The notes under the pieces: generated by a model
Told to the model about the DNA's origin: nothing
Database searches by the model: none
What the model saw: only the letters and a program-made list of their open reading frames with translations
Program-made: the position numbers and the translations under genes
Assembly (NCBI GenBank): GCA_017442225.1
Contig: JAFSAR010000023.1
Span: 1-64,000, forward strand
Direction: 5' to 3'
Length of the DNA: 64,000 bases
Source of the DNA: Clostridia bacterium
GTDB lineage: Bacteria; Bacillota; Clostridia; Oscillospirales; Acutalibacteraceae
In this document: positions 1 to 64,000 of the stretch, in pieces
Position numbering within the stretch: the first letter of the stretch is position 1
Layout: each line of letters begins with the position of its first letter

Positions 1-137
1 CACCCTGGTGCAAAATTATTGTGGGCGGCGCTGTGCTCACGCAGGAATACGCCGACAAAATCGGCGCTGACAAGTACGCCAAGGACGCTATGGAAGGCGT
101 GCGCTACGCGCAGGAAATCATAAACGCGATCAGTTAA
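1..137 (+). CDS. Corrinoid (B12)-binding methyltransferase protein, C-terminal fragment
   Basis: Only the last 44 codons are present; the gene starts upstream of the window. The frame ends with IIVGGAVLTQEYADKIGAD, then YAKDAMEGVRYAQEI and a TAA stop. This resembles the end of the cobalamin-binding domain of MetH-like and methyltransferase corrinoid proteins, where a GGAxLT strand and a following xIGADxYAxDA helix complete the Rossmann-like fold. In that family the domain carries the cobalamin that shuttles a methyl group. The B12-ligand motif DxHxxG lies outside the window, so the enzyme (homocysteine methyltransferase or another corrinoid methyltransferase system) cannot be told. A strong terminator follows directly. 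Confidence 0.7.
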   Translation, partial: PWCKIIVGGAVLTQEYADKIGADKYAKDAMEGVRYAQEIINAIS

Positions 138-167
138 AAAAGCGAGGGAAATTTCCCTCGCTTTTTG
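138..167 (+). terminator. Intrinsic terminator of the corrinoid gene
   Basis: The stem AGCGAGGGAA/TTTCCCTCGCT is followed by a run of five T. It starts one base after the stop codon of the partial gene. Very similar terminators occur at 9655-9682 and 25200-25227. Confidence 0.85.
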
Positions 168-176
168 CTATGTATA

Positions 177-275
177 AAACCGCCTAAAAACCCGTTTTTG
201 ACATCAATGCGTTCAATGGGGCAAACTAGTGAAAAACCCAGTGTTTATGGGGGGTTCAGGCGGTTTGCCCTATCT
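177..275. repeat. Interspersed repeat, left copy (AAACCC-AGTGTTTATG-GGGTT core)
   Basis: The stretch opens with AAACCGCCTAAAAACCC and closes with GGGGTTCAGGCGGTTTG, so its ends are inverted repeats. The inner block AAACCCAGTGTTTATGGGGG is a second hairpin. A related block, AAACCCAAGTATTTATGCGGG, lies at 9577-9597 on the far side of the SipW operon. The stretch 168-545 otherwise holds an AbrB-like remnant and a palindrome. Confidence 0.5.
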
Positions 276-327
276 CATACGAGTGAAACGAGTATCTATG
301 TTCTCAAAAACAGTCTAAATCTTTGAT

Positions 328-396
328 TTAGCAACTGTTTTTAGAGGTTATAATAACACAAGCCTCTATTCTACGAACTATTCCTGTTGCTTTCAT
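328..396 (-). pseudogene. AbrB/SpoVT-type regulator remnant (first 22 codons only)
   Basis: On the minus strand a good GAGGAG site sits 8 nt before an ATG at 396. The reading frame begins MKATGIVRRI, identical to the usual start of AbrB/SpoVT-family DNA-binding proteins in Clostridia, which normally continues with DDLGRVVIPKEIRR. Here it runs into unrelated residues and stops after 22 codons at a TAA within a hairpin (311-345). It is read as the surviving 5' end of a regulator gene cut by the repeat at 177-275. A genuine short leader peptide is the alternative. Confidence 0.45.
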
Positions 397-424
397 ATAT
401 AAATCTCCTCTTTTACAATTTTAA

Positions 425-442
425 TGTGATATTAGTATCACA
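425..442. promoter_or_regulatory. Operator-like palindrome
   Basis: TGTGATA-TTAG-TATCACA is a perfect 7+7 inverted repeat just upstream of the AbrB-like remnant. The symmetry resembles a dimeric-repressor site. No regulator can be assigned. Confidence 0.35.
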
Positions 443-501
443 CTTTTGTAGAAATTATGAGCAGATTTTCCAATTGTTTTTAAATTTTCAAATTGATATA
501 T

Positions 502-535
502 GAAAGGGCGATGACTTAATTATCATCGCCCTTTC
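502..535 (-). terminator. Hairpin ending the SipW operon
   Basis: The 13-bp perfect stem GAAAGGGCGATGA/TCATCGCCCTTTC lies just beyond the stop codon of the last operon gene. On the minus strand it is not followed by a clean T-run, so it may act as a 3' RNA stabiliser as much as a terminator. Confidence 0.6.
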
Positions 536-544
536 ATTTGTATA

Positions 545-1195
545 TTATTTATTTGTTGCCTGTCTTTTTTGTTTGAATTCATTAATGGTAATCCATAAGA
601 TACATGCGCTACTCACAAACAATAGAACAAACCACAACCAAGGGTTGCTAGTATCTCCGGTTACGGGTGAAATAATCGGTTTTTTGTCCTCGTCCAACAC
701 TTGAACAGCGAATTGCCAATCTATGTTTTTTTCTACATAAGAAATTTCATTACCGATAGATGTTGGAACTGTTAAAACCACCGAAAGATCTATTTCTCCA
801 TCCTTAGAAACAGTTCCTAACAATACGTATTCATCAAGACCGTTTGTCGCATCTGCTGAACCATGAGAAATAATATTTTCACCAGAATATACTGTTAGTG
901 TTATGTCGTCCGGCAAGTCAACCGCATCATCAATTGACGCTTTCAAAAACAAATTTGTTTTTGAAGAGATGTTCTGACAATATAGTTTGATTTTCTGGGT
1001 CAGCACATCCCCCGGAATCACATCTTTAAATTCTCTAAATAAATCCGTTTCTTCTGTGTTGACAAAAGTAAACGACTTTTCTTTACCATCATAAATTACC
1101 CCAGGTTCTCTTCCAAATGCTAAAGACATTCGAACACCTGAATAAATGAATATGACGCATGAAAGCAAGAGAATTATTAGTTTTATACGTTTCAT
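545..1195 (-). CDS. Cell-wall-anchored SipW-cluster surface protein (SPVTG-type sorting signal)
   Basis: 216 residues. A hydrophobic N-terminal signal (residues 5-28) is followed by a beta-rich ectodomain with the FxDVIPGDxLTQKIxLxC pattern and a VPTSIGNE segment typical of proteins encoded in SipW clusters. The C-terminus has a sorting-signal layout: SPVTGD near residue 178, a hydrophobic stretch (WLWFVLLFVSSACILWI) and a basic tail (KQKRQATNK). The consensus is LPxTG; an S in the first position is a variant. As the last gene of the operon and the only one with a wall-sorting signal, it is inferred to be the basal anchor of the appendage. No active sortase is encoded in this window. Confidence 0.7.
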   Translation of the reverse strand: MKRIKLIILLLSCVIFIYSGVRMSLAFGREPGVIYDGKEKSFTFVNTEETDLFREFKDVIPGDVLTQKIKLYCQNISSKTNLFLKASIDDAVDLPDDITLTVYSGENIISHGSADATNGLDEYVLLGTVSKDGEIDLSVVLTVPTSIGNEISYVEKNIDWQFAVQVLDEDKKPIISPVTGDTSNPWLWFVLLFVSSACILWITINEFKQKRQATNK

Positions 1196-1210
1196 AATGC
1201 CTCCTAACTA

Positions 1211-1777
1211 TCAATCCTTAACAATAGGAGTAATAAAATGATTATTATCCATAGTTACATTCCACGCATCTTCCACAGCCTTTGAAGGAATCGCCTGAAT
1301 AGACTGAAAAATAACATCAACCACAAGTTGTCGGTCAGAAAATGGCGTTGTCTGTTGACAACTTTCAATCAGATTTTTTGTTTTTTCCCCAGCCTTAATG
1401 GGAGCTTTATAATAATAAAAACCATCTTCGCTCTTTACCCAAAACTCACTATTTACATTTAAAGAATAGTCCGTAACTTGAGGGGTTTCGGAAATAATTA
1501 TTCCTTTATCATCCACCCAGCCGATCGAAATGACTGCCCTGACATATGCATCCACATCTCCCTTGTTTATGGCATATACATCTTTTTTTTCTACTCCGTC
1601 AAATGTCTCTGCAAGTTCTATATCAACAGTTCCCACATCAAACTGATTGGTCAAAAGAGCATCTTTCATGAGAAAGGAAATGGTATATTTTATTCCTGCA
1701 CCGGCAACAAATATAAGCACAAGCAAAACAATCAAAGAACGTAGAGAATTACTCTTAAACATATTCTTTATCACCAT
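1211..1777 (-). CDS. SipW-dependent TasA/camelysin-like secreted protein, minor subunit
   Basis: 188 residues. The N-terminus has basic residues, a hydrophobic segment and then the SipW-type tail ISFLMKDALLTNQFDVGTV, which fits the family pattern of a small helix followed by TNxFxxG. The body contains KGDVDAYVRAVISIGW and ends with IQAIPSKAVEDAWN; both are shared by TasA/CalY-related minor proteins. It lacks a sorting signal or transmembrane tail, so it is inferred to be assembled into the fibre or to link adhesin and anchor. It is 15 nt from the anchor gene and 15 nt from the adhesin gene, so co-transcription is likely. Confidence 0.65.
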   Translation of the reverse strand: MVIKNMFKSNSLRSLIVLLVLIFVAGAGIKYTISFLMKDALLTNQFDVGTVDIELAETFDGVEKKDVYAINKGDVDAYVRAVISIGWVDDKGIIISETPQVTDYSLNVNSEFWVKSEDGFYYYKAPIKAGEKTKNLIESCQQTTPFSDRQLVVDVIFQSIQAIPSKAVEDAWNVTMDNNHFITPIVKD

Positions 1778-1792
1778 TATCCCTCCTCTATT

Positions 1793-4700
1793 TTACGGTT
1801 CCACCTTGTTGAAAACATTATTTTCGTAATCATAGGCGCCAAACCAATTTTCTTTTGAAGTATCTCTTTCATTTGTAAAACAGAACTCGATCGGTATAAC
1901 TATAACATCTCCGGTCTGCGTATCCTTTTCTGTTTTCACACTGCCATCTTTTCCAACACTTAAAATAACTTCCGCAGTTTCTCCTACAACTGACTCTCCG
2001 TCTTTAGTAATAGAAGTCTGATATTTCCAAGCCCACGCTTTATCTTCTGTAATACAATAATAACCACAAGGCAGTTCTATTGTGGCTTTACTGCCTGCTT
2101 TTACAATAACAGGATGCCGCTCTCCATTATAACTATTTGTGGAAGCATCATATTCTGTTATGTAAAAGACAAACGGTTCATCAGAATCTGTAAGTTTCTT
2201 TTCGATTGTTACCAATCCACTAAAGTAAAATACAGTAGTATTTCCTTCTGATGCAACGATACTTTGTTCCTGGATAGCCTCGGTTTGAATAATGTGGTCA
2301 CCACTTACAGATATTGCCTTGTCTTCATATAATTTAACATCAACGTCTATATTGGATTCATCAAAAAGTCCGTCTACTTTAAATGTTTTTTCAACCACCT
2401 TTATCAACAACGACGGTTGAGCATACCATTCTTTATCGGAAACAGGATTTCCTGTTTTATCGGTTGCGGGGAAATTCAAATAAGCCTCTAATACTGTTGC
2501 GCTTTCTTCTAAATGAAAACTAAATTGTATATCCGGCTCATTCACCGTAATTACTTCTTGACCATCTACATTATTAATTGTTTCTTGAGTTACAACGGTA
2601 ACGTTTTGTCCATTGGAATCCTTTGCCGTAGCCTCTAAAATAACCGGATACAAGTTCATAACCCTTGTTCCTGCATTCTTCATGCTATCCACAGCCGGTT
2701 CTTGACAGAAATCTTTCCATGCCACTTTGGAACTATCCTCTTGCAGCCAATACCATTCTTTAAAAAGTTGGTTGTCCTTCATAGAGTCAATAATTCTCAA
2801 GAAAGCATCCTGATCTATAGGAACAGTCAATGTCTCTCCGTTTTCCGAAATGTTTTGCACGAAGGATCGTGAAGCACCGTCTATCAGGTAAACACTGTCT
2901 ATTAAATTACCGTTTGTATCAAAGTAATTAATTGTAAATACCTTTTTGTAAACTGCGGTATACACTGTATCTGTCAATAAAACATCACCCGATACAGTGT
3001 ACTCCAACTTATCTGATAAGAGGGATGCTGAAGCTTCGGAAACCGCATCTGTCTGTGTTACATCCCAGCCAGTGTACCAACCCATAAAAGTATATTCTCC
3101 CACAGTCAGATCCGCAGACAACATAACCGATTCGCTAACGGAATCACTCTGCCAGGTTGCTGATCTATGAGCGGTATCGCCAACCTCATCATCTATATTG
3201 GAGTTTACCTGTATTGTAATCTTTTTAAAAACAGGCCAGAATTCTTTAGATTCGTTCACAACATCTTCAGGTGATATCATTGTAGCAGAAGTATCTGTAC
3301 TATACCAATTATCTGCTACGGGTTTCTTATCTGTCCAACCTTCAAAGACATAACCGTTTAATGCGGTCCTCGGTTGTTCTCCCACGAGGTCTCCTGGGTT
3401 TCTGATTTCTACATGTATATCATCAGCAGAAGTGTGATATAGCAGCACAAGCGGTTCGTAATTAGCCACAAACTCATAGTCATGACCTGGTTCAACAATA
3501 TAATCAAATGACCACATTAGGTTTGTTGTGTCTTCCGTTATTGTAACCACTTTTCCGTCAATTACATTCTTTCCAACAGATAATTCTCCTAACAAAATAT
3601 TATCTTTATAAACCGAAATAGACTTTACTTGATATTTTTGTTCTTTGTCGGGAATTACCTGTGTAACATTATCTTCTGCTGTTACAGTAATCGTAACATT
3701 TCCGTTTTCATCAATGTAATTATTTCCGTTATAACCGCTCTGGTAAAATTCAGATGGCTGTAACTTGATTCCCAGTTTTTTAATGACATAATCAGGAATC
3801 GTTACATCATTCACTATACCGTTTTGTTCTGCCACTTCAGGAATGTCTATATTAGCATCCGTTGTAATAGAACCATATTTTACATAAACCGGATATAAAT
3901 CCATGGGCTCTGTACATACTTCTTCCTTGGTCATTACATATGGAAGCGCACGGTTAATATCACTTGTACAATAAGCATCTTCGCTATGGATATCATAAAC
4001 ATGGTTCCATTCGTCCGTAGTTAAAGCATCCTTATTAATCCAACCAATAAAATAATACCCCTGCATATACATATCCGCATCTGACGGTGAAGCGGCCGGA
4101 ACATGCACATAATCTCCCTTTTGCGCGCCACCGCTCAGATATTTATAGGTATATGTTGCTGCTGACACTTGTTCAGGAGAAATAAACACCTTATCCAAAT
4201 ATCTACGGGTGGTAGCTGCTTTTATATTTCCGTCTTTTCCATAGAAATCTACATCTGCGGTAAAGTGTGCAGTATACAAAATATCTGCTGCCGATGTATT
4301 AAGGTTACCACTGTATTCGAATGGGTTGCTGGTGGATAAAGCACGACCTCCAGCTGTATCCGTTCTTTCACGTGACCAAAATACAAAATTATAATCAGAG
4401 CTTGCAATAGTATAACTAACTTCCCAGCCCGCGTCTTTTAATCCATCGCTATCCAACGATGATGCGGCTCCAGGAAAATCGGAATGTATTGTAATAGAAT
4501 AAAGTCCATAACCATCGCCATCTGTTTTTTCATACACTGTTAATGGTTTTTGTATTTTGGTGTTGCTATCTACTTTTACGTCATTTTTATCTGCCCAATG
4601 GGAAAATGTAGCATCAACAAAATCGGGTCCGTCAATATTCTCAAAGCTATCATTATAAGCTTCCCAGCGTTCCGCATAGGTAACTTCATCCTTATACGGT

Positions 4701-7171
4701 CCCTCCAAATCTCCTCCGACTTCTTGCACGCGATATGTAACCAAATACTCCATCTTAGCCACAATTAGCAGTTGGTTACTGTCAGAATCATATTGTGTTA
4801 AATCGTATTCATCTAAATAGTAGCGATATTTATTCGACGAATCTCCAAGCGATTTATTGACTCCTCCTGTATAATCGGGCGCCGTTTTAGATGTGTCGGC
4901 ATACCAACCCAAGAAACGATATCCTTTGTCTTCACCTGCAAAATTCTCTAATTCCACATAGTATCTGACAATACCGGTTTCCGCATCTACTTCCTGTCCT
5001 ACCGAAACGTCGCCAACTTTTAGACCGTCATCTGTACGCGTGGTTACATCTGATGTATGATGACCTTCAATTGCCACCTTAACATTGGTAATCAAATCCG
5101 CAAATACGGGATATAGCTCCATTGGTTTCTCAATCGGATCTCCCGTTTTATAAATTGGGATGTTATTTAAAAGTCCCGAAGTTATTTTTTCATAACCCGG
5201 TGTGCTGTCTGATATGTCTGCCTCTGTTGTCCAACCAACAAATATAGCAGTTGGGCTTGTCGGACACTGTGAATATGTAATGTCAGGCAAAGAGTCCCTA
5301 TAGTCATACCATTCATTCCAAATTTCAGTGCCATCTAATTCGTTAAAAATCACATTTGCCTGAACGTCAGCAATGAACAAATCATTGTCTTTAATAACGG
5401 GTTTATCATCAATAGTACCTGTGATTGTTAACGTTGCATTCGCATTCTCTACGTTAAGATTTGTTATAATATGATTTTCATCCTCTGAAACCTTTGTCTT
5501 CTTCAAGCTTTCCAAATCGTCATAATTTGCAATAGATGTCTCATGAAAATCTGTATTATAATACCATGCATTTACTTTGTAACCCTTGTTTAGTTGCATT
5601 GCAATGCGAATGGTATCTTCCATGGTTGTAAAGCCTTGTGTTGCAGGGAAAAGAGGTCTTGTTGTAGAATTTGGTGCGCCTATCAATTCTGTATAATCAA
5701 TTTCCAATGTTCCTGCATTTGGGAAATCAAAGGTTGCGGCCATAGAGTTTCCATGAACGGGGATACCTTGATAGTAGTCCATAACCCACTTATTAGTATG
5801 GTCATAAACTTCTGACTGAGCGCCGTAATCATAGTAGTTTTCTCTCTTAATCGTTCCAGAGAAATCATAATTACGTCCTTCCCAAAAGGACTGATTAACA
5901 TATGTATCATTGTTCTTTGGTCCGTAATCCGAAGTAGTGGTATCATCTCCTAATACTTTCATCTCTACATCCGGATTCAATTCATATTTAAAATAACTGT
6001 TTGTAGTAGAACCTCCATCAAATTTTGCAACAAGTCCTGAAATATTTTTATTATTTTGAATAATCGGAATCACAAGTACTGCATTATACTGCTTTGATGT
6101 TCCTTCGCCTGCAAAATGGCATCTTTTTATTTCACATCTCGATCCTCTGACTGCTGCTGCAATTCCGCCGATGTGACCGGAGTTGCCACCTCCAACTGAA
6201 ACATAAGTTGCTGTATAAACATCCATATCAGCTGTTGAAAAAGAATCAATGCAAAAAGCACCGTTTTGCATTTCTCCCACCAAACCGCCAGCATACGCCG
6301 TTATACCGCCTAATGCTCCTACAGCTACATCATAATGAATCTTGATTAAGCTTTCGCGTTGAACATCGATTGTTCCGTCAGCTTTTCTTGTAATACTGTC
6401 TTGAACGCGGCTGTATTCCAATACGCCTCCATCAAGATCACCGACAATTCCTCCCAAATACATACCTTTACCACTGATTGCTTCTACACCTGATGTGGTA
6501 TTGGTTGACACGGTACAACCATTGGCTTCACAGTTGTAAATATAGCAGTGTTCGGCTTTGCCAACCAGCACACCGCCAGTAAGACCGCCGTCTGAGCCGA
6601 GGGTTAAAACAACATTATAACAGTAAAGGGTTAGGGTGCTGTTTTGTACCGAGATATTATTAAATACAGTGTTTTGTGCAAGACCTGCAACAATTCCGCC
6701 GCGATAGTCAGCGTCAATTACAGAATCCTTAATAATAAAATCGTGAATATTCGCACCTTTTGTAAAGGCGAACAATCCTGTATCCGCCTCACTTGATGCA
6801 GAAGAACCTGAAATATCATACCTTAAATTAGAAATCGTCTTTCCGTTTCCATCAAATTCTCCCATAAACGGGCTTTCTTCTTTTATATTAAAGGTAAAAG
6901 TCGCTAATCCTAAACTTGCATAGGTTGTTTGCAAGTTTGTATAATCTGCATCCGTAAGAGTGATATCGTTCATCAACCGAATAGTATCGCCTTCAAATGT
7001 TTTTCCGTTCGCCGATAGCACGACTTGCTCCATCAAATCATCGGCATTATAGATTTCTATTATATTACCTTTTGCTAGCGTCTTAGGAATGGATATGGCA
7101 ACGTTCAAAAGGAGAGATACTGCAATCACCAATGCAACCGCACGCAAACTAATTTTAAATTTGCAGTTCAT
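1793..7171 (-). CDS. Giant secreted adhesin: GLUG-like beta-helix, InlB-type repeats, C-terminal Cna-B/prealbumin-like domain
   Basis: 1792 residues. Residues 1-34 form a signal peptide. About 35-430 is rich in GG-V-G turns (GGIVAGLAQN, GGVLVGKAEH, GGIVGDLDGG, GGLVGEMQNG, GGIAAAVRG), which suggests a right-handed beta-helix of the GLUG type. About 640-1590 has several InlB/Flg_new-like repeats recognised by FxGW and LYPVF/V elements (IFVGWT, RFLGWYAD, YFIGWIN, VFEGWTD, TFMGWYTG). About 1645-1792 resembles a prealbumin-like or Cna-B fold and ends NERDTSKENWFGAYDYENN. There is no LPxTG motif and no terminal membrane segment. Inference: it is the adhesive tip of a TasA-type fibre, held by its terminal domain rather than by a sortase. 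The ligand is unknown. Confidence 0.75.
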   Translation of the reverse strand: MNCKFKISLRAVALVIAVSLLLNVAISIPKTLAKGNIIEIYNADDLMEQVVLSANGKTFEGDTIRLMNDITLTDADYTNLQTTYASLGLATFTFNIKEESPFMGEFDGNGKTISNLRYDISGSSASSEADTGLFAFTKGANIHDFIIKDSVIDADYRGGIVAGLAQNTVFNNISVQNSTLTLYCYNVVLTLGSDGGLTGGVLVGKAEHCYIYNCEANGCTVSTNTTSGVEAISGKGMYLGGIVGDLDGGVLEYSRVQDSITRKADGTIDVQRESLIKIHYDVAVGALGGITAYAGGLVGEMQNGAFCIDSFSTADMDVYTATYVSVGGGNSGHIGGIAAAVRGSRCEIKRCHFAGEGTSKQYNAVLVIPIIQNNKNISGLVAKFDGGSTTNSYFKYELNPDVEMKVLGDDTTTSDYGPKNNDTYVNQSFWEGRNYDFSGTIKRENYYDYGAQSEVYDHTNKWVMDYYQGIPVHGNSMAATFDFPNAGTLEIDYTELIGAPNSTTRPLFPATQGFTTMEDTIRIAMQLNKGYKVNAWYYNTDFHETSIANYDDLESLKKTKVSEDENHIITNLNVENANATLTITGTIDDKPVIKDNDLFIADVQANVIFNELDGTEIWNEWYDYRDSLPDITYSQCPTSPTAIFVGWTTEADISDSTPGYEKITSGLLNNIPIYKTGDPIEKPMELYPVFADLITNVKVAIEGHHTSDVTTRTDDGLKVGDVSVGQEVDAETGIVRYYVELENFAGEDKGYRFLGWYADTSKTAPDYTGGVNKSLGDSSNKYRYYLDEYDLTQYDSDSNQLLIVAKMEYLVTYRVQEVGGDLEGPYKDEVTYAERWEAYNDSFENIDGPDFVDATFSHWADKNDVKVDSNTKIQKPLTVYEKTDGDGYGLYSITIHSDFPGAASSLDSDGLKDAGWEVSYTIASSDYNFVFWSRERTDTAGGRALSTSNPFEYSGNLNTSAADILYTAHFTADVDFYGKDGNIKAATTRRYLDKVFISPEQVSAATYTYKYLSGGAQKGDYVHVPAASPSDADMYMQGYYFIGWINKDALTTDEWNHVYDIHSEDAYCTSDINRALPYVMTKEEVCTEPMDLYPVYVKYGSITTDANIDIPEVAEQNGIVNDVTIPDYVIKKLGIKLQPSEFYQSGYNGNNYIDENGNVTITVTAEDNVTQVIPDKEQKYQVKSISVYKDNILLGELSVGKNVIDGKVVTITEDTTNLMWSFDYIVEPGHDYEFVANYEPLVLLYHTSADDIHVEIRNPGDLVGEQPRTALNGYVFEGWTDKKPVADNWYSTDTSATMISPEDVVNESKEFWPVFKKITIQVNSNIDDEVGDTAHRSATWQSDSVSESVMLSADLTVGEYTFMGWYTGWDVTQTDAVSEASASLLSDKLEYTVSGDVLLTDTVYTAVYKKVFTINYFDTNGNLIDSVYLIDGASRSFVQNISENGETLTVPIDQDAFLRIIDSMKDNQLFKEWYWLQEDSSKVAWKDFCQEPAVDSMKNAGTRVMNLYPVILEATAKDSNGQNVTVVTQETINNVDGQEVITVNEPDIQFSFHLEESATVLEAYLNFPATDKTGNPVSDKEWYAQPSLLIKVVEKTFKVDGLFDESNIDVDVKLYEDKAISVSGDHIIQTEAIQEQSIVASEGNTTVFYFSGLVTIEKKLTDSDEPFVFYITEYDASTNSYNGERHPVIVKAGSKATIELPCGYYCITEDKAWAWKYQTSITKDGESVVGETAEVILSVGKDGSVKTEKDTQTGDVIVIPIEFCFTNERDTSKENWFGAYDYENNVFNKVEP

Positions 7172-7185
7172 CTAATTCCTCCTTA

Positions 7186-7782
7186 CTATTCGGGCCATCC
7201 TGCCACGTCTAATACATTTGTTGTATCTTGATGTTCACTCTGTACGCCTTGCGCATAAAAGTTAATATCAAATGTGCTGCCAGGATATCTCGTTGTTATT
7301 TGATTAGCATCAAATACAAGTTCATCCAACAAGAGCTCCGACACTTCATCTGGTTCTAAAATATGTAAGTAATAGCACCAACCATCTTTATATATCCAAT
7401 CTGATGTATTTATCTCATAATCCGTAAATGATGCTATATCGATTTGCTTTCCCTGACAATCTGTTCCTTTGAATTGAGGCTGTACACGAACATAAAGTGA
7501 ATGCGAACCCGTGTTTTTTACTCGGATAATACGGCTTTGTACAGATTGTGTTGCAATATTTGCAGCCTCTTTTGAGTCAAATGTTTCCTCTTGTCCTTGC
7601 TCGTTTAAGCTAGTTTGAATGATTTTTAGGCCAACTCCACCGAAATCAATATAATTTTCTGCTTTAGTTTCGGCTAAAAAAGCAGCAAGGGTTCCGGGCA
7701 ACCATAAAAGCATCACTATAAGAATTATAATTATTAATAAGAAAACATTTTTTCGGTTTATTAAAATATGTTTTTTATCCAT
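7186..7782 (-). CDS. SipW-dependent secreted protein, TasA/CalY-like
   Basis: 198 residues. A basic N-terminus and long hydrophobic core lead to a SipW-type end, PGTLAAFLAETKAENYIDFG, matching the family pattern of G-T-x-A-x-L/F-x-E/D before the mature part. The body has VKNTGSHSLYVRVQPQF and a C-terminal FYAQGVQSE, as in accessory camelysin-like proteins. It lies between the major-subunit gene and the adhesin gene, separated from the former by 160 nt with two hairpins. It is inferred to join adhesin and fibre or to nucleate assembly; the exact role is unknown. Confidence 0.65.
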   Translation of the reverse strand: MDKKHILINRKNVFLLIIIILIVMLLWLPGTLAAFLAETKAENYIDFGGVGLKIIQTSLNEQGQEETFDSKEAANIATQSVQSRIIRVKNTGSHSLYVRVQPQFKGTDCQGKQIDIASFTDYEINTSDWIYKDGWCYYLHILEPDEVSELLLDELVFDANQITTRYPGSTFDINFYAQGVQSEHQDTTNVLDVAGWPE

Positions 7783-7812
7783 TTCTAAACCTCCTGCAAA
7801 CTTTTTGATTAT

Positions 7813-7852
7813 GATAAGAAAGCAACCATTTTATAATGGTTGCTTTCTTATC
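7813..7852 (-). promoter_or_regulatory. 18-bp perfect hairpin in the SipW operon
   Basis: The arms GATAAGAAAGCAACCATT (7813-7830) and AATGGTTGCTTTCTTATC (7835-7852) match perfectly around a TTAT loop. No T-run follows on either strand. It lies after the major-subunit gene, where a processing or stability element could set subunit ratios. Confidence 0.55.
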
Positions 7853-7874
7853 GCAACCAACGAATAGGAAATTA

Positions 7875-7901
7875 CACAGGGGGGGCATCAGCCCCCCAGT
7901 G
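7875..7901 (-). promoter_or_regulatory. GC-rich hairpin directly after the TasA-like gene (partial terminator candidate)
   Basis: GGGGGGC-ATCA-GCCCCCC is extended by CAC/GTG arms. It is the strongest short stem in the operon and lies about 40 nt beyond the stop codon of the major subunit. Read on the minus strand it is followed by TGTGTAATTT, a poor T-tract, so read-through seems likely. Confidence 0.5.
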
Positions 7902-7941
7902 CAATATTTATGTTTTAAGAAGATGGCATTTCTTTTGTCGA

Positions 7942-8631
7942 TTATTTATTGTATTCTGCAAGGGCTCCTGTTTCTGCTTCTGCATACAAATCGGTAACTC
8001 CATCACCGCTTGTTGATTGATGAATATAACAGAATACAACCATGTCACCGGCTTCTATGGTAGTTGCATCTGTATCAACTGTTACAGCATCAAAAAGGGG
8101 CTCTGTTGTCCATGTAGAATCGTTGTCTTTGCCTACCAAAGCAAGTGGAGCACCGGAAGCATCGCACCATACATAAAGTGCAGATTTACCATCGGCTGCT
8201 GAGGTTCCGCTAACTTCTACCCAGCCGCAGTTTGTTCCGTCGGGAGCATTTACGGTATATTCGAGCACTTTGGTTGCGTCATTAGCCCATGCAAAAACAT
8301 AAGAATCTTCAGATTTAGGTCCAATACCTACAAAAGGATCTTTATCGAAGGTTGCACCTGGAAGCATTTTATGTTCTGCTGTAGGATCCCACTTTGGTTC
8401 GTAGAGATTGCCGTCCAACTGATCTGTTCCATCTGAGTTGCCCGGATCTTCGGGATCTATTGTTGGATCATTTGGCTCATAAGGATTTGTGATATTTCCT
8501 GCAGTAAATGAGTTTGTTACACTATCTGTTGCTGTTAACCACGCAATTGTTCCCATAATAGTTCCTACTGTTAATACTAAAGCTAAAAGAACTAAAAGAA
8601 GAGACTTTTTGCTTGTTTTCTTTTTATTCAT
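7942..8631 (-). CDS. TasA/CalY-like major fibre subunit (SipW substrate)
   Basis: 229 residues. The N-terminus is KKKTSKKS plus a hydrophobic core and then MGTIAWLTATDSVTNSFTAG, a textbook SipW-dependent signal (G-T-x-A-x-L-T-x-x-x-x-x-T-N-x-F-x-x-G). A Pro/Asp-rich linker (NDPTIDPEDPGNSDGTDQ) precedes a domain with KMLPGATFDKDPFVG and SEDSYVFAW, as in TasA/camelysin relatives of gut Clostridia. TasA forms extracellular fibres in Bacillus after SipW cleavage; the same role is inferred here. The ATG overlaps the sipW stop by one base (TAATG), so the two are translationally coupled. The hairpins that follow suggest it is made in excess over downstream genes. Confidence 0.8.
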   Translation of the reverse strand: MNKKKTSKKSLLLVLLALVLTVGTIMGTIAWLTATDSVTNSFTAGNITNPYEPNDPTIDPEDPGNSDGTDQLDGNLYEPKWDPTAEHKMLPGATFDKDPFVGIGPKSEDSYVFAWANDATKVLEYTVNAPDGTNCGWVEVSGTSAADGKSALYVWCDASGAPLALVGKDNDSTWTTEPLFDAVTVDTDATTIEAGDMVVFCYIHQSTSGDGVTDLYAEAETGALAEYNK

Positions 8632-9170
8632 TATGTATTCTCCTTATCGGTAAATTTCCCTTTACGGGCTGTTTCGGGTTGTGGTATCAAATCTACAATG
8701 ATTGATATTACAACAACGACAATAATTGCGGCTATTAATATGTAACAACCTGGTGCCGTTGTGCAAAACCGATTTACGTTTCCTAATACTGGAATGCAAA
8801 AATTCGTTTTCCCTATTAGGTAGTTATAATATACTGGTTCCGCATCATGTAAGATTTTGCCATCTTCATCAAAATTATTAATTCCCTGTGTGCGAAACAA
8901 TCGATTTTTTATATCTACCTCGTACACTTGATGTGTTGCCACAATGTTAGTATCCTTTAAATAAAATGTGATAGTATCTCCTACCTTTATCTCCGACGGG
9001 TTCACTTTCTCTACATAAACCAAACTGCCCACCGGAAATTCAGGCTCCATGCTTCCACTTGTAACCACATATGTTTTAATTCCAAACAAATGCGGAATAT
9101 ACATCACCGCAACAAGTAGAAGTGTTACTACCACACAAATACTAACAAAAAAATTCCATATTTTTTTAAT
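8631..9170 (-). CDS. sipW: SipW-type (ER-type) signal peptidase I, apparent ATT start
   Basis: The protein has TSGSMEPEFPVGSLV with the catalytic Ser, followed by VGDTITFYL and IVATHQVYEV, where His replaces the Lys of ordinary bacterial signal peptidases. This is the S26B, SipW-like class. N- and C-terminal hydrophobic helices flank the domain. The first standard start is GTG at 9134, but it has no ribosome binding site and would remove the basic N-terminus. An ideal GGAGG (9178-9182) lies 7 nt before an in-frame ATT at 9170, giving KKIWNFFVSICVVVTLLL. The ATT start is therefore preferred. First gene of the operon; it should process the SipW-type subunits made downstream. Confidence 0.75.
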   Translation of the reverse strand: MKKIWNFFVSICVVVTLLLVAVMYIPHLFGIKTYVVTSGSMEPEFPVGSLVYVEKVNPSEIKVGDTITFYLKDTNIVATHQVYEVDIKNRLFRTQGINNFDEDGKILHDAEPVYYNYLIGKTNFCIPVLGNVNRFCTTAPGCYILIAAIIVVVVISIIVDLIPQPETARKGKFTDKENT

Positions 9171-9229
9171 AAATCCACCTCCTATTAACTATTATGAGAA
9201 CTTGTAGATTGTCTCATCTTATCGAAAAT

Positions 9230-9283
9230 AAAAAATGCGGCTACCGAAGTAACCGCACAAAAAGCGCAAACTCCGGTAGTCGC
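9230..9283 (-). promoter_or_regulatory. Leader terminator with competing antiterminator arm upstream of sipW
   Basis: On the minus strand TGCGGTTAC-TTCG-GTAGCCGCA (9257 to 9236) is followed by TTTTTT, a good terminator about 60 nt before sipW. Just upstream in the RNA, GCGACTACCGGAG (9283 to 9271) can pair with CTTCGGTAGCCGC of the terminator at 12 of 13 positions. The two structures exclude each other, as in transcription attenuators. The ligand or protein that would choose between them is unknown. Confidence 0.55.
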
Positions 9284-9287
9284 CAAA

Positions 9288-9446
9288 CTAATTCAATATA
9301 ACAAGCATTACTGCTGTATCCATATCGATGGAATTTGCATTTTTATCAAATTCACGAAATAGATACAACAATAGCACACCAAAAGAAAACACTACCGCCT
9401 TTAAAAATAATGCTTTATCGTTATATTCAATTAGTTTGGCATAAAT
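9288..9446 (-). other. Long untranslated leader of the SipW operon
   Basis: This is the part of the transcript between the promoter and the terminator at 9257. It is open for about 50 codons (KLIEYNDKALFLKAVVFS, then LLLYLFREFD), ending at TAG 9288-9290, but it has no start codon or ribosome binding site, and its 5' end merges with the -10 box. It is treated as leader RNA or a decayed gene. Confidence 0.4.
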
Positions 9447-9475
9447 ATTTTACCACATTGATCCTTAAAAATCAA
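9447..9475 (-). promoter_or_regulatory. Sigma-A promoter of the SipW operon
   Basis: TTGATT (9475-9470), a 17-nt spacer and TAAAAT (9452-9447). Transcription should start near 9440, leaving a leader of about 260 nt before sipW. Confidence 0.65.
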
Positions 9476-9479
9476 TATT

Positions 9480-9505
9480 AAAAAAAAGAGCAGATTTCTC
9501 TGCTC
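9480..9505 (-). terminator. Intrinsic terminator upstream of the SipW promoter
   Basis: On the minus strand GAGCAGA-GAAA-TCTGCTC is followed by eight T. It insulates the SipW promoter from minus-strand transcription. No intact gene lies directly upstream for it to serve. Confidence 0.75.
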
Positions 9506-9534
9506 CATAAAACATGTAGAAATTTAGTTGAAAT

Positions 9535-9610
9535 TTGGTTTTTGTGCAAATAGGATTGGACAAAAACCAGCGAAACCCAAGTATTTATGCGGGTTTTCAG
9601 CGTTTTGGAT
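9535..9610. repeat. Interspersed repeat, right copy (AAACCC-AAGTATTTATG-CGGGTT core)
   Basis: It contains AACCCAAGTATTTATGCGGG plus GGTTTTTGTGCAAA and GACAAAAACC arms. It resembles the block at 177-275 in layout and core. The two copies bracket the SipW operon. Confidence 0.45.
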
Positions 9611-9620
9611 TTGCTCAAGA

Positions 9621-9642
9621 GAACACAGGGGACGGTTCTGTG
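9621..9642. repeat. GGGGACGGTTCT repeat, truncated copy
   Basis: GAACACAGGGGACGGTTCTG is the left half of the REP-like hairpin seen complete at 37176-37209 and 37735-37771. The right arm is missing here. Confidence 0.6.
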
Positions 9643-9654
9643 CGTTAATTAAAC

Positions 9655-9682
9655 AAGCGAGGGAATTTCCCCTCGCTTTTTA
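9655..9682 (+). terminator. Intrinsic terminator
   Basis: AAGCGAGGG-AATT-TCCCCTCGCTT then TTT. It is nearly identical to the terminator at 138-167. No plus-strand gene precedes it now, so it may be a displaced copy. Confidence 0.7.
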
Positions 9683-9813
9683 TCGGTTTTTTAACAACCT
9701 AACAAAAATATTATATCAAAAAAATTTTTTATAGTCAATTCTTTTTGCGCCGCCGAGTTAAAAATCTGCGTTTAGCATAATTTAAAGCAATCAAATTTAT
9801 ATAATTTTGCGAA

Positions 9814-9842
9814 TTGAAATAATGCCCCGTATATGATATATT
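9814..9842 (+). promoter_or_regulatory. Promoter of the candidate RNA at 9849-10162
   Basis: TTGAAA, a 17-nt spacer and TATATT. No protein-coding gene with a proper start lies downstream before the terminator at 10167. Confidence 0.5.
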
Positions 9843-9848
9843 AAAGAC

Positions 9849-10162
9849 ACAGAAAGGAAAGGGTGATACCCGATGTTCACGTAAAACACTCTTAAGACTT
9901 TTTAAGATTTAAAGGCAAAACCGAAATACTCCAAAATTGAATATAGAATAAAAAATAAAGTTGATATAAAAACGCCTTAAAATCTTACTAAGAAACAAGA
10001 GTTTTACATAAGCCTTCAAAAAATTGCATATCACAAGAGAAGCCCGCTTTACGGGAAAAGCAAATGTGCTAAAAAGTGGTATTAAAAGCAAACGTAAAAC
10101 GAAGGCAACAAAATTTAAGAAAGACGAGGTACAACAAAAAGATGTTAGATATCAAGAGTGAA
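9849..10162 (+). ncRNA. Candidate structured RNA of about 320 nt (unknown family)
   Basis: A promoter-like sequence precedes the stretch and a strong terminator closes it. Long-range complementarity is visible: GTAAAACACTCTTAAG near 9880 with AAGAGTTTTAC near 10005, and AAGATTTAAAGGC near 9905 with GCCTTAAAATCTT near 9975. Local hairpins include GTGA..TCAC near 9862-9880 and CCCG-CTTTA-CGGG near 10045. ATG at 9871 is followed by a stop after three codons and no conserved reading frame is evident. It is AT-rich, so chance pairing is possible. It matches no RNA family I recognise. Confidence 0.4.
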
Positions 10163-10166
10163 CAAA

Positions 10167-10220
10167 AATAGCTCTTGACCGAGAAAAACCGTGTAAAGAA
10201 ACGGTCGGTCAAGAGCTATT
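10167..10220. terminator. Bidirectional terminator with nested hairpin
   Basis: A 14-bp perfect stem, AATAGCTCTTGACC (10167-10180) with GGTCAAGAGCTATT (10207-10220), encloses a second hairpin ACCG...CGGT. T-rich tracts lie on both sides, so it can end both the candidate RNA (plus) and trxA (minus). Confidence 0.8.
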
Positions 10221-10227
10221 TTGTTTC

Positions 10228-10536
10228 TTATTCAAACATTTTAAGTATCTCTTCTTTAGAGCGGTATCCGATTACACCTTTGGTTACTTGTCCGTCTTTT
10301 ACAACAAATAGCGCAGGAATACTTGTTATACCGAATTTTTGCGCAAGCAGCATCTGCTCGTCAACATTTATTTTACCTACTGTATATTCGGGGTGCTCGG
10401 TAGCAATTTCTGCCACAAGCGGCGCTATCATCTGACACGGACCGCACCAATCGGCATAAAAATCAAGCAGTACGGGTTTTTTGTTGTTTAAAACTTCCGC
10501 TTCAAAATTTTCTTTGGTTATATGAACTACAGACAT
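10228..10536 (-). CDS. trxA: Thioredoxin
   Basis: 102 residues, the usual length for a single-domain thioredoxin. The active site WCGPC is at residues 30-34 and the cis-proline at SIPA (Pro74). It reduces protein disulfides in the cytoplasm. It starts 14 nt after the small ferredoxin-thioredoxin-reductase-like gene, which is co-transcribed upstream. The pairing suggests electrons reach thioredoxin through that Fe-S protein, but this is inferred from context only. Confidence 0.95.
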   Translation of the reverse strand: MSVVHITKENFEAEVLNNKKPVLLDFYADWCGPCQMIAPLVAEIATEHPEYTVGKINVDEQMLLAQKFGITSIPALFVVKDGQVTKGVIGYRSKEEILKMFE

Positions 10537-10550
10537 TTTTATTTCTCCTT

Positions 10551-10751
10551 TTAATCCTTTGATTTATAGTATAGCAGGCAGTGACAATAACCCTCAAAAT
10601 CGGGGTCGGCAATCTGCTCGCGAAACTCTTTGCACATACATTTAAATTCTTCGGTTTTAGGCAAGCGGCAGGGGCAATATCCTCCCTTTGCCTTAAGACC
10701 TTCCTTTATTTTTTTGACAATTTCAGGATTTTCATTAAGTCTTACCGCCAT
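10551..10751 (-). CDS. Ferredoxin:thioredoxin reductase catalytic-subunit-like small Fe-S protein
   Basis: 66 residues. Six cysteines occur as three CxC pairs: CPC (26, 28), CMC (38, 40) and CHC (56, 58). In the FTR catalytic chain these provide the 4Fe-4S ligands and the redox-active disulfide that reduces thioredoxin. The protein is shorter than plant FTR-beta (about 110 residues) and no variable FTR subunit is nearby. ATG at 10751 is preferred over an upstream in-frame GTG at 10760 because GAGGTG sits at the right distance before the ATG. Adjacent to trxA in the same direction. Confidence 0.8.
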   Translation of the reverse strand: MAVRLNENPEIVKKIKEGLKAKGGYCPCRLPKTEEFKCMCKEFREQIADPDFEGYCHCLLYYKSKD

Positions 10752-10808
10752 AAACAGCACCTCATTTCATTTTTATTATACCATAAAAACAAACAGTATG
10801 CAACAATA

Positions 10809-10836
10809 TTGCTTTTCGCTTGATTTGTGATATAAT
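10809..10836 (+). promoter_or_regulatory. Promoter of nadE-luxS
   Basis: TTGCTT, a 16-nt spacer and TATAAT, about 24 nt upstream of the nadE start. Confidence 0.65.
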
Positions 10837-10859
10837 ATCTTTATAAAGGCGGTGGCAAA

Positions 10860-11600
10860 ATGTTTGATGCAGTAAAAATAAAAAATGAATGTGTTGACTG
10901 GATAAGAGAGTTTTTTGAGCAAAACGGCAAGGGTTGTAATGCCGTTGTTGGTATCTCGGGCGGAAAAGACAGCTCGGTTGCGGCGGCGCTTTGCGTAGAG
11001 GCATTAGGTCGTGACCGTGTTATCGGCGTGCTTATGCCACAGGGCGAACAGCACGATATTGATATGGCGTATATGCTGGTAAACCATTTAGGAATAAAGC
11101 ACTACGAGATAAACGTAAAGGACGCGATTGAAAGCGTATTTAAGTCGATGCCCGAGGATCTTCCCGTTTCGGTGCAATCGCGCGTTAATCTTCCTCCCCG
11201 CATTAGAATGTCGGTGCTTTATTTTGTGGGTCAATCGCTTAACGGCAGAGTGGTAAACACCTGCAATCTGTCGGAGGATTGGGTTGGATATTCCACACGC
11301 TACGGCGATGCGGCGGGTGATTTTTCCCCAATGGCAAACCTGACGGTAACCGAGGTAAAAGAGATAGGCAGAGTATTGGGACTGCCTGACGAGCTTGTTG
11401 ACAAGGTGCCGATAGATGGCCTTTGCGGCAAAACCGATGAGGAAAATCTGGGCTTTACCTATGCCGAGCTTGACCGTTATATCCGCACGGGCAAAATTGA
11501 CGACCCCGCTAAAAAAGAACTGATTGATAACAAGCACAAGTGGAATTTATTTAAACTGCAGTTGATGCCTACCTTCAAACCGGAGATAAAATATGAATAA
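10860..11600 (+). CDS. nadE: NAD(+) synthetase, ammonia-dependent
   Basis: 246 residues, close to the single-domain ammonia-dependent form; no glutaminase domain is present. The ATP-pyrophosphatase P-loop SGGKDSS is at 33-39, and the NLSEDWVGYSTRYGDAAGDF segment matches the deamido-NAD and ATP site of the family. It catalyses the last step of NAD synthesis. It overlaps luxS by 8 nt, so the two are translationally coupled. Confidence 0.93.
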   Translation: MFDAVKIKNECVDWIREFFEQNGKGCNAVVGISGGKDSSVAAALCVEALGRDRVIGVLMPQGEQHDIDMAYMLVNHLGIKHYEINVKDAIESVFKSMPEDLPVSVQSRVNLPPRIRMSVLYFVGQSLNGRVVNTCNLSEDWVGYSTRYGDAAGDFSPMANLTVTEVKEIGRVLGLPDELVDKVPIDGLCGKTDEENLGFTYAELDRYIRTGKIDDPAKKELIDNKHKWNLFKLQLMPTFKPEIKYE

Positions 11601-12057
11601 AATAGAAAGCTTTCAGATAAATCATTTAACGTTAGAGTCGGGACTTTACGTATCGCGCCGCGACCAAAAAGACGGTGTAACAGTCACCACATTTGACCTA
11701 CGCATCACCGCGCCCAACCGTGAGCCCGTTATAGATATGCCCGCGCTTCACACGATTGAGCATCTGTGCGCAACATATCTGCGCAACAGCGACCAAAAAG
11801 ATAACGTTGTTTATTTTGGACCGATGGGATGCCGCACGGGTTGTTATCTTGTAATGTTTGGCGATTTGAAATCGCAGGACGTTTACGATTTAGTTAACCA
11901 AATGTGCGATTTTGTAATAAACTTTGACAGCGAAATACCGGGCGCAAAACCCGAGGAATGCGGCAACTACTCGGAACAAAATCTTAATATGGCAAAATAC
12001 TATATTGCAAAATACAAAAAGGCTTTAATTAAAAATAAAAATTTTGAATATAAATAA
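11593..12057 (+). CDS. luxS: S-ribosylhomocysteine lyase (AI-2 synthase)
   Basis: 154 residues, the normal LuxS length. Metal ligands are His53 and His57 in LHTIEHL and Cys123 in PEECGN. Catalytic residues are Glu56 and Cys80 (GPMGCRTG). It cleaves S-ribosylhomocysteine to homocysteine and DPD, the precursor of autoinducer 2. It is expressed from the nadE promoter. A bidirectional terminator separates it from an opposing RNA at 12105-12421. Confidence 0.95.
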   Translation: MNKIESFQINHLTLESGLYVSRRDQKDGVTVTTFDLRITAPNREPVIDMPALHTIEHLCATYLRNSDQKDNVVYFGPMGCRTGCYLVMFGDLKSQDVYDLVNQMCDFVINFDSEIPGAKPEECGNYSEQNLNMAKYYIAKYKKALIKNKNFEYK

Positions 12058-12104
12058 ACGTTCAATTTATAAGCAATAATTTCATATCGTATAGTTGTTG
12101 CACA

Positions 12105-12421
12105 ATGAAAAACTCTCACAGGCTTAACCTATGAGAGTTTTTTATCATTTTATTAAGTTTATCTCTTAATCGCGTAATTCGCGGAATAAATTAAATTTAT
12201 TTTTGAGTTAAAACTAACTAAGTTTTCGGACTCACGCCTTTACAAAAATATGGTTTTTGGTTTTAAACTAACTAAACCTTTGGACTCAGTCCTTTACTAT
12301 ATTTTAGTTGTCGGGTTTACAGATTTACCTGTACATTGGACTCACGCCTTTCATTTTATTTTTTTGAATGTGCAGGTGGAGTTTCCCTCATAGCGTTTTA
12401 CCGCTCCTTTCTTTTCTCTTC
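12105..12421 (-). ncRNA. Unannotated RNA of about 315 nt with three copies of a 14-nt motif, opposite luxS
   Basis: A perfect consensus promoter reads into this stretch on the minus strand, and a terminator lies at its end. The RNA contains AAAGGCGTGAGTCC (12351-12338), AAAGGACTGAGTCC (12295-12282) and AAAGGCGTGAGTCC (12241-12228), spaced 56 and 54 nt. Each copy is followed by a small possible hairpin, such as AAAACT-TAGTT-AGTTTT or ACAG-GTAAAT-CTGT. In one reading each copy encodes K-G-V/L-S-P shortly before a stop. No larger ORF is present. It matches no RNA family I recognise. Confidence 0.6.
12108..12143. terminator. Bidirectional terminator between luxS and the opposing RNA
   Basis: AACTCTCACAGG (12111-12122) pairs with CCTATGAGAGTT (12128-12139) with one mismatch. 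T-runs are present on both strands (12138-12143 plus, 12112-12108 minus). Confidence 0.85.
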
Positions 12422-12427
12422 GTCTTT

Positions 12428-12456
12428 ATTATATGCAATTATCAACAATTTGTCAA
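12428..12456 (-). promoter_or_regulatory. Perfect consensus sigma-A promoter
   Basis: On the minus strand TTGACA (12456-12451), a 17-nt spacer and TATAAT (12433-12428). It is the only perfect match in both boxes with a 17-nt spacer that I found in the window. Transcription should begin near 12421. Confidence 0.85.
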
Positions 12457-12546
12457 CTAAAAGTTAATAACTTTTATTGATTTTGTATAAATAACTTAAA
12501 ATTTTATGCTGTTTTTGTCTTTTTGCACAAAAGGAAAACTATTCTA

Positions 12547-12575
12547 TTGACTGAAAGTGAATTTTGGGGTAAAAT
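12547..12575 (+). promoter_or_regulatory. Promoter of the DUF1292 gene
   Basis: TTGACT, a 17-nt spacer and TAAAAT, about 36 nt before the ATG. Confidence 0.65.
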
Positions 12576-12611
12576 ATATATGTTATTTTGTATGCAGAAA
12601 GGAACAATAAA

Positions 12612-12923
12612 ATGAGTGTTGAAAATAAAAACGGGGAATATAACCCCGACCTTATTACCCTTACCGATGACGAGGGCAAGGAATATAACTTTGAAGTTTT
12701 AGATGCTATTGAGACCGATACCGCAAGATACTTGGCGTTACTTCCTCAATACGACGACCCGCAAGCCATGCTTGACGATTCGGGCGAGCTTGTTATAGTA
12801 AAGGTTCAAGAGGAAGACGGTGAAGAATATTTCTGCGAAATTGAAGACGACGACGAGTACGAAACCGTAGCCGACGCATTCGTAGACCGACTTGAAGACT
12901 TTTTTGAAATAGATGAGAAATAA
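12612..12923 (+). CDS. DUF1292 family acidic protein
   Basis: 103 residues, very acidic, with the DUF1292 pattern ITLTDDEGKEYNFEVLDAIE followed by YLALLP, ELVIVKV and EYFCEIEDDDEYETVADAF. Proteins of this family are small, cytosolic and of unknown function in Firmicutes, often near yrrK or RNA-related genes. The ATG at 12612 is chosen because AGAAAGGAAC lies just upstream. Here it stands alone between its promoter and a terminator. Confidence 0.85.
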   Translation: MSVENKNGEYNPDLITLTDDEGKEYNFEVLDAIETDTARYLALLPQYDDPQAMLDDSGELVIVKVQEEDGEEYFCEIEDDDEYETVADAFVDRLEDFFEIDEK

Positions 12924-12948
12924 TGACGGTGTACCGTCATTATTTTTA
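12921..12948 (+). terminator. Terminator of the DUF1292 gene
   Basis: TAATGACGG-TGTA-CCGTCATTA followed by TTTTTAT. The left arm begins at the stop codon. Confidence 0.8.
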
Positions 12949-12954
12949 TAGGGA

Positions 12955-13190
12955 ACGCGCCTGAGTGTTGTTCCGCTTGTCTTAATACCACGTTCTGCCT
13001 TGTGCGTGTATCATAGCTTATATAACCCTACAAGATAATAAAAAGGGATTTCTGCTCAGGCGGCGGGTTTGCAGACCTCCCGCGGCGGTGCCGAGTTCGG
13101 AAGAAGGGAGCGCGAAACCGCCTGGCGAAAACCCACCTGAAATTAAGTTCAGGTTATCATTAAGCCGTTACGGCAAGGCGGAACGAAAGA
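12955..13190 (+). ncRNA. ssrS: Probable 6S RNA
   Basis: The closing stem is GTTCCGC-TTG (12970-12979) with CAAGGCGGAAC (13174-13184). A TTAATACCAC element follows the 5' arm. The 3' half has AAACCCACCTGAAATTAAG and TTCAGGTTATCATTAAGCC, comparable to the conserved 3' hairpin and central-bubble strand of bacterial 6S RNA. The middle is GC-rich with paired AGGCGG/CCGCCT and CTCCCGC/GGGAGCG arms. The family binds the sigma-A holoenzyme in its central bubble. The call rests on remembered motifs, not on a covariance search, and exact ends are uncertain. Confidence 0.55.
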
Positions 13191-13214
13191 TTTTAAAAAA
13201 TTAGCAAAAAATTC

Positions 13215-13242
13215 TTGACTTATGAGAAATTTGCGGTATAAT
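13215..13242 (+). promoter_or_regulatory. Promoter of tRNA-Gln
   Basis: TTGACT, a 16-nt spacer and TATAAT, about 21 nt upstream of the tRNA. Confidence 0.7.
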
Positions 13243-13263
13243 GAGTATTGCTCAATTAAATAT

Positions 13264-13337
13264 TGGGGAATTGTGTAACGGTAGCACGACAGACTCTGAC
13301 TCTGTTTGTTGGGGTTCGAATCCCTATTCCCCAGCCA
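13264..13337 (+). tRNA. tRNA-Gln (anticodon CTG)
   Basis: The acceptor stem TGGGGAA pairs with TTCCCCA. The anticodon stem ACAGA/TCTGT encloses loop CTCTGAC, so the anticodon is CTG. The T-arm is GGGTTCGAATCCC and CCA is encoded. The U1-A72 pair is usual for tRNA-Gln. The 3' end is repeated at 13510-13531. Confidence 0.93.
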
Positions 13338-13338
13338 A

Positions 13339-13377
13339 AAATAAAGCACTGACCTTTGTGGTCGGTGCTTTATTTTT
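13339..13377. terminator. Terminator after tRNA-Gln
   Basis: AAATAAAGCACTGACC-TTTGT-GGTCGGTGCTTTATTT followed by TT. The stem is strong and usable on both strands. Confidence 0.85.
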
Positions 13378-13390
13378 AGTTTGAGTTTAT

Positions 13391-13531
13391 ATAGGGATTC
13401 GAACAAGGGCGGTTCGCCGTATGGCGAATTGCAACCTTTCGGTGAACGGTTGCAAAGCCCGTGGGTAACGAGCGAAAGCGAGGCGATAGCACACGGCAGT
13501 GTGCGGAAAAATCCCTATTCCCCAGCCAAAA
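13391..13531 (+). mobile_element. T-arm-ended repeat element, copy A, with duplicated tRNA-Gln 3' end
   Basis: It starts ATAGGGATTCGAAC, the reverse complement of the tRNA-Gln T-arm GTTCGAATCCCTAT. It ends AATCCCTATTCCCCAGCCAA AA, where 22 bp at 13510-13531 repeat 13319-13340 (the tRNA 3' end, CCA included) perfectly. The inner part contains AACGAGCGAAAGCGAGGCGA and TAGCACACGGCAGTGTGCGG, shared with copy C at 14098-14215. There is no ORF. It looks like a small non-autonomous element, or a recombination scar, at the tRNA 3' end. Confidence 0.6.
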
Positions 13532-13566
13532 TCGACAAATCTCGACAGAGGTTTGTCGATTTTACT
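13529..13566 (+). terminator. Second terminator after the duplicated tRNA-Gln end
   Basis: AAATCGACAAATC pairs with GGTTTGTCGATTT around TCGACAGA, then TACTTTTT. It was probably the original terminator of tRNA-Gln before copy A was inserted. Confidence 0.65.
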
Positions 13567-13660
13567 TTTTCACTATTAACTCTTCACTTTTCACTCTTCT
13601 CTTTTTGTCGATTTTGGCAAGTAATAAGTAATAGTGAATAGTGAAGAAGTTTCGGTGTGA
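13567..13660. repeat. Low-complexity inverted repeat (CACTATT/AATAGTG type)
   Basis: CACTATTAACTCTTCACTTT and, 50 nt on, AGTAATAGTGAATAGTGAAG form imperfect complementary arms built of short tandem units. No gene is present. Confidence 0.45.
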
Positions 13661-13684
13661 CTTCGGCACGGAATATAAAATATG

Positions 13685-13715
13685 TAGGGATTCGAACAAT
13701 GAAGGAGCATTCCCC
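13685..13715 (+). repeat. T-arm-ended repeat, truncated copy B
   Basis: TAGGGATTCGAACAATGAAG matches the left end of copy A (TAGGGATTCGAACAAGGG). No right half follows before the tRNA-Ala promoter. Confidence 0.5.
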
Positions 13716-13735
13716 TTTAAAAGATGAAACCCATC

Positions 13736-13763
13736 TTGCTTTTTTTAAGTATTGTGATATAAT
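13736..13763 (+). promoter_or_regulatory. Promoter of tRNA-Ala
   Basis: TTGCTT, a 16-nt spacer and TATAAT, 10 nt upstream of the tRNA 5' end. Confidence 0.65.
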
Positions 13764-13773
13764 GATAAAAAAT

Positions 13774-13849
13774 GGGCTCGTAGCTCAGCTGGGAGAGCGT
13801 ACGGTTCGCATCCGTAAGGTCGAGGGTTCAATCCCCTTCGGGTCCACCA
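13774..13849 (+). tRNA. tRNA-Ala (anticodon CGC)
   Basis: The acceptor stem GGGCTCG pairs with CGGGTCC and has the G3-U70 wobble that identifies alanine tRNAs. The anticodon stem TACGG/CCGTA encloses TTCGCAT, so the anticodon is CGC. The T-arm is GAGGGTTCAATCCCCTT and CCA is encoded. Confidence 0.93.
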
Positions 13850-13861
13850 TAACAAACACGA

Positions 13862-13892
13862 ACGAACCCTGTGGTAATGCGGGGTTCGTTTG
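13862..13892 (+). terminator. Terminator after tRNA-Ala
   Basis: ACGAACCC (13862-13869) pairs with GGGTTCGT (13882-13889). The T-tract is weak (TTTGCTG). Confidence 0.6.
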
Positions 13893-14045
13893 CTGTGCGA
13901 AATGTTCCACCAGTGGCAAGCTGCCACACCCAATCCGTCTAGGTTTGTGCAAATCTAAGGTTTCCACCACGGGACGTGAGTTCGGGTGCTGTGCGGTATG
14001 CTCCACCAAAAAGATCTTTGGGTATGAATTTGTGCGACCTTTCCG
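13893..14045 (+). repeat. Region with three extra TCCACCA motifs after tRNA-Ala
   Basis: TCCACCA, the 3' end of tRNA-Ala (13843-13849), recurs at 13906-13912, 13963-13969 and 14002-14008. Two of these share the context GCTGTGCGxxATGxTCCACCA. No tRNA body precedes these copies. There is no gene in this stretch. It may hold remnants of repeated recombination at the tRNA end. Confidence 0.4.
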
Positions 14046-14050
14046 TAAAT

Positions 14051-14086
14051 AATAGTTCACTCTTCAGGGTGGGCTATTATTTTTTG
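14051..14086 (+). terminator. Intrinsic terminator-like hairpin
   Basis: AATAGTTCACTC-TTCA-GGGTGGGCTATT followed by ATTTTTT. It may close the transcript from tRNA-Ala. Confidence 0.6.
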
Positions 14087-14097
14087 TTTGATTTTAT

Positions 14098-14215
14098 ATA
14101 GGAATTCTAACAAGGCAGGAGTAAATCGGAAGAAAACAGTCCGGTGTACTGTTTTCTTCCGTGTGCAACGAGCGGAAGCGAGGCGATAGCACACGGTGGT
14201 GTGCGAAAAAATCCC
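14098..14215 (+). mobile_element. T-arm-ended repeat element, copy C
   Basis: The left end ATAGGAATTCTAACAAGG is a degenerate match to copy A. The right part AACGAGCGGAAGCGAGGCGA, TAGCACACGG and GTGCGAAAAAATCCC matches copy A closely, while the middle differs (a CGGAAGAAAACAGT/ACTGTTTTCTTCCG hairpin). No ORF. 14216-14307 beyond it is AT-rich with nothing recognisable. Confidence 0.55.
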
Positions 14216-14307
14216 GTAAAAACTATAGCATATTAAAAAATTTTTAAAAATAACCGTTTATAGAAACAACCCAATAACTTATATTTGAACTAATATATAA
14301 ATTCTTG

Positions 14308-14336
14308 TTGCAAACTTTAACAGTTTAATGTATAAT
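14308..14336 (+). promoter_or_regulatory. Promoter of the TRAP transporter operon
   Basis: TTGCAA, a 17-nt spacer and TATAAT, about 34 nt before the ATG. Confidence 0.75.
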
Positions 14337-14369
14337 AGTATAAATATTTATTTTTAGGAGGAAAAGAAA

Positions 14370-15356
14370 ATGAAAAAGATTCTTTCAGTCTTATTGGTGC
14401 TTGCGCTCTGCTTTTCACTTGTAGCTTGCGGCACAACAGACACATCATCAAAACCATCCGCCAAAAAAACCACAATGACAATGGGTACAGGTAGCCCAAC
14501 AGGTACATATTACGCTTACGGCGGTGTTCTTGGTCAGTATGTTCAAAACAACACCAACATTACCGTTAAGCCAGTATCAACCGGTGGCTCTAAAGACAAC
14601 ATTCAAAGCATTGATTCAGGTGACTATCAGTTAGGTACTGTTCAATCCGACGTTATGGACTATGCTTGGAACGGCACACGTACTTTTGAAGAGGACGGCA
14701 AAATTGATACCTTCCGTACAGTTGCAGGTCTTTATGCCGAAGCTGTTCAGCTTATAACAACCAACCCCGACATCAAATCGGTTGCTGACCTTAAAGACAA
14801 AAAGGTTTCTATTGGCGCTCCGGGTTCAGGCGTATACTTTAACGCAATGGACACCCTTACCGCCGCAGGCCTTACCGAAAAGGATATTAAACCTCAGTAT
14901 CAAAACTTTGACGAAAGTGCTGACGCACTCAAAGACGGCAAAATTGATGCCGCATTTATTGTAGCCGGCGCTCCAACACCTGCTATTACCGAGCTTTGTA
15001 TGACAAATGCTAACACACGTATCGTTCCTATTGACGGTGACGTAGCAGAAAAGCTTATGAAGGATAACACCTTCTATTCCGTATACAAAATTCCTGCAGA
15101 TACCTATGCAAACCAAACCGAAGAAATTCTTACAGTTACCGTTAAAGCTACATTGATTGTAAGTGCTGATGCAAGCGAAGATGATGTTTACAACCTTACC
15201 GCAGCTATATTTAACAACATCGATGCTATTTCAAAAGAACACGCAAAGGGCGCAGAACTTACCCTTGAAAATGCAACCGAGGGCCTTACCGTTCCTTTCC
15301 ACGCAGGCGCCGCTAAATACTTTAAAGAAAAAAATATCGATGTTGCTACTAAATAA
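14370..15356 (+). CDS. TAXI-family TRAP transporter solute-binding lipoprotein
   Basis: 328 residues. The signal peptide ends in a lipobox (LVAC, Cys20). The mature part begins MTMGTGSPTGTYYAYGGVLG, the usual TAXI family start, followed by the STGGSKDNIQSI and LGTVQSDVMDYAW segments of the ligand-binding fold. It is tethered outside the membrane and delivers a substrate to the permease encoded next. The substrate of TAXI systems varies (carboxylates, glutamate) and cannot be read here. AGGAGG precedes the ATG. A hairpin separates it from the permease gene. Confidence 0.92.
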   Translation: MKKILSVLLVLALCFSLVACGTTDTSSKPSAKKTTMTMGTGSPTGTYYAYGGVLGQYVQNNTNITVKPVSTGGSKDNIQSIDSGDYQLGTVQSDVMDYAWNGTRTFEEDGKIDTFRTVAGLYAEAVQLITTNPDIKSVADLKDKKVSIGAPGSGVYFNAMDTLTAAGLTEKDIKPQYQNFDESADALKDGKIDAAFIVAGAPTPAITELCMTNANTRIVPIDGDVAEKLMKDNTFYSVYKIPADTYANQTEEILTVTVKATLIVSADASEDDVYNLTAAIFNNIDAISKEHAKGAELTLENATEGLTVPFHAGAAKYFKEKNIDVATK

Positions 15357-15383
15357 TAATTGATTTAAAAATTTAAAAAGCCA

Positions 15384-15420
15384 ATATAGCTGCGGCTTAA
15401 CGGTCGCAGCTATATGTTTT
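15384..15420 (+). terminator. Attenuating hairpin between binding protein and permease
   Basis: ATATAGCTGCG (15384-15394) pairs with CGCAGCTATAT (15404-15414), followed by GTTTTTT. It is a partial terminator that would make the binding protein more abundant than the permease. Confidence 0.7.
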
Positions 15421-15438
15421 TTGAAAGGAAGTTTAAAC

Positions 15439-17394
15439 TTGTTTTTTTCTAAAAAGAAAAATACCGAAGCTGTAGAAAATATGGATTTAGATGCGGTAAT
15501 GAAAAAGTTTGACCGCGAATCTAATACTCGTGTATGGGAAGGCGTTCCAAAAATCATTATAAACTGCGTTCTCGCCGTATTTTCTCTCTTTTGTATATAT
15601 GTAACATTTTTTGCAACATGGCTTGATACAGTAAGACTTTCAAGCTTTATGGGTTGTATAGTATTTGTTGGTTTTTTGGTGTTCCCTGCTAAAAAAGGTA
15701 TACAAAAAACAAACTCTATGCCTTGGTATGACATTATTTTGCTAATTGTAGGTTCAGGCTCGTTCTTTTACCACACGGCAAATGCCATGACCATTATAAA
15801 TCAAGGCAGCAGATACGAATTGCACCAAATAATCATAGGTATTATAGGTGTGCTTTGTTTGTTAGAGCTTTGTCGCAGATGTGTTGGTATACCGATTATT
15901 ATTGTTGCGTTAGGATTTATTGTTTACGCGCTTGGTTGGGGTCTTACCAATCCTGATATGTGGCGCAGAGTGTCAGTCTTTGTAGGAAAGGTTTTTTACA
16001 CCACTACATCGGGTGTTTTGTCTACCCCTGTTAACACCTGCGCGAAATTTATAGCAATATTTATTATATTTGGCGCATTTCTTGAAAGAACCGGTATTGC
16101 CGATTTCTTTATCAAAATTTCCAACTCAATCGTTGGTAGATTTTCGGGCGGACCTGCAAAGGTTGCCGTTGTGGCAAGCGCGCTCGAGGGTATGGTTTCG
16201 GGCTCTTCGGTTGCAAACACCGTAGGTTCGGGCTCGGTAACAATACCCCTTATGAAAAAAACCGGCTACAAGCCCGAATTTGCAGCAGCCGCTGAAGCAT
16301 CAGCCTCTACGGGCGGTCAAATTATGCCGCCTATTATGGGCGCCGCTGCTTTTTTGATGGCAGAAAACATCGGCGTACCTTATAGCAATCTTGTTGTTCG
16401 CGCAATTTTACCTGCGGTACTTTACTTTTTGGGTGTATTTATCACCGTTCATCTCGAAGCCAAAAAAGAAGGCCTGCGTGGTCTTACTAAAGACGAACTG
16501 CCAAGATTTTTACCCCTTTTAAAGAAGACATACCTTTTATTACCGCTTATCATTCTTATAGCGCTTGTAGGCTCCGGATCGCGCTCTATCGCCTTTGCCG
16601 CAGCTATCGCAATTATTGCGGCTATTGTAGTAGGTATTTTTAACAAAGAAGATCGTATCACACCAAAACGCATCTGGGAAGCATTGGCAGCAGGTGGTCA
16701 GGGTATGATAACCGTAGCAGTTGCATGTGGTGTTGCGGGTATTATTGCCGGCACAATTACAATGACCGGTCTTGCCAATGTGCTTATTAACGGAATTGTA
16801 GCGCTCGCCGGAGATCACGTTATAATCGCGCTTTTCCTTACAATGCTTTGTTGTATTGTTTTGGGTATGGGTGTTCCAACCACTGCAAACTACTGTATTA
16901 TGGCGGCAACCTGTGCGCCGATACTCGTAAAAATGGGTGTTCCCGATATTGCGGCTCACTTCTTCGTTTTCTATTTCGGTATTGTTGCAGACCTGACTCC
17001 GCCTGTTGCATTGGCCGCCTATGCGGGCGCGGCAATTGCCGGAGCAAATCCAATGAAAACGGCACTCACCGCCACGAAACTTGCCATTGGCGCGTTTATA
17101 ATTCCTTATGTATTTGCTCTTAGTCCTGCTATGTTGTTTATAGACACTACCGCCCCCGAGGTTATACTTATTTGCATTACATCGGTTATAGGTATGTTCG
17201 CTGTATCGGCTTCGCTTGAAGGGTATTTGCTGCACCGTATGAAATGGTTTGAAAGAATCGCCAGTCTTGTAGGTGGATTGTTGCTGATATACCCCGGTCT
17301 TAAGACCGACCTTATCGGTCTGGGCATTTTGGCGGCAGTTGTGATTGTGCAGTTGTTGACAAATAAGAAAACAGATACTGTTTTACAAGTATAG
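15439..17394 (+). CDS. TRAP transporter permease, fused 4TM-12TM (DctQM-type) subunit
   Basis: About 651 residues with many membrane helices. The large DctM-like part contains GAFLERTGIADFFIKISNSI, GRFSGGPAKVAV, GSGSVTIPLMKKTGY and ASASTGGQIMPPIMGAAAF, hallmarks of TAXI-type fused permeases. It uses an ion gradient to import the ligand captured by the lipoprotein. TTG at 15439 is chosen because GAAAGGAAG lies 8 nt upstream; an in-frame TTG at 15421 would overlap that site. A bidirectional terminator follows. Confidence 0.92.
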   Translation: MFFSKKKNTEAVENMDLDAVMKKFDRESNTRVWEGVPKIIINCVLAVFSLFCIYVTFFATWLDTVRLSSFMGCIVFVGFLVFPAKKGIQKTNSMPWYDIILLIVGSGSFFYHTANAMTIINQGSRYELHQIIIGIIGVLCLLELCRRCVGIPIIIVALGFIVYALGWGLTNPDMWRRVSVFVGKVFYTTTSGVLSTPVNTCAKFIAIFIIFGAFLERTGIADFFIKISNSIVGRFSGGPAKVAVVASALEGMVSGSSVANTVGSGSVTIPLMKKTGYKPEFAAAAEASASTGGQIMPPIMGAAAFLMAENIGVPYSNLVVRAILPAVLYFLGVFITVHLEAKKEGLRGLTKDELPRFLPLLKKTYLLLPLIILIALVGSGSRSIAFAAAIAIIAAIVVGIFNKEDRITPKRIWEALAAGGQGMITVAVACGVAGIIAGTITMTGLANVLINGIVALAGDHVIIALFLTMLCCIVLGMGVPTTANYCIMAATCAPILVKMGVPDIAAHFFVFYFGIVADLTPPVALAAYAGAAIAGANPMKTALTATKLAIGAFIIPYVFALSPAMLFIDTTAPEVILICITSVIGMFAVSASLEGYLLHRMKWFERIASLVGGLLLIYPGLKTDLIGLGILAAVVIVQLLTNKKTDTVLQV

Positions 17395-17398
17395 ATAA

Positions 17399-17433
17399 AA
17401 AAATAGTGCTTCTCTATGAAGCACTATTTTTTT
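17399..17433. terminator. Bidirectional terminator between TRAP permease and radical SAM gene
   Basis: AAATAGTGCTTC-TCTA-TGAAGCACTATTT followed by TTTT, with an A-run on the other side. It lies between convergent genes. Confidence 0.85.
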
Positions 17434-19078
17434 ATTTTACTAATTTAAAAAGCTTCCCCTTTTTTCTTCCAAAAAAATCTGTCTTTTCGTCTTGTGTAAC
17501 AACAAAAGCCTTGTCTGTTTTATAAAGCAGGGCAAAACTTACATTTTTTCCAAATTGTTCTTTTAATTCGTCTTTTGCTTTTTTGTAAAGCGGGTCCTTT
17601 ATTTTAAGACAGTGAGGGATATCCTTTCCCGCGCCGCTTTCTAGCAAGTCACACACAATTTTTTCACGCAAAATTTCGCTGTCGCATTTATTTTTATAAA
17701 ATTCAAACAGTTTTTCCGCATACGTCGACAGGCTCATCTTGTCTCCGCGTACCGCGTTGCCAAAATCATAAAACACATCAAAAGGCCCTATACCAATTTC
17801 TTGCGTCAGGTAATCAAGCGTCAGCAAAAATCTTCCGCTGTTATAAAGTCGCTCGAGCGCATCCTCGCAGTTTTTAAGCGATAAAATCTCTTCTCGTGTA
17901 AGCCACGGGGTGCTTGTTACCTCATACGGCGGCTTGTCGCTATATTCGCACGGGTATTTATCGCGGTTTTCTCGCATATCAGAGCCGTAAAGCAGCTTTA
18001 AAAATCCCATCTGCAGCATATGTGCGCGCAGATTATAGCCTATGTTAAAACTATTTTTAAAGCTCCCGATATCCTCGCCCGTAAGCCCTGCGATAAGGTC
18101 TATATGAATATGCATATTACCGAAACTCAAAAGCGTTTTAATATTTTTGATTAGCTTTTGAGTATCGGTTTTGCGGTTTATAAGCCGCAGAGTTTCCTCG
18201 TTAAATGATTGCATACCGATTTCAAGCTGAACGGCGCACATGGGCATTTGAGATAAAGCGGTTAGCGTTTCTTCAGTTAAAATATCTCCCGCAATTTCAA
18301 AATGAAAGCAAACGCCCTGCGGTATTTTTGCGCCGTAATTATCTTTTATAAAGCCTAAAATCTCGTTTGCGCGGCGGCTGTTTGCGTTAAAGGTGCGGTC
18401 AACGAATTTAACCGTTTTTGTGCCGCTGTTTGCAAGTAATAAAATGTTTTCTTTTACAATATCTATATCAAAAAATCTGAGTGGAGAGCATCTGCCCGAC
18501 AGACAAAACGCGCAGCGATAGGGGCAGCCACGGCTGGTTTCGATATAACATATTCTACCGCCCAGATTATCGAAAAAATCTTTGCAATAGGGGCTTGGTG
18601 GGGTTAAATTGTATTCGGCTTCGGGCACAGACAAAATGTTACCGTTTTCCCGATACGTAAGCCCATCAACACAGCACAAGTCAACCGATAAATTTATAGC
18701 GTCAACAAGCTTCGGAAAATTAAATTCTCCCTCACCCGACAGCACAAAATCTATAAAATCATACTTTTGTAGCACTTCGCCCGCGCGATAGGCAACCTCG
18801 GGTCCGCCGAGAACAATCTTGCAGTCACATTTTTTCTTTAATTTTTGGCACACGTAAAGCGTCTGTTTTATATTCCAGATATAGCACGAAAAGGCGTAAA
18901 CGTCGGCGGTGTCTATGCTTTGCACAAAAACATCAAGGTCAGCGTTTATTGTGCTCTCGCAAACGTTTGCCGTCACATCGGTTTTTGCAAACTCTCTGAT
19001 GCCAGCCATCAAGCACCAGGGCGAGAGTGACGCGTGAATATATTTTGAATTAAGACAGCCTATTGTAACCTTTAGCAA
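17432..19078 (-). CDS. B12-binding-domain radical SAM protein (DUF4080 type)
   Basis: About 548 residues. The N-terminal 1-170 has a cobalamin-binding-like fold (LGGPEVAYRAGEVL) and the motif GEGEFNFPKL. The radical SAM core has RGCPYRCAFCLSG with the CxxxCxxC cluster ligands. The C-terminus matches DUF4080. Related class B radical SAM enzymes do methylations or other radical chemistry; the substrate is unknown. TTG at 19078 (MLKVTIGCLNSKYIHASL) is preferred because AGGTGG lies upstream; a GTG at 19129 would add 17 atypical residues. It is divergent from the serine dehydratase gene. Confidence 0.8.
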   Translation of the reverse strand: MLKVTIGCLNSKYIHASLSPWCLMAGIREFAKTDVTANVCESTINADLDVFVQSIDTADVYAFSCYIWNIKQTLYVCQKLKKKCDCKIVLGGPEVAYRAGEVLQKYDFIDFVLSGEGEFNFPKLVDAINLSVDLCCVDGLTYRENGNILSVPEAEYNLTPPSPYCKDFFDNLGGRICYIETSRGCPYRCAFCLSGRCSPLRFFDIDIVKENILLLANSGTKTVKFVDRTFNANSRRANEILGFIKDNYGAKIPQGVCFHFEIAGDILTEETLTALSQMPMCAVQLEIGMQSFNEETLRLINRKTDTQKLIKNIKTLLSFGNMHIHIDLIAGLTGEDIGSFKNSFNIGYNLRAHMLQMGFLKLLYGSDMRENRDKYPCEYSDKPPYEVTSTPWLTREEILSLKNCEDALERLYNSGRFLLTLDYLTQEIGIGPFDVFYDFGNAVRGDKMSLSTYAEKLFEFYKNKCDSEILREKIVCDLLESGAGKDIPHCLKIKDPLYKKAKDELKEQFGKNVSFALLYKTDKAFVVTQDEKTDFFGRKKGKLFKLVK

Positions 19079-19139
19079 CCGTTTCACCACCTTTTTACGA
19101 TTATTATACTTTATTTTTTTAAATATCACAACAAAATAA

Positions 19140-19168
19140 TTGCTTGATTCTTTTTATTGTGATATACT
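19140..19168 (+). promoter_or_regulatory. Promoter of the serine dehydratase gene
   Basis: TTGCTT, a 17-nt spacer and TATACT, about 21 nt before the start codon. Confidence 0.6.
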
Positions 19169-19189
19169 GATTTAAAAGGAGGTAATTCT

Positions 19190-20395
19190 ATGTTAGGTAT
19201 GACTTCTATAAAAGAGATTTATAAAATCGGACGTGGTCCGTCAAGCTCGCACACAATAGGTCCTGAGCGCGCTTGTAAAGTATTTAGTGAGCAAAATCCT
19301 GATGCTGATAGCTTTAAAGCAGTTCTTTACGGCTCGCTTGCAAAAACAGGCAAAGGGCACGGCACCGATACGGTCATTGTTAAAACCTTTGCTTCTACAC
19401 CTTGTGAAATTGAATTCAATATAGATGACGATAATATTCCCCACCCTAACACAATGGTGCTTATCGCGTTCAAAAACGGAGTTGAGCTTGCGCGCACACG
19501 AGTTTTTAGTATAGGTGGCGGATATATTGAGTTTGAAAACATGTCACCCGAAAAAATAGAAAATGTTTACCCTCACGATAAGTTTACCGATATCGCCAAC
19601 TATTGTGAAGAACACTCTATAAAGCTTTGGCAATATGCATTGAAATTTGAGGGTGAGGATTTAAAAGAGCATATTGCAATCATTTGGGACGCTATGAAAC
19701 GCTCTATAAAAAACGGACTTAACGACGAGGGAACTTTACCAGGCGGTCTTGAGGTGCAAAAAAAGGCAAAAACATTATACAATAGTCAGCACATCGACGA
19801 AAGCCCCGAAACCCGACAAAACCGTATGGTATGCGCATACGCATTTGCTGTAGGCGAGCAAAATGCTTCGGGCGAGACAATAGTGACAGCCCCCACCTGT
19901 GGCGCGGCGGGTGTGCTACCGGCAACGCTTTATTACCATCAGCAAAAATCGGGCTTTACTGACGAACAAATCTATCATGCGCTGATGACAGCAGGTCTTA
20001 TAGGAAATCTTATAAAAACAAACGCATCCATATCGGGTGCCGAATGTGGTTGTCAGGCAGAGGTCGGTTCGGCTTGCGCAATGGCTTCAGCCGCATTGGC
20101 AGAGCTTTTTGATTTGACTATTGACAAGATTGAGTATGCAGCCGAGATTGCCATAGAGCATCACCTTGGCCTTACCTGTGACCCAATTTGCGGACTTGTA
20201 CAAATACCTTGTATAGAACGCAACGCAGTTGCGGCTATGAGGGCTATAAATGCGGTTAACCTTTCAAGTTTTTTATGGAATTCGCGCAAAATTTCACTTG
20301 ATCGCGTAATACAAACTATGAAAGAAACGGGACTTGACCTGTCGTCAAGATACAAAGAAACCTCCGAAGCGGGACTTGCAAAAATAAAATTGTAA
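19190..20395 (+). CDS. sdaA: L-serine dehydratase, iron-sulfur dependent, single chain
   Basis: 401 residues with both domains fused. The beta-domain signature GRGPSSSHTIGPERA is at residues 14-28. The alpha-domain has APTCGAAGVLP, SGAECGCQAEVGSACAMA and GLTCDPICGLVQIPCIERNA; these cysteines hold the 4Fe-4S cluster in the family. It deaminates serine to pyruvate and ammonia, feeding the fermentation through pyruvate formate-lyase encoded further on. AAAGGAGG precedes the ATG. Some firmicutes split it into SdaAA and SdaAB. Confidence 0.93.
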   Translation: MLGMTSIKEIYKIGRGPSSSHTIGPERACKVFSEQNPDADSFKAVLYGSLAKTGKGHGTDTVIVKTFASTPCEIEFNIDDDNIPHPNTMVLIAFKNGVELARTRVFSIGGGYIEFENMSPEKIENVYPHDKFTDIANYCEEHSIKLWQYALKFEGEDLKEHIAIIWDAMKRSIKNGLNDEGTLPGGLEVQKKAKTLYNSQHIDESPETRQNRMVCAYAFAVGEQNASGETIVTAPTCGAAGVLPATLYYHQQKSGFTDEQIYHALMTAGLIGNLIKTNASISGAECGCQAEVGSACAMASAALAELFDLTIDKIEYAAEIAIEHHLGLTCDPICGLVQIPCIERNAVAAMRAINAVNLSSFLWNSRKISLDRVIQTMKETGLDLSSRYKETSEAGLAKIKL

Positions 20396-20402
20396 AAGAA
20401 AA

Positions 20403-20424
20403 AAGGCACGATAATTCGTGCCTT
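20403..20424. terminator. Bidirectional terminator
   Basis: AAGGCACGA-TAAT-TCGTGCCTT, with A- and T-rich flanks, lies between the convergent serine dehydratase and SGNH hydrolase genes. Confidence 0.75.
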
Positions 20425-20428
20425 AATT

Positions 20429-21472
20429 TTATGCTAATATTTCTTTCAGCTTTTGGCTGTAAACTCTTGCCATACTTGCAAAGCCACAGTCGTTTGGATG
20501 GCAGTTTTCTATGAGTGAAATCTCGGCAACCGAGTCTTCCAGCAAATCGCAACCTTTTATGTAATAGACGTTTTTATCCCCTGCGTCTACTGCATTTTTA
20601 TAGGTTTGCATCATAACGTTTACACGCTCAATTTCTTGGGGAGTAAGATGTTTTTTAGGTCTTGTTGTCATTATTATAGGAAGGTCGGGGTTGGCATCTC
20701 TTATAATCTTAAAAAACTTTTCGTGGGTAGATTTATATTCATCTAAAGTGTTTGCATTGTAATCATAATCATAGCAAAAAGCCGTCATATCAAGAGTTGC
20801 TATATACCGCGCAACCTCTTCTTCACCCTTAGCGCTTCCCGCAAAGCCAAGATTTATAAAATCGACATCAAGTGCGCGTGAAATTTGCGCAGGGTAGGTA
20901 CTGCCAGGTCTGCTGGCGCATCCGCCCTGTGCTATCGATGAGCCGTAAAACACAATCGGCTTAGTAGTTTTATAATCATCGGCAGGTTTTAGTGTGCAAC
21001 CATCTTTTATGCCTATATGTACCTTATGCACGCAAGCATAAAGCGGCATATTTATTGTGTATTCACGCTCACACGGGTCGGGAATATCCACAACGTTTTC
21101 ATATTCGGTGGTGGTATCAAGCGCAGGTACAATAGTGCCATAATAACGCTTATCTGAATATACGTCGCAACCCATAATACCCGTAACCGAAAAAAATGAG
21201 AATTTGCTTTGACCGCTTATTTGTAATTTGAGCGCAATATACGGGCTGTCGGTAACAAAGCGTATTCTACCGCCCGAGGTGTGTGCGTGTAGCCAACGCA
21301 GTCCATCGCTGATAGGCTCAGCTATCGCCTGTGGTATGCGGCGGTAACGATCTCCTTCGCGAAAAACACCATGTATATTAACAGGAGCCTCGTCTATATC
21401 GTAAAAGGTTAAACCCTCACGCTCAATTTTGGTTTCTACCTTCATATTTTTATCGATTTTTGTAAAATCCAT
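20429..21472 (-). CDS. SGNH/GDSL-family hydrolase (paralogue 1)
   Basis: 347 residues. An N-terminal beta-sandwich of about 150 residues contains GIMGCDVYSDKRY, which fits the GxDLY domain. The SGNH domain has block I YGSSIAQGG (nucleophile Ser), block II NLGFAGSAKGEEE and block V HPNDCGF. Such enzymes are esterases or deacetylases for sugars or lipids. No signal peptide, so the substrate is probably intracellular or imported. It is 10 nt after the start-proximal paralogue (21483-22523), with which it aligns along its whole length, so it is a tandem duplication. Confidence 0.85.
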   Translation of the reverse strand: MDFTKIDKNMKVETKIEREGLTFYDIDEAPVNIHGVFREGDRYRRIPQAIAEPISDGLRWLHAHTSGGRIRFVTDSPYIALKLQISGQSKFSFFSVTGIMGCDVYSDKRYYGTIVPALDTTTEYENVVDIPDPCEREYTINMPLYACVHKVHIGIKDGCTLKPADDYKTTKPIVFYGSSIAQGGCASRPGSTYPAQISRALDVDFINLGFAGSAKGEEEVARYIATLDMTAFCYDYDYNANTLDEYKSTHEKFFKIIRDANPDLPIIMTTRPKKHLTPQEIERVNVMMQTYKNAVDAGDKNVYYIKGCDLLEDSVAEISLIENCHPNDCGFASMARVYSQKLKEILA

Positions 21473-21482
21473 ATCGATTCCT

Positions 21483-22523
21483 CTATTTTAAAATTTCTTT
21501 AAGTTTTGCGCCAACAACATTTGCCATGTTAACAAAACCGCTATCGTTAGGATGACCACCGTCTACAAGCGCCGACTCGCGTACCGACGCAATAAGGTCA
21601 GGCCCTTTTATGTAGTAAACATTTTTATCGCCTGCAGCAATAGCGTTGTTGTACGTATCAAGCATAACCTGTAAACGAGCAGTTTCGTCTTCATCGAGGT
21701 AATACTCGGGTCTTGTCATCATAAGAATAGGCAAGTCAGGTTTTCTCTCGCGTATAATTTTAAACATACGCTCGTGGGTGTTTTTGTAATGCTCTAACGT
21801 TGGAGCGTTGTGGTCATAGTCATAAACAAATACGCTCATATCAAGACTTGCTATGTACTCTGCCATTTCGTCTTCGGCGCGAGCGCTGCCCGAAAAGCCA
21901 AGGTTTATAAAATCGGCGTCAAGTTCACGAGAAATTATTGATTGATATGAATTTCCCGGACGGGAAGCGCAGCCACCCTGTGTTATTGAAGAACCGTAAT
22001 ATACTATTGGCTTTTTTATATCGTAATCGGGAGCTTCCTTTAGGATGCTGCCTTCTTTTATGCCTATATACATTTTATCTGTTTCGCTGTAAAGTGGCAT
22101 ATTTATGGTGTATTCACACGCTTCCTCAGAGAGCGTATTTATAACCCCCTCGTATTCATTAGTAACGTTTGTAGGGGGAACGATGGTACCTATATATCTT
22201 GTGCCCGAATACATATCACAACCAATACTTCCCGTAAAAGCAAAGTGTGACATTTTATACGCGCAGTTAAGCTTTATACTAACTGCAATGTATGGGCTAT
22301 TGGTAACAAATCGAACTCTGCCGCCCGCAGAATGTCTGTAAAGGGAAACCACTCTTTCACTAACGCTTTTAGCGGCATCTGTAGGCATACGAACATAATG
22401 CTCTCCCTCGCGGAAAACACCGTATATTTTAAAGGGCGCTTCATCTATATCATAAAAGGTTAATCCTTCGCGTTCTATTTTGGTTTCTACCTTAAAGTTT
22501 TTATCGATTTTTGAAATATCCAT
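21483..22523 (-). CDS. SGNH/GDSL-family hydrolase (paralogue 2)
   Basis: About 346 residues. Same architecture as its neighbour: GSIGCDMYSGTRY in the N-terminal GxDLY-like domain, then YGSSITQGG, NLGFSGSARAEDE and HPNDSGF. ATG at 22523 (MDISKIDKN) is chosen by matching the neighbour's MDFTKIDKN; an upstream in-frame GTG at 22532 is the alternative. The two are probably one transcript. The pair has diverged most in the N-terminal domain, which may give different ligands. Confidence 0.85.
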   Translation of the reverse strand: MDISKIDKNFKVETKIEREGLTFYDIDEAPFKIYGVFREGEHYVRMPTDAAKSVSERVVSLYRHSAGGRVRFVTNSPYIAVSIKLNCAYKMSHFAFTGSIGCDMYSGTRYIGTIVPPTNVTNEYEGVINTLSEEACEYTINMPLYSETDKMYIGIKEGSILKEAPDYDIKKPIVYYGSSITQGGCASRPGNSYQSIISRELDADFINLGFSGSARAEDEMAEYIASLDMSVFVYDYDHNAPTLEHYKNTHERMFKIIRERKPDLPILMMTRPEYYLDEDETARLQVMLDTYNNAIAAGDKNVYYIKGPDLIASVRESALVDGGHPNDSGFVNMANVVGAKLKEILK

Positions 22524-22577
22524 TCTGCTCACCAGCCTTTATACGAATTTTATCACAATGTGATTTAATAATCAATA

Positions 22578-22606
22578 TTGTAATGAAGATATTTTTTTGA
22601 TATAAT
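22578..22606 (+). promoter_or_regulatory. Promoter of rsmE-rsmF
   Basis: TTGTAA, a 17-nt spacer and TATAAT, 22 nt before the ATG. Confidence 0.7.
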
Positions 22607-22628
22607 ACCCTAAAAGGTGGGTTTTGGT

Positions 22629-23369
22629 ATGTATAATTTTTTTGTAACAAGTGAAAACAAAAAAGATAATCATTATTTTATTACTGGTGATGATTATAAT
22701 CATATAAAAAACGTTTTGCGTATGACCGTGGGCGAGCGGTTTTTGGTAAGCTGTGAGGATACGAGCGATTTATGCGAAATAGAAAGCCTTGAAAATAACA
22801 CAATTATAGTAAATATAGTAGAAAAAAATTATCAATCCACCAATTTGCCGATAAAAATCCATCTTTTTCAAGGACTGCCGAAAAGCGATAAGCTTGAGCT
22901 TATTATTCAAAAAGCAGTGGAATTGGGTGTCGCAACAATTACGCCTGTTTCTATGAAACGAAGCATTGTTAAAATAGACGACAAAAAGAAAAAAAGCAAG
23001 CAAGAGCGTTGGCAGGCAATAGCCACAGCCGCCGCCAAGCAAAGCAAACGCACCTCGATACCCGAGGTTTGCGAGGTGCTGACATATAAAGAATTTATAT
23101 CAAAAGCCCAAGAACTTGATTTACTACTTGTGCCTTATGAATGCGCCGAGGCTATGGCGGCAACCAAATCCGCTTTATCTGAAATTAGAAGCGGTATGAA
23201 CGTGGGTATAATTATAGGCCCCGAGGGCGGCTTCGAAGAAAAAGAAATTCAAGAAGCCCTGTCGGTAGGCGGCAAGGTTATATCATTGGGCGCTCGCATT
23301 TTGCGAACAGAAACCGCAGCTATAACCGCCCTGGCTATGTGTATGCTTTATAGCGAAATGGAATTATAA
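22629..23369 (+). CDS. rsmE: 16S rRNA (uracil-1498-N3)-methyltransferase
   Basis: About 246 residues, the family's usual length. It has an N-terminal PUA-like domain (YFITGDDYNHIKNVLRM) and a SPOUT domain with KSDKLELIIQKAVELGV, IIGPEGGFEEKEI and LGARILRTETAAI, which form the trefoil-knot SAM site. It methylates U1498 of 16S rRNA. ATG at 22629 follows AAAGGTGGG; the stretch before it (MGFG) would overlap that site. Only one base separates it from rsmF, another rRNA methyltransferase gene. Confidence 0.93.
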   Translation: MYNFFVTSENKKDNHYFITGDDYNHIKNVLRMTVGERFLVSCEDTSDLCEIESLENNTIIVNIVEKNYQSTNLPIKIHLFQGLPKSDKLELIIQKAVELGVATITPVSMKRSIVKIDDKKKKSKQERWQAIATAAAKQSKRTSIPEVCEVLTYKEFISKAQELDLLLVPYECAEAMAATKSALSEIRSGMNVGIIIGPEGGFEEKEIQEALSVGGKVISLGARILRTETAAITALAMCMLYSEMEL

Positions 23370-23370
23370 T

Positions 23371-24732
23371 ATGAAACAGTTACCGATAGATTTTACAAAC
23401 CGAATGAAAGTTTTACTCGGCGATGAATATGACGCCTATATAAAGGCTGTAAATGAGCCTGCGGTAAAAGCATTTAGGATAAATACTTCTAAAATATCCG
23501 TAGATGATTTTGAAAAGATAAATCCATTTGGCAAAGATAAAATTTCTTATGTAGATGGCGGATATTATCTGAATTTTGAAAAGGTAGGCAACCACCCGTT
23601 TCATCACGCGGGAATGATTTACGTTCAAGAGCCTGCCGCTATGGCTCCTGCCGAATGTGTTGATATTGAACCCGACGCGTATGTTCTTGATATGTGTGCG
23701 GCGCCTGGTGGTAAAAGCACGCAAATAAAAAACAAATTAGGCGATAACGGCATTCTTGTTTCAAACGAAATAATACCGTCAAGATGCAAAATACTTACAG
23801 GAAATATTGAGCGTTTGGGACTTAAAAACTGTGTCACTACTTGCATGGATACATCTCGTCTTGCAAAGTTTTTTCCCGATACCTTTGACATCATAATGGT
23901 GGATGCGCCGTGTTCGGGCGAAGGAATGTTTCGAAAAGATCAGATTGCAATCGACGAGTGGTCACAGGAAAATGTAAATAAATGCGCCGGTCGTCAAGCC
24001 GAAATTTTAGAAAATGCCGTAAAATGTCTTAAAAGCGGCGGTACTATTATATATGCTACCTGCACCTTTTCTTTAGAAGAAAACGAAATGACGGTAGAAA
24101 GCTTTTTGAAATCGCATCCCGATTTTGAAATAATTCCTGTAACCGAGCGTGTGCAAAAAGCAACAAGCGACGGTATAAAATTCGACGGCTGTACTTGTGA
24201 AAACATAGGTTTTTCGCGCCGATTTTATCCTCATAAAAACGCAGGTGAAGGACAGTTTATGGCGGTGCTTCGCCACAACGGTGAAAAAACACCATATATT
24301 AAGTCTATAAAAAAACAAACATCAAAAATCGATAGTGTTTTAATAGAATTTCTTAACGATACATTAAAAGATTATAACAAAGAAGATATTTACCTTTACG
24401 GTGATACCCCTGTGTTTTTCGGCGGCGATATCGAAATCAAAAAAGGCACAGCCTTTATGTGCGGTGTCACCATTGGCGAAATCAAGAAAAATTACGTTTT
24501 GCCGCATCATCAATTTTTTATGGCTTATGGCAGCGACTTTAAACGAAAGATTGACCTTGCGCCCGACAGCGACGATATACAAAAATATCTGCGCGGCGAG
24601 GAGATAAAAACCGATTGCACTAACGGCTGGGCGGCGGTTACCGTTTGCGGCGTATCAGTTGGCGGCACTAAAGTGTCAAATGGTGTGGCTAAAAACCACT
24701 ACCCAAAAGGACTTAGAATTCACAATGCATAA
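23371..24732 (+). CDS. rsmF: 16S rRNA (cytosine-5)-methyltransferase, RsmF/NOL1-NOP2-Sun family
   Basis: 453 residues. SAM-binding motif CAAPGGKSTQ, motif IV DAPCSGEGMFRKD with one catalytic cysteine, and motif VI ATCTFSLEENE with the other. The C-terminal region (HHQFFMAYGSDFKRKI, and GVAKNHYPKGLRI) matches the RsmF-specific PUA-like tail. It makes m5C in rRNA. The start lies one base beyond the rsmE stop. An AATTCACAATGCA repeat starts at its last codons. Confidence 0.9.
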   Translation: MKQLPIDFTNRMKVLLGDEYDAYIKAVNEPAVKAFRINTSKISVDDFEKINPFGKDKISYVDGGYYLNFEKVGNHPFHHAGMIYVQEPAAMAPAECVDIEPDAYVLDMCAAPGGKSTQIKNKLGDNGILVSNEIIPSRCKILTGNIERLGLKNCVTTCMDTSRLAKFFPDTFDIIMVDAPCSGEGMFRKDQIAIDEWSQENVNKCAGRQAEILENAVKCLKSGGTIIYATCTFSLEENEMTVESFLKSHPDFEIIPVTERVQKATSDGIKFDGCTCENIGFSRRFYPHKNAGEGQFMAVLRHNGEKTPYIKSIKKQTSKIDSVLIEFLNDTLKDYNKEDIYLYGDTPVFFGGDIEIKKGTAFMCGVTIGEIKKNYVLPHHQFFMAYGSDFKRKIDLAPDSDDIQKYLRGEEIKTDCTNGWAAVTVCGVSVGGTKVSNGVAKNHYPKGLRIHNA

Positions 24733-24752
24733 TTCACAATGCACAATTAATT
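24717..24752. repeat. Tandem ATTCACAATGCA repeat
   Basis: ATTCACAATGCATA, ATTCACAATGCACA and ATTAATT are two and a half units of a 14-nt repeat that overlap the rsmF stop. Similar repeats are common at gene ends in Clostridia. Confidence 0.55.
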
Positions 24753-24755
24753 TAT

Positions 24756-24793
24756 AATCAATCCTCTACGTATAGCAGAGGATTGATTTTTTT
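24756..24793 (+). terminator. Terminator of rsmE-rsmF
   Basis: AATCAATCCTCT (24756-24767) pairs with AGAGGATTGATT (24777-24788), followed by TTTTT. Confidence 0.85.
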
Positions 24794-24833
24794 GTAATAT
24801 TTTATTTTCTTTTGAAATGTTTTGTCGAAAGTC

Positions 24834-24862
24834 TTGACGGTAATTTTTATTTATGATATGAT
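24834..24862 (+). promoter_or_regulatory. Promoter of the candidate RNA at 24868-25015
   Basis: TTGACG, a 17-nt spacer and TATGAT. Confidence 0.65.
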
Positions 24863-24867
24863 AATCG

Positions 24868-25015
24868 TGCGACACAGTTGAATAGTTATTCCTTGCGGAT
24901 AATGTTTGGCAAAAACGTTATCTGACTTAAATTGTACCGCAAGGAACAACTGTGTCGCAACAGTGTCACGATATCGTTTTTCGGTGCGTGACTTCGGTTG
25001 CGCACTTTTTTATTT
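24868..25015 (+). ncRNA. Candidate small structured RNA of about 145 nt
   Basis: A promoter precedes it. GCGACACAGTTG (24869-24880) pairs perfectly with CAACTGTGTCGC (24947-24958). After an 8-nt one-sided bulge, TTCCTTGCGG (24889-24898) pairs with CCGCAAGGAA (24937-24946). An apical hairpin GATAATGTTT/AAACGTTATC follows. A CGATATCG palindrome and the terminator GTGCGTGAC-TTCG-GTTGCGCAC with TTTTTT end the RNA at 25005. No ORF longer than a few codons. It is not a family I can name. It could act alone or as a leader of the small gene at 25073. Confidence 0.6.
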
Positions 25016-25072
25016 TTTGTTCAATGGCCGTTGTAACAATAATTTAATATTGTTAAAAAGGAGGGTGTACCT

Positions 25073-25198
25073 ATGCCTGATTATAAGCAAATGTATTTAA
25101 CATTGCTTGACAGTGTCGAAACGGCTGTTGAAATGTTAAAAAATGTCGAACAAGCGTGTGAAGAAATATATATAGACACAGACGAAACACAAGAATAG
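25073..25198 (+). CDS. Small conserved-looking protein, 41 residues
   Basis: MPDYKQMYLTLLDSVETAVE continues with MLKNVEQACEEIYIDTDE and ends TQE. It is preceded by an excellent ribosome binding site (AAAAAGGAGGGTG). It is predicted to be a single amphipathic helix with an acidic tail. Short proteins starting M-P-x-Y-K-x-M-Y-L are widespread in Clostridia with unknown function. It is followed by a strong terminator. Confidence 0.75.
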   Translation: MPDYKQMYLTLLDSVETAVEMLKNVEQACEEIYIDTDETQE

Positions 25199-25199
25199 A

Positions 25200-25227
25200 A
25201 AAAGCGAGGATTATTCCTCGCTTTTTA
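25200..25227. terminator. Bidirectional terminator
   Basis: AAAGCGAGGA-TTAT-TCCTCGCTTT with flanking A and T runs. It serves the 41-residue gene and, on the other strand, pflBA. It overlaps the last codons of pflA. Confidence 0.8.
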
Positions 25228-25924
25228 TGATTTTATTAAGTTTATTCATTGTGTTGGCGTTCGGCTCTGATAGATGTCCAAAGCGGAATTCTAATCCCAT
25301 ATTGTCATATTTGGTTTGACAAATTTTTCTAAAGGGTAATAGCTCGATTTTGTCAACGACGGGGTGTTTGTTGGCAATGTTTTTTAATCTCTTAATGTTT
25401 TCCTCGCTATCTGTAAGGGTGGGTATAATAACCTGACGCAGAGTGACGGAGATTTTTTGTTGGTTCAGATACGCGATAAATTCAAGCGGTTTATCTATGC
25501 TACAGCCTGCATATTTGCGGTATTGCGCGTCGGTTGTGTACTTGATATCAAGCAATACGCGGTCGGTGACTGCAAGCAATTTTTGGACCTCGTCGTTTAA
25601 AATACAACCTGACGTATCAAGACAGGTGTTGATACCGTTTTCGTGACAAAGGCTGAAAACCTCGTATGCAAATTGAGCTTGCAGCAGCGGTTCGCCGCCC
25701 GACAGGGTAATACCGCCGTCTTTGCCAAAATATTCTTTATACCGCGTGGCTTTATCTACTATCTGCTGCGCGGTATACTGTGTACCGCCAACGGTTTCCC
25801 ACGTGTCAGGATTATGGCAGCAGCCGCAACGTAGATTACAGCCCTGCAAAAAGACCACAAACCGAACACCCGGACCGTCAACCGTGCCAAGACTCTGAAT
25901 AGAGTGTACGTTGCCCGTTATCAT
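25211..25924 (-). CDS. pflA: Pyruvate formate-lyase-activating enzyme
   Basis: 237 residues. The radical SAM cluster motif is C29xxxC33xxC36 within [15 protein letters not shown]. The N-terminus [19 protein letters not shown] and the glycine-rich [11 protein letters not shown] are typical. It places the glycyl radical on PflB under anaerobic conditions. Its start overlaps the pflB stop (ATGA), giving translational coupling. Confidence 0.95.
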
Positions 25925-28152
25925 AATACGGTGTGGAAGGTGCGGCTGATAACCTCGCGCTGTTGCTCGCGCGATAACTTGTTAAAGTTTACGGCATAGC
26001 CTGAAACACGAATTGTAAGGTTGGGGTATTTTTCGGGATTTTCGTAAGCATCCATAAGAGTTTCACGGTTAAGCACGTTTACGTTTATGTGGTGCGCGTT
26101 CTTTGCAAAATAGCCGTCAAGAATTGATACAAGGTTATCAATTCTCTCGTCCTCGGTTTTACCGAGAGCCTCCGGTGTGATAGAGAACGTGTTAGAAACA
26201 CCGTCGCGGCAGTCGTCATAGCTGATTTTTGCAACCGAGTTAAGTGATGCCAGTGCGCCGTTTTCCTCACGGTTGTGCATCGGGTTTGCGCCGGGCGCAA
26301 AGGGCTCGCCCGCTTTTCTGCCGTCGGGGGTAGCGCCTGTGTTTTTACCGTACATAACATTAGATGTAATTGTAAGCACCGACAGGGTGTGAACAGCGTG
26401 ACGGTAGGTTTCGGTCTTGCGGAGCTCGGTAATAAAGCGGTGGGTCATATCCTGCGCCAAGCAGTCAACGCGGTCGTCGTCGTTGCCGTATTTCGGGAAA
26501 TCGCCTGTGGTTTCGTAGTCAACGATATAACCCTCTTCGTTGCGGATAGGCTTAACGTTTGCGTACTTGATAGCGCTGAGCGAGTCAGCAACAACCGAAA
26601 GACCCGCAACACCAAACGCCATAAGACGTTCAACGTCTGTGTCGTGAAGCGCCATCTGCACCTTTTCGTAGCAATATTCATCGTGCATATAGTGGATAAC
26701 GTTCATAGTTTTTACGTACAAGCAAGAAAGCCACTTTATGTAAATATCATAACGCTCCATAACGGTATCAAAGTCAAGCTTGTCGCCCGAAATCGGCTCC
26801 ATCTGCGGACCTATGTGAATATTACTCATAGCGTCGTAGCCGCCGTTAAGCGCGATGTTGAGTAGCTTTGCCAGGTTGCAACGCGCGCCAAAGAACTGCA
26901 TCTGCTTGCCAAGCTTCATAGCCGATACACAGCAGGCGATTGCATAATCGTCGCCGTAGATAGGACGCATCAGGTCGTCATTTTCATATTGGATGGAGTC
27001 GGTATCCTTTGAAATTTTTGCGCAGAACTTTTTAAAGCCCGCAGGCAGTTGCTTTGACCAGAGCACCGTAAGGTTAGGCTCGGGCGAGGAACCCAGAGTA
27101 TAAAGTGTGTTCAAGATTCGGAAGCTGCTCTTGGTAACAAGGGTTCTGCCGTCTTCGCCCATACCGCCTACAGCCTCGGTAATCCACATCGGGTCGCCGC
27201 CGAAAAGCTCGTTGTATTCGGGTGTGCGCAAGTGACGCGCAATACGAAGCTTGATAACAAAATCGTCAAACAGCTCTTGCGCGCCCGCCTCGGTAAGAAG
27301 ACCGTTTTCGATATCGCGCTGCATATAAATGTCCAGAAAAGTTGCTACACGGCCAAGTGACATAGCGGCGCCGTTTTGCTCTTTGATAGCGGCAAGATAT
27401 GCAAAGTAAGTCCATTGCACAGCCTCGCGCGCATTAGCGGCAGGACCGCTTATATCAAAACCGTACATAAGCGCCATATCTTTCAATTTACCAAGGAAGT
27501 TTATCTGCTTAAAGAGCTCGCTGCTGATTTTAATATTTTCAGCAATAAAAGGCTTTTCGGACATTGCCGCCTTGTCCTTTTTCTTTTCCTCGATAAGTCT
27601 GTCCACGCCGTAAAGAGCTACGCGGCGATAGTCGCCGATAATTCTGCCGCGTCCGTAAGCGTCGGGCAGACCTGTGATTACGTGGCAACGGCGGGCAAGG
27701 CGCATTTCGTCGGTATATGCGCGGAAAACACCCTCGTTGTGTGTGGTGCGGAAACGAAATTCGTCCTCAATAGTTTCAGACAGCTTATAGCCGTATGCTT
27801 CACACGCCTGACGCGCCATACGTATACCGCCAAATGGGCTGACGCCTCGCTTTAGCGGGCGGTTGGTCTGCATACCTACGATGATTTCGTTTTCCTTATC
27901 AATATAACCTGGCGAAAAGGTGGTGAGCGAAGATACGGTGGCTGTGTCAATATCAAGCACGCCACCAAACTGACGCTCAAGCGCAAAAAGCGCCTCAACC
28001 TTTTTCATAAGTGTGTCAGTACGTTCGGTAGCGCCTGACAAAAACGAGTCGTCACCCGTATATTCGGTATAGTTTTGCTGGATAAAGTCGCGTACGTTTA
28101 TCTCATTTTGCCATACGTCGCCTTTAAACCCATTCCAGTTTTCATGTTGCAT
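25921..28152 (-). CDS. pflB: Formate acetyltransferase (pyruvate formate-lyase)
   Basis: 743 residues, full length. The active-site cysteine pair is in IACCVSAM (about residues 405-406). The radical glycine is Gly718 in RVSGYAVNF. It converts pyruvate and CoA to acetyl-CoA and formate and marks a strictly fermentative metabolism. GGAGG precedes the ATG at 28152. The promoter lies about 230 nt upstream, on the far side of a repeat-element end (28189-28245). Confidence 0.97.
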
Positions 28153-28188
28153 ATATTATTCCTCCATTACTTATTGTTGTATTACAGG

Positions 28189-28245
28189 AGATGAGACGAG
28201 AAAAAATATTATTTGGCAGGCGTGACAGGTTCGACTCTCGTCAGC
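28189..28245 (+). repeat. T-arm-ended repeat, right-end fragment (copy D)
   Basis: GTATTACAGGAGATGAGACG, AGAAAAAATATTATTTGGCA and GGCGTGACAGGTTCGACTCT align with the right third of the complete element at 53830-53991. No matching left end is present. It lies in the 5' leader of pflB. The rest of 28153-28380 shows nothing recognisable. Confidence 0.5.
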
Positions 28246-28383
28246 CTACCGCCGTAAAAAAAGAGCAAATCAGTGATTTTACTGACTCGCCCGAACAATC
28301 GGCATATCTTGATAAGTTATCAAAATCTTTTACATTTACTCTGCGCAGGGTGTCAGTTATGCAAAAGCCTTAATTGCCTCCAT

Positions 28384-28413
28384 ATTATAATATATTATAT
28401 ATATGTTTGTCAA
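28384..28413 (-). promoter_or_regulatory. Promoter of pflBA
   Basis: On the minus strand TTGACA (28413-28408), an 18-nt AT-only-rich spacer and TATAAT (28389-28384). Confidence 0.7.
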
Positions 28414-28454
28414 TGTAAAAATGGGGATTTAGTCTGTTGTTTACAAGTAATTTG

Positions 28455-28483
28455 TTGACAATATTTGTATCAAAATGTAAAAT
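28455..28483 (+). promoter_or_regulatory. Promoter of the HD-domain gene
   Basis: TTGACA, a 17-nt spacer and TAAAAT, about 32 nt before the ATG. Confidence 0.7.
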
Positions 28484-28515
28484 ATGTAAAAAGGATTTTA
28501 AAAACGGAGAAAATT

Positions 28516-29172
28516 ATGACATATCAGGAAATCAGAAAAAACAAGGCCATCAATGACTATATAACCGCTGCCGACTCGTCACTGGCGGCTCTTGGCTTTA
28601 CCGAGCACAGCTTTGCCCACGTGACTGCCGTTGCCGAAAAAGCGGGTTATATTCTGCAGACGATAGGCTACAGCGAGCGCACGGTAGAGCTTGTGAAAAT
28701 TGCAGGATATCTGCACGATATAGGCAATCTTGTAAACCGTATTGACCACAGTCAGAGCGGCGCGGTTATGGCGTTTCGAATTTTAGATAATTTAGGCTTT
28801 GACTCGGAAGAAATTGCCGATATTGTTACGGCAATCGGCAATCACGACGAGGGCACGGGAGTACCCGTAAGCGAGCTTGCCGCAGCGCTTATTCTGGCTG
28901 ACAAGTCGGACGTTCGCCGCAACCGTGTGCGAAATGAAGATATTTCTACCTTTGATATTCACGACAGGGTAAACTATTCGGTAACAAGCGCAAACCTTCA
29001 AATCAGCGATGATAAAACCAAAATAGAACTCAGACTTACCATAGATACAGAATACGGCTCGGTTATGGACTATTTTGAGATTTTTATGGGACGTATGATT
29101 TTGTGCCGCAAAGCTGCCGAAAAGTTAGGACTTCAATTTAAGCTTATTATAAACAATCAACAACTATTGTAA
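28516..29172 (+). CDS. HD-domain phosphohydrolase
   Basis: 218 residues. Metal-binding residues of the HD fold are seen: His31/His35 region (EHSFAHV), His67-Asp68 in GYLHDIGN, a following HSQSG and GNHDEG, and a later Asp in ADKSDVRRNR. The family hydrolyses phosphate esters of nucleotides or signalling molecules; the substrate is not evident. ATG at 28516 follows ACGGAG. Single-gene unit with its own promoter and terminator. Confidence 0.85.
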   Translation: MTYQEIRKNKAINDYITAADSSLAALGFTEHSFAHVTAVAEKAGYILQTIGYSERTVELVKIAGYLHDIGNLVNRIDHSQSGAVMAFRILDNLGFDSEEIADIVTAIGNHDEGTGVPVSELAAALILADKSDVRRNRVRNEDISTFDIHDRVNYSVTSANLQISDDKTKIELRLTIDTEYGSVMDYFEIFMGRMILCRKAAEKLGLQFKLIINNQQLL

Positions 29173-29177
29173 AAGAA

Positions 29178-29205
29178 AAGCAAGACTCGTTTGAGTCTTG
29201 CTTTT
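29178..29205. terminator. Bidirectional terminator
   Basis: AAGCAAGACTC-GTTT-GAGTCTTGCTT followed by TTT, between the convergent HD and galT genes. Confidence 0.85.
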
Positions 29206-29209
29206 TGCT

Positions 29210-30703
29210 TTATTTATTCACGTATTCAATAAACTTAACAAATGCTGCCTGTCCTTTTTCATCACGCTTGAACACGCCTGCATCCTCAAGTACTTTAGAA
29301 AATACGATGCCGATTTCATCTTTTATTATCTTGTCGATATTGTCGGCGTTTATGTCGTCGTATTTGGCTCTTATTTCGTCTGCCCAGTCAGCGTGCTTTT
29401 CGATGCTTTCTATTGAGCGGACATCCAAGCCTTTAAGCATAGCTTCCTGTAAGGTTGCCATTTCGTCTTTAAGACGCGCGGGCAGTACCGCAAGCCCCAT
29501 AACCTCGATAAGACCGATATTTTCTTTCTTTATGTGGTGAAGCTCGGCATGTGGATGGAAAACACCAAGCGGATGCTCGTCGGTTGTTATGTTGTTGCGT
29601 AGCACCAAATCAAGCTCATACTTGCCGTCACGCATACGGGCAATCGGTGTTGCGGCATTGTGTGGCTCTCCGTCGGTTTCGGCGAATACAAACGCGCTCT
29701 CGTCGGTATAACCTTGCCAAGTGGTAAAGATTTTGTCTGCAAGGTCTATAACGCGCTCGGCGCTGTCGGCTGTAAGTCTGATTACCGACATAGGCCATTT
29801 AACAATACCCGCCTTGACGTCTTCATATCCTTTAAACGTTATCCGCTTTTCAATAGGCGCCTTTTCCATGGCAAATGTATAACGTCCGCCCTGAAAATGC
29901 TCGTGACTTAAAATCGAGCCGCCAACGATTGGCAAACCCGCGTTAGAGCCGATAAAGTAATGCGGGAACGTTTTTATAAAATCAAACAGCTTGCAAAACG
30001 CTTTTTTATCTACAAGCATAGGCGTATGCTCGGCATTAAATACGATGCAGTGCTCAGGATAATAAACATAGGGAGAATACTGCATAAACCAATTCTCATC
30101 AGTAAGACGAAGCGGTATTATACGGTGATTCTGGCGTGCGGGGAAATTAAGTCTTCCCGCATAACCCTCACACTCTTTGCAAAGCAAACACTTTGGATAG
30201 CCCGACTGTGGCGCGTTTTTAGCCGCCATAATCTCTTTAAGGCTCTTTTCGGGTTTTGAAAGATTTATGGTAATGTCAAGGTCGCCATATTCGGTGGGAG
30301 AAATCCACTTAATATCCTTTGCAATGCGGTACGTACGGATATAATCGCTGTCTTTTGATAACTTATGATAATAGTCGGTAGCGGCTTCGGGACTCACGTT
30401 GTAGCGGGTAAAGAACTCAAACTCTACCTCTGACGGACGCGGCATCATAAGACCCATAAGCTTTGTGTCAAACAGATCACGCGCGGTGATGTTGTCTTCA
30501 ATTATAGCTTTCTCTACAGCGAAATCGAGAATTGCCGCAAGTGTGGATTCTAAATCCACGTTTTCATACACTTCGCTGCAATCAAACTCGGAAAGCTCTA
30601 AAGCGTCAATAAGCATATTTGTTACGTAAATTTCGTCACGGTGGGTAAAAAGACCTTTTTCGAGTCCGTAACACACAAGCTTTTTGATTTCATTTTGTAT
30701 CAT
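29210..30703 (-). CDS. galT: UDP-glucose--hexose-1-phosphate uridylyltransferase, class II
   Basis: 497 residues, the length of the Firmicutes-type GalT. Signature segments include CLLCKECEGYAGRLNFPARQ, ILSHEHFQGG and VFHPHAELHHIKKENIGLIE. It swaps UMP between UDP-glucose and galactose-1-phosphate in the Leloir pathway. No galK or galE is adjacent. The gene is followed closely upstream by the YerB-type lipoprotein gene in the same direction, which is functionally unrelated. Confidence 0.95.
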   Translation of the reverse strand: MIQNEIKKLVCYGLEKGLFTHRDEIYVTNMLIDALELSEFDCSEVYENVDLESTLAAILDFAVEKAIIEDNITARDLFDTKLMGLMMPRPSEVEFEFFTRYNVSPEAATDYYHKLSKDSDYIRTYRIAKDIKWISPTEYGDLDITINLSKPEKSLKEIMAAKNAPQSGYPKCLLCKECEGYAGRLNFPARQNHRIIPLRLTDENWFMQYSPYVYYPEHCIVFNAEHTPMLVDKKAFCKLFDFIKTFPHYFIGSNAGLPIVGGSILSHEHFQGGRYTFAMEKAPIEKRITFKGYEDVKAGIVKWPMSVIRLTADSAERVIDLADKIFTTWQGYTDESAFVFAETDGEPHNAATPIARMRDGKYELDLVLRNNITTDEHPLGVFHPHAELHHIKKENIGLIEVMGLAVLPARLKDEMATLQEAMLKGLDVRSIESIEKHADWADEIRAKYDDINADNIDKIIKDEIGIVFSKVLEDAGVFKRDEKGQAAFVKFIEYVNK

Positions 30704-30726
30704 AATTTCACCTTGTTCTTATAAGT

Positions 30727-31758
30727 CTACTGAATTGTAGGGTTGCAGGTTGACTTGTTTGCTATACATACCCATGAGTTGCCTATAGAAACCTTAATTT
30801 CGTTACCCTCTGTGTCGGTAAACTTGAAACCGTTGGTAGAGTTACCTTTTGACCATTTAATGAACTGAACGGTACCGTTGGTTATATAATATCCGTCGCC
30901 GCTCTCGAGCGCTACCTTGCGGTGCTTGCCGTCGGGATAGTTTGAAATTGAGGTTAAAAGTATAAATACGTTTTTAACCTGTGTGGTCTCGCCGGTGTAG
31001 TAATCGGAAAGCACTGTACCACCTGAAAGACGGGTATAAAGTCCACTTGTAGCGTCGTATGTAAAGTTGGTTGTTGCCGCGGGGAAAGGTACCGATACGC
31101 TTGTAGCGGCGCCGCCGTCAAGGGTGAGCGTTTCGTCGGTAAAGTTTACCCAGGGGGCAACGCGTGAAACCGAGGTGTCAAAGTTTTCGTTGATGTTTTC
31201 CCACAAATCGCCCGCAAGCGCGTAAAGCGTATGCTCGCTTTTAAGACCGTTTGAAATGCGTTTTGCGCCCTTAGAGTTTGTGTCAATGCTTAAATGGTCG
31301 ATATCCTTAAGATGCGGTGCGCAATAGGTAGGATCCTGACCGCAATGAACGTAAACGGCGTTATGACCGAGCGCCAAATCGACGTAAGGATATCTCGCCG
31401 AGCGCACCGTGCCGATTTTGTCAAGGTCGGCAATATCCTGATAAACCGCCATAAGACGAGTGATACCGCCCTCAACCTCGGTTTCGTAAATTATATCAGC
31501 GTCCGACAGACCTGTCTGGCGACTCTGAGCGACGTCTACATTGTTTACCATTATTGCAACAGGGCGTTGATTAGCCTTGGTCGAGTCTTCAAGCTCGGCA
31601 ACACCCGTAAGCGGATTAACGCTAAGGTCGGGTGTGTTTTCTGCGACAGGCGCTTCGCTTTCATAATCCGAAAGGTCGTCATAAACCACATTTTGATTGC
31701 AGCCTGCTGCAAATATCATCAATACGGCAAAGCCCGCCGCTAAAATTTTCTTAAACAT
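30727..31758 (-). CDS. DUF3048 (YerB-type) lipoprotein
   Basis: About 343 residues. The lipobox is AAGCN after a short hydrophobic signal. The DUF3048 N-terminal part reads NPLTGVAELED, RPVAIMVNN and DIIYETEVEGGITRLMAVY, with GTVRSARYPYVDLA. The C-terminal part FIKWSKGNSTNGFKFTDTEG matches the family's end. YerB-type proteins are surface lipoproteins of unknown function in Bacillus and Clostridia. ATG at 31758 follows GGGGGA. Confidence 0.88.
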   Translation of the reverse strand: MFKKILAAGFAVLMIFAAGCNQNVVYDDLSDYESEAPVAENTPDLSVNPLTGVAELEDSTKANQRPVAIMVNNVDVAQSRQTGLSDADIIYETEVEGGITRLMAVYQDIADLDKIGTVRSARYPYVDLALGHNAVYVHCGQDPTYCAPHLKDIDHLSIDTNSKGAKRISNGLKSEHTLYALAGDLWENINENFDTSVSRVAPWVNFTDETLTLDGGAATSVSVPFPAATTNFTYDATSGLYTRLSGGTVLSDYYTGETTQVKNVFILLTSISNYPDGKHRKVALESGDGYYITNGTVQFIKWSKGNSTNGFKFTDTEGNEIKVSIGNSWVCIANKSTCNPTIQ

Positions 31759-31863
31759 AAAAAAGTCCCCCAAATAAAATCATATTAGATATTATAATAT
31801 TTTAACACGCTCTTTTCAAGGGTTAACGTAAAAATTTTTATGTAAAATTTAATACATTTAGTA

Positions 31864-31892
31864 TTGTTTATTTTTTAAATATACTGTATAAT
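31864..31892 (+). promoter_or_regulatory. Promoter of the iscS-thiI operon
   Basis: TTGTTT, a 17-nt spacer and TATAAT, 34 nt before the start. Confidence 0.7.
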
Positions 31893-31926
31893 GATGGTGT
31901 ATATCTTTTTGAAAGGGTGAAAGGTT

Positions 31927-33069
31927 TTGCAAAAAATTGCTTATCTTGATAATTCTGCCACAACAAAACCGTGTAATACAGCAATACAAAACGTAAATTT
32001 CGCCCTTTTGGACACGTGGGGCAACCCGTCGAGTCTTTATGATATGGGATTTCGGGCGCAAATGCTTGTTGACGATACGCGAAAAGTAGTGGCAAACCTT
32101 TTAAAATGCCGCGAGGACGAAATATATTTTACGGGCTCGGGCACCGAGGGCAATAACACAGCTCTTTTAGGCGCGGCGGCAGCGCGTAAAAAACGCGGGA
32201 AAAGAATTATAACTACCGCAATTGAGCACCCCTCGGTTTTAGAAACGGTAAAAAGGCTCGAAAACGACGGCTTTGAGGTTATATATTTAAAACCGCAAGC
32301 AAATGGTGTTATATCTGTTGACGATTTAAAAAATGCAATCGACAAAAATACAATTCTTGTAAGTATAATGCTTGTCAATAATGAAACGGGCGCTATTCAA
32401 CCCGTGAAAGAGGCTTCACAAATTATAAAACAGTCGGGCGCTCCCGCGCTGCTGCACTGCGACGGCGTGCAGGCATTCGGTAAAATGCCGATAAATCTTT
32501 CAGAACTCGGTGTGGACTTATTTACGGCAAGCGGCCATAAAATACACGGGCCAAAGGGCGTGGGCGTTCTTTATATCAAAAAAGGCGTTGCGATAAAACC
32601 GCTTGTCACGGGCGGCGGTCAAGAAAAAAATATGCGTTCAGGCACTGAGTCGGTCCCCCTGATTTGCGGACTAAAAGGCGCGATAGATGAGCTTGGCGCT
32701 ATAAACGAAAACCTTAAAAAACAAAAAGACTTGTGGCTTTACGCAAAAGAGGTTTTGCTTGATACAAATCTTGTTACCGTTAATTCGTCCGATGACGCAC
32801 TACCATATATTTTAAACGTTTCGGTTGCAGGGTACCGTTCTGAGACGCTTTTACATTTTCTTGAGGCGCAGGGCGTTTACGTGTCCTCGGGCAGCGCTTG
32901 CGCTAAGGGCGAGGGCAGCTACGTGCTGCGTGAGATGGGGCTGTCAAGGCAGCTCGTGGACAGCGCGCTTCGCATAAGCTTTTCACGCTATAATACAAGA
33001 GACGATATCGACGCTTTAAAATCGGCGCTCATATCAGCAACACAAAAATTAAGAAGGTCAAACCAATGA
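31927..33069 (+). CDS. iscS: Cysteine desulfurase (NifS/IscS family)
   Basis: 380 residues. The PLP-binding lysine is in ASGHKIHGPKG, and the catalytic cysteine lies in SSGSACAKGEG. It starts with TTG behind GAAAGGGTGAAAGG. It delivers persulfide sulfur; the immediate overlap with thiI (ATGA) indicates that tRNA 4-thiouridine or thiazole sulfur is the main use here. Members of this class often pair with ThiI in Firmicutes lacking a full ISC operon. Confidence 0.93.
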   Translation: MQKIAYLDNSATTKPCNTAIQNVNFALLDTWGNPSSLYDMGFRAQMLVDDTRKVVANLLKCREDEIYFTGSGTEGNNTALLGAAAARKKRGKRIITTAIEHPSVLETVKRLENDGFEVIYLKPQANGVISVDDLKNAIDKNTILVSIMLVNNETGAIQPVKEASQIIKQSGAPALLHCDGVQAFGKMPINLSELGVDLFTASGHKIHGPKGVGVLYIKKGVAIKPLVTGGGQEKNMRSGTESVPLICGLKGAIDELGAINENLKKQKDLWLYAKEVLLDTNLVTVNSSDDALPYILNVSVAGYRSETLLHFLEAQGVYVSSGSACAKGEGSYVLREMGLSRQLVDSALRISFSRYNTRDDIDALKSALISATQKLRRSNQ

Positions 33070-34235
33070 AAGAAATCATACTTATAAAGGACGGCGAGTT
33101 GGCGCTTAAAGGACTTAACCGCCGCAGTTTTGAAGATAAAATGGTGGCTACAATCCGCCGTAGACTTAAAAATTTAGGCAAGGTTAGTGTTGAGCGTGCG
33201 CAATCGACTATATATATAAAACCTCAAGACGACGACTTTGATTTTTCTGAAGCGCTCGACCGTATGGGGCGTATTTTTGGTATTGCGGCATTCAGCCGCG
33301 CGTGCGTGTGCGACAAAGATATAAATGATATTCTGGCAAAAGCGCCCGAGTATCTTGCCGATACTATGAAAAATATCAAAACCTTTAAGGTTGAAGCCAA
33401 GCGCGCTGATAAATCTTTTCCGTTAAAATCTCCCGATATTTGCCGTGAGGTTGGCGGCGCTCTGCTTCGCGCGTTTCCTCACCTTCGTGTTGACGTTCAC
33501 AATCCCGACGAGGTTATAACCGTTGAGGTCCGTGACTATGCGGCGTATATACGCGGAGGACAGATAAAGGGAGCGGGCGGCTTGCCCGTTGGTACTGCAG
33601 GTCGCGCTCAGGTGCTTATTTCGGGCGGTATCGACAGTCCCGTTGCCGCTTACACAATGGCAAAACGCGGACTTGTGCTTAATGCAATTCACTTTGCATC
33701 CCCTCCGTACACAAGCATCCGCGCCGAGCAAAAGGTAAAAGACCTGCTCTCAAAAGTTGCCCGTTACAGCGGTGTTATAAAGTTGGCAATAGTTCCTTTT
33801 ACTGAAATTCAGGAAGAAATAGGCAAACACTGCCCCGAGGATTATTTTACGCTTATAATGCGACGAATGATGATGCGTATCGCGTGCCGTGTGTCAGAGC
33901 AAGACGGATGTTTGGGTCTTGTCACGGGAGAGAGTCTTGGTCAGGTTGCAAGCCAGACGCTTCCCGCAATTGCCTCTACCGACGAGGTATGCAATATGCC
34001 CGTGCTTCGTCCGCTTATCGGTATGGATAAGGAAGAGATTATTGCTATATCTAAAAAGATAGACGCGTTTGATATATCAATCTTGCCTTATGAGGATTGT
34101 TGCACGGTCTTTACGCCAAAGCATCCTCATACTAAGCCTAAAAAGGGACAGTGCGAAGAGGCGGAAAAAAACCTTGATATCGAACCGCTTATCGAGCGCG
34201 CTATCGCTGGCATAGAATACACGTATATAGAATAA
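33066..34235 (+). CDS. thiI: tRNA 4-thiouridine synthase ThiI, short form
   Basis: 389 residues. An N-terminal ferredoxin-like plus THUMP domain (LADTMKNIKTFKVEAKRADK) precedes the PP-loop SGGIDSPVAAYTM. It has the C-terminal PYEDCCTVFTPKHP of the family but lacks the rhodanese domain of the E. coli enzyme, as in most Firmicutes. It makes s4U8 in tRNA with sulfur from the partner desulfurase. Overlaps iscS by 4 nt. Confidence 0.93.
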   Translation: MKEIILIKDGELALKGLNRRSFEDKMVATIRRRLKNLGKVSVERAQSTIYIKPQDDDFDFSEALDRMGRIFGIAAFSRACVCDKDINDILAKAPEYLADTMKNIKTFKVEAKRADKSFPLKSPDICREVGGALLRAFPHLRVDVHNPDEVITVEVRDYAAYIRGGQIKGAGGLPVGTAGRAQVLISGGIDSPVAAYTMAKRGLVLNAIHFASPPYTSIRAEQKVKDLLSKVARYSGVIKLAIVPFTEIQEEIGKHCPEDYFTLIMRRMMMRIACRVSEQDGCLGLVTGESLGQVASQTLPAIASTDEVCNMPVLRPLIGMDKEEIIAISKKIDAFDISILPYEDCCTVFTPKHPHTKPKKGQCEEAEKNLDIEPLIERAIAGIEYTYIE

Positions 34236-34253
34236 TTATAGAATGGGATAAAT

Positions 34254-35171
34254 ATGGCAGGAAAACACACAAAAAGTTTTTTTGATTTCAGAAAAAGCGT
34301 CTACGCTCCGTCGCCCGTTATCAGATCGAACGCCCGTGCGCCGCTTTCTCTACCCTTTAAAATAATAATAATCGCGCTTGTGGCGTCGCTTGTTTTATCG
34401 TCGGTTTTGGTGGGTAACTTTTTTATGCAGGGCAGCTCTCACAAAAAGCTGTTAAATACCGCTGCCGAAACCTTCGCGTCGTTTAACAGCGACGACGCGC
34501 TTAAAATACTTGCCGAGCAAAACGGGGATATAAAGGGTTGGCTTAAGATAGAGGGCGCGGATATCGACTGCGCCGTCTGTCAGAGCGACGACGATACTTT
34601 TTATATAAATCATAACCAGCTTGGTAAAAAAAGCCGTTACGGCGCGCTGTTTTTATCAAAAGACGACAGCTTTGAAAGACGCGGCAACGACCGCAATATT
34701 GTGATTTTTGGCAACAATATGAAAAACGGCACAATGTTTGGCAGTCTTAAAAAATACCGAAACATCAATTTTTACAAGCAAAATCCCTTTATCGAGCTTT
34801 ATTTTGACGACGAGGTTCAGAAATACGCAGTATTTTCCGTGATGCTTGTATCCTCATACGCTGATGATAGCGGAGAAATTTACAAGCCGTACAAAAGTCA
34901 TTTTGCAGATGAAAACGACTTCAGCCTTTGGGCAGAAGAAACCTATGCTCGCAGCCTTATAAACACAACCGTTACGGCAAAGTACGGTGACGATTTTTTG
35001 ACTCTTGTAACCGTTGCCGATGATTTCGACGGTGCGAGGCTTGTGGTTATGGCAAAAAAACTTACCGATTGGGACTCAAATCACATCGACGTGTCGAATT
35101 CTAAAGTAAACGCCAAAATTAAATATCCGAAAATTTGGTATGACACACGCGGTCTTGAATATCCGCATTAA
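34254..35171 (+). CDS. Class B sortase homologue lacking the catalytic His and Cys
   Basis: 305 residues. A transmembrane segment (residues 36-56) is followed by a sortase B-like domain: GWLKIEGADIDCAVCQ, TFYINHNQLGKKSRYGALFL, VIFGNNMKNGTMFGSLKKY and FLTLVTVADDFDGARLVVMA. In active SrtB the two last motifs read GHNM and TLSTC. Here His is Asn154 and Cys is Val254; only the Arg (Arg262) remains. The fold is kept, so transpeptidation seems impossible but peptide or wall binding is possible. It lies in the iscS-thiI operon, next to a membrane-tethered MoCF-like protein and a polyprenyl-phosphate transporter. Confidence 0.8.
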   Translation: MAGKHTKSFFDFRKSVYAPSPVIRSNARAPLSLPFKIIIIALVASLVLSSVLVGNFFMQGSSHKKLLNTAAETFASFNSDDALKILAEQNGDIKGWLKIEGADIDCAVCQSDDDTFYINHNQLGKKSRYGALFLSKDDSFERRGNDRNIVIFGNNMKNGTMFGSLKKYRNINFYKQNPFIELYFDDEVQKYAVFSVMLVSSYADDSGEIYKPYKSHFADENDFSLWAEETYARSLINTTVTAKYGDDFLTLVTVADDFDGARLVVMAKKLTDWDSNHIDVSNSKVNAKIKYPKIWYDTRGLEYPH

Positions 35172-35191
35172 AAAACAGAAAGGGAATGAAA

Positions 35192-36211
35192 ATGGTACAG
35201 AATTTAAAGGTGGACGTTATTTATCATTTAACAGCATCTGATTTTGAGATGGAATTTAATCTTTGCGGTTGCTGCAGAATGAGGTTGCTCAACGATAAAA
35301 CAACCGACAAAAAAAGCTTTATCAAGTCGCTCGCACGCGCCGTTGCACGCAGCCGCGTTATAATCGCCTGCGGTCCTCTTTTTGGCGCTGACGGACTGAT
35401 TTCTACCGTTGCTACGGCAATTGGAAACGGAACCGCGCTTTGCGACAACAAAACCTACGGCATAAACGGCGACGAGCAGATACGTATAATAAATGGCTCT
35501 ACCCCGCTTGTAACCCCCGACGGTTATTTTGGTGGATGCATAATCGAAAGCGGCCCGCAAACAATTATTCTGCTTACCGAAAACCGCGCTTTTCGCAAAA
35601 GTATTATGCAAAACCTTATTCATCCGTATATAGAGGAAATAAGTTATATTCCTACAAAAGCCTCGCCCGTTACAGACCCACCCGCAGAGCCCGAGCCTAT
35701 TTTTGAAACGGCAGTCAGCGAGGAAGAAAACTATCTGACCGCGCCAGATGATTACGGTACGGAGGATGACGACAACACCTCTGAGATATTACCAACTTCA
35801 ACTGATGAGCACAATGTTGAATTTATAATGGATGGCGAGCCCGAGGACGAGATGGCAGAGCCCGTAGTGGAAGAACCTGCCCCCGCTTTTGACGATAATT
35901 ACAATCTTATGTATACCGAGGTTGAAAGCGAAAAGGAGATAAAATCACGCTACAGCGAGCCTTACAAGCCGTCGGAGAGCGACAGTATGTTTATTTCCGC
36001 GCCCGAAATTGACGAGGACGAAATTCACAGCAAACGAAAAAACGATATGCGCGCAATGGATATAACAATTGTTGTTTTAGTGCTTTTGTTGTTGCTCGCA
36101 ATTTTAGCGCTTGTCTATTTCATAGTTTTAAAGCCTATGACAATGGGCGTCAGCACGGGCGATTACATAAAAGAGATTTTTGGATTTACGAGCAACAGTT
36201 CGCTTGTTTAG
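35192..36211 (+). CDS. Membrane-tethered protein with CinA/MoCF-like N-terminal domain
   Basis: About 339 residues. Residues 1-155 include AVARSRVIIACGPLFGADG, ATAIGNGTAL, STPLVTPDGYFGGCIIESG and TIILLTENRAFRKSIMQNLI, which recall the MoCF/CinA fold (GP.xDD, P.GS, GF.ixxxG and PG.P.Em positions), although the standard motifs are degenerate. Residues 156-285 are an acidic Pro/Glu-rich linker, and a single transmembrane segment (MDITIVVLVLLLLLAILALV) lies near the C-terminus. ATG at 35192 is chosen because AAAGGGA is too close to the earlier ATG. Function unknown; the operon suggests a link to the dead sortase and the DUF368 transporter. Confidence 0.5.
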   Translation: MVQNLKVDVIYHLTASDFEMEFNLCGCCRMRLLNDKTTDKKSFIKSLARAVARSRVIIACGPLFGADGLISTVATAIGNGTALCDNKTYGINGDEQIRIINGSTPLVTPDGYFGGCIIESGPQTIILLTENRAFRKSIMQNLIHPYIEEISYIPTKASPVTDPPAEPEPIFETAVSEEENYLTAPDDYGTEDDDNTSEILPTSTDEHNVEFIMDGEPEDEMAEPVVEEPAPAFDDNYNLMYTEVESEKEIKSRYSEPYKPSESDSMFISAPEIDEDEIHSKRKNDMRAMDITIVVLVLLLLLAILALVYFIVLKPMTMGVSTGDYIKEIFGFTSNSSLV

Positions 36212-36221
36212 AGGTGTGAAA

Positions 36222-37115
36222 ATGTCAAAAACCAAAGCTAACAACTTTTTTTACCGTATGCTGTGCGGCGCATTTCTGGGCATCAGTGTTATAGCACCAG
36301 GCATTAGCGGCAGCATAATGGCGGTTATGATGGGTATATATGATGATTTAATTAACATTATTTCAAACCCTTTTAAAAAATTTAAAAAGAATTTTATGTA
36401 TCTGTTACCAATGGTTTTAGGCGCGGTAATAAGTATGCTTTTACTCATAAAGGCGCTTGATTTTCTTTTTGAAAATTATACAGTTCCGGCTTATTTGCTA
36501 TTTATGAGCCTTATCGCAGGCAGTATACCTACCGTTATTGACGAAGCAAGGCAGGAACCGATAAAGAAAAAATATTTCATAGGCACGGCGCTTGCTTTTG
36601 CCTTTGCGCTGACCATCGGTATTTTAGGCAAATCAAACGTCGCCGTAGCTATCGACACTGCGAATACGACAAGTATCGCTATGAAAATATATCTTCCCGC
36701 CTGCGGCGCGGTTGCAGGTATGATGAGTATGGTGCCCGGCATGAGCATATCAATGCTACTTATGATGTTTGGTATTTATGAGCCGTTGCTTTCGCTTGCT
36801 ACAGGGCTTATGTCACCTGACCGCTGGTTTACTGCCGCTTGGTTTGGTGAGGCGCTTACTGTGGGTACCGTAGTGCTTGCTTTTCTTGTCGGTATGGTGC
36901 TGTTTTCCAATATCACAAAACGAGTATTTAAAAAATGGCACAGTCTGGGCTTTTTGATGGTACTCGGTTTTATGTCGGGCTCGATAGTCAGCATTTTTCC
37001 GGGACTGCCAAGCGGCTTGCTTGACTGGATACTCAGTATCGTAGCAATAGCGATAGGACTTGGGATATCTTATTTATTTAAGGTTCTTGGTAAAAAGTTT
37101 AACGTGGAAGAATAA
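36222..37115 (+). CDS. popT: DUF368 polyprenyl-phosphate transporter
   Basis: About 297 residues with eight or more membrane helices. Family motifs: GAFLGISVIAPGISGSIMAV near the start and an internal echo PACGAVAGMMSMVPGMSISM, the two re-entrant PG-S-x motifs of DUF368 proteins. DUF368 proteins are known to recycle undecaprenyl phosphate across the membrane. ATG at 36222 follows GAGGTG and overlaps nothing of the preceding stop. Last gene of the iscS operon, ended by a strong terminator. Confidence 0.88.
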   Translation: MSKTKANNFFYRMLCGAFLGISVIAPGISGSIMAVMMGIYDDLINIISNPFKKFKKNFMYLLPMVLGAVISMLLLIKALDFLFENYTVPAYLLFMSLIAGSIPTVIDEARQEPIKKKYFIGTALAFAFALTIGILGKSNVAVAIDTANTTSIAMKIYLPACGAVAGMMSMVPGMSISMLLMMFGIYEPLLSLATGLMSPDRWFTAAWFGEALTVGTVVLAFLVGMVLFSNITKRVFKKWHSLGFLMVLGFMSGSIVSIFPGLPSGLLDWILSIVAIAIGLGISYLFKVLGKKFNVEE

Positions 37116-37156
37116 AAAGCAACCGAGATTCAACTTTGAATCTCGGTTGCTTTTTT
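37116..37156 (+). terminator. Terminator of the iscS-thiI-popT operon
   Basis: AAAGCAACCGAGATTC pairs with GAATCTCGGTTGCTTT, followed by TTT. Confidence 0.9.
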
Positions 37157-37175
37157 AATGGGAAGACAGGGCGGG

Positions 37176-37209
37176 AAGACAGGGGACGGTTCTATGTCTT
37201 TCCTGTCTT
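37176..37209. repeat. REP-like hairpin with GGGGACGGTTCT loop, left copy
   Basis: AAGACAGG (37176-37183) pairs with CCTGTCTT (37202-37209) around a loop holding GGACGGTTCT. The stem differs from the copy at 37735-37771 at a base pair that changes on both arms. A further GGGAAGACAGG lies just before it. The right arm abuts the stop codon of the next minus-strand gene. Confidence 0.65.
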
Positions 37210-37686
37210 TTAGTATAAAACCCTTGAAAACTCTTTGCTTGTATTTGCTGAGGTTTCAACAACGTCTTTGCCCACTATCTCAACATTGGCAATAGTCCAT
37301 TGTGAATTTTTGAACTCGAATTTTATATTTCTTGTGCCTATAATTTTCTTGTCTAACGTATAACCAGTTTCTTGTATGTTCCAAACTCTTAAAACAACAT
37401 TACATGTTACTTCAAATTCTAATAACTTCCTAAACTTAAAGTTACTGTCAAAATTGCATTTTATTGTTTGTTGATCTGTTATATGATCTACAAATTTTAA
37501 TCTATTTAATTCGTCGTATGAAATCCATAAATTATCATAGTTTTGCAGTGATAAATCAGAAGAATTAGCATATTTAATTATTCTACCTATCTTTTGATAA
37601 GCAGTACCGTAAAAAGCTACTAATAATAATCCAAGTATAATTAGCAGACTCAATAGTATAACAGTTATAGCGAACAATTTTTTCAT
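37210..37686 (-). CDS. Membrane-anchored protein of unknown function
   Basis: 158 residues. One N-terminal transmembrane segment (FAITVILLSLLIILGLLLVAF) precedes a soluble, probably extracellular domain rich in beta-strands (TIKCNFDSNFKFRKLLEFEV, and NIKFEFKNSQWTIANVEIVG). No family recognised. It is notably more AT-rich than its neighbours and flanked on both sides by the same REP-like repeat, which suggests an accessory insertion. Alternatives are a signal-peptide-bearing secreted protein. Confidence 0.6.
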   Translation of the reverse strand: MKKLFAITVILLSLLIILGLLLVAFYGTAYQKIGRIIKYANSSDLSLQNYDNLWISYDELNRLKFVDHITDQQTIKCNFDSNFKFRKLLEFEVTCNVVLRVWNIQETGYTLDKKIIGTRNIKFEFKNSQWTIANVEIVGKDVVETSANTSKEFSRVLY

Positions 37687-37734
37687 ACTACCATCCTAAA
37701 AAGATTATTGTGTATAGCCAACACTTTTTTGTAG

Positions 37735-37771
37735 AACACAGGGGGACGGTTCTGTTGTGTTGCCCTGTGTT
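37735..37771. repeat. REP-like hairpin with GGGGACGGTTCT loop, right copy
   Basis: AACACAGGG (37735-37743) pairs with CCCTGTGTT (37763-37771) around GGACGGTTCTGTTGTGTTG. The stem position that is G-C in the left copy is C-G here. The rest of 37772-38046 is AT-rich without a gene. Confidence 0.65.
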
Positions 37772-38080
37772 ACGAAAATTGCCGAATTTGTTTCAACGGA
37801 ATTTAACCTTTACAATATCATTATACAATTTTTGAGTTGCGCGGTCAAGCATATCGTAAGAATAACCTATTTTTGACCGTTCCCTCGTTTAAAACGTTTT
37901 ATATATACAAAAATTCAAACACAAAAACAGGTGCCCAAAATTGCGAAAAGTATTTCGCGATTAGTGTTAACAAACACATAACTTGTTAGCCTATTAAGTA
38001 CCCTTTTTGCTCAAAATATTATTTCTATTTGTTTTTTAAGCATCATAAAATAGTAATAAAAATATATTAAGGGTGATATT

Positions 38081-38635
38081 ATGCGTGAAAAAACGCCACA
38101 GGATTATGCTAACGAGTTGTTAAGAATGTACCGTGCAAATGCGGCTTACACACAAAGTAGTATGCAAATAAACGAAACGACACAAACGCCGCCTGATATG
38201 CCGCAGATGACGGCAGACGATCCTAACACTCAACCTATTTTTGAGGACGGCACGGGCGGTATGCAGGTAAACGTTACAACCTTGCGCCGCCTTTACCCCG
38301 TAAGCGGCGCGCTTATCACTGTGTTTACAGGCGCGCCAACGTCACCTACGGTAATTGAGACCGACGTCACCGACGAGAGCGGAAAAAGCGGGGTTTTTAA
38401 CCTGAAAACCCCGCCAAAGTCCGAGTCACAGCAGGCAGAAAACGGCGGCGTATTGCCGTACGCCAGCTATAATATTTCGGTGCGTAGCGACGGCTACGTC
38501 GAGCAGATTGCTATGAACGTGCCCGTTTTTTCGGGGGTGATTTCGGTGCAGGGCATCGACCTTTTGCCTGTATCTGCCGCAGGACAGCACACCTCCCCGC
38601 AGATAATACAAGAGGGAAATAACTATAACTTATAA
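38081..38635 (+). CDS. Spore-associated protein with carboxypeptidase-regulatory-like domain
   Basis: 184 residues. A disordered Gln/Thr/Pro-rich N-terminus (1-60) is followed by VNVTTLRRLYPVSGALITVF, DESGKSGVFNLKTPP and YASYNISVRSDGYVEQIAM, a Carboxypeptidase-regulatory-like beta-sandwich. No signal peptide is present, as in many spore-layer proteins. It lies 16 nt before the SpoIID/peptidoglycan-binding gene behind a strong ribosome binding site, so the two are one operon. The role in the spore is inferred from context. Confidence 0.65.
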   Translation: MREKTPQDYANELLRMYRANAAYTQSSMQINETTQTPPDMPQMTADDPNTQPIFEDGTGGMQVNVTTLRRLYPVSGALITVFTGAPTSPTVIETDVTDESGKSGVFNLKTPPKSESQQAENGGVLPYASYNISVRSDGYVEQIAMNVPVFSGVISVQGIDLLPVSAAGQHTSPQIIQEGNNYNL

Positions 38636-38651
38636 AGGAGGGTAATTATAT

Positions 38652-40016
38652 ATGCCTGAAGTATTAACGCCCGTTATACCGCAGGATATTACCGTGCATC
38701 TTGGCGCGCCGAGCGCAAATGCTCAGAACGTGACGGTAAATTTTGTTGACTATGTAAAAAACGTCGCTTCAAGCGAGATTTACCCCACGTGGCCCGAGGA
38801 GGCGCTGCGCGCTAACATATACGCGATAATCAGCTATGCACTCAACCGCGTATACACCGAGTGGTACCCATCTCGCGGATACAATTTTGACATTACAAAC
38901 ACCACCGCTTTTGATCAAGCCTTTGTGCCAAACCGCGAAATATTTGAAAACATCAGTCTTATTGTCGACGATATTTTTAACGATTACGTTGTGCGGCAGG
39001 GCGAGATACAACCGCTTTTTACTCAATTTTGCAATGGCACAACCTCAACCTGCGCGGGACTTTCGCAATGGGGCACTGTAAATCTTGCAAACGCGGGACT
39101 GACGCCCTATCAGATACTGCAAAACTATTACGGTCAGGATATCGGCATTGTCGAAAACGCGCCCGTGGCAGAAATAGAGGATTCCTACCCAGGTGTGCCG
39201 TTGCGCGTGGGCGACTCTGGCAATAACGTAAAGATAATTCAGACTCAGCTTAACCGCATAGCCCGTAACTATCCAGCGATCCCTAAGATTGCCGAGGAAA
39301 ACGGCGTGTTTGGACTTGATACGCAGGCGGCTGTCAAAAAATTTCAGCAAATTTTCACGCTGTCGCAGACGGGTGAGGTCGATAAATCCACATGGTATAA
39401 AATCAAGCAGTACTACGTAGGGGTTAAAAGCCTTTCCGACCTTGTAAGCGAGGGTATTACCGTAAGCGAAGCGCAGGTACCCTTTGCGACCCAGCTACGC
39501 GAGGGCTCGCAGGGTATTGGCGTGCGGACTATTCAGTACTATCTCAATATACTTGCTTATTTTAATTCCAATCTGTTGCCTCTGCCGCTTGACGGTGTAT
39601 TCGGTCCCGAAACTACTGCCGCCGTGCGACAGTTTCAGCAGTATTACGGTCTGCCCGTTACGGGTGTTATGAACGTGGCTACGTGGAACGTGCTAAACCG
39701 CATATATTCCGAAACTGTAGAATTTTTGCCCGAGGGGTATTCGGGCGAGTTTGCAAAGCTGTACCCAGGTTATTTTTTAAGCGAGGGTATGAGCGGCGAA
39801 AACGTACGCGATCTGCAGACCTATCTCTCACTTATCGGTAAAAACTTTGAAGCCATACCCGAAATTCCTGTAACTGGGTATTTCGGACCTCAGACCCGCG
39901 AGGCCGTGATCGCTTTTCAAAATGCGTTTGGTCTTACCCCAAACGGCGCCGTGGGACCTATTACCTGGAATACCATTGCCGAGCAATACGATTTTTTAAT
40001 TGGCGGTAATTCATAA
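38652..40016 (+). CDS. SpoIID-domain and peptidoglycan-binding protein
   Basis: 454 residues. Residues about 28-160 match SpoIID: SSEIYPTWPEEALRANIYAI, with the Glu expected to act in lytic cleavage, and GLSQWGTVNLANAGLTPYQI LQNYYG. Three PG_binding_1 repeats follow, each with LRVGDSGxxV..Q, GVFG.xT..AV..FQ and GxVxxxTW patterns (about 180-260, 280-350 and 375-450). No signal peptide is present. SpoIID is a peptidoglycan lytic transglycosylase during engulfment; a spore-cortex or coat role is likely here. AAAGGAGGG precedes the ATG. GerA follows 51 nt downstream. Confidence 0.85.
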   Translation: MPEVLTPVIPQDITVHLGAPSANAQNVTVNFVDYVKNVASSEIYPTWPEEALRANIYAIISYALNRVYTEWYPSRGYNFDITNTTAFDQAFVPNREIFENISLIVDDIFNDYVVRQGEIQPLFTQFCNGTTSTCAGLSQWGTVNLANAGLTPYQILQNYYGQDIGIVENAPVAEIEDSYPGVPLRVGDSGNNVKIIQTQLNRIARNYPAIPKIAEENGVFGLDTQAAVKKFQQIFTLSQTGEVDKSTWYKIKQYYVGVKSLSDLVSEGITVSEAQVPFATQLREGSQGIGVRTIQYYLNILAYFNSNLLPLPLDGVFGPETTAAVRQFQQYYGLPVTGVMNVATWNVLNRIYSETVEFLPEGYSGEFAKLYPGYFLSEGMSGENVRDLQTYLSLIGKNFEAIPEIPVTGYFGPQTREAVIAFQNAFGLTPNGAVGPITWNTIAEQYDFLIGGNS

Positions 40017-40067
40017 TTTTATATTTTCAGCAAAAGATAATACAAAAACGGTTTCGGGGGAATAGCG

Positions 40068-41549
40068 TTGTCGGGCAGTGTAAACGATTATGAAAAATGT
40101 TCTTTAAGCGGAGATTTAGATAAAGATATCGCTCTTTTCAAAAATATTTTTAAACGTGACGCCGTGCTGCGTATAAGAGAGGTTTCGGTAGGCGGCGCAT
40201 GTCGGTGTTGTCTTGTATATATGGACGGTATGGTAAACTCGGCACAGCAGGGCGAAACGGTGGTCGAGGCTTTGGTTGAAGCCACTCTGCCCAAAAATCT
40301 ACAGCCGACCGCAAAATATATCGCCCAGAATATATTGTTTGCAAACGAGGTAGGTGAAACCAAAAGCCTGCCCGATATGCTGCGCGCAATTCTTTACGGC
40401 GATACGGTGCTGATTGTAGATGGCAGTAGCTCTGCGCTTACTGTCAACACAAAAGGTTGGCGGACGCGAGGCATAAAAGAGCCTGACAGCGAACGCGTGC
40501 TGCAAGGCCCTCGCGAGGGCTTTGACGAGGCGGCTATGTTTAACCTGGCTATGATAAGGCGAAAATTGCTGACGCCCGACCTTTGTATAGAGCTGATGCG
40601 CATAGGTCGCCGTAGCGATACCCCCGTTTTTATCTGCTATCTTGGATCACTTGCCGATAAAAACACCCTTAAAGAATTGAAGCGACGTCTTGCGAAAATT
40701 GATATCGACGGTATACTCGACAGCAATTATATTGCCGAAAATATCCGCGACCACAAATGTGGAATTTTAAAAACCACAGGCGCTACTGAGCGTCCAGACA
40801 TTGTTGCGGCGCGGCTTCTTGAGGGTAGAATCGCGCTTGTAGTAGACGGTACGCCCGTGGTGCTCACACTGCCATATCTTTTTTCGGAAAATTTTCAGTC
40901 AGACGAGGATTATTACGTTAATTTTACGGCAGCGTCAATCTCACGCATACTGCGTTATATCTGCTTTTTTGTCGCGGTGAGCGTACCTGGAGTTTTTTTA
41001 GCGCTTGTAACCCATCATTTTGACCTGTTGCCCACACGTTTTGCAATATCTGTGTCACGGCTTCGTGTAGGAGTGCCTATCGGCAGCGCCGTCGAGTGTC
41101 TGGCGCTGCTTTTGGCGTTTGAAATTTTAAAGGAATCGGGACTGCGTATGCCGCAAAACTTAGGTCACGCGCTAAGTGTTGTGGGCGGTCTTGTGGTAGG
41201 ACAAGCCGCAGTTGAAGCAAGCATTATAAGCGCGCCTATGTTGATTGCGGTATCCCTTAGCGCCATAGCGGGACTTATGGTACCGCGACTTAGTTCTGCC
41301 GTGCTTTATTTAAGATTTATAAACGTTATCGCCTGCGCCGTGTTTGGCCTTTACGGATTTTTTGCGGTATCGGCATTGTTTTTGCTTAGCGTATTTAATA
41401 TAAGCTCTTTCGGGGTTGATTATACCGCGTCCTTTGCGCGTCCCGATGCGCAGAATATGAAGGATATATTTATTCGCGCGCCATGGCCAAAAATGCTGAC
41501 GCGCCCTAGGTTTAACAAAAACAAGATAAGAAAGGGTAATGGGATTTGA
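40068..41549 (+). CDS. gerKA: Spore germination protein, GerA family (A subunit)
   Basis: 493 residues. The family signature is VLQGPREGFDEAAMFNLAMI RRKL in the N-terminal soluble domain. Four or five membrane helices follow from about residue 295, with RISRILRYICFF-like and FPQNLGHALSVVGGLVVGQA elements (here MPQNLGHALSVVGGLVVGQA). TTG start behind GGGGGAA. It forms the germinant receptor with the B and C subunits encoded next. The germinant cannot be read. Confidence 0.92.
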   Translation: MSGSVNDYEKCSLSGDLDKDIALFKNIFKRDAVLRIREVSVGGACRCCLVYMDGMVNSAQQGETVVEALVEATLPKNLQPTAKYIAQNILFANEVGETKSLPDMLRAILYGDTVLIVDGSSSALTVNTKGWRTRGIKEPDSERVLQGPREGFDEAAMFNLAMIRRKLLTPDLCIELMRIGRRSDTPVFICYLGSLADKNTLKELKRRLAKIDIDGILDSNYIAENIRDHKCGILKTTGATERPDIVAARLLEGRIALVVDGTPVVLTLPYLFSENFQSDEDYYVNFTAASISRILRYICFFVAVSVPGVFLALVTHHFDLLPTRFAISVSRLRVGVPIGSAVECLALLLAFEILKESGLRMPQNLGHALSVVGGLVVGQAAVEASIISAPMLIAVSLSAIAGLMVPRLSSAVLYLRFINVIACAVFGLYGFFAVSALFLLSVFNISSFGVDYTASFARPDAQNMKDIFIRAPWPKMLTRPRFNKNKIRKGNGI

Positions 41550-42115
41550 AAAAAACTGCGATAATATCAATTTTAATATCTTTAATCTCATTGTGTGGCT
41601 GTGCGGGTTATCGCGAGATACAACGCGGATATTTTGTCACTGCGATAGGTTTTACAAAGCAAAGTAATGATTTTGGTATTGTTTTAGAAACGCTCTCGCC
41701 CTCTGATACAGAGCCGTCGGGTGAGAAAAGCAACATCATATCGGGCAGTGGTAAAACGCTTGACGCGGCATACGGTGAAGTAAACCAAAGTCTTACAAAA
41801 TCGCTTTATTTTGAGCATTGCGGCGCAATCGTAGTAAGCCGCGATTTTACAGAAAGCGAAATGTCGGAAATTTTTGATTTTTGTACTAATTTGTACACAC
41901 TGAATATTGACGCTTACGTGGCGCAGACCGATGACGTAACGGCGCTTTTTGAAAGCAAAACCGCCGATGAAAGCGTTGGCTACAGCATAATAGGTCTTAT
42001 AAAAAATGCGGGCAATAATACCTTTTCAAATCAACTTTATCAGATAAAAAGACGGGACGCCCAAACCGTTTTGCCCACGGTAAGCGTCCAAAACAACACA
42101 TTGGTTTTAGAGTGA
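41546..42115 (+). CDS. gerKC: Ger(x)C-type germination lipoprotein, short
   Basis: 189 residues against about 370-400 for full GerC proteins. A lipobox LCGCAG ends the signal. The start REIQRGYFVTAIGF and GSGKTLDAAYGEVNQSLTKS LYFEHC correspond to the GerC N-terminal domain; the two C-terminal domains are absent. A clean stop overlapping the next start (GTGA) argues against a frameshift. TTG start overlaps the gerA stop. Confidence 0.8.
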   Translation: MKKTAIISILISLISLCGCAGYREIQRGYFVTAIGFTKQSNDFGIVLETLSPSDTEPSGEKSNIISGSGKTLDAAYGEVNQSLTKSLYFEHCGAIVVSRDFTESEMSEIFDFCTNLYTLNIDAYVAQTDDVTALFESKTADESVGYSIIGLIKNAGNNTFSNQLYQIKRRDAQTVLPTVSVQNNTLVLE

Positions 42116-42990
42116 AAAATATGGAAAAGCATAGCTATAAAATTCATACCTTGGCGTGCGTGGCGCTTTTTACGGCGGGCAATGCCGCAATAATGCAACC
42201 CTTTTACGGCAAAAGTAATTTTTTGGCTGTATTTTTATTGACTGCGCTGTTCTCGGCCTCTTTTGCTTTGCTGTCGGTGGCAGTTGTAAACCTTGCATTT
42301 AAAGAAAGTGACTCTCGCTTTAGGAAAATACTTCGGTATATTATTGCCGCAGCGGCAGTTTTAGCGGCAATTTACGGCGCCTTTTCAACGGTTTTTGACT
42401 ACGTAACCTTTCTCGGCAAAGCACAGCTGCCTCAAATGCATACGGCGCTGATTGCCTTGGCAACGCTCGGGTTTATTGTCGTTTTTATAAAAATTTCGCA
42501 TACAGCAATATTAAAATACTGCCTTTTTATGGCGGCGCTGTCAGTAGCGGTTGTTGTCTTGCTTTTTGGCGTGTCGGTAAAATTGTTTGATTTTGCCGCA
42601 CTCACGCTTGATGCGAGCCTTTCGGGTAGCGACTGCGCCTTGTCATTTAAATGCTTTTTAAAATATTTTTCACCCATTTTGGCGGCGGTGTTATTTGTAA
42701 CCCTTGCAAACGGAAAAACAAAAACTGTCAATATTTGGGGAGGTCTGGGTGTGGGATTTTTAATTCTTCTGATTACCGCCGTTCAAAGTGTTTTGATTTT
42801 AGGCAATTCGGGAGGATACGAATTTTCCTATCTGTATGCTGTAAGCGTTTTTTCATCGGGCAACTTGTTTTCGCGGCTTGATGGGTTTGTATATTTTCTG
42901 TTTTTTGCCACAGTAACGGTAAAAATAGCGGTTTGCGCAAAGCTTTTACCTTTGATTATAAGGCGTCTTGTTTACGCAAAGCATTTTTAA
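42112..42990 (+). CDS. gerKB: GerB-like spore germination permease, short
   Basis: 292 residues with about eight predicted membrane segments; typical GerB proteins have ten helices and about 365 residues. Family-type features are weak, so the call leans on position after gerA and gerC. Segments such as VFDYVTFLGKAQLP and YEFSYLYAVSVFSSGNLFSR LDGF match the GerB pattern before the last helices. GTG at 42112 overlaps the gerC stop; ATG at 42121 is an alternative start. It belongs to the APC-type transporter fold and would sense or transport the germinant. Confidence 0.7.
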   Translation: MKNMEKHSYKIHTLACVALFTAGNAAIMQPFYGKSNFLAVFLLTALFSASFALLSVAVVNLAFKESDSRFRKILRYIIAAAAVLAAIYGAFSTVFDYVTFLGKAQLPQMHTALIALATLGFIVVFIKISHTAILKYCLFMAALSVAVVVLLFGVSVKLFDFAALTLDASLSGSDCALSFKCFLKYFSPILAAVLFVTLANGKTKTVNIWGGLGVGFLILLITAVQSVLILGNSGGYEFSYLYAVSVFSSGNLFSRLDGFVYFLFFATVTVKIAVCAKLLPLIIRRLVYAKHF

Positions 42991-43008
42991 TGGAAAACTA
43001 ACAAATTA

Positions 43009-43036
43009 TTGACAAAACTCATAAAAACAATATAAT
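43009..43036 (+). promoter_or_regulatory. Promoter of the CotH gene
   Basis: TTGACA, a 16-nt spacer and TATAAT, about 60 nt before the start codon. Confidence 0.75.
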
Positions 43037-43096
43037 ATTCTTAGATACTTTTGTTGAAGAAAACAAAGCGCTACTATGTTTTCAGGAGTTGAGAAT

Positions 43097-44809
43097 ATGA
43101 AAAAATTATTGGTCTTATGTTTTGCGTTAGCGCTTATCTTTGCTTGTAGCGGCTGCGCAGCAAATCCCACAGACGAAAACGTTAGCATCGAAAGTATAGG
43201 TGCTTTGACAGAATCAGGCGATTTGAGCGATTCCGACAATTCTACCGACCTAACCGATTCTGACGATTCGCCTGCCGTAACTAACTCAAACGATTCTGCA
43301 AGTTCCGAAAATTCGCTTGGTTCAACAAAATCTGATATTTCAACTGAACCTGATAATTCAACTGATTCAAGCAAGACTGACGGTTCGGGGGATTCTGACG
43401 ACTCTACAACCAACAATTCTGGTTCAAAGTTGTGTTTTCATTCTTACAAAAAGGCAACCTGTGTGGCGCCAAAAACCTGTACCAAGTGCGGCAAAACCAG
43501 CGGCAAAGCGCTTGGGCATACGTATTCAGATGCAACCTGTGACGCTCCCAAAACCTGCTCGGTTTGCGGCGGTACCACTGGTTCGGCGCTAGGTCATAAA
43601 TACATTACCGGCGAATGCGTTCGTGTTGTAAACGGAAAAGAATGCGGTCATTACAGCGAAACATATTGCCCAAAGCTTTACCTTTCGGGTGATATGTCTA
43701 AAATAACCGACCCCGCGCAAACAAGTAAAAAAATAGAGTGCAACATCGATTACGAGTACAGAAGCAGCGACGATAACTTTAACGGCGCGGCGACAATTAA
43801 AATTCAGGGCTCTTCGAGCACCAAATACGCTAAAAAGAACTATACCATCAATTTTTATGAAGATAGCAGTTATTCAAGCAAAATGAAGATTGATGTTGGC
43901 TTTGGCGCGCAAAGCAAGTATTGTCTTAAAGCTAATTGGGTCGATAAAACACACTCACGCAATGTGGTGACAGCCAAGCTTGCAGGTGAAATGCAGGCAA
44001 AATACGGATTGTTTGAGTCTGCGCCCAACAACGGCGCGATTGACGGCTTCCCTGTAGAAGTATATATTAACGGTGAGTTCCACGGCCTTTATACAATGAA
44101 CATCCCGAAGGATGAGTGGATGTTTAATATGGACGGGGATAACCCGAATCACATTGTAATTTGCGGCGAAAACTGGAAAGATCCCGTTCTTTTTAAAAGC
44201 GTCCCTACCGACCTTAACGACTGGACGGTTGAGGTAGGCCCCGATGATGATGCCACTTTGCAAAAAGTTCAGCGTCTGGTTGATTTTGTTCTTAACAGTA
44301 GCGACAGCGAATTTAAGGCAAACTTCAGCCAATATCTTAATTTAGATTCAACGCTCAATTATTACGTGATGATGCATTGTGGCTGGATGTCTGATAACAG
44401 AGGAAAAAATATGCTTATTGCCACCTATGACGGCAAGATTTGGTATCCTAGCCTTTATGATCTTGACACTACGTGGGGAACGCATTGGACGGGTGGAAGT
44501 CTTTATAATTACTCAAGCGGTTTCTTAGACAATAGTGGCAGCGTGCTGTGGCAACGTATGGAAAAACTTTATAAAAAAGAAATTGCCGCCCGTTATTTTG
44601 AATTGCGCCAGGATGTTCTTAGCGAAGAACATATTATGGCGACCTTTAACAGCTTTTATGACACCATCCCCGCAGAAGTATTAGCGCGTGAAACAGAAAA
44701 ATGGAACACCGAGGAAACCCCTATCCCAGGTTATGACTTTACTCAGATTCAGGCTTACCTTGATTCTGTACTTCCGCGTTTAGATGATAAATACAAGGCT
44801 TGGAGATAA
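43097..44809 (+). CDS. CotH kinase family lipoprotein with tandem Cys-rich repeats
   Basis: About 570 residues. A lipobox (ACSGCAA) ends the signal peptide. Residues about 25-110 are a Ser/Asp/Asn/Thr-rich linker. Two Cys repeats follow: CVAPKTCTKCGKTSGKALGH and CDAPKTCSVCGGTTGSALGH. The CotH core has ATIKIQGSSSTKYAKKNYTI, KANWVDKTHSRNVV, NGEFHGLYTMNIPKDEWMF and WYPSLYDLDTTWG, whose Asp is expected to act in phosphotransfer. CotH of Bacillus phosphorylates spore-coat proteins; the lipoprotein form here would act at the cell surface. It follows the germination genes but has its own promoter. ATG at 43097 follows AGGAG. Confidence 0.85.
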   Translation: MKKLLVLCFALALIFACSGCAANPTDENVSIESIGALTESGDLSDSDNSTDLTDSDDSPAVTNSNDSASSENSLGSTKSDISTEPDNSTDSSKTDGSGDSDDSTTNNSGSKLCFHSYKKATCVAPKTCTKCGKTSGKALGHTYSDATCDAPKTCSVCGGTTGSALGHKYITGECVRVVNGKECGHYSETYCPKLYLSGDMSKITDPAQTSKKIECNIDYEYRSSDDNFNGAATIKIQGSSSTKYAKKNYTINFYEDSSYSSKMKIDVGFGAQSKYCLKANWVDKTHSRNVVTAKLAGEMQAKYGLFESAPNNGAIDGFPVEVYINGEFHGLYTMNIPKDEWMFNMDGDNPNHIVICGENWKDPVLFKSVPTDLNDWTVEVGPDDDATLQKVQRLVDFVLNSSDSEFKANFSQYLNLDSTLNYYVMMHCGWMSDNRGKNMLIATYDGKIWYPSLYDLDTTWGTHWTGGSLYNYSSGFLDNSGSVLWQRMEKLYKKEIAARYFELRQDVLSEEHIMATFNSFYDTIPAEVLARETEKWNTEETPIPGYDFTQIQAYLDSVLPRLDDKYKAWR

Positions 44810-44826
44810 ACATTTAAAATAAACAC

Positions 44827-44865
44827 AAAACCGCTACCAGAGAGAAATGGTAGCGGTTTTGGTTT
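44827..44865 (+). terminator. Terminator of the CotH gene
   Basis: AAAACCGCTACCA pairs with TGGTAGCGGTTTT around GAGAGAAA. Confidence 0.8.
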
Positions 44866-44980
44866 GTTACGGAAAATGTAAATTTAAGGAAGGCGATTGT
44901 CAAAAAAATAAAAATTTCAAATGTTTTTAAGTTTCTGTAAACAGTTTATCATAAAGTGTAAAAAAGTAAATCAAAACAAC

Positions 44981-45009
44981 TTGTAATCTATAGTGTGTTG
45001 TGCTATAAT
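44981..45009 (+). promoter_or_regulatory. Promoter of lepA
   Basis: TTGTAA, a 17-nt spacer and TATAAT, 41 nt before the start. Confidence 0.65.
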
Positions 45010-45049
45010 TCATTATGTATAATTATAAATATATAAGGAGTAGTATGCC

Positions 45050-46855
45050 TTGTCATTTCCACTTGAAAATATCAGAAATTTTTGTATAGTAGCGCACATA
45101 GACCACGGTAAGTCGACCCTTGCCGACCGTTTGCTCGAGCTTACAAAGTCGGTAGCCGAGCGCGATATGGAGGAGCAAATACTTGACAGTATGGACTTAG
45201 AGCGCGAGCGCGGCATCACCATAAAGGCGCACGCTGTAACGCTTTATTATACTGCCGCTGACGGCAAAGAATACGAGCTTAATCTTATCGACACACCGGG
45301 ACACGTTGACTTTAACTATGAGGTATCTCGCTCATTGGCGGCTTGTGAGGGCGCAATACTTGTGGTTGACGCTTCACAGGGTATTGAGGCTCAGACCCTT
45401 GCCAACACCTATTTAGCGGTTGACCACGGGCTTGAAATATTACCCGTTATCAACAAAATCGACCTTCCCTCTGCCGAACCTGACAGAATAAAGGCTGAAA
45501 TTGAGGATATTATCGGCATTCCAGCCGACGAGGCTCCGCTTATTTCGGCAAAAACGGGTATCAATGTCGAACAGGTTTTGGAGCTTATTGTAAACGGTGT
45601 ACCTGCGCCAAAAGGCGACCGTGAAGCACCTCTTAAAGCGCTTATATTTGACTCATACTACGACCCGTACAAAGGTGTTATAGTTTATTTCCGTGTCGTA
45701 TCGGGCAAAATAAGGTCGGGTGACCGAATCAAAATGATGGCGACAGGCGCTGAGTTTGATATTGTTGAGCTTGGTCGCAAGCGCGCTACCAATTATGAAA
45801 CCTGTGATACGTTGGAAGCCGGCGAGGTTGGTTACTTGGCGGCATCCATCAAAACTGTGAGCGAAGCGCGTGTAGGCGATACCATAACCTTGGTATCAAA
45901 TTCTGCTTCCGAGGCGCTACCTGGTTATCGCGCGGCAAAGCCTGTTGTGTTCTGCGGCATTTACCCCGCCGACGGCGCAAAATACCCCGATCTTCGAGAG
46001 GCGCTCGAAAAATTACAGCTTAATGATGCGTCACTTCTCTTTGAACCTGAAACCTCACAGGCATTAGGCTTTGGTTTCCGTTGCGGATTTTTGGGGCTTT
46101 TGCATATGGAAATATTGGAGGAACGACTTGAGCGCGAATACAACCTCGATATTATCACAACCGCACCCAGTGTGCAGTATGAATTTGTATTAACCAATGG
46201 GGAAAGAATATTTGTTGACAACCCGACAAACTACCCCGACCCCGCCGTAATTGCCGAGGCGCTTGAACCCGTGGCAAACGTGCATATCTATTCGCCGAGC
46301 GATTATGTTGGCACTATTATGCAGCTTTGTGAAGAACGACGTGGCGACTATAAGGGTATGACCTATATGGGCGACCGTGTTGATATTCACTATGTGCTTC
46401 CGATGGGTGAGATTGTTTATGACTTTTTCGACGCGCTAAAGAGCCGTACAAAAGGCTATGCAAGCTATGATTACGAAACTGCGGGCTATCAGAAATCAAA
46501 TCTTGTAAAGCTTGACGTTATGCTTGCGGGCGATACGGTTGATGCGTTGTCATTTATTGTTCACACGTCAAATTCCTATGCGCGTGCGCGCCGCATTGCC
46601 GAAAAACTAAAGGAATATATCCCAAGACAGCTTTTCGAGGTTCCCGTTCAGGTAGCCGTAGGCGGCAAGATTATTGCTCGTGAGACGGTAAAGGCTATGC
46701 GCAAGGATGTGCTTGCAAAATGCTACGGCGGTGACATTACACGAAAGAAAAAATTGCTCGAAAAGCAAAAAGAAGGCAAAAAGAAGATGCGTAAACTCGG
46801 CTCGGTAGAGGTACCGAAAGACGCATTTATGGCGGTTTTAAAACTTGATGAATAA
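45050..46855 (+). CDS. lepA: Elongation factor 4 (LepA)
   Basis: 601 residues, the standard length. GTPase motifs are AHIDHGKST (G1), RGITIKA (G2), DTPGHVD (G3), NKID (G4) and SAKTG (G5). The LepA-specific C-terminal domain with the basic tail ([16 protein letters not shown]) is complete. It back-translocates stalled ribosomes. TTG at 45050 follows AAGGAG; an ATG five bases earlier is out of frame. Confidence 0.97.
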
Positions 46856-46860
46856 CTTTG

Positions 46861-46890
46861 TAGGGAGCGATGCCCACATCGTCCCGTTAA
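46861..46890. repeat. REP-like palindrome between lepA and vanY
   Basis: TAGGGAGCGATG-CCCA-CATCGTCCC is a short hairpin of the GTAGGG(G)CGATG type common in Clostridial intergenic regions. Confidence 0.5.
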
Positions 46891-46902
46891 AAGAGGTATA
46901 AA

Positions 46903-47796
46903 ATGACCGAAAGACGAAAAAAGGCGATAATTCGCCGCAGAATTTTTATAGCGCTGCTTGCCGTATTGCTTGCGGTGCTTATAGCGCTGATAGCAGTAAT
47001 TGTCGCTGTAATTAAAAACGGCTCAAACACAAACAATAATAATTCATCGGATATAAGTTTTGTGTCAAGCGAACAAAATTTATCTGAGCCAGATGACAGT
47101 TCTTCTCAAGAAGATACACCGTCAGAGCCGGAGGTTTTTGTAACACCTACGGGGGTAGAACTTGATGCTGATTTTGGTAGATTGCTTCTTATCAATGGCG
47201 AAAATGCTTTGCCCGACGATTACGATACTAAGGTGCGTGAATATCTTGTAGAGATTGACCCACAGTATCGCAACAATAATTATGTAACACAGATACACAA
47301 GGACGTATATCCATACATTACAGCTATGGTGGCGGCAGCGCAAGCCGATGGCGTGGATTTGAGGGTTTGGTCACCGTTCCGTAGCTATGCTATACAAAAC
47401 GACCTGTTTCAAAAACAGGTTAACCGCGTAGGCGGTGATGAGGAAAAGGCGGCTACCGTTGTAGCGCGACCTGGAACCAGCGAACACAACACAGGTCTTT
47501 GTGCCGACTTTAATATGGCAAGCGACACATTTGAAAGCACGCCTATGTACACCTGGATGTGCGAAAACGCCGAGAATTATGGTTTTATACTTCGTTATCC
47601 AAAGGATAAGCAGCACATAACAGGCGTTATCTATGAGTCGTGGCATTGGCGGTTTGTTGGCATAAATAACGCAAAGTTAATCAACGAGTTAGGGCTAACT
47701 CTTGAAGAATTTATTGAGATGAAAAATTTTGATCCCGCAATGGATATGTATGGCGACGACTCGGCAAGCAATACTGCCGAACAGATAATAGACTAA
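46903..47796 (+). CDS. D-alanyl-D-alanine carboxypeptidase, VanY/M15B family, membrane-anchored
   Basis: 297 residues. A cytoplasmic basic start and one transmembrane helix (RIFIALLAVLLAVLIALIAV) are followed by an Asn/Ser-rich stalk. The M15B domain has WSPFRSYAIQNDLF, GTSEHNTGLCADF with His and Asp zinc ligands, and YESWHWRFVG with the general-base region and the third ligand. It trims the terminal D-Ala of peptidoglycan stem peptides. Nothing links it to vancomycin resistance here. It precedes murD, so the theme is wall metabolism. Confidence 0.9.
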   Translation: MTERRKKAIIRRRIFIALLAVLLAVLIALIAVIVAVIKNGSNTNNNNSSDISFVSSEQNLSEPDDSSSQEDTPSEPEVFVTPTGVELDADFGRLLLINGENALPDDYDTKVREYLVEIDPQYRNNNYVTQIHKDVYPYITAMVAAAQADGVDLRVWSPFRSYAIQNDLFQKQVNRVGGDEEKAATVVARPGTSEHNTGLCADFNMASDTFESTPMYTWMCENAENYGFILRYPKDKQHITGVIYESWHWRFVGINNAKLINELGLTLEEFIEMKNFDPAMDMYGDDSASNTAEQIID

Positions 47797-47813
47797 TTTT
47801 GGAGGAACGCTTT

Positions 47814-49193
47814 ATGGATTTTAAGCAGTTTTTCAGTCAACTTAAAGGTAAAAAAATCGCTATGTGCGGTATCGGTGTCAGCAATACGCCGCTTATTTTG
47901 CGCTTTTTAGAGCAGGGAGCGCGCGTTATCGCCTGTGACCGCCGCGAGCGCGAACAGATAGGCGTTATTGCCGACCAGCTTGAAAAGGCGGGCGCCGAGC
48001 TAAAGCTTGGCGACGGATATCTTGACAATCTTGAGGTGGATATTATATTCCGTACCCCAGGTATGAACTTCCATCTTCCCGAGCTTGAAAAAGCGCGCAA
48101 GCGCGGTATTGCGGTGACCAGCGAAATGGAGGTTTTCTTTGACCTTTGCCCTGCAACAATTTTTGCGGTAACGGGCTCTGACGGCAAGACCACAACCACA
48201 ACTCTTATTGCAAAGATGCTCGAAGCTGAGGGTAAGCGCGTCTTTGTAGGCGGCAATATTGGCACACCGCTGCTGCCTGAAATCGAAAATATTACAGCCG
48301 ACGACTTTGTTGTGGCAGAGCTTTCGTCCTTCCAACTTATTTCTATGCGTAAAAGTCCCGACGTTGCGGTTGTTACAAACGTAGCGCCAAACCACCTTGA
48401 CGTGCATAAGGATATGGACGAATACGTAGAGGCAAAGAAAAACATACTGCTCCATCAAAATGCATTTTCACGCACGGTGCTTAACCGTGATAACGATATT
48501 ACCGAAGCTTTCCGCAAGGACGTGCGCGGACAGAGCCTTGGTTTTAGTATGTCACGCCGCCTTAATAACGGCGCGTGGCTTGCGGACGACGGTGTGCTTC
48601 ATATGGCGTACCGCGGTATTGACGTACCCGTAGTAGACCGCAAGGACATCAGAGTATTAGGCGACCACAATGTAGAAAATTATCTTACCGCTATTGCTGC
48701 TGTATGGGGCTACGTTGGTGTGGATAATATATGCAAGGTAGCACGCGAGTTCGGCGGCGTAGAACACCGTATAGAATTTGTACGCGAGATAAACGGCGTA
48801 AAATACTATAACGATTCTATCGCATCAAGCCCGACAAGAACTATCGCGGGTCTTAAAGCCTTTGACCGCAAGGTAACGCTTATTGCAGGTGGCTATGACA
48901 AGCATATTCCATTTGAGCCTATGATGCCATACGTTGTAGAAAAGGTTAAAACGCTTTATCTTTGTGGTGATACGGCAGATAAGATAGAAAAATGTCTGCT
49001 CGATTACGAGGGATATCACGGCGAGCCTGTGATTGTAAGGGTTAAGGATATTGCCGAGGCAGTAGATGCGGCATACAAAAACGCGGTATCGGGCGATATT
49101 GTAACGCTTTCTCCCGCTTGCGCAAGCTTTGATATGTATCCCAACTTTGTGGCAAGAGGTAATCATTTTAAACAATTGGTGAACGAACTGTAA
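47814..49193 (+). CDS. murD: UDP-N-acetylmuramoyl-L-alanine--D-glutamate ligase
   Basis: About 459 residues. The P-loop TGSDGKTTTTTLI, the NVAPNHLDVHKDMDEYVEAK segment and the C-terminal YNDSIASSPTRTIAGLKAF and SPACASFDMYPNF blocks are MurD features. It adds D-glutamate to UDP-MurNAc-L-Ala. ATG at 47814 lies 7 nt after GGAGG; an in-frame TTG at 47799 would overlap that site. It starts the chain murD, M42, M42, GNAT, all closely spaced or overlapping. Confidence 0.95.
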   Translation: MDFKQFFSQLKGKKIAMCGIGVSNTPLILRFLEQGARVIACDRREREQIGVIADQLEKAGAELKLGDGYLDNLEVDIIFRTPGMNFHLPELEKARKRGIAVTSEMEVFFDLCPATIFAVTGSDGKTTTTTLIAKMLEAEGKRVFVGGNIGTPLLPEIENITADDFVVAELSSFQLISMRKSPDVAVVTNVAPNHLDVHKDMDEYVEAKKNILLHQNAFSRTVLNRDNDITEAFRKDVRGQSLGFSMSRRLNNGAWLADDGVLHMAYRGIDVPVVDRKDIRVLGDHNVENYLTAIAAVWGYVGVDNICKVAREFGGVEHRIEFVREINGVKYYNDSIASSPTRTIAGLKAFDRKVTLIAGGYDKHIPFEPMMPYVVEKVKTLYLCGDTADKIEKCLLDYEGYHGEPVIVRVKDIAEAVDAAYKNAVSGDIVTLSPACASFDMYPNFVARGNHFKQLVNEL

Positions 49194-50194
49194 TGGATAT
49201 TAAAGAAATTCTTTTTAAATTGTCGGACGCGGTGAGTATCGGCAATATAACCGATGCATCCCAAATTGCGTTTGAAGAGCTTTCAAAATATGCAAAGACT
49301 TTACAAAACGGTATAAACGTTATAGGCGAAATAAAGGGTGAAAGCGATTACACCCTTATGCTTGAAGCGCATATCGATGAAGTAGGCTTTGTTGTAACCG
49401 ATATTGATGAAGACGGATTTCTAACCGTTAAAAACTGTGGCGGTATTGACCTGCGCGCACTGCCGTCAAGAACTGTTGTTATACACGGCAAAGAAAAGGT
49501 GACAGGTGTGTTCTGCGCAACACCGCCCCACCTTGGCGGCGTGAAAGAATACGACGATATATCTGTTTTGAAAATAGACACCCTTTTGGGCGAAAAGGCA
49601 AAGGATATAATCGCTGTCGGTGACCTTGTGACATTTAATCAAAAGGCAGTTGATTTGCGCGGCAGCCGCGTTACAGGTAAAAGCCTTGACAATCGCGCGG
49701 GTGTTGCTTGCCTTTTATTACTTGCCGAAAAACTAAGTGACAAAAAACTGCCGTTTAATGTTGTTTTTGCTTTTACCGATGCCGAGGAATTAGGCTGTCG
49801 CGGCGCAAAGACTGCCGCGTTCAGTATTTCTCCCGACGAGGCTATTGTGCTTGACGTTTCGTTTGCCGATGCGCCCGACGTGCCAAACAACGATTGCGGC
49901 AAGTTGTCAGGCGGCGCAATGATTGGTATGTCGCCTATTCTTGATAAAGGCATTTCTAAAACCTTGATATCCATTGCCAAGGAAAATAATATGCCCTATC
50001 AGACCGAGGTTATGGGCGGCAGAACAGGTACTAACAGCGACGTTATTTCCATCTCAAAAAGCGGTGTAAAAACGGGACTTGTATCAATTCCGCTTCGCAA
50101 TATGCACACCGATGTTGAAATTATCGATATAAAGGATATAGAAAGCGTTTGCGACCTTCTCTTTAAATGTATTTTAAAAGGAGGTAACGCATAA
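49193..50194 (+). CDS. M42 family metallopeptidase (glutamyl aminopeptidase-like), copy 1
   Basis: 333 residues. The first zinc motif is EAHIDEVGF, then GKSLDNRAGVACLL (bridging Asp), FTDAEELGCRGAK (catalytic Glu pair), DVSFADAPD and a final RNMHTDVEIID with the last His. These are the expected dinuclear-zinc ligands of M42. The enzymes form TET-like dodecamers that trim peptides. Start overlaps the murD stop by one base. Its neighbour is a diverged paralogue. Confidence 0.9.
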   Translation: MDIKEILFKLSDAVSIGNITDASQIAFEELSKYAKTLQNGINVIGEIKGESDYTLMLEAHIDEVGFVVTDIDEDGFLTVKNCGGIDLRALPSRTVVIHGKEKVTGVFCATPPHLGGVKEYDDISVLKIDTLLGEKAKDIIAVGDLVTFNQKAVDLRGSRVTGKSLDNRAGVACLLLLAEKLSDKKLPFNVVFAFTDAEELGCRGAKTAAFSISPDEAIVLDVSFADAPDVPNNDCGKLSGGAMIGMSPILDKGISKTLISIAKENNMPYQTEVMGGRTGTNSDVISISKSGVKTGLVSIPLRNMHTDVEIIDIKDIESVCDLLFKCILKGGNA

Positions 50195-51201
50195 TGATAG
50201 AGCTTTTAAAACAACTTTGTAGTTTAGACGGCACTTCGGGTGACGAGGGCGCCGCACGTGATTTTGTAATTTCACAGATTAAAGACTATTGTGAATACAA
50301 GGTGGATAATTTAGGCAATATAATTGCTTTTAAAAAGGGTAAAAATGCGCCCGCTAAAAAAGTGCTTATAGACGCTCATCTTGATGAAGTTGGTCTTATT
50401 ATTACCCACATTGAAAACGACGGCTTTTTGCGTTTTAAAATCGTAGGCGGTATAGATACTGCGGCACTGCTTTGCCGCCGTGTAAAGATTAGCGGCAAAA
50501 TACCGGGCGTCATAGGCTGCAAGCCTGTGCATTTATGTGACGGTGACGAGCGCAAAAAGTTGCCCGATGCCGATAGCCTGTATATCGACATTGGTGTATC
50601 ATCTGCCGACGAGGCAAACACTTATGTCGCTGTAGGTGACTGCGCTGTTATGTGCAGTGACTTTACCGTAACGGGTGACAAAATTCTTACAAAGGCGCTT
50701 GATGACCGTGTGGGTTGCCTTGTGTTGATTGACCTTTTAAAGCAGGACGCCGAATATGATTTTTACGCAAGCTTCTCAGTGCAAGAGGAGGTTGGTCTTC
50801 GCGGCGCGGGCGTTGTAGCCTTTGCCGTAGAGCCCGACGCGGCCATAGTTATTGACGGCACTACTGCGGCTGATGTCGCAGGTGTAGCGGCGGCAAAACA
50901 GGTATGCCGTCAGGGCGAGGGTGCGGTAGTATCGTTTATGGATGGTGCTACAAGCTATGACCGCGAATATTATAATGCCGCATTAAACAGCGGAATAAAG
51001 GCGCAAAGCAAATGTGCCGTTGCAGGCGGAAACAATGCGGGCGCTATACATTTAAGCCGCGGTGGCGTGCGCACGTTGGCGCTGTCAGTCCCTTGCCGCT
51101 ATATTCACACGGCGGGATCTGTTTGCGATATGCGCGATATTATCACTGTACGTGACCTTGCAAAATATATGGTAGACCAAATTGCAGGCGGAAAGTTATG
51201 A
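50194..51201 (+). CDS. M42 family metallopeptidase, copy 2
   Basis: 335 residues. Zinc-site segments: DAHLDEVGL, KALDDRVGC, FSVQEEVGLRGA, VIDGTTAAD and CRYIHTAGSVCDM. The set is complete, so it should be active. Compared with copy 1 the DGTTAAD segment and the substrate loops differ, suggesting different residue specificity or hetero-oligomer formation. TAATG-type overlap with copy 1; the stop overlaps the next gene start. Confidence 0.9.
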   Translation: MIELLKQLCSLDGTSGDEGAARDFVISQIKDYCEYKVDNLGNIIAFKKGKNAPAKKVLIDAHLDEVGLIITHIENDGFLRFKIVGGIDTAALLCRRVKISGKIPGVIGCKPVHLCDGDERKKLPDADSLYIDIGVSSADEANTYVAVGDCAVMCSDFTVTGDKILTKALDDRVGCLVLIDLLKQDAEYDFYASFSVQEEVGLRGAGVVAFAVEPDAAIVIDGTTAADVAGVAAAKQVCRQGEGAVVSFMDGATSYDREYYNAALNSGIKAQSKCAVAGGNNAGAIHLSRGGVRTLALSVPCRYIHTAGSVCDMRDIITVRDLAKYMVDQIAGGKL

Positions 51202-51872
51202 TTTCATTAGGTTGTGAAACACCAAAAATCGCCCTGCCGCTTGCCGAGGTTGTTAAAATCAACTGTACCTATAACTCATATAAAGATGTTGCTATGTTCT
51301 GGACGCAGAATGAAAACAATGCAATAATCAGTATGCTTGACGGCAATATGACTATATATAATAACAGCGCGGATTTTGACGAGCTGCGGGAATTTATAAG
51401 ACTTATATCACCGCTGTCGGTGTTTTCTGACACGGAAACAATGGGGAGGCTATTCCAAAATAGTTTTCACCGCGTTTGCGTTATGAAAAGCGAACACCGT
51501 TTTGAGTGTGATTTGCATTCGGACAGTCTTAACAGCGGCGAGATTTATAAACTGCTTGACGTAGACGGTCTTGAATTGCCGCCTTACGAGCATTTTGCGG
51601 TGGATTTTTGTCACCGATTAAATCACGGGCATTTAAAATATTTCGCTTTAAATAATAAGTGTGCAGCAGTCGCTATATCCGACGGACAAGCGGTACTGCT
51701 AAACGGAATTGCCTCACACCAAAAAGGTATGGGGTCGGTGGCGCTTTGTGGCGTTCTGGCCGGGATTGATTTGCCCTGCCTTGCCGTTTGCGAAGAAAAT
51801 ATAACGCCCTTTTATTTAAAAAACAATTTCAGCCACGTTTATGACGCAGGCTATTGGAGGAAAACCACTTGA
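51198..51872 (+). CDS. GNAT-fold acetyltransferase-like protein
   Basis: 224 residues. The C-terminal half contains AVAISDGQAVLLNGIASHQK, GMGSVALCGVLAG and LAVCEENITPFYLKNNFSHV, which recall the acetyl-CoA loop and the final FYxxxGF element of GNAT proteins. The first half is not recognised. Its start overlaps the M42 stop and its stop overlaps the TTG of the next gene, so it is co-translated. Substrate unknown. Confidence 0.6.
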   Translation: MISLGCETPKIALPLAEVVKINCTYNSYKDVAMFWTQNENNAIISMLDGNMTIYNNSADFDELREFIRLISPLSVFSDTETMGRLFQNSFHRVCVMKSEHRFECDLHSDSLNSGEIYKLLDVDGLELPPYEHFAVDFCHRLNHGHLKYFALNNKCAAVAISDGQAVLLNGIASHQKGMGSVALCGVLAGIDLPCLAVCEENITPFYLKNNFSHVYDAGYWRKTT

Positions 51873-53149
51873 ATTATTTTAAATTCAACGAAACTTTAGA
51901 AAAATACAGCGCTCTCGCCGAAAATAAAGCCACAGATAGCTTTAAAACGATAGACAGCACAACCGAATACAATCAGACAAAGGTGTTAAACGCTTTTATT
52001 AAAAATCGTGTCAGCGAAATGCACCTTGGCACTTCTACAGGCTACGGCTACGGCGACGTAGGTCGCGATACGCTTGACCGTGTTTTTGCTGACTGTATGG
52101 GCGCCGAGGACGCAATAGTGCGCCACAGCTTTGCGTCGGGCACGCACACTTTGACGGTAGCGCTTTTTGGTATTTTGCGACCTGGTGATAAGGTGTTAGT
52201 GCTTACGGGCAGACCGTACGATACAATTATAGGTGTGTTTGGCTTTGAGGGACACGTAAGCGGCTCACTTGCCGATTTTGGTGTCGAGTATCATCAGGTA
52301 GATTTACTTACCGACGGTACACCTGACCTTAACGCTATACGCGCTGAGCTTTCGTGGGGTAATTATAAAATGGCTTACATACAGCGCTCGCGAGGTTATA
52401 GCCTGAGACCCAGCCTTACTATTGAAAAAATTGAAGAACTGTGCCAAGCGGTTCGCGAGGCGTCCCCCGAAACCGTAATTATGGTCGATAACTGCTACGG
52501 CGAATTTGTAGAAACGCGCGAGCCCACAGAGGTTGGCGCCGATATAATAGCAGGCTCTCTTATCAAAAACGCAGGTGGCGGTATTGCACCCACGGGCGGA
52601 TATATTGCGGGCAAGGCGGAATATGTCGAAATGTGTGCAGGCCGTATGACAGCCCCCGGTGTTGGCCGTGAGGTCGGCGCATCCCTTGGTCACAATCGCG
52701 AGCTTTATATGGGGCTTTTTGCGGCTCCTCACGTGACGGGCGAAGCGCTTAAAACCGCCGTGTTTGCATCTGCTCTTTTGGAGTCGTTAGGTTACAGGGT
52801 AAGTCCTACATACGACGAAAAACGTGGAGATATTATCCAAAGTGTGATTTTAAATACCCCTGAAGCGCTTATCGCTTTTTGTCGCGGTATGCAATCGGGC
52901 GCACCCGTCGACTCGTTCGTTCGTCCTGAGCCGTCGGATATGCCGGGATATGATGATCAGGTTATTATGGCGGCAGGCGCGTTTACGCTCGGCTCGTCAA
53001 TTGAGCTTTCAGCCGATGCACCGCTAAGAGCCCCATATGCCGCTTGGATGCAGGGCGGACTGAACTATCACAGCGCAAAAACAGGCGTATTGCTTGCCGT
53101 TCAGAGTATGATTGATGACGGCGCGTTAAAAATAAAGGATATAAAATAA
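51869..53149 (+). CDS. Methionine gamma-lyase family / aluminium-resistance family PLP protein
   Basis: About 426 residues. GYGYGDVGRDTLDRVFA, IVRHSFASGTHTL and IMVDNCYGEFVE are typical of this family, and the PLP lysine is in AGSLIKNAGGG, followed by PTGGYIAGK. These proteins belong to the Cys/Met PLP-dependent fold; the name aluminium resistance comes from an early plant-soil isolate and the physiological reaction is uncertain. TTG at 51869 lies 8 nt after GGAGG. It may remove sulfur amino acids or act on a modified amino acid. Confidence 0.85.
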   Translation: MNYFKFNETLEKYSALAENKATDSFKTIDSTTEYNQTKVLNAFIKNRVSEMHLGTSTGYGYGDVGRDTLDRVFADCMGAEDAIVRHSFASGTHTLTVALFGILRPGDKVLVLTGRPYDTIIGVFGFEGHVSGSLADFGVEYHQVDLLTDGTPDLNAIRAELSWGNYKMAYIQRSRGYSLRPSLTIEKIEELCQAVREASPETVIMVDNCYGEFVETREPTEVGADIIAGSLIKNAGGGIAPTGGYIAGKAEYVEMCAGRMTAPGVGREVGASLGHNRELYMGLFAAPHVTGEALKTAVFASALLESLGYRVSPTYDEKRGDIIQSVILNTPEALIAFCRGMQSGAPVDSFVRPEPSDMPGYDDQVIMAAGAFTLGSSIELSADAPLRAPYAAWMQGGLNYHSAKTGVLLAVQSMIDDGALKIKDIK

Positions 53150-53164
53150 AAAGGATTGAAATTA

Positions 53165-53833
53165 GTGAAAAAAATATTTGACGGCAAAATCTATGAGGTT
53201 TTACCCAAGTCTGACGGAATAATTTTTCCTTATCAAAAGGCGGTTGTGGACGAGGGCGATATAGTATGGTACAAGATGTTATCGCTTGAAAACTCTTTAC
53301 TTACCGACGTCAGCGAAACTATTTATATGAATATGAAATTCGGCAGCAACTATAACGTTGCCGTAAACGTGTGTAAAAACTTCGTTTCCGAAAAAGCGCT
53401 CATATTGCCCGACGGTAGAACGCTTTTGTGCAGTGATAACGGTCAGGTTTTTATAATTGATACCGACGGTATGATAAATATTTCGGGCGAAATAAAGTAT
53501 CGCGATTCGGCGCCCTCGGCTATCGCATACTATAAAAACAGTATCTGGGCAAGTTTTGCTGAAAGCAACGTTTTAATCCGTTTTAATATAAACACTATGC
53601 GCGCCGAGCTTCGTATAGGCGGCAAAACGTCACCTTTCGCCACGCCCGAGGATATTTTTGTTGACACAGAATGGGCTTACGTGTGTAACAGTGGCTCAAA
53701 TAGAATAATAAAAGTAAACCTCGAAAGCTATTCAGTAGAGGATTATTACAATTTTGAAGAGCCTGTATACAGATACGTAAAATCAGGTAATTTTGAATTC
53801 GTTTTATTAGAATCAGGACTTTACGTGATTTAA
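53165..53833 (+). CDS. Beta-propeller-like protein of unknown function
   Basis: 222 residues. Repeating beta-strand blocks ILPDGRTLLCSDNGQVFIID, SIWASFAESNVLIRFNI and DTEWAYVCNSGSNRIIKVNL resemble NHL or TolB-like blades, with too few repeats for a closed propeller. No signal peptide. GTG at 53165 is preferred because AAAAGG precedes it; TTG at 53156 would be too close. The TAA stop is part of the left end of the repeat at 53830-53991, so the natural C-terminus may have been trimmed. Confidence 0.6.
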   Translation: MKKIFDGKIYEVLPKSDGIIFPYQKAVVDEGDIVWYKMLSLENSLLTDVSETIYMNMKFGSNYNVAVNVCKNFVSEKALILPDGRTLLCSDNGQVFIIDTDGMINISGEIKYRDSAPSAIAYYKNSIWASFAESNVLIRFNINTMRAELRIGGKTSPFATPEDIFVDTEWAYVCNSGSNRIIKVNLESYSVEDYYNFEEPVYRYVKSGNFEFVLLESGLYVI

Positions 53834-53991
53834 TGCGTGGAGAGTCGAACCCACCGCGGTTTCTCTCGGCGCCTTTTACCGTCTTTCTTGCGCTCGTTTT
53901 TGTAATACTGACGTATTACAAGTAATGATACAAGAAAAAACTAAAAAATTTATTTTGTCAGGCGTGGGGTGTTCAACTCTCCACGCATTAA
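53830..53991. mobile_element. Complete MITE-like element with 21-bp terminal inverted repeats
   Basis: The left end TTAATGCGTGGAGAGTCGAAC (one base short of 22; 53830-53850) and right end GTTCAACTCTCCACGCATTA A (53971-53991) match at 20 of 21 positions. The body of 120 nt has no ORF. A TAATACTGACGTATTA palindrome lies inside. GTTCRACTCTCC in the ends resembles a tRNA T-arm. It lies between two plus-strand genes; its left end supplies the stop codon of the upstream one and its right end touches the ribosome binding site of the next. Confidence 0.65.
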
Positions 53992-54003
53992 GGAGTGTTA
54001 ATA

Positions 54004-54246
54004 ATGCTTGAGAAAACTATTATTCTGAAGGATTTTGAAGCCGTTAAGAAATTTGTAGATATAGCGAATGAAAAACCGTACGATATTGAACTGCTTTCGG
54101 GCAAATACGTTGTAAATGCAAAATCTATAATGGGTGTGTTTAGTCTTGACCTGACAAAGCCTATCGTTATGGTGGCGCACACCGATTCCCATGCAGAGCT
54201 GCTTCGCTCTATAGCGCAGTTTGAATACGTTCAAGTCAAGAAATAG
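54004..54246 (+). CDS. HPr-like protein without the phosphorylated histidine
   Basis: 80 residues. The layout fits the HPr fold: KDFEAVKKFVDIANEKPYDI replaces the usual helix, and NAKSIMGVFSLDLTKPI matches the regulatory Ser46 block (KSIMGVxxL). The active-site HARPA/HxxP His15 motif is absent, so it cannot carry phosphate from enzyme I. It could be a Crh-like regulator or a structural derivative. AAGGAG lies upstream, next to the right end of the repeat element. Confidence 0.7.
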   Translation: MLEKTIILKDFEAVKKFVDIANEKPYDIELLSGKYVVNAKSIMGVFSLDLTKPIVMVAHTDSHAELLRSIAQFEYVQVKK

Positions 54247-54254
54247 GAAATAAT

Positions 54255-56639
54255 ATGACAGAACAGTTTTTAAAGTTGCGCCGAAAACTTATTGAAAAAG
54301 ATTTCGGCTATATGAATGACCGTCAGTTTGAGGCGGTAACCACCACGCAAGGCGCACTGCTGGTGCTTGCGGGCGCAGGTAGCGGCAAAACTACCGTGCT
54401 TGTAAACCGTATTGCCAATCTTGTAAAATACGGCGATGCGTATAACAGCGATTTTGCGCCTTACTATACGCCCGAGGATATAATTGCGGCTGGGGATTAC
54501 ATAGACGGAAAAACCGATGAACTGCCCCGCGGCATTTTCTCGGTAAATGCGCCGCGCCCGTGGGAGATACTTGCCATAACCTTTACAAACAAGGCGGCAA
54601 ACGAGCTTAAAGAGCGTATCAACGCAAAACTCGGCGAGGGTGGCGAGAGTCTTTGGGCGGGTACTTTCCACAGTATCTGCGGCAAAATTCTGCGAATGAA
54701 CGCAGAACGTATTGGCTTTACCTCGCACTTTACCGTTTACGATACCGACGACCAGAAACGTCTTATCAAAAATATAATGAAAGACAACGGTATTGACGAA
54801 AAAATGTTGCCCGTGCGCTCAGTTATAGCGGCAATTTCTTCGGCAAAGGATTCGTTGATTTCTCCCGCCGAATACAAAGAGACCACAGGTCACGACTACC
54901 GTCAGCAAACCATAGCGAAAATATACGAGGCATATCAGAAACGACTTGCCTGTGCCGATGCTATGGACTTTGACGATATGATAAACTACACCGTAAAGCT
55001 GTTTTCTGAAAACCCCGACATATTAGACCATTACGGCAATAAATTCAAATACATAATGATAGACGAATATCAGGATACTAACCACGCGCAGTATGAATTG
55101 GTACGCCTTTTGGCGTCGGTTCACGGTAATATCTGTGTTGTGGGTGATGACGACCAGAGTATCTACCGTTTCCGCGGCGCTACCATTGAAAATATACTTA
55201 ACTTTGAAGACGATTACGAAAATGCCCGTGTTATACGTCTCGAACAAAACTATCGCTCGGTTGGGAATATACTTAATGCCGCAAATGCTGTAATTGCAAA
55301 CAACCGCGGCAGAAAGGGCAAGAACTTATGGACAGACAAGGGCGATGGCGAGCTTATAAACATTTACACCGCCGCAGATGAGCGCGACGAGGCGCGATAC
55401 GTTGCAGACCGCGTACTCGAAAGCGTACGCTCAGGCGCGCGATTTTCTGACCACGCGGTGCTTTACCGAATGAATGCGCAGTCGGCGTCTATAGAAAATG
55501 TTTTTGCGCGAAGTGGTATATCCTATCGCGTAATAGGTGGTATGCGTTTCTATGAGCGAAAAGAAATCCGCGACGTTTTAGCATATCTTAACCTTATAAA
55601 CAACAATAACGACGACATTCGTCTTCGCCGCATTATAAACGAGCCAAAGCGCGGTATTGGTGATACGACTCTTAATCATGCGACGGATATCGCGTCGCAG
55701 CTGGGGCTCAGTTTGTTTGAGGTTCTTGATACTGCGGACCAGTTTGCGCCGCTTAGCCGCGCGGCAAATAAGCTTAAAGACTTTTGCAATATGATTAAAT
55801 CGTTGTCTGATGTCGCCTCCGAACTGCCTATAAGCGACTTGCTCACAACACTTTTAGATAAAAGTGGCTACCGCGTAAGCCTTATGACCGATACTGACCC
55901 CAAAAATGCCGAGCGGCTTGCAAACGTTGACGAGCTTGTAAACAACGTAAAACAGTACGAACTTGAAAACGACGAGCCGACGCTGTCCGCTTTCCTTGAA
56001 GAAATTGCGCTCGTAAGCGATATAGACGCTATGAACGAAAGCGAAGACAAGGTAACCCTTATGACAATTCACTCGGCAAAGGGTCTTGAATTTGAAAAGG
56101 TGTTCCTTATCGGTCTTGAAGAGGGGATTTTCCCGGGTAATCAGTCGATATACGGCGGTGAGAGTGAAATCGAGGAAGAACGCCGCCTTATGTACGTTGC
56201 AATTACTCGCGCCAAGCGTCAGCTTACCGTAAGCAACGCTGTAACGCGAATGGTTTTCGGCTCTACAAACCGCAATATGCCGTCCCGCTTCTTAAAAGAA
56301 ATACCTGACGAATACTGCAATACGAAAGCCACAGCGCCTTCGATGTCATACAGCCGTTCCTACGGCTTTGAAGACAACTTTTACACACCACGCGCTACGC
56401 GTCATACGCAGTACGCAAAACCGATCACCTCATTTGGTGGCTATTCTGCCGCTAAAAAGACTGTGGACGCGAGTACCTGTCAGTACTCAGTCGGTCAGCG
56501 CGTAGAGCACAAAACCTTTGGCGAGGGACTTATTCTTTCAAGCTCTCCGATGGGAAATGATACTCTGCTTGAAATTGCGTTTGACACCGTGGGCACCAAA
56601 AAACTTATGGCTGCCTACGCAAAATTAAAAGTTCTGTAA
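54255..56639 (+). CDS. pcrA: ATP-dependent DNA helicase, PcrA/UvrD family
   Basis: 794 residues. Superfamily 1A motifs: AGAGSGKTT (Walker A), EILAITFTNKAANELKERI (Ia), IMIDEYQDTNHAQY (Walker B), GDDDQSIYRFRGA (III), LEQNYRS (IV), VTLMTIHSAKGLEFEKVFL (V) and YVAITRAKR (VI). A PcrA-type C-terminal region (GQRVEHKTFGEGLI) is present. It unwinds DNA 3' to 5' in repair and replication of small replicons. An acidic insert around residues 70-95 after the Q-motif is unusual in length. Starts 8 nt after the HPr-like gene. Confidence 0.95.
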   Translation: MTEQFLKLRRKLIEKDFGYMNDRQFEAVTTTQGALLVLAGAGSGKTTVLVNRIANLVKYGDAYNSDFAPYYTPEDIIAAGDYIDGKTDELPRGIFSVNAPRPWEILAITFTNKAANELKERINAKLGEGGESLWAGTFHSICGKILRMNAERIGFTSHFTVYDTDDQKRLIKNIMKDNGIDEKMLPVRSVIAAISSAKDSLISPAEYKETTGHDYRQQTIAKIYEAYQKRLACADAMDFDDMINYTVKLFSENPDILDHYGNKFKYIMIDEYQDTNHAQYELVRLLASVHGNICVVGDDDQSIYRFRGATIENILNFEDDYENARVIRLEQNYRSVGNILNAANAVIANNRGRKGKNLWTDKGDGELINIYTAADERDEARYVADRVLESVRSGARFSDHAVLYRMNAQSASIENVFARSGISYRVIGGMRFYERKEIRDVLAYLNLINNNNDDIRLRRIINEPKRGIGDTTLNHATDIASQLGLSLFEVLDTADQFAPLSRAANKLKDFCNMIKSLSDVASELPISDLLTTLLDKSGYRVSLMTDTDPKNAERLANVDELVNNVKQYELENDEPTLSAFLEEIALVSDIDAMNESEDKVTLMTIHSAKGLEFEKVFLIGLEEGIFPGNQSIYGGESEIEEERRLMYVAITRAKRQLTVSNAVTRMVFGSTNRNMPSRFLKEIPDEYCNTKATAPSMSYSRSYGFEDNFYTPRATRHTQYAKPITSFGGYSAAKKTVDASTCQYSVGQRVEHKTFGEGLILSSSPMGNDTLLEIAFDTVGTKKLMAAYAKLKVL

Positions 56640-56697
56640 TATTTTTGCATTATAATTTTGATAATATAAAAAAGACTTAAAGGGAAGTGTTGTTTAT

Positions 56698-57504
56698 ATG
56701 TTAGCGCCAAGTCCTGTTGTAAAAGTGACCGCCAAGGACGCTTTGCGTAAAAATTTTTTAATATCAGTAGCCGTAAGCTGTGTTTTGATCTTCGCGTTTT
56801 TTATCGCTGTTTTTATAAGCTCGATAGTATCGATTTTTGCGGGCGATATTGGCTATATTATATCTTTGGCATTGCTGTTGCTTTTTGTTATAAGTCCGTT
56901 GGCGCTGGGAGTTTTGTATTATTTCAGGCGCTTGCTCTGGAATCAAGACGACAGCGCGCTGATAATCTTTAAATACTTTGCGAATACGGCGGAATATAAA
57001 CACGCATTGCAATTTTCTTTTTTGATTGGCATAAGACTCGCTTTATCTGCGGCGATTTTGTACCTTCCCTGTATAATTGTATGGCTGCTTTCAAACGAAC
57101 AGATTTATTCTTTTTTGGGCGTTTCGTTGCCGATTTGGACGTCGAATTTGTGGGCGCTTAATTCTTTTCTTGCCTTTGTCGCATCGCTCGCGCTTGTGTT
57201 TGTTATGCTCAAATTCTATCTTGCGCCCTTTATTTTTGTAAGCAACGACAGCCTTGACCCTGCTGAAGCTGTCAATATGTCCACCATCATCTCAAAGCGC
57301 ACGGGCGCTGACTTTTTCGGTCTGGTGCTCAGCTTTGCAGGCTGGATACTGCTGTCGCTTTTTGTGGCGCCGCTTATATTCACGTTGCCTTATTTTATAG
57401 CGTCGTACGGCGTGCATTGCCGATTTGCAATAACTGCGTACAACCGTGACGTAGATCGATTTAACGCGAGTGTTACGCCAAGTTTCAGCACAGACGAAAT
57501 CTAA
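56698..57504 (+). CDS. Multi-pass membrane protein, DUF975-like
   Basis: 268 residues with five or six membrane segments. It begins VKVTAKDALRKNFLISVAVS, and later PIWTSNLWALNSFLAFVASL and LKFYLAPFIFVSNDSLDPAE AVNMS, which match DUF975-type proteins in order. Function unknown; such proteins cluster with secretion or envelope genes. It is followed 16 nt on by a DUF5412-like gene. Confidence 0.6.
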   Translation: MLAPSPVVKVTAKDALRKNFLISVAVSCVLIFAFFIAVFISSIVSIFAGDIGYIISLALLLLFVISPLALGVLYYFRRLLWNQDDSALIIFKYFANTAEYKHALQFSFLIGIRLALSAAILYLPCIIVWLLSNEQIYSFLGVSLPIWTSNLWALNSFLAFVASLALVFVMLKFYLAPFIFVSNDSLDPAEAVNMSTIISKRTGADFFGLVLSFAGWILLSLFVAPLIFTLPYFIASYGVHCRFAITAYNRDVDRFNASVTPSFSTDEI

Positions 57505-57520
57505 AACAACGGGTGTTTTT

Positions 57521-57934
57521 ATGAAAAACGTAGGATTTAAAATTTTATACGTGGTTACTGCCCTTATTATTGCCGTCGACATAGGCTTTGCGGTAAAGGG
57601 TAGCCTTTTTACCGATATTGCCGATCTGCCGACAGGCACGCTAAGGACCGCAAGCGTTTCTCCATCAGGGGAAAAGACAATGAATATTTACGTTGTAGAA
57701 AATAACCTCGGCGTTGCGGTGCGCGGAGAAATTGAACAGAATAATACAAAGCATAATATTTTCTGGCAAACGGGCATCGACGAGGTAGAGGCTGTATGGC
57801 TTAACGAGGATACCGTTGTTATCAACGAAATTCCCCTTAATTCCGACGATACGTTTGGCTACGACTGCCGTCGTGGTTATTCGCTGTTTGACGAAGGCTC
57901 GCTTGAACAGAATTTTACAAATTTTAACGACTGA
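57521..57934 (+). CDS. DUF5412-like exported protein
   Basis: 137 residues. One N-terminal hydrophobic segment (FKILYVVTALIIAVDIGFAV) is followed by LRTASVSPSGEKTMNIYVVE NNLGVAVRGEI, the DUF5412 block, and VWLNEDTVVINEIPLN. Secreted or membrane-tethered, function unknown. It starts after the DUF975-like stop and ends one base before rlmD. Confidence 0.7.
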   Translation: MKNVGFKILYVVTALIIAVDIGFAVKGSLFTDIADLPTGTLRTASVSPSGEKTMNIYVVENNLGVAVRGEIEQNNTKHNIFWQTGIDEVEAVWLNEDTVVINEIPLNSDDTFGYDCRRGYSLFDEGSLEQNFTNFND

Positions 57935-57935
57935 T

Positions 57936-59285
57936 ATGAAGAAAAACGATATAATAGAGCTTGAAATTACCGATATATCCAGCGAGGGCAGCGGCATAGG
58001 CAAATACGAGGGACAGGCTGTTTTTGTGCCTCTTACCGCTGTGGGTGATCGCATTCTCGCCCGCGTTTTAAAGGTAAAAAAGAATTACGCGTTTGCAAAA
58101 TGCGAAAAAATAATATCCCCGTCAGAGCACCGCATAGATACCGATTGCGGTGTTTTTGCGCGTTGCGGCGGCTGTGTTTTTCGCCATATAAAATATAAAA
58201 ATGAAGCCGAGCTCAAGCAAAACCGCGTAAAGCAAACTATGCAAAGAATAGGTAAGGTGACTCTTGACCCACAGCCTATAATATCAGCCGAAAATCCCGA
58301 CCGCTATCGCAACAAGGCGTTGTATCCGATAGCAACAGGCGGCGAGCTTGGCTTTTATTCACACCATTCGCACAGAAGTATTCCGTGCGGCGACTGCCTT
58401 TTGCACCCCGAGGTCTTTTATAAGGCGGGTAATATATTTACCGCTTTTGTGAAAAAATATGATATTTCGGTTTATAACGAGGAAACGCACAGCGGCTTGC
58501 TTCGTCATTTTTATATGCGATACGGTGCGCAAACGGGAGAAATAATGGTTGGTATCGTTATAAACGGCAATTTGTTGCCGAAGCATGCCGAGCTTGTAGA
58601 GGATTTAAAAACCACTTTAGGTGAAAATCTAAAAAGCGTAATTCTGAACATTAACACCAAAAACACCAATGTGGTTTTAGGAGATAAAAATATTTTACTT
58701 TACGGCAGAGAGTACATATACGATATTCTTTGCGGCGTAAAGGTGCGGATTTCTCCTCGCTCTTTTTATCAGGTAAATCACGATATGGCAGAGCGCCTTT
58801 ATAAAAAGGCGGCAGAGTACGCCAAGCCGCAGGGCAAAAATATATTGGACCTTTACTGCGGCGCGGGAACAATAGGTCTTTCGATGGCTCGCGCGGCTAA
58901 AAGTATAATCGGCGTCGAGATTGTTGACGCCGCCGTGCACGATGCCGAAACAAACGCGCGCGAAAACGGAGTAGAAAACGCGCGATTTATATGCGGCGAC
59001 GCAGCAAAAGCGGCAGAACAGCTAAAACAAGAAAATATTTCGGCAGACGTGGTAATCCTCGACCCGCCCAGAAAGGGGTGTGAGGAAAGCTTGCTTCACA
59101 CCGTGGCAAACGATTTCGCGCCCGAAAGAATTGTTTACGTGTCCTGTGATGTAGCAACCTTAGCCCGCGACACCGCAATTTTGGAAAGTCTCGGTTACAA
59201 GTTGCAGGAATACACACCCTGTGACCTTTTCCCAAGGACACAGCATTGTGAATGTGTTTCATATTTTGTACAAAGCACAAAATAA
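57936..59285 (+). CDS. rlmD: 23S rRNA (uracil-C5)-methyltransferase, RlmD/RumA family
   Basis: 449 residues. An N-terminal TRAM domain (LEITDISSEGSGIGKYEGQAVF) is followed by a cysteine set (DCGVFARCGGC) for the 4Fe-4S cluster. SAM motifs LDLYCGAGTIGLSMA, VVILDPPRKGCEE and catalytic VSCDVATLARD are present. It makes m5U in 23S rRNA. ATG at 57936 is chosen one base after the previous stop; the long upstream extension overlapping that gene lacks homology. Confidence 0.93.
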   Translation: MKKNDIIELEITDISSEGSGIGKYEGQAVFVPLTAVGDRILARVLKVKKNYAFAKCEKIISPSEHRIDTDCGVFARCGGCVFRHIKYKNEAELKQNRVKQTMQRIGKVTLDPQPIISAENPDRYRNKALYPIATGGELGFYSHHSHRSIPCGDCLLHPEVFYKAGNIFTAFVKKYDISVYNEETHSGLLRHFYMRYGAQTGEIMVGIVINGNLLPKHAELVEDLKTTLGENLKSVILNINTKNTNVVLGDKNILLYGREYIYDILCGVKVRISPRSFYQVNHDMAERLYKKAAEYAKPQGKNILDLYCGAGTIGLSMARAAKSIIGVEIVDAAVHDAETNARENGVENARFICGDAAKAAEQLKQENISADVVILDPPRKGCEESLLHTVANDFAPERIVYVSCDVATLARDTAILESLGYKLQEYTPCDLFPRTQHCECVSYFVQSTK

Positions 59286-59301
59286 CTAAGCTTGCTTATA
59301 A

Positions 59302-59345
59302 CGAGTGATATTACGCATGGGCTTTACCTGTGCGTAGTTTTTTAT
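59302..59345 (+). terminator. Terminator of the pcrA-rlmD group
   Basis: TTACGCATGGG-CTTTA-CCTGTGCGTAG followed by TTTTTTA. Confidence 0.8.
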
Positions 59346-59394
59346 TATATTTTCATTTTTCTTTACATACCTATATCTATAGGGGGTAAAAATT

Positions 59395-60609
59395 ATGAAA
59401 CCGTTTAAAATAACAATTTCTTTAATTCTTTGTTTCGCCTTGGTGTGCTCGGGCGTTGTGGCAAGCGCCGCTACCGTTTCGAGCGAGTGCGATATATCCG
59501 ATATAGAAATCCCGATCGACGCGACCGTTACCGACGCGGCGATTGGCGCGCAACTTGATATAAAGGCAAAATCGGCAATACTGATGGAAGTGAACACGGG
59601 TGAAATTCTTTATGAAATGAACGCTGATGAGCAGCTGCCTCCCGCGTCTATTACCAAAATTATGTCGCTGTTGCTTGTGATGGAGGCTATTGACCGCAAG
59701 GAACTGTCAGTCGAGGATGTCGTAACGGCAAGTGAGCACGCCTGCAGTATGGGTGGCTCGCAAATATGGCTTGAGCCAGGCGAGACTATGACGGTTGACG
59801 ACCTTTTAAAAGCGGCGGTTATTGCCTCGGCAAACGATGCTACCGTGGCTTTGGGCGAGCAAATTGCAGGCAGCGAAGAGGGCTTGGTTGCAATGATGGA
59901 CGCCCGCGCCGCCGAGCTTGGTATGACCGCCACCAACTTTGCAAACGCGACAGGTCTTGACGCCGAGGGGCATATATCATCAGCGCATGACGTGGCAATT
60001 ATGTCTGCCGAGCTTATAAAACACGACCTTATCAAAAACTACTCTACCGTATGGATGGACACTCTGCGTGATGGCGAGAGCGAGCTTGTAAACACCAACA
60101 AATTGGTGCGCTTTTACGAGGGCACAACGGGACTTAAAACGGGCACTACCTCGGGCGCGGGATATTGTCTGTCTGCGACCGCCGAGCGAAACGGCTTAGA
60201 GCTTGTCGCGGTCATTATGTCGGGGGATACGTCACAGGACCGTTTTAACGGCGCAAAAAAACTGCTTGACTACGGCTTTGCTAACTACGCCTACAGCGAT
60301 ATTGCGCCCGAACTCGATGGTATAACCTCGGTTAACGTAAAGGGCGGCGTTTTGCCTCGGGTAAAAATCGAGGCAAGGGAGAACTTTAATATTCTGATGA
60401 AAAAAAGTGAGGCTACAGGCATTACCCAAACGGTAACCTTACCAGAAAATGTGACGGCTCCCGTAACCATAGGCGACACAATCGGCACGGTGGATTTTTA
60501 TTCGGGGGATACCCAGATAGGCTCGGTCAACATAACTGCTGCCGAAAACGTGGACCCAATGACCTTTTTTACTGCTTTTTTGTGGATTTTGGACGGATTA
60601 CTGAAATAA
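59395..60609 (+). CDS. dacF: D-alanyl-D-alanine carboxypeptidase, DacF type (S11 family PBP)
   Basis: 404 residues. A signal peptide (to about residue 24) and the motifs ASITKI (SxxK nucleophile), SAND (SxN) and KTGTTSGAG (KTG) are in order. A C-terminal amphipathic helix (MTFFTAFLWILDGLLK) should hold it on the membrane. It trims stem peptides; DacF in Bacillus acts during sporulation. Unlinked to neighbours; short intergenic gap before pgi. Confidence 0.93.
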   Translation: MKPFKITISLILCFALVCSGVVASAATVSSECDISDIEIPIDATVTDAAIGAQLDIKAKSAILMEVNTGEILYEMNADEQLPPASITKIMSLLLVMEAIDRKELSVEDVVTASEHACSMGGSQIWLEPGETMTVDDLLKAAVIASANDATVALGEQIAGSEEGLVAMMDARAAELGMTATNFANATGLDAEGHISSAHDVAIMSAELIKHDLIKNYSTVWMDTLRDGESELVNTNKLVRFYEGTTGLKTGTTSGAGYCLSATAERNGLELVAVIMSGDTSQDRFNGAKKLLDYGFANYAYSDIAPELDGITSVNVKGGVLPRVKIEARENFNILMKKSEATGITQTVTLPENVTAPVTIGDTIGTVDFYSGDTQIGSVNITAAENVDPMTFFTAFLWILDGLLK

Positions 60610-60644
60610 AATTTAATTTTTTTGTGAAAAGTTGTGTAATATGC

Positions 60645-60673
60645 TTGCAAATCGGCGTAAAATAATGTAAAAT
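60645..60673 (+). promoter_or_regulatory. Promoter of pgi
   Basis: TTGCAA, a 17-nt spacer and TAAAAT. An AATAGG/CCTATT hairpin lies in the leader. Confidence 0.65.
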
Positions 60674-60731
60674 AAATTAAACACAATAGGAAAAGTATCC
60701 CTATTGCAATAAATTCAAAGAGGTTGTTTAA

Positions 60732-62072
60732 ATGTCACTAAGTTTTAGCAGCGCATACGCTAAAGATTTTATCCGCGAAAATGACATAAAGGGGCTTGTC
60801 GGTCAGGTTGCCGACGCCCACAAAACCGTAAACGAAAAAAGCGGTCTTGGTAATGACTTTTTAGGTTGGGTTGATTTACCCAACAATTACGATAAAGAGG
60901 AATTTGCCCGCATAAAAGCGGCGGCTAAAAAGATTCAGTCCGATACCGACGTGCTTATCGTTATCGGTATAGGCGGATCGTACCTCGGAGCTCGTGCGGC
61001 TATCGAGTTTTTAAAGGGACCGTACTATAACACTATCCGTAACGGCGCGCCCGAAATTTATTTTTCAGGTAACAGCATCAGCGGCTCAAACCTTTCAGAC
61101 CTTCTTAAAATCTGTGAGGGCAAGCGCGTGTCTGTAAATATTATTTCAAAATCAGGTACTACCACCGAGCCAGCGGTTGCTTTTCGCGTGTTCCGCAAGC
61201 TGCTTGAAGAGCGCTACGGTGAAAAAGAGGCTGCAAGCCGTATCTACTGCACCACCGACAAGGCACGTGGCACACTTAAGGCATTGGCTGATGAAAAGGG
61301 CTACGAGTGCTTTGTAGTGCCCGATGACGTTGGCGGCAGATTTTCAGTTCTTACCGCAGTTGGTCTTTTGCCAATCGCGGCGGCAGGCTGTGATATCGAC
61401 GCTCTTATGTCTGGCGCTCAGGCTGCGGCAAAGGATTATAATGTAGCAGAAATCGAAAATAATCCCTGTTATCAGTACGCGGCGCTTCGCAACGCGTTCT
61501 ACCGCAAGGGCAAGTCGATTGAATTGCTTGTATCCTACGAGCCGCGATTTACAATGATGGCAGAGTGGTTTAAGCAGCTGTTCGGCGAAAGCGAGGGCAA
61601 GGACAATAAGGGCTTGTTCCCCGCATCCGTTACCTTCTCAACCGACCTGCATTCTATGGGTCAGTTTGTTCAGGACGGCAGCCGTCTTATGTTTGAAACG
61701 GTTGTAACTATCGGCGACAACGGTAGTGATGTTGTAATTGAGCGCGAGGACAACGACGGCGACGGACTTAATTTCCTTGCAGGCAAAACAATGTCTTACG
61801 TTAACGAAAAGGCATTTGAGGGTACAGTGCTTGCCCACACTGACGGCGGAGTGCCTAATCTTGTAATATCGGTAGATAAAGCCGACGAGGAAAACCTGGG
61901 CAGACTTATCTATTTCTTTGAAAAGGCATGCGCAATTTCGGGTTATATGCTTGGTGTAAATCCGTTTGACCAACCCGGTGTTGAAAGCTACAAAAAGAAT
62001 ATGTTCGCGCTGCTTGGCAAACCAGGATACGAGGATATGAAAGCCGAGCTTGAGGCAAGACTTTCAAAATAA
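60732..62072 (+). CDS. pgi: Glucose-6-phosphate isomerase
   Basis: 446 residues, the Firmicutes length. Signature segments: [51 protein letters not shown] (active-site His region) and [11 protein letters not shown]. It interconverts glucose-6-P and fructose-6-P. Its own promoter and a short gap to the next gene. Confidence 0.97.
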
Positions 62073-62122
62073 AGACGTAAAATAACCGTGGCAACACGGT
62101 AAATATAAAGGAGTTGTTTTAT

Positions 62123-62530
62123 ATGATTAAACTTATTATCGGAAAAAAAGGCGCAGGCAAAACCAAACGCTTGGTAGAGTTTGTAAACAATGCTGCTGAA
62201 ACCAGTCTTGGTAACGTTGTATGCATAGAAAAGGGCGGCACACTTACATTTTCCGTTAGTCATAAAGCCCGTTTGATTTATGCAGATGATTTTTCAATCT
62301 GCGGTTATGATGAATATTACGGCCTTCTTGCAGGCGTAAAAGCAGGCAATAACGACATAACACATATCTTTGGTGACGCTACTCTTCGCATCGGCTCACG
62401 TAATTATGATGAACTAGCAGCATTCTTAAAGCGCCTTTCAAAGATTGAGGATGTTGAATTTGTATTCACCGTATCTTGCGACGAATCAGAGCTTCCCGCA
62501 GACGTTTTCGAGGTTGCAGAGAAAATTTAA
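62123..62530 (+). CDS. Small P-loop protein of unknown function
   Basis: 135 residues. A Walker A-like GKKGAGKTKRLVEFV is at residues 6-20. A Walker B candidate is ITHIFGDATL. The remainder, including KARLIYADDFSICGYDEYYG LLAG, is not recognised. It is about as long as a nucleotide kinase core lacking a lid. AAAGGAG precedes the ATG at 62123. It lies 50 nt after pgi and may be its operon partner. Confidence 0.7.
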   Translation: MIKLIIGKKGAGKTKRLVEFVNNAAETSLGNVVCIEKGGTLTFSVSHKARLIYADDFSICGYDEYYGLLAGVKAGNNDITHIFGDATLRIGSRNYDELAAFLKRLSKIEDVEFVFTVSCDESELPADVFEVAEKI

Positions 62531-62548
62531 ATCGTACTTAAAATTTAA

Positions 62549-62580
62549 AACTCCAAGGCTATTTGCCTTGGAGTTTTCTT
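62549..62580. terminator. Bidirectional terminator overlapping the symporter stop
   Basis: AAAACTCCAAGGC-TATTT-GCCTTGGAGTTTT. On the minus strand the last codons of the symporter (KLQGK and stop) are encoded inside the stem. The plus strand uses it for the P-loop gene. Confidence 0.8.
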
Positions 62581-63920
62581 TTATATGAATATGTAATGTC
62601 CGCGACTTCATTTGTTAAAAACAGCAGTGCCGTTATATTCGGCAGAGCCATAATTCCATTCAGTATTTCGGCTATGACCCATACCGCGTCTGCGCGGAAA
62701 ACTGCGGCGGGTAACATTGCCGCGACAAATAAAAACAAAAACGGACCTTTGGCTTTTTCGCCCGATAAAAACGTTATAAACTTTGCGCCGTAAAGTCCCC
62801 AGCCAACAGTCGACGAAAAGGCGAAAAAGCAAACTACGGGGCAAAAGATAAATATAATATTTTTGCCGTAAACTTGTGTCAGTGCGTTAAGCGTAAGGGC
62901 GGACGCCGTATCCACCCCATAGGTAATATCTCCCGCGCAAAGCAGCGTTAAAGCGGTCAGAGTGCAGACTGCAATTGTGTCAATAAATACCTCCATCACG
63001 CCCATCAGTCCAAGATTTACCTCGTCACCGTCGCTGCAAGCATAGGCTGTGGGCGCAGTGCCAAGCCCCGCCTCGTTAGAAAAAACGCCGCGCGACATAC
63101 CAAATCGCACACCCACAAATGCCGAGCCCACAACACCGCCTGTCACACCTTGCGGACGTAGCGCGCCCATAAAAATCTGCGCAAGGGCGGCGGGAAGTTT
63201 TGTATAGTTTACGGCAATAGCGCCTACTGTCATAGCAATATACAAAACGGTCATAATGGGAATTACCTTTTCACAAAAGGCGCCGATAGAGCCGTCGTTT
63301 TTAAGCACAATAATGCCGACTGTTGCGCAAATGATACCAACCGTAAGCTTTATAAAAAAATCGGAGCGAGGCGAAATGTCGGTAACCGTTTTTGCAAGCT
63401 GGCTAACGCTTGCCGACATAGTGTTTATCTGCGTCATATTGCCAACGCCAAAAGCCGCCGCCACACCGCAGATGCAAAAAAATGTGGCAAGAGGTGAGAA
63501 AAAACGCGGCAGAGCGTTTTTTATGTAATACATAGCTCCGCCAGAGTAACTGCCGTCGCGGTTTGTTTCGCGGTAGCGCACAGCAAGGGCAATCTCTGAA
63601 AATTTTATAGTCATACAAACTGTCGCCGATACCCACATCCAGAACACAGCACCCGGTCCGCCCAAGGCAATAGCGCCCGCCACGCCCACAATATTGCCCG
63701 TGCCCATCGTAGCCGACAACGCCGCGCTTGCCGATTGCAAAGGCGTCAAGCGGTTCGGGCTCTTTGTTTTATTGCCTTTAAAAAACTGTTTTGCCGCCAA
63801 ACCGAAATTTTTTATTGTAAAAAAATTTGTGCGTATTGTAAGTATCACACCCGTAAAAAAAATTAGCAGCAATGTGGGTGTTCCCCATACAAAAGAGTTG
63901 ATTTTATTAAGTGTTTCCAT
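62559..63920 (-). CDS. Sodium:alanine symporter family protein (AGCS)
   Basis: About 453 residues with about ten membrane helices. Family signatures: SALSATMGTGNIVGVAGAIALGG near the first third, then FSNEAGLGTAPTAYACSD and AVCTLTALTLLC. It imports alanine or glycine with sodium. ATG at 63920 is chosen because GGGGCGGTG lies upstream; an ATG 21 nt earlier has no site. Only 40 nt of upstream sequence before the window end remain, with an AT-rich stretch. Confidence 0.93.
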   Translation of the reverse strand: METLNKINSFVWGTPTLLLIFFTGVILTIRTNFFTIKNFGLAAKQFFKGNKTKSPNRLTPLQSASAALSATMGTGNIVGVAGAIALGGPGAVFWMWVSATVCMTIKFSEIALAVRYRETNRDGSYSGGAMYYIKNALPRFFSPLATFFCICGVAAAFGVGNMTQINTMSASVSQLAKTVTDISPRSDFFIKLTVGIICATVGIIVLKNDGSIGAFCEKVIPIMTVLYIAMTVGAIAVNYTKLPAALAQIFMGALRPQGVTGGVVGSAFVGVRFGMSRGVFSNEAGLGTAPTAYACSDGDEVNLGLMGVMEVFIDTIAVCTLTALTLLCAGDITYGVDTASALTLNALTQVYGKNIIFIFCPVVCFFAFSSTVGWGLYGAKFITFLSGEKAKGPFLFLFVAAMLPAAVFRADAVWVIAEILNGIMALPNITALLFLTNEVADITYSYKRKLQGK

Positions 63921-64000
63921 TTGCTTTTCACCGCCCCACAAAAAGAAATTTTAAATTTTTTAAAATTAACTATTGATTTTATGAAAGTTTTGTGCTATTA

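Follow-up and report, generated by a model that had tools for sequence, protein, structure and literature searches.

Operons that encode the signal peptidase SipW together with secreted subunits that polymerize are known from Clostridium perfringens and Bacillus. In C. perfringens, a sipW-bsaABCRSD operon has srtB beside it (PMC7395162), and a terminator after bsaA results in a short sipW-bsaA transcript as well as a read-through transcript of the operon (PMC7395162). In Bacillus subtilis, TasA is assembled by means of an N-terminal donor strand (PMC9674648). How fibers of the TasA type are attached to the cell is an open question, and surface adhesion is poorly understood in the uncultured gut Clostridia. 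Here we describe a single operon by which a gut bacterium probably builds a non-covalent surface fiber that displays a giant adhesin and is fastened to the wall. A first-pass annotation of the locus had taken Bacillus tapA-sipW-tasA as the sole comparison, which is too narrow, as the C. perfringens operon is also relevant (PMC7395162).

The window, by which we mean the entire 64,000-nucleotide stretch of DNA that was analyzed, contains six open reading frames at positions 545 to 9170, where the first-pass annotation had placed six genes in one direction. All six are on the minus strand, with intact frames and operon-like packing, and in order of transcription we call them sipW, shaft, linkA, adhesin, linkB, and anchor. 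The sipW and shaft genes overlap by 1 nt, and the later gaps measure 159 nt between shaft and linkA and then 14, 15, and 15 nt. A terminator scan indicated a 15-bp hairpin with a T-rich flank at positions 500 to 537 of the minus strand, which is the probable end of the operon. In every gene common to the window and a sister locus, L128 (88% identical; loci of relatives are given as L numbers), dN/dS was 0.17 to 0.19, and we conclude that purifying selection acts on these shared genes. L128 comes from a water deer colon metagenome-assembled genome and lacks the equivalent of window positions ~3064 to 8287, such that its shaft gene is joined to the end of its adhesin gene; either a true deletion or a misassembly could account for the gap.

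The product of sipW (8631 to 9170, minus strand) scored 84.9 bits with TIGR02228 (cutoff, 51.85), which identifies it as a signal peptidase of the SipW/ER (archaeal-ER) type and agrees with its earlier designation as SipW-type; the serine lies in an SGSMEP motif and the histidine in an ATH motif. The Bacillus SipW model NF046067 gave only 70.7 bits (cutoff, 190). When the genus was scanned with TIGR02228, numerous signal peptidases of the ordinary type were also returned, as were other SipW loci, and all of these were set aside. The gene lacks an ATG, and its first ordinary in-frame start is a GTG at 9134, from which a protein of 167 amino acids would be made (8631 to 9134). An ATT at 9170 to 9168, however, lies seven bases past an AGGAGG sequence (9183 to 9178) and is kept in L128. 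Judged by this context, the ATT is the probable start of sipW, with the GTG as a fallback, and it would explain why the first-pass annotation had ended the locus at 9170.

The candidate shaft subunit (7942 to 8631, minus strand; 229 amino acids) begins with a SipW-type signal (TIGR04088, 26.1 bits; cutoff, 19) that is followed by a VTNSFTAGNI segment. Two further SipW-type proteins had been predicted, and both are present as minor subunits: linkA (7186 to 7782, minus strand; 198 amino acids), which ends in VAGWPE and immediately precedes the adhesin gene, and linkB (1211 to 1777, minus strand; 188 amino acids), which is the next gene after it. Both match the BsaA family TIGR04090 (22.6 bits for linkA and 36.1 bits for linkB) below its cutoff of 60, a value passed by some relatives elsewhere in the class. 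With signal peptides removed, the shaft protein and the two linkers are mutually homologous (hhalign, 99.4 to 99.7%; E ≤ 3.5e-21), the shaft reaching 99.7% with both linkers, and the anchor is related to linkA (92.8%; E 3.9e-7). None of the three SipW-type proteins carries a sorting signal at its C-terminal end. The term "TasA-like" that had been given to the major subunit proved too strong: the TasA/camelysin (Peptidase_M73) family PF12389 had no match anywhere in the genome, with a positive B. subtilis control, and TasA was not among the matches listed for a shaft model of mediocre confidence (pLDDT 74), for which the mixed alignment A2 is possibly at fault. A search of PDB sequences with alignment A2 returned chance matches only. 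We conclude that the shaft is a SipW-type protein of a wider BsaA-like group and is nearer to C. perfringens BsaA than to TasA.

Kinship of the linkers with the BsaA family, below cutoff as it is, also favors an alternative to an anchored fiber, in which the genes, like C. perfringens sipW-bsaABCRSD, would serve to produce a secreted biofilm matrix of loose SipW-type polymers, and the giant protein would be a separate component of that matrix, co-expressed but unmounted. BsaA polymers are mainly extracellular and do not need srtB (PMC7395162). A giant adhesin has, however, not been described in the C. perfringens operon, and the adhesin and anchor genes described below lead us to regard a loose matrix as unlikely, if still the foremost competitor of a fiber fixed to the wall.

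The 159-nt gap between shaft and linkA (7783 to 7941, minus strand) contains two strong hairpins, one with a GC stem at 7897 to 7879 and one with an 18-bp stem at 7852 to 7813. A hairpin of −16.9 kcal/mol or stronger was found at the equivalent position in 10 of 13 relatives. The gaps farther downstream range from −43 to 22 nt in the window and relatives, and a long gap occurs only after the shaft gene. We conclude that the hairpins are a probable partial terminator by which the shaft protein would be made in excess over the minor subunits. The likeness of this layout to that of C. perfringens sipW-bsaA suggests that many copies of the shaft protein are made for each minor subunit.

The adhesin gene (1793 to 7171, minus strand) encodes a secreted protein of 1,792 amino acids with an ordinary signal peptide (TLA before the cleavage site and KGN after it). 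Its front end consists of GG-rich repeats and an InlB-type (Listeria-Bacteroides) repeat (PF09479, 31.2 bits; cutoff, 27). Of the earlier description as a beta-helix/InlB-repeat adhesin, the InlB part was confirmed, while the beta-helix is a reading of the GG-rich repeats (5882 to 7066, minus strand) made by inspection of this payload region, a front end in which Pfam found no family. At the other end is a conserved domain resembling SpaA, DUF7601, and DUF5979 (1796 to 2290, minus strand), with a W-(S/A)-W motif, which was defined by alignment A4 and by Pfam searches of relatives and which weakly matched the pilus protein Ancillary protein 1 among PDB profiles (E 0.016). The protein ends in a conserved tail, NWFGAYDYENNVFNKVEP (1796 to 1849, minus strand), with an approximate consensus of W-L-x-G-x(5-7)-N-x-F. 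The tail pattern was present in 19 of 27 cassette adhesins, versus 25 of 303 other long open reading frames, and is possibly a docking element.

Adhesins of different loci have only their last ~130 residues in common, including a W-S-W-R-Y motif in the C-terminal domain. The front ends found by Pfam include VWA domains in six loci (L075, L118, L119, L122, L140, and L171), BNR and InlB repeats in L127, Chlam_PMP repeats in L100, and MucBP and InlB repeats in L138; the BNR front end is predicted to be sialidase-like. No adhesin carries a sorting signal, and thus each must be held by another component of its operon.

The anchor gene (545 to 1195, minus strand; 216 amino acids) encodes the protein to which a wall-sorting signal had been attributed, and SPVTGD, a hydrophobic membrane stretch, and a KQKRQ tail are indeed present behind a TasA/AbpA-like domain. 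Unlike the shaft and linkers, the anchor has an ordinary signal peptide (SLA before the cleavage site and FG after it) in place of a SipW-type signal and does not have the strand that follows such a signal. In an alignment of 14 relatives (A1), a PGD motif is invariant within a common domain, after which come P-x-T-G-type sorting signals, among them LPSTG, IPKTG, LPKTG, PPQTG, and SPVTG, and SPSTGD in L128. The AlphaFold2 model of the anchor (pLDDT 82) found its best solved match in 7ueg, a Pyrobaculum bundling-pilus subunit (Z 8.6; rmsd 3.2 over 126), followed by TasA (5of1, Z 8.5, rmsd 3.1 over 131; 8aur, Z 7.8), with unrelated structures at 7.0 or below; Z values in this range can arise from widespread structural arrangements, but both of the leading families are donor-strand filaments. 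TasA was also among the few matches of the anchor sequence profile, at an E value (0.12) that is not significant alone. The model thus suggests that the anchor domain probably shares its fold with TasA and archaeal bundling pili and is itself a fiber-type subunit.

The anchor has the (S/P)PXTG motif, membrane stretch, positive tail, and N-terminal signal of a class B sortase substrate. Two genes of the genome encode a sortase fold; both are class B-like, and both lie away from the operon. The one inside the window, at 34254 to 35171, appears degenerate, with neither the catalytic Cys nor the catalytic His. The other (C22:138895-139425) has intact IYGHNM and TLSTCT motifs and exceeds the PF04203 cutoff, and its best family is TIGR03064, for which its 121 bits fall below the cutoff of 153.75. 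SrtB of Clostridioides difficile cleaves SPKTG, PPKTG, SPSTG, and SPQTG but not LPETG or NPQTN (PMC4155245). A genome-wide search for x-P-x-T-G-D motifs returned SPKTGD, SPDTGD, and the SPVTGD of the anchor as true sorting signals, and because all three fit the C. difficile SrtB motif, the anchor is most simply a general class B substrate. The motifs indicate that anchor attachment is very probably sortase dependent and mediated by the class B enzyme of the genome.

In relatives, the anchoring sortase is sometimes co-encoded, and a pilin polymerase was not seen. A class B sortase above cutoff directly follows the anchor in L138, L191, and L196, a class B sortase lies 1.3 kb away in L127, and a sortase to which no class can be assigned directly follows the anchor in L100, L140, L205, and L216; sortase genes beside the loci were labeled with two small seed models by which divergent sortases can be missed, and PF04203 was run genome-wide in 13 genomes only. 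No class C sortase was found beside these loci, where the adjacent sortases of relatives fell below the NF033745 cutoff of 160, or among the two sortase matches of the genome, which lacks a few percent. A pilin sortase is therefore not a constant neighbor of the adhesin and anchor genes. The earlier claim that the fiber is built without a dedicated pilin sortase agrees with the window, where no class C enzyme is adjacent, and has to be tempered for the several relatives in which a class B or unclassified sortase follows the anchor. These results also bear on whether the operon encodes a classical pilus polymerized by a class C sortase, a reading that would suit the sorting signal on one subunit and an adhesin C-terminal domain that is like SpaA-type domains and weakly like a pilus tip protein. 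Sorting signals are, however, absent from the shaft, linkers, and adhesin, and adjacent sortases, where they occur, either belong to class B or score below the cutoffs of all classes. Of the two sortases in the genome, one is a class B enzyme with intact motifs and the other is degenerate. We rejected the class C pilus as very improbable, as the shaft and adhesin lack sorting signals and no class C sortase was found.

The anchor was present in 6 of 70 genomes of the genus, and close relatives of at least 140 bits occurred at nine loci in 7 of 391 genomes of a class-wide sample. A scan of representative genomes gave 138 anchor relatives, 80 of which were retrieved; 59 anchors were located by gene calling, and the 38 with at least 7 kb of upstream sequence were taken as the testable set. 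SipW-type neighbors were found beside the anchor in all 38 loci and sipW was within reach in 31 of them, and in L151 it appears once the flank is extended (L127). The strongest matches to the adhesin C-terminal domain in the 391-genome sample all lay inside such loci or close variants (9 of 9). Neither the anchors (38/38) nor the adhesin C-terminal domains (9/9) were thus found apart from SipW-type genes, as a refutation of the first-pass annotation would have required. The search for the same gene order that the first-pass annotation had proposed recovered the full arrangement, sipW, one or more shaft genes, linkA, adhesin, linkB, and anchor, in about 13 distinct loci besides the window (L075, L118, L119, L127, L140, L150, L165, L167, L169, L171, L191, L194, and L205). 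The carriers are mostly gut Clostridia and include Clostridium porci (L140), a cultured isolate from the pig gut, and an Erysipelotrichaceae bacterium. Chance neighbors or a decaying remnant would fit the patchy distribution in the genus and the L128 deletion through shaft and adhesin, but the frames are intact, selection is purifying, and the gene order recurs. On the strength of the dN/dS values and the recurring order, we rejected a chance cluster, which we rate the least probable reading of all.

Variation among relatives indicates how the minor subunits might be placed. In a second arrangement, a separate adhesin is absent, and large proteins with fused shaft-type domains are followed by linkA and the anchor, with linkA directly before the anchor. 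In nearly all relatives linkB follows the adhesin, and it does so even in loci that lack the anchor or have it at another position (L077, L101, L106, L112, and L176). Among 87 further loci, an adhesin was present in 17 of 22 with linkB versus 14 of 65 without it, counts that ignore shared ancestry, include some loci with the full order, and depend on linker models trained on the adhesin-bearing order and on a broad anchor profile for labeling. Since linkA abuts the anchor in adhesin-less loci and linkB accompanies the adhesin, we infer that linkA is the partner of the anchor and linkB that of the adhesin. Read literally, the gene order shaft-linkA-adhesin-linkB-anchor would instead put the adhesin at the base, beside the anchor via linkB, with the shaft extending outward from linkA beyond the adhesin. 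The same two observations, linkA abutting the anchor where the adhesin is missing and linkB accompanying the adhesin, argue against that placement, to which we give slightly less credence than to a loose matrix. A loose matrix is in turn disfavored by the conservation of a sorting-signal anchor in nearly all relatives and by the finding that the adhesin C-terminal domain, tail, and linkB travel together while the front end varies, which suggests physical docking.

We therefore favor, as reasonably probable, a SipW-dependent surface fiber whose base is anchored to the wall and whose adhesin can be exchanged. In such a fiber, the sipW peptidase would free the shaft and the two linkers and expose their N-terminal strand, and these subunits would chain by donor-strand exchange, as in B. 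subtilis TasA. Through linkB, the adhesin would be held on the shaft by its conserved C-terminal domain and tail, and linkA would join the shaft to the anchor, which has a domain of predicted TasA-type fold. The anchor may be a receiver only and end the chain at the cell, because it lacks a SipW-type signal and a following strand. SPVTGD would be cut by the class B sortase and the anchor joined to the wall, such that the order outward would be wall, anchor, linkA, shaft, linkB, adhesin. The first-pass proposal of a complete fiber with shaft, tip, linkers, and anchor is supported in part, by the conserved operon and by the co-occurrence of the anchor with SipW-type genes, and the "tip" and "linker" positions are what the arrangement of relatives suggests.

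If this assembly is right, one conserved chassis explains how very different adhesins are displayed in many gut Clostridia. It would also join donor-strand fibers and sortase anchoring, which have been treated as separate assembly logics. To the question of how a TasA-type fiber is held on the cell, a TasA-fold base with a sorting signal offers a direct and testable answer, and C. porci is a cultured species in which it can be tested.

Among described systems, C. perfringens sipW-bsaABCRSD (PMC7395162) is similar in that sipW comes first and the gene for a SipW-dependent polymer second, followed by a terminator with read-through to minor secreted proteins. Its minor subunits are BsaA related, as here, and a class B sortase gene lies near it, although that srtB is dispensable for BsaA polymers (PMC7395162). 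The operon described here differs in having no two-component genes and in two additional components, a giant adhesin whose C-terminal module is conserved and an anchor that has a sorting signal and a predicted TasA fold. B. subtilis tapA-sipW-tasA (PMC9674648, PMC10151520) shares SipW-processed subunits, the fold predicted for the anchor domain, and one or more minor subunits thought to lie at chain ends, whereas TapA and a PF12389 match are absent here, where a giant adhesin is present and wall attachment would be through a sorting signal. TasA, CalY, and CapP of Bacillus cereus (PMC13082335) likewise combine several SipW-type subunits with an accessory protein, and their polymerization is described as sortase independent, but neither a giant adhesin nor a sortase-type anchor is described there. 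The Pyrobaculum bundling pilus (7ueg), the best solved match of the anchor model, is archaeal and involves no sortase. Class C sortase pili of Gram-positive cocci divide labor similarly among shaft, adhesin, and anchored base, and the adhesin C-terminal domain weakly resembles the end domain of Ancillary protein 1 (PDB 2xi9/4bug), but those pili differ in their class C sortase and in the sorting signals on shaft and adhesin. No description of an adhesin-bearing SipW locus was found in open-access full texts, a scope that excludes subscription journals.

We conclude that the operon belongs to the SipW/TasA/BsaA kind and has a reasonable chance of recognition as a class of its own once filaments are seen. 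The same chassis occurs with a different adhesin in many relatives and therefore appears to be a modular, previously undescribed type of Gram-positive appendage. More tentatively, and somewhat short of an even chance, we propose that it is a separate appendage kind in full: a SipW-processed donor-strand fiber on a TasA-fold base that a class B sortase fixes to the wall, with a tip module that takes different giant adhesins or enzymes (beta-helix, VWA, or BNR/sialidase-like) through a linker of its own and a docking domain that stays constant at the C terminus. In function, such an appendage would correspond to chaperone-usher pili, but with no usher involved, and to sortase pili, but with no pilin sortase.

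Comparison of the operon with its sister locus, L128, indicated that homology stops approximately 320 bp upstream of sipW (window position 9490 upwards). Beyond that point the flanking genes differ, such that a thioredoxin gene lies upstream of the operon in the window, whereas germination protease and SpoIIP-like genes are found further out in L128. We infer from the end of homology and the differing neighbors that either the operon or the DNA flanking it has been relocated. Moreover, window positions ~3064 to 8287 are absent from L128, and at the resulting junction, around L128 position 8052, residue ~119 of the shaft gene is fused to residue 1371 of the adhesin with a 3-bp overlap. The junction could indicate a deletion, a switch, or a fault in assembly of the MAG.

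L128 also retains the ATT that appears to be the start codon of sipW (start region at window 9168 to 9183). ATT is very rare as a start codon, and its use could lower or regulate SipW production.

Elsewhere in the window, a ThiI-like gene directly precedes a plus-strand gene for a class B sortase fold (34254 to 35171). The catalytic Cys and His are replaced, in segments reading ..LTLVTVADD.. and VIFGNNM, and the gene is predicted to be a degenerate sortase.

In one relative, L127 (3554 to 9913), the same chassis carries a BNR/sialidase-like payload, with which the appendage would be enzymatic. A second locus type was seen in L131, L153, L160, L187, and L200, in which large proteins with fused shaft-type domains are followed by linkA, the anchor, and further SipW-type proteins. 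Anchor and SipW-type genes are also present outside Clostridia, in L185, L197, L198, and L132, which come from records labeled Candidatus Saccharibacteria and from Slackia piriformis.
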